Source: a virus. Taken from it: 28,168 nucleotides of DNA. Below, piece by piece: positions 1-28,168 of the stretch (its first letter is position 1; every line of letters begins with the position of its first letter). The DNA lies in the IMG/VR virus record IMGVR_UViG_3300012954_000052, positions 1-28,168 of that record; one strand, written 5' to 3'. The notes under the pieces were generated by a model. It saw nothing but the letters and a program-made list of their open reading frames with translations, had not been told where the DNA came from and ran no database searches. Made by a program: the position numbers and the translations under genes.

Positions 1-822
1 AAGATGGCCTTTTGTTTCAATCGAAGCAGGATCGGTATTTAAAATATTGGCAAAATAGTTGCTTGACTGTGGGTTTAGCGAAGCAGAAATTACAGCAGGA
101 TAAGTTCCAGTGTAACCGTTTAGATACAACGCAAAGGTCTCACCACCATTAGCACTAAGGTCGACAGAACCGTATCTACCACCAGCATTTAAGCCAGCAC
201 CGTAAGCAGCCGGGGATCCAGTTCCTGGGAAACCTTCTCCAGCAGCTGTTGCAGAAGCAGTAGTAGGATTAGATAATCCAGATCCGGAAAGACCAGGCAA
301 AACGCCTGAGGGGAACATCAGTACACCGCGAAGAATAGAAGCACTCATTGGTGTACTAATACCAGAATCCTGGAAATAAGTTGATCCGAGTGACTCAGAC
401 ATGATGCTTGCAAGGAAGAACGTACGTCCGAGAGGGCCGCCGGCGCCAGCTTTTGCATTGTGTCCGACCGTTCCAGCAGCCTGAACCTGTCTAGCACCAA
501 CTACGAAACCAGCATTTTCAACCTTTCCAGAAGAAAGTGCTTTTTCACCTTTACCAACCCCAAGAGTTCTGACATAAGCGCCGGATCTTGCGTTTCTTAT
601 CCATTCCGCGACAGCGATTGGACCAAACCTTTTACCGTCACTTGGGCCGAATGTTGATGTAAAATCATTAAGCGTAGCAAAAGTTACAGGAACAAAAGCT
701 GGTCCTTTTTCTGCTGTGCCAATGATAACGGCTGGCGTGCCTTGTATTGTTGTCGAGCCTGGTTGACTTAGGTCTATTTCTCTTGCGGAAACCCCGGGAC
801 TCTTAAGAATTTTTTCTGCCAT
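1..822 (-). CDS. Second tail sheath-like protein (gp18 family), 3' end cut by window edge
   Basis: An ATG at 822 opens a frame that stays open for 274 codons to base 1, so the C-terminal part lies outside the window. An AGGAG-like Shine-Dalgarno precedes the start. The N-terminus closely parallels the sheath gene just upstream: both start MAE, then share SPG, EIDLS, GTPA, GPAFVPVT, a Phe-Gly turn, FGP.AV and a TLG/VLG motif by about residue 95. This is the conserved N-terminal part of contractile-tail sheath subunits, which polymerise around the tail tube and shorten at injection. After about residue 100 the chain becomes rich in Gly, Ala and Ser and differs from its neighbour. It lies 28 nt below the first sheath gene and has its own late-promoter-like box. 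It could be a second sheath subunit or a specialised sheath-like cap or collar protein. The sheath-family call is firm; the exact role is not. Confidence 0.85.
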   Translation of the reverse strand, partial: MAEKILKSPGVSAREIDLSQPGSTTIQGTPAVIIGTAEKGPAFVPVTFATLNDFTSTFGPSDGKRFGPIAVAEWIRNARSGAYVRTLGVGKGEKALSSGKVENAGFVVGARQVQAAGTVGHNAKAGAGGPLGRTFFLASIMSESLGSTYFQDSGISTPMSASILRGVLMFPSGVLPGLSGSGLSNPTTASATAAGEGFPGTGSPAAYGAGLNAGGRYGSVDLSANGGETFALYLNGYTGTYPAVISASLNPQSSNYFANILNTDPASIETKGHL

Positions 823-838
823 TTGTATAACTCCTGTT

Positions 839-846
839 TATCTATA
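839..846 (-). promoter_or_regulatory. Candidate T4-type late promoter box upstream of second sheath gene
   Basis: On the minus strand this reads TATAGATA, one base from the T4 late -10 box TATAAATA. It begins 16 nt upstream of the ATG at 822. The ten bases AATACTTATA just around it are identical to those upstream of the other sheath gene. T4 late promoters consist of this box alone, read by the gp55 sigma factor. No start site can be shown from sequence alone. Confidence 0.4.
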
Positions 847-850
847 AGTA

Positions 851-3800
851 TTATTCGAACGAAACACCGGCGTTAGTAATAATGAAATCGATTGAAATAA
901 ATTCAATAGTTCTTGTCGGCACGATAATAATCTTACCATTTAACCTATTATTTTCTTTGTCAAGTTCCGTATTATTAGTATCGTCCATTACAATTCTAAA
1001 GGACTCAATTCCTTGCTGGGCTTGAATCAGTGAAAGTCTAGGAGAAACTAAGTTAATAAATCTATCCCTTGTAGACTGATTATTTTGTTCAAAAAGAAGT
1101 CTATCAGCAACACTAATTACCTGACGCTTGAGTTCAAGCAACATGCGACGAACGTTAACACGGTCAAGTGCTGATTTTGCAACCTGTAAGGTCTTTTGCC
1201 CAAAGATCACGAAGTCTCCACCAGGGAATGTTGCAATCGGATTAATTCTTGCATCATACAGTTCATCGCGGTCATTCGTTGTCAATCTTGTTGCTACATT
1301 CTTAACAAACCCAAGAGATCCGCGGCTGAAACCAGCAGGCGCAAACCAAGGATAAGCTACAGAATCTGTGAAGGCTAATGCTCCGATAGCTGCAACTGAC
1401 GAAGGCACTCTTACATTTCTTCCACCGTTGACTTCATCCTCAATGAATACATCCGGGAAGTAGACTGCAGAATAGTTATTGTCTATGTTTCTTCTAGTGA
1501 ATTCTTCTGACGTCTTTTGAACGCCTGGTCTTGCACTGGAATCATCAAAGAGTCTGTTACTGTCTTCATCATAGTTTGGAATATCCATAAGATAAATTGA
1601 CATGCTGTAATCTTTGTTAAGATCAGCCGCATAATCAGTCACATACGGATCTCTAATTCCTGGAATAGCAAGAATATTCGTACGAACAGTCATTGGGTCA
1701 GTCATAATTTCAGCAGCTGCTCTGTAAGAAGCCACAACATTATTGCTCTTGCCGGCGCCGCTCATCGTACCGTCGTCTGTTCCAACTAATCCCATACCTC
1801 CAGTTACGCTATCTGCAGCTTTTCCACCGGCTTCGGTAGACGCAGACTTGTCGTTCATTCTTGCATTATCTCTATCAAGAATGTTCAAGCCATCAAATCC
1901 GCCATGGAAAATGTTTGTGAACTTTGCAAAACCAGTAAACCTATTGAATAGCAGCGAACTAGAGTTAATCAAAGTTGCAAAACTAATTCTGTTTTCATCT
2001 TCAATTACGTCGTGTACCGTATAGTTTTTCTTATTAACGTTACCGTTTCTAATATAAACAGCCTCTTTCATGTGTTGACTTGCGGAACCAGTTAATGATC
2101 CGTTAGTATCAATTTCTCCAGTGGCCGTCAAAGTTTGTCTAAGTGCAACTCTTGCAAGCGTAAACTTGTGATTATGAAAAGTGTCTGACACAGCTCCATC
2201 GGCTGTCAATGCATCCAATTTTTGTATACCAGTAAGTTTTGTGTATGTACGAACCAAATCGTTGACACTTGAACCAGCATTTGCGTTTAGAACGTTTGCA
2301 CTACCACTTGCGATTCGATCTGTTTTCACTCCCCAGTAGAATCTTGCATCAGCGCGTTCTCTTAATCCAGGCATACCGAGATAATTTGGAGATGCTGCAA
2401 CAGCACCTTTGGTTACCTTATAACGATAAGGAAGCGGAGGAACAATAGATCCAGTCAGGGTAGTCGCATCTTTGCAGAACAACCGTGCTGTTCCAAGACT
2501 GTAAGCACCATCATCAGAGGTTGGGTTTGTTCTGGTCGGAGAAGTGTTCAAAGCACCGAGTCCCCTAAAGCCGAAAGGCAAGGCAGCATCAGGTACTTCA
2601 CCAGACTCTATTTCTGTGCTCATCTTGACACGAACATAAGAAGATCGATTCGGATACTTGCCAGACAATACTAGCCTTCTTTCATCTTCATTTGCTTCAT
2701 CGAAGTTAAATCTGACCTTGAAATCTCCAATAACTCTTGCAATGTATCGTTCATTGTTTGGATCTAAGCTTAGACCAGGGAATCTTTCGAGAATTTCTGG
2801 TGCAAGATCAGCATCATCGAAGCGTCGTACCTGAACTTCGAATGTACCAAACTCATTATTAGGATCAGTTGAAGCCTTGATGTCAGCAATAGAGATCTTA
2901 AACTTATCGTTTGCATGAGCTCCGTCAGAAACACACTCAAAGTGGAAAAGATCGAATTCAGTGCCGCCAAATGGCTGACTAATAAATTTTGTTGTTTTAG
3001 GAGCAGCGTACCGGGTATCAAATCGTCCGTATAATTCATTGAAACCACCTGATACTGTTGCACCAGCACCGGTTACACTTGCAGCAGAACCAGAGACAAG
3101 AGCAATACTGCCGGCGGCGGTTCCAACCTGAGCAAGTTCGTCTTCAACCGAATAATCCCAGTACAACAAGTGTTGTTCTTCAGCGAACATATCTGGATCT
3201 GTATTCAATACCTTTCCAACGTAGTAAGCATCGTTTGGATCGAGCGAAGCAGTATACATTCTGTAACCATTTACACCATCGTCATCGCCAAAGGTTTGAC
3301 CCTGTGAAGAAAAGATACCAATCTTAAATCTTCTGCTAGCATCGTGCTTAGCAAGATCATCGGTAACGCTGTTCTTAGCTACCGCAAATTCATCGGTGTT
3401 AAAGACAAATACGTTTGATCCGGTTGTTGTCATAATACCAGCACGAATCAAGAAAGCAGTATCGGAAGCAATTGCTGCGGCTGTATCTCCACCGGTGAAA
3501 GTTCCTACATCAACAATGTTATGCCCACCAGCACCAGTGTCTGTAATAGTGGCAGAGTTTCCTGCAGTTCCAGCCGTATCCACGGTGATCGTAATTTTTG
3601 TCGCCGAAGAACCTTGTTTTGCTGTAAGGCCTTGTACACCTACTGTTGTTTGGCCGTTGCCCGAAGAAGCAGGGTCGATGTTTGCGTTGGCAGTACCATT
3701 GATTGCGTCAATAATAAGTGCGGCAATTTGTGCATCGGTCTGGGAATCATGTGAGCCGATTGCAATTCTGTTAGCGCCTTCGACAGGATTAGTAGTTTCT

Positions 3801-4423
3801 CCAGCGTCAAGAAAGATTTCGGTTACATTACTATTACCAGTCTGTCCGCCCGCAGCCGTCGGTACAAAAAACTGTAAAAGTGTGTCGTTAGCAACCGAAG
3901 TTGTGTCAATAGCATCAGTAGCAGTTGCTTTAGCATCTTTTTCTCTTACACCAGGGAAAGTATCGTTATCTGTAAATACTGGGAAGCCAATATCACTGTT
4001 TGCCGGGATTGTGTGCTTTGCCGTAAGGAAAACTACACCACCAGGCTTTTGACCGGTCAAGGTCGCCTTTGTTCCAGTAGATGTAACTTTAAATCCAGCA
4101 TTTTTAACGATTCCACCAAGCGATGTGTTTGCAATGTCGCCAGTAGTTGAATTTGCACCAGCACCGAGCACACGAGTAAAGGTTACAGCATTTCGGTGCT
4201 TTAAAAATTCCTTAACAGCGTATGGTCCAAATTGCTTTGGGTTAAGGCTTCCAAACCTTGTTTCAAAGTCTCTAAAGTTCCCGACAGTGACAGGCACAAA
4301 AGCCGGCCCAAAGTCGGATGTGCCAACGACACCCGCGGGTGTTCCTAATTGTCCTCCGGTTCTTGTCGAAAGATCGATTTCCTGTTCAAAGAAACCGGGG
4401 CTTCTAAATGTTTGTTCAGCCAT
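851..4423 (-). CDS. 18: Tail sheath protein (gp18-like), unusually long at 1190 residues
   Basis: This is a contractile tail sheath subunit. The N-terminus (SPGFFEQEIDLS, then GTPAGVVGTSDFGPAFVPVT) and the C-terminal third (TDYAADLNKDYSMSIYLMD, then an AYPWFAPAG motif, FVIFGQKTL and LNGKIIIVPT) match the sheath fold. T4 gp18 has 659 residues, so about 500 extra residues are inserted between these conserved parts. Around residues 190-320 the insert holds a beta-rich stretch (IAALIIDAIN, then TAGTAGNSATIT) of a type repeated in many phage structural proteins. These domains probably sit on the outside of the tail. The start is supported by AGGAG 9 nt upstream and by matching the paralogue below. 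It follows gp15, as a tail cassette would, and a palindromic late-promoter-like box precedes it. Confidence 0.93.
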   Translation of the reverse strand: MAEQTFRSPGFFEQEIDLSTRTGGQLGTPAGVVGTSDFGPAFVPVTVGNFRDFETRFGSLNPKQFGPYAVKEFLKHRNAVTFTRVLGAGANSTTGDIANTSLGGIVKNAGFKVTSTGTKATLTGQKPGGVVFLTAKHTIPANSDIGFPVFTDNDTFPGVREKDAKATATDAIDTTSVANDTLLQFFVPTAAGGQTGNSNVTEIFLDAGETTNPVEGANRIAIGSHDSQTDAQIAALIIDAINGTANANIDPASSGNGQTTVGVQGLTAKQGSSATKITITVDTAGTAGNSATITDTGAGGHNIVDVGTFTGGDTAAAIASDTAFLIRAGIMTTTGSNVFVFNTDEFAVAKNSVTDDLAKHDASRRFKIGIFSSQGQTFGDDDGVNGYRMYTASLDPNDAYYVGKVLNTDPDMFAEEQHLLYWDYSVEDELAQVGTAAGSIALVSGSAASVTGAGATVSGGFNELYGRFDTRYAAPKTTKFISQPFGGTEFDLFHFECVSDGAHANDKFKISIADIKASTDPNNEFGTFEVQVRRFDDADLAPEILERFPGLSLDPNNERYIARVIGDFKVRFNFDEANEDERRLVLSGKYPNRSSYVRVKMSTEIESGEVPDAALPFGFRGLGALNTSPTRTNPTSDDGAYSLGTARLFCKDATTLTGSIVPPLPYRYKVTKGAVAASPNYLGMPGLRERADARFYWGVKTDRIASGSANVLNANAGSSVNDLVRTYTKLTGIQKLDALTADGAVSDTFHNHKFTLARVALRQTLTATGEIDTNGSLTGSASQHMKEAVYIRNGNVNKKNYTVHDVIEDENRISFATLINSSSLLFNRFTGFAKFTNIFHGGFDGLNILDRDNARMNDKSASTEAGGKAADSVTGGMGLVGTDDGTMSGAGKSNNVVASYRAAAEIMTDPMTVRTNILAIPGIRDPYVTDYAADLNKDYSMSIYLMDIPNYDEDSNRLFDDSSARPGVQKTSEEFTRRNIDNNYSAVYFPDVFIEDEVNGGRNVRVPSSVAAIGALAFTDSVAYPWFAPAGFSRGSLGFVKNVATRLTTNDRDELYDARINPIATFPGGDFVIFGQKTLQVAKSALDRVNVRRMLLELKRQVISVADRLLFEQNNQSTRDRFINLVSPRLSLIQAQQGIESFRIVMDDTNNTELDKENNRLNGKIIIVPTRTIEFISIDFIITNAGVSFE

Positions 4424-4441
4424 ATTTGTATCTCCTAGTCA

Positions 4442-4449
4442 TACTTATA
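4442..4449 (-). promoter_or_regulatory. Candidate T4-type late promoter box upstream of tail sheath
   Basis: The minus strand reads TATAAGTA, one mismatch from TATAAATA, starting 18 nt upstream of the sheath ATG. It sits inside a perfect 14-nt palindrome, ATACTTATAAGTAT (4441-4454). The upstream part AATACTTATA is repeated exactly before the next sheath gene. The palindrome could instead be an operator. The promoter call is inference from position and motif. Confidence 0.4.
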
Positions 4450-4472
4450 AGTATTCGTTAAGTTTTGATAAA

Positions 4473-5741
4473 TTAGTCATTCAGTGTAATTAAATTGTGG
4501 ACCTGTTCACCGTGACGTGACTTTCTTGTTTTTAATAGTACTGGGCGGAATGAAATTTCTCCTGTGAAAGGATCTATAAATTTCTCTAACCTCGTAAATT
4601 CAGTATTTGAGCCATTAATTGCACTTGTTGCAGCACCGCCAATTGTCACGTCTGAAGATTCACGAATTCCAATATCACCAGATATCGCAGAAGCAGCGCT
4701 TTGAGTACCAATTCCAGCTGACGGCACTGTACCACCTCCGATTGCGGCTCCTGGTAATGGATCATCAAGCGACTCCAAGTCTGAATTTACATAATCTTTT
4801 GTTCTGCCACTAACAATTCCGACGACAGTTTGTGCATTTGAGTTGTTTAGTTTTGTATCAAACGATATATTTGGTGCTGACACTGTTCTTCTCACTGTGC
4901 TTAAGGAACCCGGAAAATCAGGATTAATTATGTATCCGTTTACGGAAATACTGAAATTGTATTTAACAATTCTTTCTGCTTCCGTCATAGAGTCAAAATT
5001 AAGGTCGCCATTTAGGCCTTTGTCAACATAAGCAACAAACCAATAACCTTTATCAGACTCAATTCTGAAAGATCTACCAGAGTTATGTGTGTAGCTTGTA
5101 ATTAATGCCTCGAGCATATCATTCATCTGTTGTAAGTATTGTGCCCAAAAAGTTATTTCGTAAGTAGCACTAAAATAACGTGGGTTTGGCATGCTGAGAA
5201 TTTCTGTTACAGGGGAACTTAGTTCATTTTTTATTACTGGACCTGACGTGTTTCTTCTGTATCCTCTTACGGAAGGCCCAGTGTGCTGTTTCTCACTAAC
5301 CACGTTAGTTTGATTAAGTAGGCCTTCTGAATTGTTGGAATTATGCACATCGATTGAATCAACAAATTTTCTTCTTTGTATTTCAATTTGGCCGCCAGCT
5401 CCCGAAGTTCCGAACCCGGAAGGATTTGCCGCTTGTTCTAAGCCTGATCTTAAAACAGAAACTAATGGCAAAATCAATGCTCCGTTACGATCGGTTAAAG
5501 GCTTATTTCTTCGTAATATAAAAGCTCTTTCACCAGTTGCAAAAATCACCGGGATTCGCTCAGTATTATCTTTTACGCTTACAAATAAAGGTAATTGCTC
5601 ATCGAACAACTTAAATACGGCGCGATCAACGTCTTCAATACCACAAGACGGAAGTTCAAAATCGTCTGGGATGTTTCCTGCACGAAATAATCCATTCGGA
5701 GACTCTGGTGACATATCTGGTTTGGTATATCTAGTAGTCAT
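4473..5741 (-). CDS. 15: Tail sheath stabilizer / tail terminator protein (gp15-like)
   Basis: T4 gp15 caps the finished tail tube and sheath and joins the tail to the neck. Two stretches fit it: about residues 60-110 (RIPVIFATGERAFILRR followed by LPLVSVLRSGLE) resemble the T4 segment with VPITYAS and ILPRINL, and about residues 195-275 (ATYEITFWAQYLQQMNDMLE, then FSISVNGYIINP) resemble the T4 segment from YELSIFTRY to FEVNGW. At 422 residues it is longer than T4 gp15 (272); the C-terminal 130 residues are rich in Ser, Gly and Thr and have no counterpart I recognise. The start overlaps the gp14 stop as TAATG, with GGAG upstream. The gene order gp13-gp14-gp15-gp18 supports the call. Confidence 0.82.
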   Translation of the reverse strand: MTTRYTKPDMSPESPNGLFRAGNIPDDFELPSCGIEDVDRAVFKLFDEQLPLFVSVKDNTERIPVIFATGERAFILRRNKPLTDRNGALILPLVSVLRSGLEQAANPSGFGTSGAGGQIEIQRRKFVDSIDVHNSNNSEGLLNQTNVVSEKQHTGPSVRGYRRNTSGPVIKNELSSPVTEILSMPNPRYFSATYEITFWAQYLQQMNDMLEALITSYTHNSGRSFRIESDKGYWFVAYVDKGLNGDLNFDSMTEAERIVKYNFSISVNGYIINPDFPGSLSTVRRTVSAPNISFDTKLNNSNAQTVVGIVSGRTKDYVNSDLESLDDPLPGAAIGGGTVPSAGIGTQSAASAISGDIGIRESSDVTIGGAATSAINGSNTEFTRLEKFIDPFTGEISFRPVLLKTRKSRHGEQVHNLITLND

Positions 5742-6382
5742 TATGAGTCTCCATAAAACGATGATTTAGAAGGGCCGGACGGCTTAACTTCTTTTGCACC
5801 AGTCTCTGGTACAGGAATGACATTGTCTTGTACGAGCTCTCTTCTATCACCTTTACTCGAGTCACCTCTTTGTTGCATGAACCCTTCTTGTACTGCATCC
5901 GCGTCTGTATATATTTCTTCTGTTGGGCCGATTGCCTTGACATCGATCTGTCCTTTTCTAGCAGTCTTGCCCATTAAAACATACCCAGTATAATGTTCGA
6001 TTTGGCCATATATCATAGAATCATATTTTGTTGACACAATTTCAAAGAAGTTGTCTCCAAAAGAAAAATAATCTCCCTCCCTGATTTCCAATCCACGGTC
6101 GAGAACGTCCCTATAGTGAATGTATGCTGATATGTTATAGGTTGAATGGTGTCCAAAACGATCAGTATTAATCTCTTTTGCAGACCATTCTAATCTTGCA
6201 TCAATTTCAATTGGTGGATCAAAAACTTTATCTACAGCTTCCTCGTAAACATCATGGACTTTTGTAATGTCTTCCCTTACAGGATAATAATAAATTACTT
6301 GTCCGATAATATCCTTATGTATCTCTTTTGTAAGATCAGAAATCAAATCGATTTCTCTTGGTGTAATAAATAATCTTGCCAT
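5741..6382 (-). CDS. 14: Neck protein (gp14-like)
   Basis: A 213-residue protein in the T4 gp14 position. Gp14 and gp13 form the neck through which filled heads are sealed and joined to tails. The chain keeps a YYYPVRED segment near residue 30 (compare YYVPREY in T4), a middle acidic segment with DARLEWSAKE, and IREGDYFSFGDNFFEI near residue 115 (compare the T4 region with GDLIYFPMDNSLFEI). The C-terminal 50 residues are hydrophilic and rich in Gly, Asp and Lys. A good AGGAG lies upstream of the ATG at 6382, ten bases after the gp13 stop, and the stop overlaps the gp15 start. Similarity to T4 is weak by eye but order and motifs agree. Confidence 0.75.
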   Translation of the reverse strand: MARLFITPREIDLISDLTKEIHKDIIGQVIYYYPVREDITKVHDVYEEAVDKVFDPPIEIDARLEWSAKEINTDRFGHHSTYNISAYIHYRDVLDRGLEIREGDYFSFGDNFFEIVSTKYDSMIYGQIEHYTGYVLMGKTARKGQIDVKAIGPTEEIYTDADAVQEGFMQQRGDSSKGDRRELVQDNVIPVPETGAKEVKPSGPSKSSFYGDS

Positions 6383-6392
6383 CAGGTATCTC

Positions 6393-7565
6393 CTAGCCTA
6401 CTGTTATGCATTTACCTAACGGAATGGGTACTGTCTTTAAAATTGTTTGAATGTTTCCTGCTTCTGTTGCTTGAGATTCGATTAGCTTATCATACGTCAA
6501 TGAATCAAACATTTCCCTAAGCTCTGTCCTTAATCTATCTTTCTCTTCTTTTCCAGCAGATAGTAAGTCTGAACCATTTAAGCTTAAATCTCCATTTGGG
6601 ATCGGTACGCTACTAAACTTAGATCGAACGTGGCCCAATATTTCTTTTGAGCAAGCCAAGGTATATTGTCTAATCCACTGTCTTCCCATTGCGTTAATAG
6701 AACCGTAACCAATGTTGCCGTAAGGAAGATTACTTGGGTTTGAGATGCCATCTAATGTTTCATCCGTATATGAAGGATTTAAGCCGTCGTTTACAAATCC
6801 AACCTGCAACCACAAATTTTTCCCGGCAGACGCAGCGGTTGGTCGAGGAAATATACGTAGCTTCGTCCCAATTAATTGATAACTAAAGTTTGATCTTCTA
6901 ACTCGGTTTGATATGTCCATCTGTTGAGCTCGCAAAACATCTTCAAAAACAGGAAGAACATAGAACACGGTTTCTGGAGTAAAAGACTCGAAAGAAAATT
7001 CATTATTTAAATAATTTATGGCAGAAGTTGTATCAAAAAATCGATATGCAGCCTGAGGATTAAAATGATAAACCTCAAATATTCTCATTTTAGTTTTTGG
7101 CGAGTTGACAGCATTGTCGACAACTAGGTTCCCGTCTATATCCTTGAGCTCCGTATATATGTCATAATCTTGTTTTGACGCACTTAAGACTAGTGAACCA
7201 CTTACCACATTATGAGAACCACCGATTGCGGCATGTGTAGCATAAGGCTCAGCCTTGCGCATCAGAAATTCCAGCGTTTCTCTTGGAAAACGTGCTTCAG
7301 AACCAGATAAAGAACCAGTCGCTCCACCTAACATATTCGAAAGCTGAGATTTTGTCATGTACTCGTTTACGAAATTTCCATATTCGAAGACGGATTCTTC
7401 GAAGCATGCCCAGACCTGCTTTTTTGTAAGCTCGACAGAAAGAATATCATCGCCAAGTTTTCTTCTTACGTATGTATACATTGAATCAGCGTCTGACTGG
7501 AACTCACTATCAGTGTCAAACGCCGCAAAAGGCGTTGGATTAGATGTGTTTGCAAAAGTTGCCAT
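6393..7565 (-). CDS. 13: Neck protein (gp13-like)
   Basis: Residues about 30-65 (YTYVRRKLGDDILSVELT followed by a Gln-rich helix ending EYGNF) correspond to the N-terminus of T4 gp13 ([20 protein letters not shown], ending ELYGEYH). In T4 gp13 acts with gp14 at the portal vertex to complete the head. At 390 residues it is longer than T4 gp13 (309). A second conserved block around residues 275-330 (MGRQWIRQYTLACSKEILGHVRSKF) is typical of gp13 proteins of aquatic T4-like phages. The start has GGGAG upstream. It opens the neck-tail operon: an intrinsic terminator lies between it and the preceding gene, and a late-promoter-like box 27 nt upstream would restart transcription. Confidence 0.82.
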   Translation of the reverse strand: MATFANTSNPTPFAAFDTDSEFQSDADSMYTYVRRKLGDDILSVELTKKQVWACFEESVFEYGNFVNEYMTKSQLSNMLGGATGSLSGSEARFPRETLEFLMRKAEPYATHAAIGGSHNVVSGSLVLSASKQDYDIYTELKDIDGNLVVDNAVNSPKTKMRIFEVYHFNPQAAYRFFDTTSAINYLNNEFSFESFTPETVFYVLPVFEDVLRAQQMDISNRVRRSNFSYQLIGTKLRIFPRPTAASAGKNLWLQVGFVNDGLNPSYTDETLDGISNPSNLPYGNIGYGSINAMGRQWIRQYTLACSKEILGHVRSKFSSVPIPNGDLSLNGSDLLSAGKEEKDRLRTELREMFDSLTYDKLIESQATEAGNIQTILKTVPIPLGKCITVG

Positions 7566-7592
7566 GCTTATTCTCCCATTCGTTATTAAATA

Positions 7593-7600
7593 TATCTATT
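7593..7600 (-). promoter_or_regulatory. Candidate late promoter box upstream of gp13
   Basis: The minus strand reads AATAGATA, two mismatches from TATAAATA but sharing AGATA with the boxes at 839 and 8075. It lies between the terminator at 7690-7714 and the gp13 start, where a new promoter would be needed. It is the weakest of the four boxes. Confidence 0.28.
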
Positions 7601-7683
7601 TTTTGCTTCATACCCGAACGTAAACCTAATGGAATGCATTGATATACATGTAATTATTCACAGGCAAAGGAAAAAAAGTAAGA

Positions 7684-7714
7684 AAAAAAAAGGGTAACCC
7701 AACGGGCAACCCTT
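7684..7714 (-). terminator. Intrinsic terminator before the neck-tail operon
   Basis: On the minus strand AAGGGT pairs with ACCCTT, and an inner GCCC pairs with GGGT (one G-U) around a GTT loop, with one U-U mismatch between the two stems. A run of nine T follows directly. The stem spans 7690-7714. A T-run also follows on the plus strand, so it might work weakly both ways, but the wobble pair favours the minus strand. It ends the transcript of the 103-residue gene. Confidence 0.85.
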
Positions 7715-7742
7715 CGTATTTTTTACATACAGAAAACTATTA

Positions 7743-8054
7743 TTAAAGCTTTGGAATGTGAGTATCGATCTTGTTGTTTCCAACTGTTCTAAAGTATTTT
7801 TTTAATTCAGACCTTAATTCAGTATCTGCTCCAGCTCCACCACCATCAGCAGCACAGCAAGCATCGCAATATGCCTTGAGTTCTTTGTGTGCTTGGTCAG
7901 CCGAAGCCGCTTGTTTCTCTAAGTGATCGGCAAGAACTGCTAACTTTGCTTCAAGCTCAGCAATTTTTGCTTCCATTTCTTCATGTTTGTGTGCAGTAGA
8001 TGCTGCAGGTTTAGCACCAGCTTTCGCGGTTTTGGTTTTTGTAGTTCCAGCCAT
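7743..8054 (-). CDS. Small coiled-coil protein of unknown function
   Basis: I do not recognise this 103-residue protein. The first 25 residues are rich in Lys, Ala and Thr (KTKTAKAGAKPA). Residues about 23-60 form a clear heptad pattern (EEMEAKIAELEAKLAVLADH) and should make a coiled coil. A short Cys cluster follows (CDACC), then a Gly/Ala linker and a basic C-terminus. AGGAG stands before the start and an intrinsic terminator follows the stop. Between capsid and neck genes it could be a small virion or head-vertex protein, but nothing in the sequence proves that. Confidence 0.8.
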   Translation of the reverse strand: MAGTTKTKTAKAGAKPAASTAHKHEEMEAKIAELEAKLAVLADHLEKQAASADQAHKELKAYCDACCAADGGGAGADTELRSELKKYFRTVGNNKIDTHIPKL

Positions 8055-8074
8055 TTTAATCTCCTATGAGGTTA

Positions 8075-8082
8075 TATCTATA
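8075..8082 (-). promoter_or_regulatory. Candidate late promoter box upstream of the coiled-coil gene
   Basis: The minus strand reads TATAGATA, identical to the box before the second sheath gene and one mismatch from TATAAATA. It starts 20 nt upstream of the ATG at 8054 and abuts the stop codon of the sulfotransferase gene. Confidence 0.38.
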
Positions 8083-8835
8083 TTAATTATGCGGCCCGGC
8101 AGGTTTATTACCGTGCTTTGTTAAATACTCCATTGTCAATGGAAAGGCATCATATATGTTGTTTCGCAGTGAGGAATAACCGTAAAAGTAATCACTTGCC
8201 TGATCGGGTAGAAATTTTTTGCCTGATTTCATTAAAGGAAGCGGAAAATTAATTGCTAATTTATCCTGGCATTCTCTAGCCAAATTTTGATAAAGCAGCA
8301 CAATATCCGAACCTGCCACCATCGATTCATTGATTCTTTTAAGAGTCTGTATCGGTGTTTCTATCGGAGCTTCAGACTCTTTATAAATTGCGGCCCTATA
8401 ATCTGTTTGTATCCAATCAATAAACTTGCGATAAACATCTTTTCTAGTATCGCCAGTCAGTGGACAAGTATGTGATTTAAACGCGAGCATATCTGGTCTG
8501 CGGTGTGCCCACCAATAATATGACACTAATTGTTCGAGCGGATCTCTTGCAATTGTTATTTTTTTAAATTCACTAATAGGCTTACTAAAATTTAGCAAAT
8601 CCCAAAGAAACTCTAGTCTATGAGGCCCACAGTGTTCGGCCTTGCCATTATTTAAATAGGCATACTTTTCGACATTTTTGCCCCAGTCTCCGTAATTTTC
8701 ATCATACCCAGATTGCCCAGTACAGATATCTGTATCTCCAAGCTTATATTTCAAAGCAATTGCGTATTCAACAGATGTGCCGGCACATTTCATTGGCTTA
8801 TAAAAAATAAAGTTGTGTTTCTCGGATATTATCAT
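8083..8835 (-). CDS. Sulfotransferase family protein
   Basis: This 250-residue protein looks like a PAPS-dependent sulfotransferase of the Sulfotransfer_2 type. Residues 8-21 (NFIFYKPMKCAGTS) match the 5'-phosphosulfate loop, usually a hydrophobic strand, then PK.(A/G)GT(S/T). Around residue 100, ITIARDPLEQLVSYYWW matches the 3'-phosphate-binding motif with its RDP and Ser. Such enzymes move sulfate from PAPS to a sugar or other hydroxyl group; the target here is unknown and could be host surface glycan or a virion glycan. I chose the ATG at 8835: the alternative GTG at 8874 lies inside the terminator stem just upstream, and the family motif begins right after 8835. No strong Shine-Dalgarno is visible. 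It sits between structural genes and is not a T4 core gene, so it is probably an acquired accessory gene. Confidence 0.75.
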   Translation of the reverse strand: MIISEKHNFIFYKPMKCAGTSVEYAIALKYKLGDTDICTGQSGYDENYGDWGKNVEKYAYLNNGKAEHCGPHRLEFLWDLLNFSKPISEFKKITIARDPLEQLVSYYWWAHRRPDMLAFKSHTCPLTGDTRKDVYRKFIDWIQTDYRAAIYKESEAPIETPIQTLKRINESMVAGSDIVLLYQNLARECQDKLAINFPLPLMKSGKKFLPDQASDYFYGYSSLRNNIYDAFPLTMEYLTKHGNKPAGPHN

Positions 8836-8862
8836 GCACAGAATATAATCACCGTCTACAAC

Positions 8863-8896
8863 AAGTAAAACCACCCGACCATTGCTGGAAGGGTGG
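8863..8896 (-). terminator. Intrinsic terminator after the 132-residue gene
   Basis: On the minus strand CCACCC pairs with GGGTGG; inside a small TT/TC internal loop, CCA pairs with TGG around a GCAA (GNRA) tetraloop. The tract TTTTACTT follows. It lies 27 nt after the stop at 8924 and just before the sulfotransferase start at 8835, so expression of that gene depends on readthrough or on a promoter between 8836 and 8870. Confidence 0.82.
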
Positions 8897-8923
8897 CAAA
8901 TACGTCTGTATTATTTTAAAAGA

Positions 8924-9322
8924 TTATACAGTAGTTACAGGAGGCGCAGAAACTCCGGTAAGACCAAGGACGATCCATCCGACAGTGTCATTTACGTAAT
9001 AAAGTGTTGCTCTATCTCCGGCATCAGCAAAAACAATAGTGGCAAAACCAGTTGATGTTGCTGGTGTTAAAGTTCCATTACCGCCATCGGTTCCAAGAAA
9101 TAAGTGAAGAACCTGTCCTGGGGCACCGTTAGCAAGTGTAAGAGCCTCAGTACCACCAGTAGTCATATTAACAACTGCATGTGTAGTTGGTACTGCTAAT
9201 GCACCACCGGCTTTGGTTGTGGATGCGACGTCTGATGGCTGGATTGCATGAAAAAGTCCAGGGGTACCAGAACCCGATTCCTGAAAAAGACCTTTAGCGG
9301 CCGTATACTTTACTTTTGGCAT
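8924..9322 (-). CDS. Small beta-rich protein, probable virion (decoration-type) protein
   Basis: I do not recognise this 132-residue protein by name. After a short N-terminal arm (KVKYTAAKGLFQESGSG) it is built of alternating hydrophobic and Gly/Thr/Ala segments (GAPGQVLHLFLGTDGGNGTL, then ATLYYVNDTVGWIVLGL), typical of small beta-sandwich phage structural proteins. There is no signal peptide or membrane segment. It has a strong AAAGGAG and lies alone between two intrinsic terminators right after the major capsid gene, with a structured leader. Its own transcription unit next to gp23 suggests a highly expressed capsid decoration or vertex protein. That role is inference. Confidence 0.8.
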   Translation of the reverse strand: MPKVKYTAAKGLFQESGSGTPGLFHAIQPSDVASTTKAGGALAVPTTHAVVNMTTGGTEALTLANGAPGQVLHLFLGTDGGNGTLTPATSTGFATIVFADAGDRATLYYVNDTVGWIVLGLTGVSAPPVTTV

Positions 9323-9369
9323 AATTTTTCTCCTTTGAATGATTTTTGAGATTACTTGTCCACATGATT

Positions 9370-9411
9370 CCCTAGCGAGCGTGTGGGGTCCGCCTTATGT
9401 CCGTGCTAGGG
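9370..9411 (-). ncRNA. Candidate structured leader RNA upstream of the 132-residue gene
   Basis: A perfect 7-bp stem, CCCTAGC with GCTAGGG, closes a 28-nt loop in the 5' leader. The loop holds the direct repeat CGGAC twice, 13 nt apart start to start, and is GC-rich in an otherwise AT-rich gap. No T-run follows, so it is not an intrinsic terminator, and at 42 nt it is too short for a tRNA. It could be a translational or stability element, a protein-binding site or a small cis-regulatory RNA. I match it to no known riboswitch class. Confidence 0.4.
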
Positions 9412-9461
9412 GCTTAACTTTAATTATTCGTTAGCATAACAATAATACACACTTTATTGAA

Positions 9462-9469
9462 AGTTTATA
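9462..9469 (-). promoter_or_regulatory. Weak candidate promoter after the gp23 terminator
   Basis: The minus strand reads TATAAACT, two mismatches from the late box TATAAATA. It is positioned just after the gp23 terminator, where the isolated 132-residue gene needs a promoter. No convincing sigma-70 -35/-10 pair is visible in 9412-9475. Low confidence. Confidence 0.2.
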
Positions 9470-9497
9470 AAAAAAGGGACCAACAAAAGTTGGTCCC
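9469..9497 (-). terminator. Strong intrinsic terminator after major capsid gene
   Basis: On the minus strand GGGACCAAC pairs perfectly with GTTGGTCCC (9 bp) around a TTTT loop, followed by seven T. The stem is 9476-9497, 25 nt after the gp23 stop. It should end the long head-gene transcript. Confidence 0.95.
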
Positions 9498-9522
9498 CCT
9501 AGATTAATCATCGATCCGAAGA

Positions 9523-11433
9523 TTAGATGATGTTCATATCCAAACAGGTAACAGTACCGTAGAAGTCAGATCGAACCATCTTCTTGCCATAACGAGTCAT
9601 GACACCCTTACGAGGAGTGAAGTCCTCAGGAGCAAAGATAGTAGGAGTGACGATCAGAGGCACATAAGGTGCATAGACGTATCCAGTCTCAAGGTATGAA
9701 CCACCCTTGTATCCAAGAAGAATCTTGTTACGTGGGAAGTAAGGATCCTTGTAAACAGTGAATCTGTTCGACAAGTTACCAACTCGCTCAGCGCCGATGG
9801 AGATAGCCGAAGCTTGTCCGTCACCGTCTAAAGAGTAAGAGGGCTTGTACAATACAGAAGACTCAAGGATAGTTGCAACATCAGGTCCAACGACGATGAA
9901 GTTAGCAGATCCTCTCAAGGTCTTACGATGGATGGTGTTAGCAGCATCGATAATAGTCTCAATAAGAGTCTCGTACCATTCACGAACCGTACCAGTGAAG
10001 GCAGGGCCGCCAGCCAAAGTAGATGCCTTTTCAGCAACTGTACCAAGTTCCTTGTTGACAAACTTACCAGGAGCACGTGACCAGAACAAGTTTGCTCCGT
10101 TTGCTTGGGTAAGAAGATTGTTAAGGATCTCACGGTCAAGTTCAAGAGCGATTTGCTCAGAAAGGATTTGAGTAAGCTCAACCTCAGCATCCAAGCTGTG
10201 ATAAGCGTTCAAGTCCTGAGCAAGCTCTGGAGACCACTTGGCCTTCAACTTACGAGATACTGCAGTAACAGCGATCGATTCGATCTTGATGTCAATTTCT
10301 GGAATACCAGAAGCATCACCGCCAGAAGCAGTTGCAACATTCAAGTTAGACTCGAAAGATGGGATAGTTAATGCATCACCCTCGTCTCCAACGTTCAAGG
10401 TATCACCCTGTACGAAAGACAATCCAAGTTGATCAGCACCAGTTGCAAGAGAAACAGTTCCGCCGTTTCTGATAGCAACCATCATGATGTGAGTACCGTT
10501 AATAGGATCAACAGTTACAGCAGGAGCTGCAGTAGTCGAAAAGTTTACTCGTTGGTTCAAACGACGAATGTTGATTACGTCATTACCGGCTTGCATGTTC
10601 AATGACGAAGGTGCAGTAGTTGCAGTCGGAATTCCACCGTCTTGTGCAACAAGCGCAATATCTTTGACCATTGTGAAGTCAGCAGAGGTGTTACCGGAAG
10701 AACCAGTAACGTCACCAACAGGTACAAATAAGAACTGAAGGGTATCGTCACCGTTCGTTACTAATTGCTCAAGCTGAGGATCGAACTGAAGCAATCGACC
10801 AACAGTACCGGTCAAAGCAGTTGCAGCAGGAATATGAGAACCGGTCACGAATGAGCCGTTTGAAGCAAAAGCACCAAAACCACCGTTTCCGACGTTCATG
10901 TTAAGACCTTTAGTGCCAGTGTTGCTGTGCTTACGAGAGTAACCAGAACCAGCAAGATCGTATTGACCACCAACAGCAAGAGATCCAGAACGAACTCCCT
11001 TACCAGAAGGACTGTTATAGATAGATTGACCTTGGCCATAAGCACCATCAGTAGCATTAATGCCACCTTGACTTGTACCATAAGTGTAATCTAAGTAGAA
11101 CAAAAGTCCACTTGGAAGTGACATTGGTTGGATAGAAACGATTTCGTTCGCAACCAATCCACCGAATACACGACGAACGATTGGGAAAGCAACGTTTTGG
11201 AATCCACGGACATCACCAGAAGAAACTCCTGATCCGTTAGAAAGAGTAGAGCTCTCGCGAAGTGCTTGAGCAGCTTGGTTTTCAAGAAGAACGGCCATGT
11301 TTTCACGGGTTTGTCCTTCAAGACCTCGAAGAAGACCAGTACGGTTCCACTTCTCGGTAAGTCGACGGTATTGAGCACCAACATGTCGTTGGCGAATGCC
11401 CTCAGTCAACTGATTTAATGTAAATTTTGACAT
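9523..11433 (-). CDS. 23: Major capsid protein (gp23-like)
   Basis: This is the HK97-fold hexamer subunit of the head. Several blocks match T4 gp23: IVRRVFGG followed by VSIQPM near residue 95, WSPELAQDLNAYHSLDAEVE (T4 YSIELAQDLRAVHGMDADAE), FIVVGPDVATIL, GYKGGSYLETGYVYAPYVPL (T4 GYKGPNEMDAGIYYAPYVAL) and the MTRYG motif near the end. It has 636 residues against 521 in T4; the extra length lies mainly in a Gly/Ser/Thr-rich segment around residues 130-380 and may form a surface domain. L58-R59-E60 before S61 aligns with the T4 site LTE65/A66 where gp21 removes the N-terminal peptide. The ATG follows GGAG, 42 nt after the scaffold gene, and a strong terminator follows the stop. Confidence 0.96.
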   Translation of the reverse strand: MSKFTLNQLTEGIRQRHVGAQYRRLTEKWNRTGLLRGLEGQTRENMAVLLENQAAQALRESSTLSNGSGVSSGDVRGFQNVAFPIVRRVFGGLVANEIVSIQPMSLPSGLLFYLDYTYGTSQGGINATDGAYGQGQSIYNSPSGKGVRSGSLAVGGQYDLAGSGYSRKHSNTGTKGLNMNVGNGGFGAFASNGSFVTGSHIPAATALTGTVGRLLQFDPQLEQLVTNGDDTLQFLFVPVGDVTGSSGNTSADFTMVKDIALVAQDGGIPTATTAPSSLNMQAGNDVINIRRLNQRVNFSTTAAPAVTVDPINGTHIMMVAIRNGGTVSLATGADQLGLSFVQGDTLNVGDEGDALTIPSFESNLNVATASGGDASGIPEIDIKIESIAVTAVSRKLKAKWSPELAQDLNAYHSLDAEVELTQILSEQIALELDREILNNLLTQANGANLFWSRAPGKFVNKELGTVAEKASTLAGGPAFTGTVREWYETLIETIIDAANTIHRKTLRGSANFIVVGPDVATILESSVLYKPSYSLDGDGQASAISIGAERVGNLSNRFTVYKDPYFPRNKILLGYKGGSYLETGYVYAPYVPLIVTPTIFAPEDFTPRKGVMTRYGKKMVRSDFYGTVTCLDMNII

Positions 11434-11475
11434 TTTATTTCTCCATTTAATATTGTCAAGTTGAGTTTAGGGGGC

Positions 11476-13230
11476 TTATTTTTTCAAACCGGCTAAAACT
11501 GCCCATCTTCCGAGCTCTGATCCATTGTTGGCCGGGGCTGACGACCGAACAGATTTGCTAGCGGAACCAGTTCTAGAAACACTCTCGTTCATAGTACCGC
11601 CCTTAGTACTACGTCCTTTTTTGAGTGATTCGGTTAGTGAGGTGTAAAGCAATTTAGCCTCTCGGAGCGTCTGGGCATTATCTAGGGCCTCGACTATTGC
11701 TCTCTGTTGCTTTACATTGAGATCGTAACTTTGCATTAACTTATTAACATACAATAACTTTGCGTTGAAAAGATTTGACTCTTTTAATTCTTTCTTAGCT
11801 GCAGCAGCTTGTCTCTTCAAGAGTTTAGCTTCTTTACGAGCTTCAGCAAGTTGGTGTTGCGCGCGACGGTATCTTCTTCTTTCCGAAAGTGCAGCACCTT
11901 GAGATGAACCTCCGCCATATTGATCAGCAGCAGCTTCAGCGCTTCCAGATCCATCAACGTTTAATTCTGCACCTGCAGAATCACCAAGCTCTTCGGCCAA
12001 AGCATTAATCAAGTCTGCTTCCGTAACCTCGATGACTTCATCGGCGCCACCGTGCATTGCGGCAACTGGGTCACCCATTTCAGCAAGTCTGCGACGTCTT
12101 GCCATTCTACGACGACGTGATTCTGCCAATCTTGCGCTAGAACGTCTCGCTCTACGGCTCTGGGGCTTACGCTTTCCAGAAAGACGAGCGATTTCGCGTC
12201 GTAACATTGACTCAGAGATTTCCATCATTTCGTCCATCTCATCTTTTTCGTCCATGTCATCCATGTCATCCATTTCGTCAGCTTCGTCCATGTCATCCAT
12301 GTCATCCATTTCATACATTTCATCATGATCGGCTTCTTCAAGATCAAGATCTAAATCATCATCTCCACCTTCTTCGTCTTCTTCGTCACCTTCGTCATCT
12401 TCGTCTTCAGCTTCGACTTCAACGTCTAAGCCTAAAGCAGCGCCGAGATCTTCTAAAGCAGATGAAGCCGCATCAACGTCTACATCTCCGCCAGCATCGC
12501 CTTCTTCTGTCTCCACGTCGAGATCTAATTCGTCTTCTCCACCTTCTTCATCTTCTTCTTTCAAAAGCCACCAAGCATTTTCATTAAGCCGGCGACCAGC
12601 ATTTCTACGTCTCATTACGTTATTCTCCTTTAATAGTAAGTTTAGAGCGTTCAATTTGGTTTGGCTGTTCTTATCGCCAGCCTCACTCATAATTATGAGC
12701 TTCTGTCGAATTGTTCTTATTTCCTTTAATAAGGCCTTTTGAACTTTTCGACTTTTTGTTTCATTGAGCGCTCTTAAAAGCTGTGAGACACTCATTTTCT
12801 TGATATTGGTAACTTTCGAACCTTTTTTAGATTCAACAGTAACTGAAACTTTTACTTGTTTTCCATCTTTTTCAAATGAAAATTCTGTAGGTGCAGCCGG
12901 AACAGCTATAGGTTCCACAGGGGGAGCCATATCAATTGGCGGCACCTCTGAGGGCAAAGCTGATCCCATATCTGAAACAAGATCATCCGCAGCTGCTTCA
13001 ACTGGCATGTCTTCTGCTTCAGCGGCTTCAGCGTCATCACCGGAGAAGAATTCAACTTCTTCTGGGATGTCATCACCTGCAGCTTCGTCGTCAAGGTCAG
13101 CTAATTCATTTTCAATTAACAATTTAATCCTTGGGGCGACTGCCTCGATTATTTTATTTGTGGCGTTTTGTTCCGCAATTTCACGAAGCTTTTTCGCATC
13201 GTCTAATGCATCTTTGAATAATTTGCTCAT
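11476..13230 (-). CDS. 22: Prohead core scaffold protein (gp22-like)
   Basis: This 584-residue gene directly precedes gp23, the place of the T4 prohead core protein gp22 (269 residues). The N-terminus (KLFKDALDDAKKLREIAE) and C-terminal part (residues about 455-545, ending LREAKLLYTSLTESLKK) are helical coiled-coil segments; the helix LLYVNKLMQSYDLNVKQQ resembles gp22-type scaffold ends. Between them lie a very acidic tract (residues about 225-330, runs of Asp, Glu and Met) and then a very basic tract rich in Arg (about 340-375). Several L-x-E sites (e.g. LAE before ARK) fit cleavage by the gp21 protease, as expected for a core protein that is degraded. The role rests on position and composition more than on direct similarity. 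Confidence 0.72.
   Translation of the reverse strand: MSKLFKDALDDAKKLREIAEQNATNKIIEAVAPRIKLLIENELADLDDEAAGDDIPEEVEFFSGDDAEAAEAEDMPVEAAADDLVSDMGSALPSEVPPIDMAPPVEPIAVPAAPTEFSFEKDGKQVKVSVTVESKKGSKVTNIKKMSVSQLLRALNETKSRKVQKALLKEIRTIRQKLIIMSEAGDKNSQTKLNALNLLLKENNVMRRRNAGRRLNENAWWLLKEEDEEGGEDELDLDVETEEGDAGGDVDVDAASSALEDLGAALGLDVEVEAEDEDDEGDEEDEEGGDDDLDLDLEEADHDEMYEMDDMDDMDEADEMDDMDDMDEKDEMDEMMEISESMLRREIARLSGKRKPQSRRARRSSARLAESRRRRMARRRRLAEMGDPVAAMHGGADEVIEVTEADLINALAEELGDSAGAELNVDGSGSAEAAADQYGGGSSQGAALSERRRYRRAQHQLAEARKEAKLLKRQAAAAKKELKESNLFNAKLLYVNKLMQSYDLNVKQQRAIVEALDNAQTLREAKLLYTSLTESLKKGRSTKGGTMNESVSRTGSASKSVRSSAPANNGSELGRWAVLAGLKK
12248..12312 (-). repeat. In-frame 36-bp tandem repeat in the acidic tract of the scaffold gene
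   Basis: A 29-bp block starting at 12248 recurs exactly at 12284, a period of 36 bp. It encodes the repeated DEMDDMDDMDE unit. Shorter TCATCCATG units repeat within it. The repeat keeps the reading frame, so changes in copy number would lengthen or shorten the acidic tract without breaking the gene. Confidence 0.85.
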
Positions 13231-13283
13231 AGAACGTCTCCAGACTACTTGATTTTAATTATGCTATTAATTATTAAAAAACC

Positions 13284-13511
13284 TTAATTTCGCTTATTTT
13301 TTTGCGCCCTTCTCTTCCCAGCCGCAATTTTTCTTCTTCTTTTCATTCCACGCGTTAGTGGGAAAACTTTCTCCCTTAACTCTTTTACGATTCCAGATTT
13401 CTTATATTTTCTGTTGAAAGCCCTAATAAGCCTATCATTCTGTTCTTGAACAGACCCTTTTGCTTTTCTAGGATTACTCTTTACAGAGAAATTATACTTC
13501 TTTAAACCCAT
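13284..13511 (-). CDS. rpsU: Ribosomal protein bS21 homologue
   Basis: A 75-residue, very basic protein. Residues about 25-65 (DRLIRAFNRKYKKSGIVKEL followed by REKVF, then KRRRKIAAGKRRAQK) align with bacterial bS21, whose core reads like DxALRRFKR...KAGVLxEVRRR...F then a Lys/Arg-rich tail. Length also fits (bS21 is 57-75 residues). The first 20 residues (NFSVKSNPRKAKGS) are an added basic arm. In bacteria bS21 binds the 30S platform near the 3' end of 16S rRNA and takes part in translation initiation. bS21 is the ribosomal protein most often reported in phage genomes. The start overlaps the previous stop by 10 nt, so it is translated within the head operon. A DNA- or scaffold-binding basic head protein is the main alternative. 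Confidence 0.72.
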   Translation of the reverse strand: MGLKKYNFSVKSNPRKAKGSVQEQNDRLIRAFNRKYKKSGIVKELREKVFPLTRGMKRRRKIAAGKRRAQKNKRN

Positions 13512-14062
13512 TGTTGCTCCAAAATAATTAACCTTACTAGGTACCTTATTTCATCTAACTGTTTTTTGGCAATATCTTCAATAGTGTAAGCTGGTTCGTC
13601 GGAGTCTTCGTCGGAGAAACCCAACATTGTTGAATAACCTTGTTTTGATCCGGTAGGTCTAGAGTGACTTGTAAAACCACTTGTTGGGCCTTGAGGATAT
13701 CTAGGAGCTGTGCCTAGCGGTGATCTAGATCTGTTTTTATACAGATCAGGAATAGGATTCATGGAGTTTGATGCTTCGCCTAAATGCGCATTTGGCCCTA
13801 CAAGTGACTGACTCTCGATGTCCGAATATGGAAGGGGATCATAATTGCGAGGCGATTGCTGTTTTGTAATTACTGCATCGATTGTTTCTTCGTCGACGTC
13901 AATATCTTCAAGATCAGCCGACGGTTCAACATAAGGAAAGGTAGGATCACCGTGCACTCTATTCTTAAAGTACTTTGCAGTGAGCCTACCATATCCTAGG
14001 TCATCCCTAGAGTCGCCAAAACTTTTTGGGAAATTATTATTACCCGCTAGGGAATTAGTCAT
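13502..14062 (-). CDS. Unknown head-cluster protein, 186 residues
   Basis: No family recognised. The first 130 residues are rich in Pro, Ser, Asn and Gly and look mostly unstructured, with an acidic patch near residue 52 (DLEDIDVDEETIDAV). The C-terminal 35 residues (YTIEDIAKKQLDEIRYLVRL) form an amphipathic helix that could bind a partner. The ATG overlaps the previous stop as TAATG; the stop overlaps the bS21 start by 10 nt, so it is translationally coupled on both sides. Its place between protease and scaffold genes suggests a part in prohead assembly or DNA packaging. Confidence 0.78.
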   Translation of the reverse strand: MTNSLAGNNNFPKSFGDSRDDLGYGRLTAKYFKNRVHGDPTFPYVEPSADLEDIDVDEETIDAVITKQQSPRNYDPLPYSDIESQSLVGPNAHLGEASNSMNPIPDLYKNRSRSPLGTAPRYPQGPTSGFTSHSRPTGSKQGYSTMLGFSDEDSDEPAYTIEDIAKKQLDEIRYLVRLIILEQQWV

Positions 14063-14541
14063 TATACAGATCCAGGTGCCTTACCCATTTGAAAATCATT
14101 TAAAACGCCTGTACTCTGTGAGGCGGATGATTGATCCGGCCCAAGAGATGATCCAACGCCAGATCCAAACTGTTGATTTGGCTCTTGGCCAAATCCATCA
14201 GGGGCTGCTGGGATGTCAGACGCGTTTAAACTTCCAGGGCCAGGCGATGCAGGGTTTGGAACGAATGGAGAAGCAGGCAAACCACCAGCTCCTGTTGGTA
14301 CATCTGCCATAACAGGTGCATCAACATAATCTCTATTAAATTCTCCAAAAGTATGACCGCCATCATTCACAACACCGTCCAGCAAAAGCTGTTGAGCGAG
14401 TTCTTTTATTGAATCATCGTTAATTTCACCGGAATGAATCGGGCTAGCTGCGTACGCAGATACCAACGATGCCGTGTCTGATGAACCAATTCCTCTTTCA
14501 GAAACCGGTACTGTTACCATTAATTGTTTGTGTGTTGCCAT
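14062..14541 (-). CDS. Unknown head-cluster protein, 159 residues
   Basis: No family recognised. Residues 1-65 contain a likely folded part with a helix (DDSIKELAQQLLLDGVVNDG). From about residue 75 on, the chain is dominated by Pro, Gly, Ser, Ala and Gln (e.g. FVPNPASPGPGSLNASD) and is probably disordered. There is no signal peptide or membrane segment. The start follows an AGAGGTA Shine-Dalgarno and lies 5 nt after the preceding gene; the stop overlaps the next start as TAATG. Its place in the operon suggests a structural or assembly role. Confidence 0.76.
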   Translation of the reverse strand: MATHKQLMVTVPVSERGIGSSDTASLVSAYAASPIHSGEINDDSIKELAQQLLLDGVVNDGGHTFGEFNRDYVDAPVMADVPTGAGGLPASPFVPNPASPGPGSLNASDIPAAPDGFGQEPNQQFGSGVGSSLGPDQSSASQSTGVLNDFQMGKAPGSV

Positions 14542-14546
14542 TTTTA

Positions 14547-14828
14547 TTACCTCTTATCAATGCCTTTTAGGATTTTAGAACGTAACTTTTTCTTTGCTTC
14601 TTGCAACTTAACCATCTTTTTGTAAAGTCTCTCTTCTTGAATTTTAAGCGCCTTCATAAAATCAATATTCTGTTCAAGAGAATCTGCATACTCGGATGCA
14701 TCTTTTTCTTCAACGTCTTTGGCTGCCTTTTCAGTATCAGCAAGCTTGCCTGACAGACCCGCTTCGCTTAAATTGTTAATTTCTTCTAATACTAATTTTC
14801 GTAGTGCTTTTACTGTTAATCTTTTCAT
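14547..14828 (-). CDS. Small helical head-cluster protein, candidate prohead core peptide
   Basis: A 93-residue, highly charged and probably all-helical protein. It begins with an amphipathic helix (LTVKALRKLVLEEINNLSEA) very like the start of the gene upstream. The C-terminal half (KIQEERLYKKMVKLQEAKKK) is a basic coiled coil. L20-S21-E22 before A23 fits the T4 gp21 cleavage consensus (L/I)-x-E before A/G. T4 carries small internal prohead proteins of this kind (gp67, gp68, the IP proteins), but I see no specific homology to any one. CGGAG lies upstream of the ATG. Confidence 0.76.
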   Translation of the reverse strand: MKRLTVKALRKLVLEEINNLSEAGLSGKLADTEKAAKDVEEKDASEYADSLEQNIDFMKALKIQEERLYKKMVKLQEAKKKLRSKILKGIDKR

Positions 14829-14864
14829 TGGTTTCTCCGTGCTATGTAATAAATATGTTCTTTG

Positions 14865-15293
14865 TTATTTTTCCGCACCAGAAAAAGCTAGTGAAGCCCA
14901 ATTACCAACATTATCAAAAAGATCTTCAAGATCATTAGAATTAACGGCCATTGCAGCTGCATCATGAGGCTGATAATCCTGTCTACCAGTCGATGCTTCT
15001 GTCAGTGGTTGATTTTGAAAAGTTGTTGATGCAGTATCGGCAAATATTTCTTGCATCAACGGGTCATTCGTCATCGCAGAAACATCAGGCATGTTTTTGG
15101 ATTGTGTTTTTTCCCTTAGCATCTTTTTTCTTTTTTCAAAAACTTCTGGTTCGATTCGATCCTGTTTTCTTTTTCTTTTTCGAGTCTTAGACTCGTTTAT
15201 GGTTTCTGCGCTGTTGAGCAGCCCTTCTGATAAAATTTCTACTAAACACTCTTTAACTATTTCTTTTAAAACTGAACGGGAAACTTTAGCCAT
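14865..15293 (-). CDS. Head-cluster protein with N-terminal amphipathic helix and LSE/G site
   Basis: A 142-residue protein of unknown function. The start at 15293 is chosen over 15305 because it overlaps the previous stop as TAATG and follows GGGGTG; nothing like a Shine-Dalgarno precedes 15305. The N-terminal helix (VSRSVLKEIVKECLVEILSE) resembles that of the next gene. L21-S22-E23 before G24 fits the gp21 protease consensus. A basic stretch (KTRKRKRKQDR) follows near residue 35, then an acidic, Ala/Asn-rich C-terminus. The helix plus cleavage site suggests a core protein that is trimmed in the prohead. That is inference. Confidence 0.76.
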   Translation of the reverse strand: MAKVSRSVLKEIVKECLVEILSEGLLNSAETINESKTRKRKRKQDRIEPEVFEKRKKMLREKTQSKNMPDVSAMTNDPLMQEIFADTASTTFQNQPLTEASTGRQDYQPHDAAAMAVNSNDLEDLFDNVGNWASLAFSGAEK

Positions 15294-15715
15294 TATACAC
15301 CCCAATGAGTACTGTTTGTGAAGTCTGGTATACTTCCGGTTGGAATGTTTGTGAGACCTGCAATAACCTCATAAGTCTTAGTATCTGCAGGTTTTACAAA
15401 TATGCTCTTAGAGCGAATATGCAATTTTGGAGAAGTCTCACCAGCTGCCAAAGTGTATTTCTGATTTCCGCCTGTACCGGCAGCTGAGAAGCCAAACACG
15501 AGGGAAGTGTCGTCAGTATTTTGTACTATAATCCACTGCGACAGTGTTGGAAAAGGAACTTCATAAACATTTGCAGTCTTACCAGTTGAACTTGTCACAT
15601 AAGGTATACCGCTTACTATATACTCACCAGAAGACTTTTCACCAGGCGCCGGTGCCGATGCCGTGATTGCAGTAAGGATTCCTGCGGTTCTTTTATCTAC
15701 GTCAAAATAAGCCAT
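15293..15715 (-). CDS. Small beta-rich protein, possible virion protein
   Basis: Unrecognised 140-residue protein. It reads as alternating beta strands: YEVPFPTLSQWIIVQNTDDT, then LVFGFSAAGTGGNQKYTLA, then SKSIFVKPADTKTYEVIAGL. This pattern is common in small capsid-surface or tail proteins. There is no signal peptide, membrane helix or catalytic motif. It starts two nucleotides after the gp21 stop and overlaps the next start, so it is co-translated with the protease and core genes. A head decoration protein is a fair guess but unproved. Confidence 0.77.
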   Translation of the reverse strand: MAYFDVDKRTAGILTAITASAPAPGEKSSGEYIVSGIPYVTSSTGKTANVYEVPFPTLSQWIIVQNTDDTSLVFGFSAAGTGGNQKYTLAAGETSPKLHIRSKSIFVKPADTKTYEVIAGLTNIPTGSIPDFTNSTHWGV

Positions 15716-15717
15716 CT

Positions 15718-16329
15718 CTATTTACTCCACTGTAAGACGTCGTTGAATATTCTATTTAAACGATCGGTCTTGTTAAAAACTTTTCTGAGTTCTGCTTCAG
15801 TGATTTCTCTTCCCTCACGCATCATAAAAGCACCTGGAGTAGAAGGCTCGCTAACAAAATCCCAGCAAATAAGCTGAAAATCATCTTGCACAACCTGATG
15901 GTCTCCTTCACGTCTAGTAGAGCCAACGCCACGAGAACTAATGCCAAGAGTAACGCCTGATGAAACCAGTGATTTAAGAATTTTTCCAGATGGTGTGTCG
16001 AGTATCTCCACAGTGCCATAACAAACGTCACCGTCCATATAAGCCTCTCGAACGATGTGGGATGCATTTTTAAGCTCAACCACCGAAGAATCCGGATGGT
16101 CCAGCTCTCCGAGAGCTCGATTCTCCTTAATAAACTTTTGGTAATTTCTGACTTCTCTTTCCAAAATCTCATGTGGATATACACGGCCGTTTTGATTAAG
16201 TGTGTTGGATTTTTGAAGGATTCCCTTCATAATTAGCCGGGTGGAACCTGATTCTACTGCTTCCTTTAGCTCGTCTTTATTATATTCCCAAGCACTCCAT
16301 TCTGTTAATAATTTTAATTTATTCATCAC
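15718..16329 (-). CDS. 21: Prohead core protease (gp21-like)
   Basis: This serine protease matures the T4 prohead by digesting the core and trimming capsid proteins. It has 203 residues (T4 gp21: 212). The family pattern is visible: MKGILQKSNTLNQNGRVYP near residue 34, GELDHP with His78, a strand with YGTVEILDTPSGK near 104-116, and VTLGISSRGVGS with the likely catalytic Ser131 or Ser132. DFVSEPSTPGAFM closes the domain. The start overlaps the stop of the preceding gene by 11 nt. The neighbours on the scaffold side carry LxE sites that could be its substrates. Identification is secure. Confidence 0.95.
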   Translation of the reverse strand: MMNKLKLLTEWSAWEYNKDELKEAVESGSTRLIMKGILQKSNTLNQNGRVYPHEILEREVRNYQKFIKENRALGELDHPDSSVVELKNASHIVREAYMDGDVCYGTVEILDTPSGKILKSLVSSGVTLGISSRGVGSTRREGDHQVVQDDFQLICWDFVSEPSTPGAFMMREGREITEAELRKVFNKTDRLNRIFNDVLQWSK

Positions 16330-17167
16330 TATCTCCCGAAAGTTCGCTGATTATCTCGTGCATCGTCATTGCTTTTACGATGTCGCTTTCGTTAATTTCT
16401 TCTTGAAAGCTAGTTGCTTTGATATTCTTGTAAACTTGCTCTAAATTTTCAGACAATACCTTGTTACCACACTCTTGTTTGTAAAAAGAAATTGCTTCAA
16501 TACATAATTTTTTCGTAGCTTTTAATTCTGAAACTAATTCCGGAGACTGCCCGTTAACTATCCATTCATTCACTAATTTCATCTGCGGTTCAGACAAATT
16601 TTTTGTGTAAGTCTTAGAAAATTTGTCTCTCATCAAATTTACAACCAATGAATTAATCTTTGGTTCTTTTAAATCAGATAATTCATGTGACTTTTTCTCT
16701 GTTAGAAGGATGTTTGTTACTTTGTCGGAATATTCTAAAATATTTGAATAATCTGATTCTGAACCTTTTTTATACTCGTTTAAAAGCATGCCAATAGTTG
16801 CGAGATCACGATAATTTTTTACTCTGGTAGAATAAAAAGATTTTCCAAAGGCTTCATTGATAGTTCTGATAAGCTTAGATTTTTCTAGGTCTAGCTTCCT
16901 AGTGTTAATTCGCCAGGTTGCCTTTTTTGTCTCTTCAAGTATGGCAGGTACTACACTCTTCTGAGTTATGTGTATATCAGCCAAACTATTAACAAGCCGG
17001 TGTTCTTTATACAGCTCTGTGCCTTTCTTAAAATACTTCTTTACAATATTTCTTGTTTCGTTAAAAGTTTTTTTGTCGTTTTCTACCAACGCCTTGGACA
17101 GTTTAAGTACAAGCTGTTCATAGATAATCCCGACATTTCGTTTTTTGTTGTGGGATTTTTTACTCAT
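16319..17167 (-). CDS. Unknown helical protein between portal and protease (gp67/gp68 position)
   Basis: A 282-residue, Lys-rich and probably all-helical protein. I start it at 17167, where GAGGAAA stands upstream and the gene overlaps the portal stop by 8 nt; a longer frame to 17221 would run deep into the portal gene. It begins KKSHNKKRNVGIIYEQLVLK, has several helical stretches and ends acidic (EIISELSGDSDE). T4 has the small prohead core proteins gp67 and gp68 at this point between genes 20 and 21; this one is larger. An I-N-E before A site (TINEAFG) could be a gp21 target. No homology beyond position can be claimed. Confidence 0.78.
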   Translation of the reverse strand: MSKKSHNKKRNVGIIYEQLVLKLSKALVENDKKTFNETRNIVKKYFKKGTELYKEHRLVNSLADIHITQKSVVPAILEETKKATWRINTRKLDLEKSKLIRTINEAFGKSFYSTRVKNYRDLATIGMLLNEYKKGSESDYSNILEYSDKVTNILLTEKKSHELSDLKEPKINSLVVNLMRDKFSKTYTKNLSEPQMKLVNEWIVNGQSPELVSELKATKKLCIEAISFYKQECGNKVLSENLEQVYKNIKATSFQEEINESDIVKAMTMHEIISELSGDSDE

Positions 17168-19151
17168 CGTCTTTTTCCTCGTTATCAAGTTTGAATTCTG
17201 ATTCTCTTTCCTTTGTTTCATTTAACATGCTTTTATTAACTTTACCAAATGACTGACTAAACGAATTTAAAGAACGCTGCATACTAACATCTAGACGCGG
17301 CTTCTCCATAGATAAGTATTCGCTATCATCGTTAAAAAGAAAATCAGATAGTTTTGCTTCTTTAAAAGTGCTGCCTAACAAAAAATCTTCATCGTAAGGC
17401 CTGTTCATAGAATCTTGAGTTCTTGTTTTACTGCCAACACTTGTCATGCTTGCAAAGTCAGGCATGTGAGTTTTTTCACGTTTGATTTTATTTTTCTTTA
17501 ATTTTTCCCCAAACGCGTTTTTCGCATGCTTCGATTTTTTTACACCAGAATAATCGACGTTTTCTAGATCGATTTCATCTAAATCTTCGTCTTCGTCTTC
17601 AGAAATTTCGTCTATCTCGAAATATGTCTGATTGTCATTATCAATTGATCCATCAAGCAGGTTACCTATGGTGGTATCACCGGCGAAGAGTCCGCCTCCT
17701 TCGTCGCCACCGGCATCGTCTCCACCTTCATCACCTCCGCCGCCGCCGCCGGGAGGCTGCGCATTTTCGATTTCAGTTGCAACTATTTTTTCTGCAATCA
17801 TTTCTTCATCTATGCGCTCGATGTCGTCACGGGTGAAGCCCATAACGTTTTTCCTGATCCAGGTTTTACTCACCATTCCTTCTGGAGCAGAACCAGCGAT
17901 TGAGAACTTTGTGTTTATTAATTCAAGCTTTTGTTGTTGCGCTATGGAAGAAGGATTGCTTAGATTCAGTTGAAAATCTAGTAATTCCTCGTTGTCAAAA
18001 CCATGTGCATACAAATGAATCATTGCCATCTTGTTTAGTTCTGCAAGTATTGTTTTCTGTATGCGAATAATTGTTCTAGAAAACCTGATGTCTTCTTGGG
18101 CCAGTGTTGCTTTTGAACCGATATCTTCATCATAGCCAAGATATGCTTTAGGAATCTTTAAAGCAGCAAACAACTTCTTCTGAATATACTCAACGTCTTC
18201 AATTGCAGAAGTATTTTGTCCACCTGCAAGCGTGTCGATTCTTGTACCGGAATCTCCGCCTCTAACAGGAATATAATAATCTTCATCAACGGCCATTGGA
18301 TTATATCGCAAATCGACATTTCCCGTAGATTTTTGCACGACCTGGTTTCTCTTAAGGCTTGTTTTGGCTTGCTCAATATAATTAGCAACGTCTTCTGGAG
18401 GCACATTACCAACGTCGATGTAAAAGACACGTCTTTCTGGTGCACGGATCACTCGATATACAAGCATTGCATCTTCAATCAAAATCAGCTGACGCCAGAT
18501 TCTTCTTGCTGATTCTAAAACACTCGAACCATAAGGCAAAAAAGCGTCATTGCCCAGTAATCTAAAATGAGATACTTGCCAATTATCAAGTGCTTGGTTT
18601 CCCTGAGTTATCCAACGAAACCTAACTGCACTTGGGTCATTTGCATCAAAACCTTCTTCTCTCTCTATTTCAGTAATTGATATTGGGTATGCATTAATAA
18701 TGCCATACTCAGGGTCAACGTCATTAAACAAAAAGAAATCACCATATTTGCAAAGATTTCTTACCCACATGACTAGATTAAAATCAATGTTAAGAGTATC
18801 GTAAAAAAGAGTTTCTAGCAATTCCTTAATTTTTCTATTTTCAGAATGAATGTGTAGACTTTTTCCAAATGCATCTGGGGCGCACGACTCTTCAGCATAA
18901 ATATCAAGCGCTGAGGCTATTTCTGGGGTACTTTCCATCTCAGAGAAGTCAGAATATCTAGCCATTCTGTCAAAAGTGCCGTAAGCACTCAGCGTGGAGT
19001 TATAAACATCCGAATGAGCTTTTTTGAATAAGTTGACTGCGGACGATGCACTAGCATCTGATTTATTAAAGTTTCTGACCCTTCGCTTAATTGTCGGCCC
19101 AGAAGAAAATAACTTTGTTAATCTAGAAAATAAATTTTGTTGTTCGGCCAT
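17160..19151 (-). CDS. 20: Portal protein (gp20-like)
   Basis: The dodecameric portal forms the DNA entry vertex of the head. Strong family blocks: DRMARYSDFSEME then PEIASALDIYAEE near residue 65-85, LCKYGDFFLF near 137, the PYGSSVLESARRIWRQ region near 210, and YRVIRAPERRVFYIDVGNVP near 235-255, almost as in T4. It has 663 residues against 524 in T4. The added part is after about residue 440: a Gly/Asp-rich stretch with six Gly in a row, then acidic and Lys-rich segments, probably a flexible tail. The start at 19151 lies 16 nt after the terminase stop. The order gp17-gp20-gp21 is the T4 one. Confidence 0.96.
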   Translation of the reverse strand: MAEQQNLFSRLTKLFSSGPTIKRRVRNFNKSDASASSAVNLFKKAHSDVYNSTLSAYGTFDRMARYSDFSEMESTPEIASALDIYAEESCAPDAFGKSLHIHSENRKIKELLETLFYDTLNIDFNLVMWVRNLCKYGDFFLFNDVDPEYGIINAYPISITEIEREEGFDANDPSAVRFRWITQGNQALDNWQVSHFRLLGNDAFLPYGSSVLESARRIWRQLILIEDAMLVYRVIRAPERRVFYIDVGNVPPEDVANYIEQAKTSLKRNQVVQKSTGNVDLRYNPMAVDEDYYIPVRGGDSGTRIDTLAGGQNTSAIEDVEYIQKKLFAALKIPKAYLGYDEDIGSKATLAQEDIRFSRTIIRIQKTILAELNKMAMIHLYAHGFDNEELLDFQLNLSNPSSIAQQQKLELINTKFSIAGSAPEGMVSKTWIRKNVMGFTRDDIERIDEEMIAEKIVATEIENAQPPGGGGGGDEGGDDAGGDEGGGLFAGDTTIGNLLDGSIDNDNQTYFEIDEISEDEDEDLDEIDLENVDYSGVKKSKHAKNAFGEKLKKNKIKREKTHMPDFASMTSVGSKTRTQDSMNRPYDEDFLLGSTFKEAKLSDFLFNDDSEYLSMEKPRLDVSMQRSLNSFSQSFGKVNKSMLNETKERESEFKLDNEEKDDE

Positions 19152-19167
19152 CTAAAATTCCTTGGCT

Positions 19168-20757
19168 CTATTTAAGTAGCCAATCAAGGTTTTTGAAAGG
19201 ACTATTTTTTGAGTCCCAACTTTTTGACACATCCAAAGTGTAATTACTACCTTCGGTTGTAATTGCAGCAGGTTTTATTACTGTATCGCTGATTTCAGTT
19301 CTGTTAACACCAAAACCAGCCAACATTGCCGCGTTTACGTCAACAGTTTGTTTGTTGTATTGTGGACTAGTATCGTACAACCAGACTCCAATCGCAAGGC
19401 TCATAATTAAGTCATCATTTGCTCCCTTTCGGGCCTGAGCCTTTTTTCCTTCCCAAACAAAAGTTTTCATCTCTTCGTAAAATCTGCTAGAATAGACGGT
19501 TATTTGTTTCGTACGCAAAACCTCTTCTAATTTTGTGAGTATCATGTTTCTAGACTTTGCCTGCGTACTGAAACCTGCTTTTGCAATATCTCCACCGCCA
19601 TATAAAAAAGAATAGTAATCCTTTTCATTTTCAAAGTAGATATTCTTGTAGTCAATATCTCGCAACTTCATAATGACAGCATAGCCGTACGAATTACTTT
19701 CTGGACATATTGTCGCATTGTTGTATCTTCGGCCGGCCTCAGCCAAAACTTGAGCAAATTTGTCTGGTGGTAGTTTTCCTCTATACTCACATACTACGGT
19801 CGATAGCTCTGTATCTATCACATGGAATGTAGAATAATCAGTTGCATCACCCCTTGAAACGTCTGCTGAAATCACGTATTTTTTAGAGCTCAAAGGATAG
19901 TTCCATATCCAGGCATTCATATCAGGTCCCCATTTTTCAATAGGATTCTTTATCATCTGCCTAAAATGCTCGATGTCTTCTGCCTGAAGAAATGTTTCAC
20001 CAGACGCCTGAAAATCACAGAGAAGCTCTTGCGCAATCTGTTTTTTTGACATGTTCCTTGTTTCTTCTGCAAACCATTCAGCATCGCGATCTGGGTGCAC
20101 ATCCCACGCAAGTTTTATTGCATTGAAAACATTTTCTCCAGACTGCGCTTGCATCCAAAGATCATAATACTGTCCTCCAACACCATTCGGGGTCGAAAGT
20201 ACTATCGCACGACCACCGGTTGACAGTGTAGGATAAAGACCGGTCCATATAGTATCAAAATTCCTTACAAACGCTGCTTCATCTACGATTAGTAAAGACA
20301 GGGCTTCAGAACGGCCGGCGTCTTCTGATGTAGGTATTGCCTTTATTGTGGAACCATTTGAAAATTCAAGTGCCTGCTTATTATTGTTTACTATTTCAGG
20401 CAAGAGTAGCCAGCTAGGCATGGAATGTAACACAAACTTTACTTTACGAATAAAGTTTTGTGCTACAGATAATTTAGTTGCAATTACTAAGATGTTTTTA
20501 TCTTTGTAAAAAATAGCTAGCCAGGCAGCATACGCTGCAGATATTGTTGAAAGACCTAGCTGCCGGCTTTTAAGTACTATATTAAACCTTTCTTTTCTAA
20601 AATGATCAACGCAATCATCTTGAAACTTGTAGGTTTTAAATGGTATAGTACCTTTGGTAGGATGCTGGATCTTTACATATTTGTTAAAGAAATGTGTCGG
20701 ATCTTTGCCGCACCTTATAATTTCTTTAATCTGAGCCTGTTTATTACGAGGAGCCAT
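19168..20757 (-). CDS. 17: Terminase large subunit (gp17-like)
   Basis: This is the DNA packaging motor and headful nuclease. ATPase motifs: Walker A SRQLGLST (64-71), Walker B LLIVDE (155-160) with its catalytic Glu, and coupling motif LSTPNG (187-192). The RNase H-like nuclease has ISADVSRGDATDYSTFHVID with Asp299 and Asp304, Glu353 in CPESNSYG, and a late acidic NDDLIMSLAIG. It has 529 residues (T4 gp17: 610) and no sign of an intron or intein. The ATG overlaps the previous stop as TAATG, so it is coupled to the unknown 131-residue gene. It acts with the portal encoded just downstream. Confidence 0.97.
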   Translation of the reverse strand: MAPRNKQAQIKEIIRCGKDPTHFFNKYVKIQHPTKGTIPFKTYKFQDDCVDHFRKERFNIVLKSRQLGLSTISAAYAAWLAIFYKDKNILVIATKLSVAQNFIRKVKFVLHSMPSWLLLPEIVNNNKQALEFSNGSTIKAIPTSEDAGRSEALSLLIVDEAAFVRNFDTIWTGLYPTLSTGGRAIVLSTPNGVGGQYYDLWMQAQSGENVFNAIKLAWDVHPDRDAEWFAEETRNMSKKQIAQELLCDFQASGETFLQAEDIEHFRQMIKNPIEKWGPDMNAWIWNYPLSSKKYVISADVSRGDATDYSTFHVIDTELSTVVCEYRGKLPPDKFAQVLAEAGRRYNNATICPESNSYGYAVIMKLRDIDYKNIYFENEKDYYSFLYGGGDIAKAGFSTQAKSRNMILTKLEEVLRTKQITVYSSRFYEEMKTFVWEGKKAQARKGANDDLIMSLAIGVWLYDTSPQYNKQTVDVNAAMLAGFGVNRTEISDTVIKPAAITTEGSNYTLDVSKSWDSKNSPFKNLDWLLK

Positions 20758-21152
20758 TAGGAGATCTCAAAAGTTATTTTCCGTCTGTAATATGCTATTT
20801 TTCTTTCGCTGAAAGCAGACGCAGAAATTAGCTCTACATCATCTTTGTTATCGAGTTCTTTTATTTTTAAAGTACGTCCGGCAGCTTCTCTAAAAGCATC
20901 TTTGACCTCTTTTAATTTTTTTTGCAGCATCTCGTTTGACTGACGTTCTTGTTCTTTTTTCTGTGTTGTCAATCCATCAGAACTATTAAAATGCACGACT
21001 GTCTGGTACTTTAGTATCATTAAATTTCCAGATAAGCTTGTCGTAATTCCAAAACCTGCGTCTCTAGTGGAGGCTTTGCCAAAACTGTAATTTAAAATTG
21101 TTCCTAGAGTGTTTAATTCTTCGAAAGTTAGTGTTTGAGCTGGTGTTTCCAT
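20757..21152 (-). CDS. Unknown 131-residue protein coupled to terminase
   Basis: No family recognised. The N-terminal half mixes strands and turns (LGTILNYSFGKAS, GNLMILKYQTVVHFN); the middle is a charged helix (QKKEQERQSNEMLQKKLKEV) likely to form a coiled coil; the C-terminus is strand-like and basic. In T4 the gene at this place is the small terminase gp16 (164 residues). A central coiled coil is compatible with that, but no helix-turn-helix is visible and similarity is absent, so I do not name it. AAGGAG stands before the ATG, and the stop overlaps the gp17 start. Confidence 0.75.
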   Translation of the reverse strand: METPAQTLTFEELNTLGTILNYSFGKASTRDAGFGITTSLSGNLMILKYQTVVHFNSSDGLTTQKKEQERQSNEMLQKKLKEVKDAFREAAGRTLKIKELDNKDDVELISASAFSERKIAYYRRKITFEIS

Positions 21153-21153
21153 G

Positions 21154-21417
21154 TCATTTCTCCTTGACTATATAATAATTATTAAGCTTTTTGTGAACTT
21201 GCTCTTTTTTTGGTCGCCAGCCGTTTTTCCACCTTTCTTTATTCGGCCAATAGAAAAATTGTTGACAGTCTTGGCAAGCCCCATAGTTTTCCATAGACTC
21301 TATATCTTCTAAACCATTAAGAATCAGTTTGCATACAGGGCAATCAAATTTTGCTTTTTTAAAGTCATGTTCAATCACAATGTCAAACTCTTTTTCTACT
21401 TTAACTATGTTATCCAT
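21154..21417 (-). CDS. Small zinc-ribbon protein
   Basis: An 87-residue protein with two Cys pairs, CPVC near residue 25 and CQDC near residue 47, about 20 residues apart: a zinc ribbon. After the second pair come aromatic and basic residues (QQFFYWPNKERWKNGWRPKK) that could contact nucleic acid. It begins 8 nt inside the end of the Mre11-Rad50 fusion gene and ends one base before the next start, so it is tightly coupled. A role in DNA binding or as a small transcription or packaging factor is possible; the sequence does not say which. Confidence 0.75.
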   Translation of the reverse strand: MDNIVKVEKEFDIVIEHDFKKAKFDCPVCKLILNGLEDIESMENYGACQDCQQFFYWPNKERWKNGWRPKKEQVHKKLNNYYIVKEK

Positions 21418-24400
21418 AGACTACCTTCGCATTTTTATCGTAACTAGTTATTTCAATAATATCATCAACGCAATCCTTTACGAGGTCGACATGGCTGATC
21501 AATACAATTAGACGATACCAATTTCTTAGCTTTTGTAAAAGGCTGGTGACTGCTTCGATGTTTGCAGAATCAAGAGAACCAAAACCTTCGTCAATAATTA
21601 ACATATCAGATTTTGATAAAGAGGAAATGTTTGTTAGTGCAACACGCAACGCAAGACTAGATACCATTTTTTCCATTCCACTGCCGCACTCGATCGGCCT
21701 TCGGCTATCCCCATAATTAATGTACATTTCTGTTTTTGAGTCATCTACTTCTAGTTCGATTGTAAAACCTACAGATTCCTGCAAGATCGATCCGAGCTCT
21801 TCGTTAATTGCAGGTACCATAGACTGTAAGATAGTTGCAGGAATGCCACGCCAACTTGTGGCAGCCATTAGAAATTCGTAGACCGACCAATCAACGAGTA
21901 TTTTATCATACTGCTTTTTCTCAGCTTCAAGGTTATCTAATTTCTCTTGGTATACACCGATCTTTGTAGTTGTTCTAGAAAGAATTTTTTGAGCCGATTC
22001 TTTTTCAAGTCTAACAGTATATATTTCATCTTTGAAACCGTCTCTTTGTTCAATGAGCAAAGGGTCAGATGCTTTTTTTGCAACGCCTAACATTTCTGCT
22101 AAAACACTCTTCTTATTTTCTCTGCTAGAAAGATCGGCCTGATTCTTTTCACGATCTAGTTCTAACTTAGATAATTTTAGTTTAAGTTCAGTAACTTTTG
22201 ATTTTCTTTTATCAAAATTATCTACATAGTTCTTTGCATGTTCATAAACTCTTTTGTCAATTTTATCACGAAGCGTTGTAATTGCTGTCTTAACATCTTC
22301 TTGCTTCGCTCGTACACTTGGCACAAGTTCTTTTGCCTCTGATGCTTCTTTTACAAATTCGTTATCACAACAAAACCTACAGTCTGGATCGTACTCGTGA
22401 TTCTTTAACAAGTCTATTTTGCTCACAAGATACTTTTCTTCTGTTGCTAGTTTATCAGAGGCCTTTGCTAATTGAGAAAGTTCTTCATACACAGCATCAA
22501 TTTCTGAGACCGTATTAGAAAGTCTATCGTATTCACGAGCATCGAGAGCTCCTTCGGCACCAGTAATTACTTTTTTTGCTTTGCCTATTTTTTTATCAGC
22601 ATTAGCTACAAGGATCTTTAAATTCTCTATAGCATCGTTATTTTCATCGATTTTTTTAACAATTGTTGGTATGTCATCGACATCAACCGTAATCTGAGAT
22701 TCAATGGCTTGAAGTCCACCTAAAAGTAATTCCAGCTTTTTCGTTAGGCCCTTGATCTCTTCAGTAGAATCATCTCGTTTAGATCGCAAATCCTTAAGCG
22801 TATCCAAAAGTTCAATTCTAATTTTTTCATAATCTTTGCCTTTGAATGTTTTCATCTTGGTTTTAGTTTCAAGACTTGCATCCCTAAAAACCTTGTTTAA
22901 CTCGCTAAATACGTCCAGCCCAAGAAAGCGACAAATTGTTTTTCTTCTTTCGGAGCCTCCAAGGTTAATGAAATTATTCATGCCACCCTGAGACGCAAAG
23001 GAGGTAAGCAAAAAGTCATCACTCGTACCAATGAGTTGTGTTAGATCTTTTTCCGTTTCGCGTCTCTGTTCTCCAGACATGTCTCTAATAATTGCTTCTT
23101 CATCATCAACTTCATATAAATTGAGATGCGTCATAACAGTCTCTGAACCTCTAGAAGTGCACTTAACAGATTGTCTCTCGGTTCTATACGATTTTTCATT
23201 AACTGAGAAAGTTATTGCTGCTTGACAATAATCGGCTCTTGCGTTTACAACGTGCAAATTAGAAACTATTCCACGATCGTTCTTATTAAAAAGACCATAA
23301 GTCAATGTTCCAGGTATACTTGATTTTCCAGCCCTGTTTCTTCCGAATAATCCAATTATGCCATTTAATTTTGTAAAGTCAATTAAGTTATCTTTTCCAT
23401 ACCCAAAAGTATTGTCAAATTCCATCTTCTTGATTGACCATCTATTACCGTGCTGCAAGGCTTTTAAAGAATTAGAAAGAGCAAAATCGACTTGCTGATC
23501 GATTTCTGCCCAAAATGATTCAGTTCTGGTTGTGTCTCCATTGTATGTGCGAAGAAGCTTTTTAATCGTTCTGTCATCAAGAGTACCAGACTTTGCTATT
23601 TCGCTTACCTCTTTAGATAGCGGCATTTCTTTATTCGTGGTGTCATACTTAAAAACGACATCGGATGCGCCAGAATCTTTTCTTATCTTTTTAGATATTT
23701 TTCTAGCCAGAGCATAAGGCAATCTTTCGTTTGCTCTAATTCTTACCCGGGTACCCTCTGTGAGATTCTTTGACTGATCGATGATTTTATCAAAATCAGA
23801 TTCCCAATCAAGCGTAACGTAGGGATGTACATGCGGAATCGGGTGAAACTTAACATCAAAGTGGTTTTTATCTTCTATCTGCCAGAAAAGAAAACCTTTT
23901 TGTTGTGTTTCTCCAAAATTTTGTGGCACAGTAGAACCAGAGTACCAGATTCTTTTTTCTTTGTCCAAAGACTGCCGTTTATGAATGTCTCCAAGCATTC
24001 CAAAATCATAGCCCTTGAATATATCAATACTATCATCACCTTCGAGCATAAAGTCCATATCAGTATGTGAACCCCAGATTGCACCGTGATAAAGAGCAAC
24101 GTTGACGTCACCCTTTTTCGGTCTTGCCTTACCCCAGCCTGCTGTATCAAAACAACTAAGCACGCACCAATTAAAGCCAGGATGATTCTTAAAAGGAAAG
24201 CAGCCTGAATCTTTATAAAAAGAAATATTTGGATTATCGAGAGCATCAATAATTGGGCTGACTGTATCCATTCTATCGGCATTAAGCATTAGCCCATCAT
24301 GATTGCCAAGAATGACAACAACGTGACTTATCTTGGCCATCTCATTAAACCACCATGACAGGTTTGAAATGAGCTCAGGGCTAATATTCTGAGTCTTTGA

Positions 24401-24547
24401 GTGAACTATATCGCCACCAATATAAATATAGTCTGGTTTTAGTTCTCGACACTTTTCAAAGAATATCTCGAATGTTTTCCTGTATTCTTCGTGTCTACTA
24501 AGACCTCGCCAGTGTACATCTGCAATGTGTGCAATTTTAATAGTCAT
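21410..24547 (-). CDS. 47-46: Fused recombination nuclease: gp47 (Mre11/SbcD) joined to gp46 (Rad50/SbcC)
   Basis: One 1045-residue chain holds both halves of the end-resection complex. Residues 1 to about 350 are a calcineurin-type nuclease: IADVHW (8-13), GGDIVHS (44-50), GNHDG (81-85), YHGAIWGSHTD (153-163) and GDIHK (186-190). Residues about 368-1045 are an SMC-type ATPase: Walker A GRNRAGKSS (402-410), long coiled coils around a zinc hook CRFC (723-726), then the CGSGMEKMVSSLALRVAL signature and Walker B MLIIDEGFGSLD. In T4 these are separate genes 47 and 46; their complex processes DNA ends for recombination-dependent replication. There is no internal stop. Its start overlaps the primase stop as ATGA. 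Both active sites look intact. Confidence 0.95.
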   Translation of the reverse strand: MTIKIAHIADVHWRGLSRHEEYRKTFEIFFEKCRELKPDYIYIGGDIVHSKTQNISPELISNLSWWFNEMAKISHVVVILGNHDGLMLNADRMDTVSPIIDALDNPNISFYKDSGCFPFKNHPGFNWCVLSCFDTAGWGKARPKKGDVNVALYHGAIWGSHTDMDFMLEGDDSIDIFKGYDFGMLGDIHKRQSLDKEKRIWYSGSTVPQNFGETQQKGFLFWQIEDKNHFDVKFHPIPHVHPYVTLDWESDFDKIIDQSKNLTEGTRVRIRANERLPYALARKISKKIRKDSGASDVVFKYDTTNKEMPLSKEVSEIAKSGTLDDRTIKKLLRTYNGDTTRTESFWAEIDQQVDFALSNSLKALQHGNRWSIKKMEFDNTFGYGKDNLIDFTKLNGIIGLFGRNRAGKSSIPGTLTYGLFNKNDRGIVSNLHVVNARADYCQAAITFSVNEKSYRTERQSVKCTSRGSETVMTHLNLYEVDDEEAIIRDMSGEQRRETEKDLTQLIGTSDDFLLTSFASQGGMNNFINLGGSERRKTICRFLGLDVFSELNKVFRDASLETKTKMKTFKGKDYEKIRIELLDTLKDLRSKRDDSTEEIKGLTKKLELLLGGLQAIESQITVDVDDIPTIVKKIDENNDAIENLKILVANADKKIGKAKKVITGAEGALDAREYDRLSNTVSEIDAVYEELSQLAKASDKLATEEKYLVSKIDLLKNHEYDPDCRFCCDNEFVKEASEAKELVPSVRAKQEDVKTAITTLRDKIDKRVYEHAKNYVDNFDKRKSKVTELKLKLSKLELDREKNQADLSSRENKKSVLAEMLGVAKKASDPLLIEQRDGFKDEIYTVRLEKESAQKILSRTTTKIGVYQEKLDNLEAEKKQYDKILVDWSVYEFLMAATSWRGIPATILQSMVPAINEELGSILQESVGFTIELEVDDSKTEMYINYGDSRRPIECGSGMEKMVSSLALRVALTNISSLSKSDMLIIDEGFGSLDSANIEAVTSLLQKLRNWYRLIVLISHVDLVKDCVDDIIEITSYDKNAKVVYG

Positions 24548-25488
24548 AAATTATCGTTCCCCAGTTTAATTCTTAATTTAAGTTTATAGTCATATTGTTG
24601 CGCTGAATTTATCAATTGTTCAATTTCATCTTCCATAAGATCGTTTAAGTCTTTATCCCCAGGAGGAAATGCGATTTTAACAGGTATGGAATATTGCGCT
24701 AGGGCTTCTGCTATTTTTAGCGCTTTCTTTTTTGCGTCTCTATCCAATATCAAAATCACAGGAGTGCAATTTTCGACGATCCTTTGAAACAGCAAACTTT
24801 CTTTACTTAATGTTGAACCTAACAGACAGGTCTTATTGCGCTTTACTTTTACAAGATCTAGCGGACCTTCAGCCAAAAGAAGCGGTGATGTCCAATCCAC
24901 GTCTATTTCGTTAAAGACAAGAGAATTTCTTGGAGCACTTAAGTTCTTGTATCTAAAACTATTTTCTGGATCAATACTTCGGCCGGTTATATAGTTTAGC
25001 TCACCATCTCGATCAAAACTGGTTATGATTAGTCTTCTACTCCAAGCGAATTCATTTGAATAACCTACCCGCATTGACCAGAGTGTGGTTTTATTAAAAC
25101 CTCTGCTAAGAGCATACCTTGTAACAGCTTTCCAATTTGGGTCAGATCTGTTGCCGTTGGCAATAAGCTTAAAGTCATTCGGCAACTCTACTTCAATTTT
25201 TTCCTCTTGAGGATCATCGCTTGTCTTCTTATTAATTGATGCGTGGTTTTCAAGATACTCTGCAACCTTCTCTGGCTTTTCTTTTTTGATGAGCTTTGCA
25301 AGTCCTCGACCTTTTTCATCACAAACCCAACAGTGATAAACGTCAGTGTCGATGATAATGCACATCTTACTTTTACCAGGTTTTCCACAATACGGACACC
25401 GAACGGAAATTTCTGTTCCGTCGCGAGAATGTATTACGTCTTTAAATACAGACGAAAGAAAGGATGTTTTTGTTTTTGCAGCTAGCAT
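24544..25488 (-). CDS. DNA primase (zinc finger plus Toprim)
   Basis: A 314-residue primase. A zinc-binding domain comes first, with C31-P-Y-C34 and H52-C53-W-V-C56. The Toprim fold follows: EGPLD (207-211), LDRD (248-251), and GDKDLND (277-283), the acidic residues that bind metal. It makes RNA primers for lagging-strand synthesis, acting with a helicase that is not in this window. Length and layout fit the stand-alone T4 gp61 type rather than the fused T7 gp4 type, but similarity to gp61 itself was not established. A TATAAT-like hexamer lies shortly upstream, without a good -35. The stop overlaps the next start by 4 nt. Confidence 0.88.
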   Translation of the reverse strand: MLAAKTKTSFLSSVFKDVIHSRDGTEISVRCPYCGKPGKSKMCIIIDTDVYHCWVCDEKGRGLAKLIKKEKPEKVAEYLENHASINKKTSDDPQEEKIEVELPNDFKLIANGNRSDPNWKAVTRYALSRGFNKTTLWSMRVGYSNEFAWSRRLIITSFDRDGELNYITGRSIDPENSFRYKNLSAPRNSLVFNEIDVDWTSPLLLAEGPLDLVKVKRNKTCLLGSTLSKESLLFQRIVENCTPVILILDRDAKKKALKIAEALAQYSIPVKIAFPPGDKDLNDLMEDEIEQLINSAQQYDYKLKLRIKLGNDNL

Positions 25489-25502
25489 ACAGTATTATAA
25501 CG

Positions 25503-26069
25503 CTAACAGTTTGATTTTACAAAACCTGATTTAGCGACTACATAAGAGTCCGCAATGTCATAACAACTTGGTGCGGGTACTATCAAACCTTTTCTTGGGC
25601 CAGACTTGAGCGTTTTTGTTGGCCAGTCAAATCTAGGTATTTCTTTTTTAACCCAAGAAAGAATCTGCTCCTTTGTACTGATGCCACACAATTTTTCTCT
25701 TTGGATCTTTATCCCTAAAGTCTTACGTGCATGATTAGCATTAATCATGTTTGGGTCAAAATTAAAAACGCTTAAACAGGCGTATTGTATCATTCCATTA
25801 AACGATGAAAGTTTTGCCATGGTCTGAGCAGACGATCCACCTTTTGCAAACATCATGAACGGTTCTTCTATCCAAACGGAACCAATGTGATATCTGCTAT
25901 TTATTTGTTTTAGAACGTGGTGAAACTGTTCTGCTTTTTGCACAGTTGATTTTTTCTTGTCTAGATCGCAAAAACCAGATTCTATTTGCTCGCCATCTTC
26001 CTTTAAAACCGTATATCCAATGATGTTTGTAGAAACATCTAACCCTAATAAATTTCCACTAAAAGTCAA
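25503..26069 (-). CDS. RuvC-like Holliday junction resolvase
   Basis: A 188-residue RNase H-fold nuclease. It begins LLGLDVSTNIIGYTVL with Asp11, continues with WIEEPFMMF carrying Glu68 or Glu69, and ends with CYDIADSYVVAKSG carrying Asp171 and Asp174: the D-E-D-D set of RuvC-type enzymes. These cut four-way DNA junctions. In T4 this job is done by the unrelated endonuclease VII (gp49), so debranching before packaging may be handled here by a RuvC-type enzyme instead. It overlaps the previous gene by 11 nt and precedes the primase by 14 nt, grouping it with recombination genes. A few related nucleases of this fold have other substrates. Confidence 0.85.
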   Translation of the reverse strand: MTFSGNLLGLDVSTNIIGYTVLKEDGEQIESGFCDLDKKKSTVQKAEQFHHVLKQINSRYHIGSVWIEEPFMMFAKGGSSAQTMAKLSSFNGMIQYACLSVFNFDPNMINANHARKTLGIKIQREKLCGISTKEQILSWVKKEIPRFDWPTKTLKSGPRKGLIVPAPSCYDIADSYVVAKSGFVKSNC

Positions 26070-28168
26070 ATTTCACCCTAAATAAATACTTGTCGTTAAT
26101 TCTTTTAATAACAGGTTGTGCCATCCTAGCTTTTGCGACAACATTTAAATTCGAATCATGGAAGTTTAGTGTTGATAAATACATAAAACTTTTTGCTTCT
26201 TCATTAACGTCTGCGAACGGCTTAAAGGTATTATAGTTTGGATTGCTAGAAGAGTTAAATACACTTCTCGGCACTGGGACAAGTAATTCTAAAATATGGG
26301 TGTTTTGAACTCCCTGAAATTCTAATTCAAAGTTATGAGACCCAAAATTAAATAGATGAGGTGACTTAAGTGCAATAATACCGTCTTCATAATAAACGGA
26401 TCCGGCAAAATTAGAAGTTGAAAGAGATCCACTAGTATCACACCTGATTATGTTTCCATAACCGTCGTCGCACAAAGTAGTACGCATTCGGTAATCATTT
26501 CCTTTAACAAATCTCGAACCAACAGTAGATCCACCGCCTTGGTACATGTCAGATGTAAGCTTAATAGTACCAGGACGCATTCTATTGCCATAGAACAATG
26601 TCGGTATGGAAAACATAACAACCATATTTGAAGAGCGCTCTGATGCACCAATTAAACCATAATCTTCCGGATCAAAGAATCGCTGAGATGGAATTGTCAC
26701 AGGGTTGTCTTTTGCTTTTGGAAGCGACTGAATCGGTGTAGTCATCTCCTGCAGAGTCGGGAACAACGAAGGAGGCTCTAGCTTTTCTGATTCACTATAT
26801 GTCCAGCCCTCATCTACAAATATCAATTGAGAATCAAACACGTTTCTAAAGTTTCCAAGATTTGTCAACCTTAGTATTTCCGGCCTTGTTTCATCAACAA
26901 CTGAGCCGGTTAGTTGGCTATCAGGATAAACATCATAAGTTCTTTTAAAGTCTCCATCGTCGCAAGGTAAAACTAGAAGGTTTGCACGCTGCTGTTCATC
27001 AAACAAACTAAGACTTTGGGAGAGTATGTGTTGGCTGCCAAAACCTGCAACATCGAAGGGTGCACCGTTTGTGTTGTCCATCATCGCATGAAGTATTGGA
27101 TAAGTACCATTTACAAAGTCTCTGAGAAAGGCCTTTGAATTCATTGTACAAATGCCACCAATATTAGAATGGTTTGTATTAAATGGCGAATCAAACCTTA
27201 CATTGTTGATGAATGCAGGAGCAACTTCAAAAAATTCTGAAAGTGTTGTTGACTGTGTGTTAGTATCATTCGGGCCGGAAAGGCCAGTGTCACCAGACAA
27301 AGCATAATATTGCATTGGTGGTGAATCTGAAGAATATAGTACCGGTGCGTGAAACAGTAGACCAGAGGATGACGTAACAGCTGTTCCCAAATTTGATTTA
27401 ATATCTTTAAGAGAACGATAGTTGTTAGAAATTTTTATCTCGTGGATTTCAGCGTCTAACGGATTTACAAATCCGTACCTGTTTGTAACTAGTTCGGATG
27501 CATTGTTTGCAGAGCCAGTAAAGAAAGCGCCTAAAACCAGGAAATCTCTTGCTTGAGATAAACCGGTTGCTACAGTAAAGCTTCCAGTGGGTTCAAATGT
27601 ACCAGCCACCCTGCCATCAATTACGAAAGATCCGGTAGCGTTGTTTTCTGTTTCAGAAAATCTAATTGAACAATCATGCCAATAAGAAGATGTTATCATC
27701 GGAACAGATTGATATACCTGTTTAGCTCCTCTGTCTGCGTTAGAAACATCTACATTAATAGTGCTCGGAGCTATAGAGCCAGTAGCGTCGGTGCCCATTT
27801 GAAACAAGAGCTTGTAAGAATCTGGCCGATTTAAAGGATCGACTGTAGAGCCAGTAATCACAGATACTGCAAAAGCACCAGGAAGGTGCATGATAGTTCC
27901 TGCATCAGTAGGGTATCTATTAACCTTTAGCCTAAAATCAATTTGAAGGCTAGCAGTTGGAAGATACAGATTTGATGGACTTTGGTAGACTACAGCTGGA
28001 ATGTCAGAGCTGTTTGTTTTAAAGAAATTTAAGCAATGAAAATTTCCATAACCCCACTTAAAACCCGGTCGGCCGATTTCGTAAGCGGAGTCCAAAACAT
28101 TTCTAATGATTTCTTTTTTTCTAAATTCTTTTCCAGCAAAGTCTGTGCCTGGTAGGCTTCTTGAAATT
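26059..28168 (-). CDS. Large virion-type protein with LamG-like segment, 5' end outside window
   Basis: The frame is open to the last base of the window, so the start is missing; a TTG at 28095 is not needed and has no Shine-Dalgarno. The visible 702 residues begin around SRSLPGTDFAGKEFRKKEII. About residues 70-200 look like a concanavalin/LamG-type beta sandwich (LQIDFRLKVNRYPTDAG, then SYWHDCSIRF, then GSFVIDGRVAGTFE). The rest is beta-rich with many Ser, Asn and Gly, no catalytic motif and no membrane segment. LamG-like domains bind carbohydrate or act as spacers in phage tail and fibre proteins. A tail, fibre or head-fibre role is likely; it cannot be narrowed from this fragment. Confidence 0.82.
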   Translation of the reverse strand, partial: ISRSLPGTDFAGKEFRKKEIIRNVLDSAYEIGRPGFKWGYGNFHCLNFFKTNSSDIPAVVYQSPSNLYLPTASLQIDFRLKVNRYPTDAGTIMHLPGAFAVSVITGSTVDPLNRPDSYKLLFQMGTDATGSIAPSTINVDVSNADRGAKQVYQSVPMITSSYWHDCSIRFSETENNATGSFVIDGRVAGTFEPTGSFTVATGLSQARDFLVLGAFFTGSANNASELVTNRYGFVNPLDAEIHEIKISNNYRSLKDIKSNLGTAVTSSSGLLFHAPVLYSSDSPPMQYYALSGDTGLSGPNDTNTQSTTLSEFFEVAPAFINNVRFDSPFNTNHSNIGGICTMNSKAFLRDFVNGTYPILHAMMDNTNGAPFDVAGFGSQHILSQSLSLFDEQQRANLLVLPCDDGDFKRTYDVYPDSQLTGSVVDETRPEILRLTNLGNFRNVFDSQLIFVDEGWTYSESEKLEPPSLFPTLQEMTTPIQSLPKAKDNPVTIPSQRFFDPEDYGLIGASERSSNMVVMFSIPTLFYGNRMRPGTIKLTSDMYQGGGSTVGSRFVKGNDYRMRTTLCDDGYGNIIRCDTSGSLSTSNFAGSVYYEDGIIALKSPHLFNFGSHNFELEFQGVQNTHILELLVPVPRSVFNSSSNPNYNTFKPFADVNEEAKSFMYLSTLNFHDSNLNVVAKARMAQPVIKRINDKYLFRVKFDF

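Follow-up and report, generated by a model that had tools for sequence, protein, structure and literature searches.

A divergent bS21 gene in the head operon of a T4-like phage, present or absent at one site among its relatives

Background

Among the ribosomal proteins encoded by viruses, bS21 is the most frequent. On the ribosome, bS21 sits by the anti-Shine-Dalgarno (anti-SD) sequence (PMC9723584, PMC9976891). In Flavobacterium, the choice of mRNAs by ribosomes shifts when bS21 is changed or removed, and in the Bacteroidia stacking of the Tyr54 type hides the anti-SD (PMC9976891); a Tyr54-type aromatic residue was also found by Chen et al. in the bS21 proteins of their phages (PMC9723584). 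The bS21 of phage HTVC008M enters E. coli 70S ribosomes, and E. coli ribosomes carrying it had an in vitro translation activity of ~5 % (PMC6375957). In freshwater phages, bS21 genes are transcribed at high levels along with capsid genes, and Chen et al. (2022) proposed both a late replacement on the ribosome and a packaging of phage bS21, the latter untested (PMC9723584).

The window analyzed here is the whole stretch of 28,168 nucleotides of IMG/VR virus record IMGVR_UViG_3300012954_000052 (positions 1 to 28,168), and its bS21 gene was compared with those of three described systems. Microcystis phage Mel-JY01 (PP395634) likewise has a head operon of the T4-like type, in which the TerL, portal, protease, scaffold and capsid genes are homologous to those of the window, and its bS21 gene (WWT39311.1, annotated RpsU) is also located between the protease and the scaffold/capsid genes on the same strand. 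Its protein is more canonical (EYIKPSEER) and too distant to be reached by tblastn from the window protein, and Mel-JY01 infects a cyanobacterium. In the freshwater Bacteroidetes huge phages (PMC9723584), bS21 also lies in the TerL-portal-protease-capsid region, and high late expression is a feature of these published phages. However, in these phages bS21 and the structural genes run on opposite strands and do not share one operon, and the Tyr54 site keeps an aromatic residue. The window gene is co-directional and overlapping, no aromatic residue follows Phe50 in its product, and the window genes use SDs. With HTVC008M (KC465899) the window phage shares the combination of a marine T4-like phage and bS21; the HTVC008M protein is a strong canonical match (59.4 bits) and its gene is found at 91.2 kb, with the head genes at 66-77 kb.

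The window bS21 is a head-region gene in the sense of Chen et al., as TerL, portal, protease and capsid all lie only a few genes away. It belongs only to this wider kind and is placed outside the five clades of Chen et al. (2022), because it shares the strand of the structural genes and its product has no aromatic residue beyond Phe50. As phage bS21, its capsid-side location, its late expression and both functional ideas discussed below have been published (Mizuno 2019; Chen 2022), the gene is not a new phenomenon. The present case adds a co-directional overlapping placement, a divergent type of bS21 from a clade that uses SDs and, at one site, a clean comparison of presence with absence.

Results and discussion

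Head operon and translational coupling

The head genes are all encoded on the minus strand in the order terminase, portal, a 300-aa ORF, protease, ORFs of 140, 146, 93, 159 and 186 aa, bS21, scaffold and capsid (Table 1). The bS21 ORF has its ATG at 13511 and its stop at 13284, and the translation is a basic protein (pI 11.9), MGLKKYNFSVKSNPRKAKGSVQEQNDRLIRAFNRKYKKSGIVKELREKVFPLTRGMKRRRKIAAGKRRAQKNKRN. An earlier note on this DNA, made from the letters alone, had given the coordinates exactly and left the strand unstated.

Table 1 Features of the head operon in the window
Feature	Position	Strand	Basis
Terminase large subunit	19168..20757	-	PHROG 2, E 1.1e-53
Portal protein (gp20-like)	17160..19151	-	PHROG 213, E 1.1e-76
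Prohead protease (gp21-like)	15718..16329	-	PHROG 207, E 2.6e-52
Conserved 186-aa ORF just upstream of bS21	13502..14062	-	no Pfam/PHROG match
Overlap of 10 nt, 186-aa ORF stop / bS21 start	13502..13511	-	sequence
bS21 homologue, 75 aa	13284..13511	-	TIGR00030, PDB profile, AlphaFold2; strand NFSVK, basic loop, helices, Arg/Lys-rich C-terminus
Presumed prohead scaffold, 584-aa acidic protein	11476..13230	-	position (next gene after bS21) and composition
Major capsid protein (gp23-like)	9523..11433	-	PHROG 138, E 1.9e-72

Gene order and PHROG matches agree with the earlier placement of bS21 just before the scaffold and capsid genes in a late head operon. The 584-aa acidic protein gave no above-chance PHROG match, and its position is conserved in relatives. 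Going by the location in the head operon and by the published expression of similar phage bS21 genes, we infer that the window protein would be made late.

A GGAG motif is found 5 nt before the bS21 ATG, within the upstream 186-aa ORF. In most near relatives the upstream ORF and bS21 overlap by 4-14 nt, with 4 nt (ATGA type) as the commonest length, and a few more distant relatives have a short spacer in place of the overlap. The overlap supports a probable translational coupling of bS21 to the 186-aa ORF. Among relatives, this ORF adjoins bS21 or, where bS21 is absent, the scaffold gene. The earlier note had described bS21 as coupled to a head gene; the overlap was upheld in the window and in most relatives, while the 186-aa ORF is called a head gene by position only as it matches no family in Pfam or PHROG.

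Identity of the bS21 gene

When the 75-aa ORF was searched against family models, it scored 35.0 bits (E 9.6e-9) with NCBIfam TIGR00030 (30S ribosomal protein S21), which exceeds the curated cut-off of 28.95, and 24.9 bits (E 1.6e-5) with Pfam PF01165, narrowly missing the cut-off of 27. The match to PHROG 21469 ("ribosomal protein S21") was weak (E 0.0018). With the window protein as a single sequence, nearly all matches in the PDB were bS21 chains (best E 0.0014). At E ≤ 0.001, a profile of 35 phage sequences picked up 35 bS21 sequences of the PDB, the best of them at 3e-12, and these were bacterial, chloroplast and mitochondrial bS21. In a control search, a profile of the same family gave no match to reversed ORFs (best E 0.92), and the assignment is therefore well beyond chance. 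The sequence comparisons thus confirmed the window ORF as a genuine bS21-family gene, the identity that the earlier note had proposed. Pairwise dN/dS values of 0.04-0.13 (pairs with estimable dS; dS was saturated in the closest pairs) showed that the gene is under purifying selection.

An AlphaFold2 model was calculated from an alignment of 31 relatives, consisting of the window and IMG/VR-derived rows only. The model (mean pLDDT 86) has helices at residues 21-39, 41-48 and 54-74, that is, a small basic fold of consecutive helices in which the expected bS21 helices are seen. The top two hits of a fold search in the PDB were bS21 chains with TM-scores of 0.57 and 0.56 by query length, and their E-values (0.52 and 2.1) are non-significant for a helical protein of this small size. 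The N-terminal strand NFSVK was assigned from the alignment, and the model has no strand there.

Divergence from canonical bS21

The window protein shares with cellular bS21 (rpsU; TIGR00030, PF01165) the helical layout, a K/R-rich C-terminus and an S-G-[IV] core followed by E-[LV]. It differs from cellular bS21 in a longer basic loop between the strand and the first helix and in having FPLTRG in place of [FY]E.P[ST]. In the alignment, NFSVK corresponds to the usual N-terminal strand, which reads NVSVK in canonical-looking relatives, and the basic loop before the first helix is ~6 residues longer than in those relatives. What the earlier note had called an added 20-residue basic arm is thus mostly the normal strand, and the part that stood is the longer loop.

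The same note was right that the usual FE.P segment is missing. Across the clade of the window the segment reads Y-P-x-T-[RK]-G, and intermediates (YESKS, FETKA and HETKS) were observed at this position in other phages. The conserved [FY]E.P segment is a common sequence mark of bS21 and is not required by TIGR00030. Together with the missed Pfam cut-off, its loss bears out the description of the protein as divergent.

After Phe50, the translation contains no aromatic residue or His (the Tyr54 column itself is not alignable, as the PDB matches end before it). Stacking of the Tyr54 type is therefore not available to the window bS21, and the lack of a Tyr54-like aromatic fits with the GGAG or AGGAG found before the start of most window genes.

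Presence and absence of bS21 among relatives

Direct searches returned three near relatives in IMG/VR contigs with 83, 68 and 49 % identity, and the neighbouring genes were the same in all of them. No match was obtained when the window bS21 and two relatives were compared with 50,697 phage records using tblastn, and a scan of genome contigs with the bS21 alignment returned no cellular relative; the relation to known phages was obtained through neighbouring genes and profiles.

A total of 160 loci were collected by capsid and protease homology and then searched with an iterated bS21 profile. The gene order was strikingly constant among these loci, and in 43 of them (including Mel-JY01) the scaffold gene was preceded by a bS21-like ORF of the same orientation. 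Counting only loci with a recognisable 186-aa ORF, and with some contigs reached twice, the distance from this ORF to the scaffold gene was 255-309 nt with bS21 (26 loci) and 25-95 nt without it (50 loci). As the shorter distance leaves the site cleanly empty, bS21 is a discrete cassette at one site.

The protease tree places the window in a clade of 25 rows (SH-aLRT 97), all of them with bS21. Over the 110 rows of the tree the presence or absence of bS21 changes at least 8 times, which points to repeated gain or loss. No bS21 above the family cut-off was found elsewhere in the large contigs lacking the gene at this site (0/20; these contigs may be incomplete). In huge phage LR756508 bS21 is located just before scaffold and capsid. 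Flavobacterium phage immuto has no bS21; a 75-aa ORF after its protease gene was a candidate by size and was rejected as acidic and unrelated.

This clade offers a natural comparison in SD-using, mostly marine phages with very similar head operons with and without bS21 at one site. Effects of bS21 can therefore be sought with the rest of the operon unchanged.

Shine-Dalgarno strength

The earlier note had suggested that a late phage bS21 biases host ribosomes towards phage messages with strong SDs. In the window, GGAG or AGGAG does precede the start of most structural genes by 5-9 nt, whereas the SDs of the recombination and primase genes are weak or missing, and bS21 is located by the anti-SD. 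However, when ten shared structural genes per locus were compared, the mean SD/anti-SD duplex energy was -6.2 kcal/mol in loci with bS21 (n = 32) and -6.4 kcal/mol in loci without it (n = 71; p = 0.27), and the differences in individual genes run both ways. The window mean of -4.5 is lowered by at least two start codons that were probably misplaced by the script (300-aa and 146-aa ORFs). In addition, a host that uses SDs has strong SDs too, so that little selectivity would be gained. The equal strengths remove the comparative support for an SD bias without refuting an effect. The comparison of presence and absence already speaks against the simple "strong SD" explanation, and we regard a specific steering of host ribosomes to strong-SD messages as very improbable.

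Possible functions

We consider it likely that the gene encodes a working phage bS21, made late, which replaces the host bS21 on the 30S subunit. The protein would be translated from the late head-gene message, partly through coupling to the preceding ORF, and would then displace host bS21, which is only loosely bound to the 30S platform, near the anti-Shine-Dalgarno end of 16S rRNA, and can be exchanged. Ribosomes with phage bS21 would keep or tune translation initiation during the mass production of capsid protein. Published work on other phage bS21 suggests both the late expression and the entry into ribosomes. Counting against a ribosomal bS21 are the divergence of the sequence (missed Pfam cut-off and no [FY]E.P), the many close relatives without the gene and the equal SD strength in phages with and without it.

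Entry into ribosomes alone does not show that translation is helped, as the HTVC008M protein cut E. coli translation to ~5 % (PMC6375957). Phage bS21 might instead be mainly a takeover poison that displaces host bS21 and leaves host messages poorly initiated, while phage messages would escape through another phage factor or because they are in excess; the N-terminal loop and C-terminal segment of the clade, unlike those of canonical bS21, would also agree with this. Yet the low activity may only mean that a pelagiphage protein is a poor match for E. coli, and a shut-off protein would be expected early whereas the gene is in the late head operon, where capsid synthesis needs active ribosomes. 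We therefore find a poison unlikely. The other idea raised in the earlier note, that bS21 was reused as a nucleic-acid-binding head protein, received no positive evidence. In this reading bS21 would be a basic internal component of the prohead whose partner is either DNA or the acidic scaffold, and it may be packaged. The gene directly precedes scaffold and capsid and overlaps a conserved ORF of the head region, the strongly positive charge of its product is found beside an acidic scaffold, and packaging was suggested, untested, by Chen et al. (PMC9723584). However, bS21 is not needed for this head type, as the gene is missing from the same head operon in ~50 loci, and what has been kept is the bS21 core, not charge alone. 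A packaging signal of the T4-like kind, in which the prohead protease removes an N-terminal targeting peptide by cutting after [LI]xE, is absent from the window bS21, and no [LI]xE site is conserved: the motif is found in 17 of 31 bS21 relatives, nearly always within the bS21 core and with no common site. A role in the head is thus distinctly unlikely.

A more specific form of the late ribosomal role was also considered, in which the bS21 of this clade has been rebuilt (longer basic loop, no [FY]E.P and no Tyr54-like aromatic) and locked into the head operon by its overlap. The resulting ribosomes would be unlike both the host type and the Bacteroidetes-phage type, for example favouring the long overlapping head-gene message. 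This proposal is speculative and we think it rather doubtful.

Host clues and other observations

When genome contigs were scanned with the capsid protein, only six MAG contigs were found, three of which have a bS21-like ORF upstream of the capsid gene. Their bins are mixed (Halobacteriovorax, Methylococcaceae TMED69, Flavobacteriales, Acidiferrobacteraceae and others) and therefore allow no host assignment. The psbA gene was absent from the nine bS21-containing contigs searched, and no tRNA was found in the window or in ten bS21-containing loci; neither gives a host clue. Contig NHDW01000006.1 (305,838 bases; Methylococcaceae MAG bin) contains a head operon of this phage type with a bS21-like ORF upstream of the scaffold gene. 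It is probably a misbinned phage, and its size is a hint that phages of this type may be jumbo-sized.

Several other genes were recorded. In huge phage LR756511.1, the portal gene (L009:11015-13588, minus strand) is interrupted by an insertion that resembles an intein; its match to Pfam Intein_splicing (E 3.7e-8) falls slightly below the cut-off. The remaining observations concern minus-strand genes of the window. A 1045-aa ORF at 21410-24547 combines phosphoesterase and AAA/SMC ATPase domains in a fused SbcCD-like protein, for which T4 has two proteins, gp47 and gp46. Between the head and tail genes there is a sulfotransferase-like gene (8083-8874) with a weak match to Pfam Sulfotransfer_2 (E 8.6e-4, below the cut-off). 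Two adjacent ORFs with similar N-termini (1-822 and 851-4423) are found in the position of the tail sheath. The second of them encodes 1190 aa and seems to carry a very large insertion, as its sheath domains are confined to the last ~200 residues.
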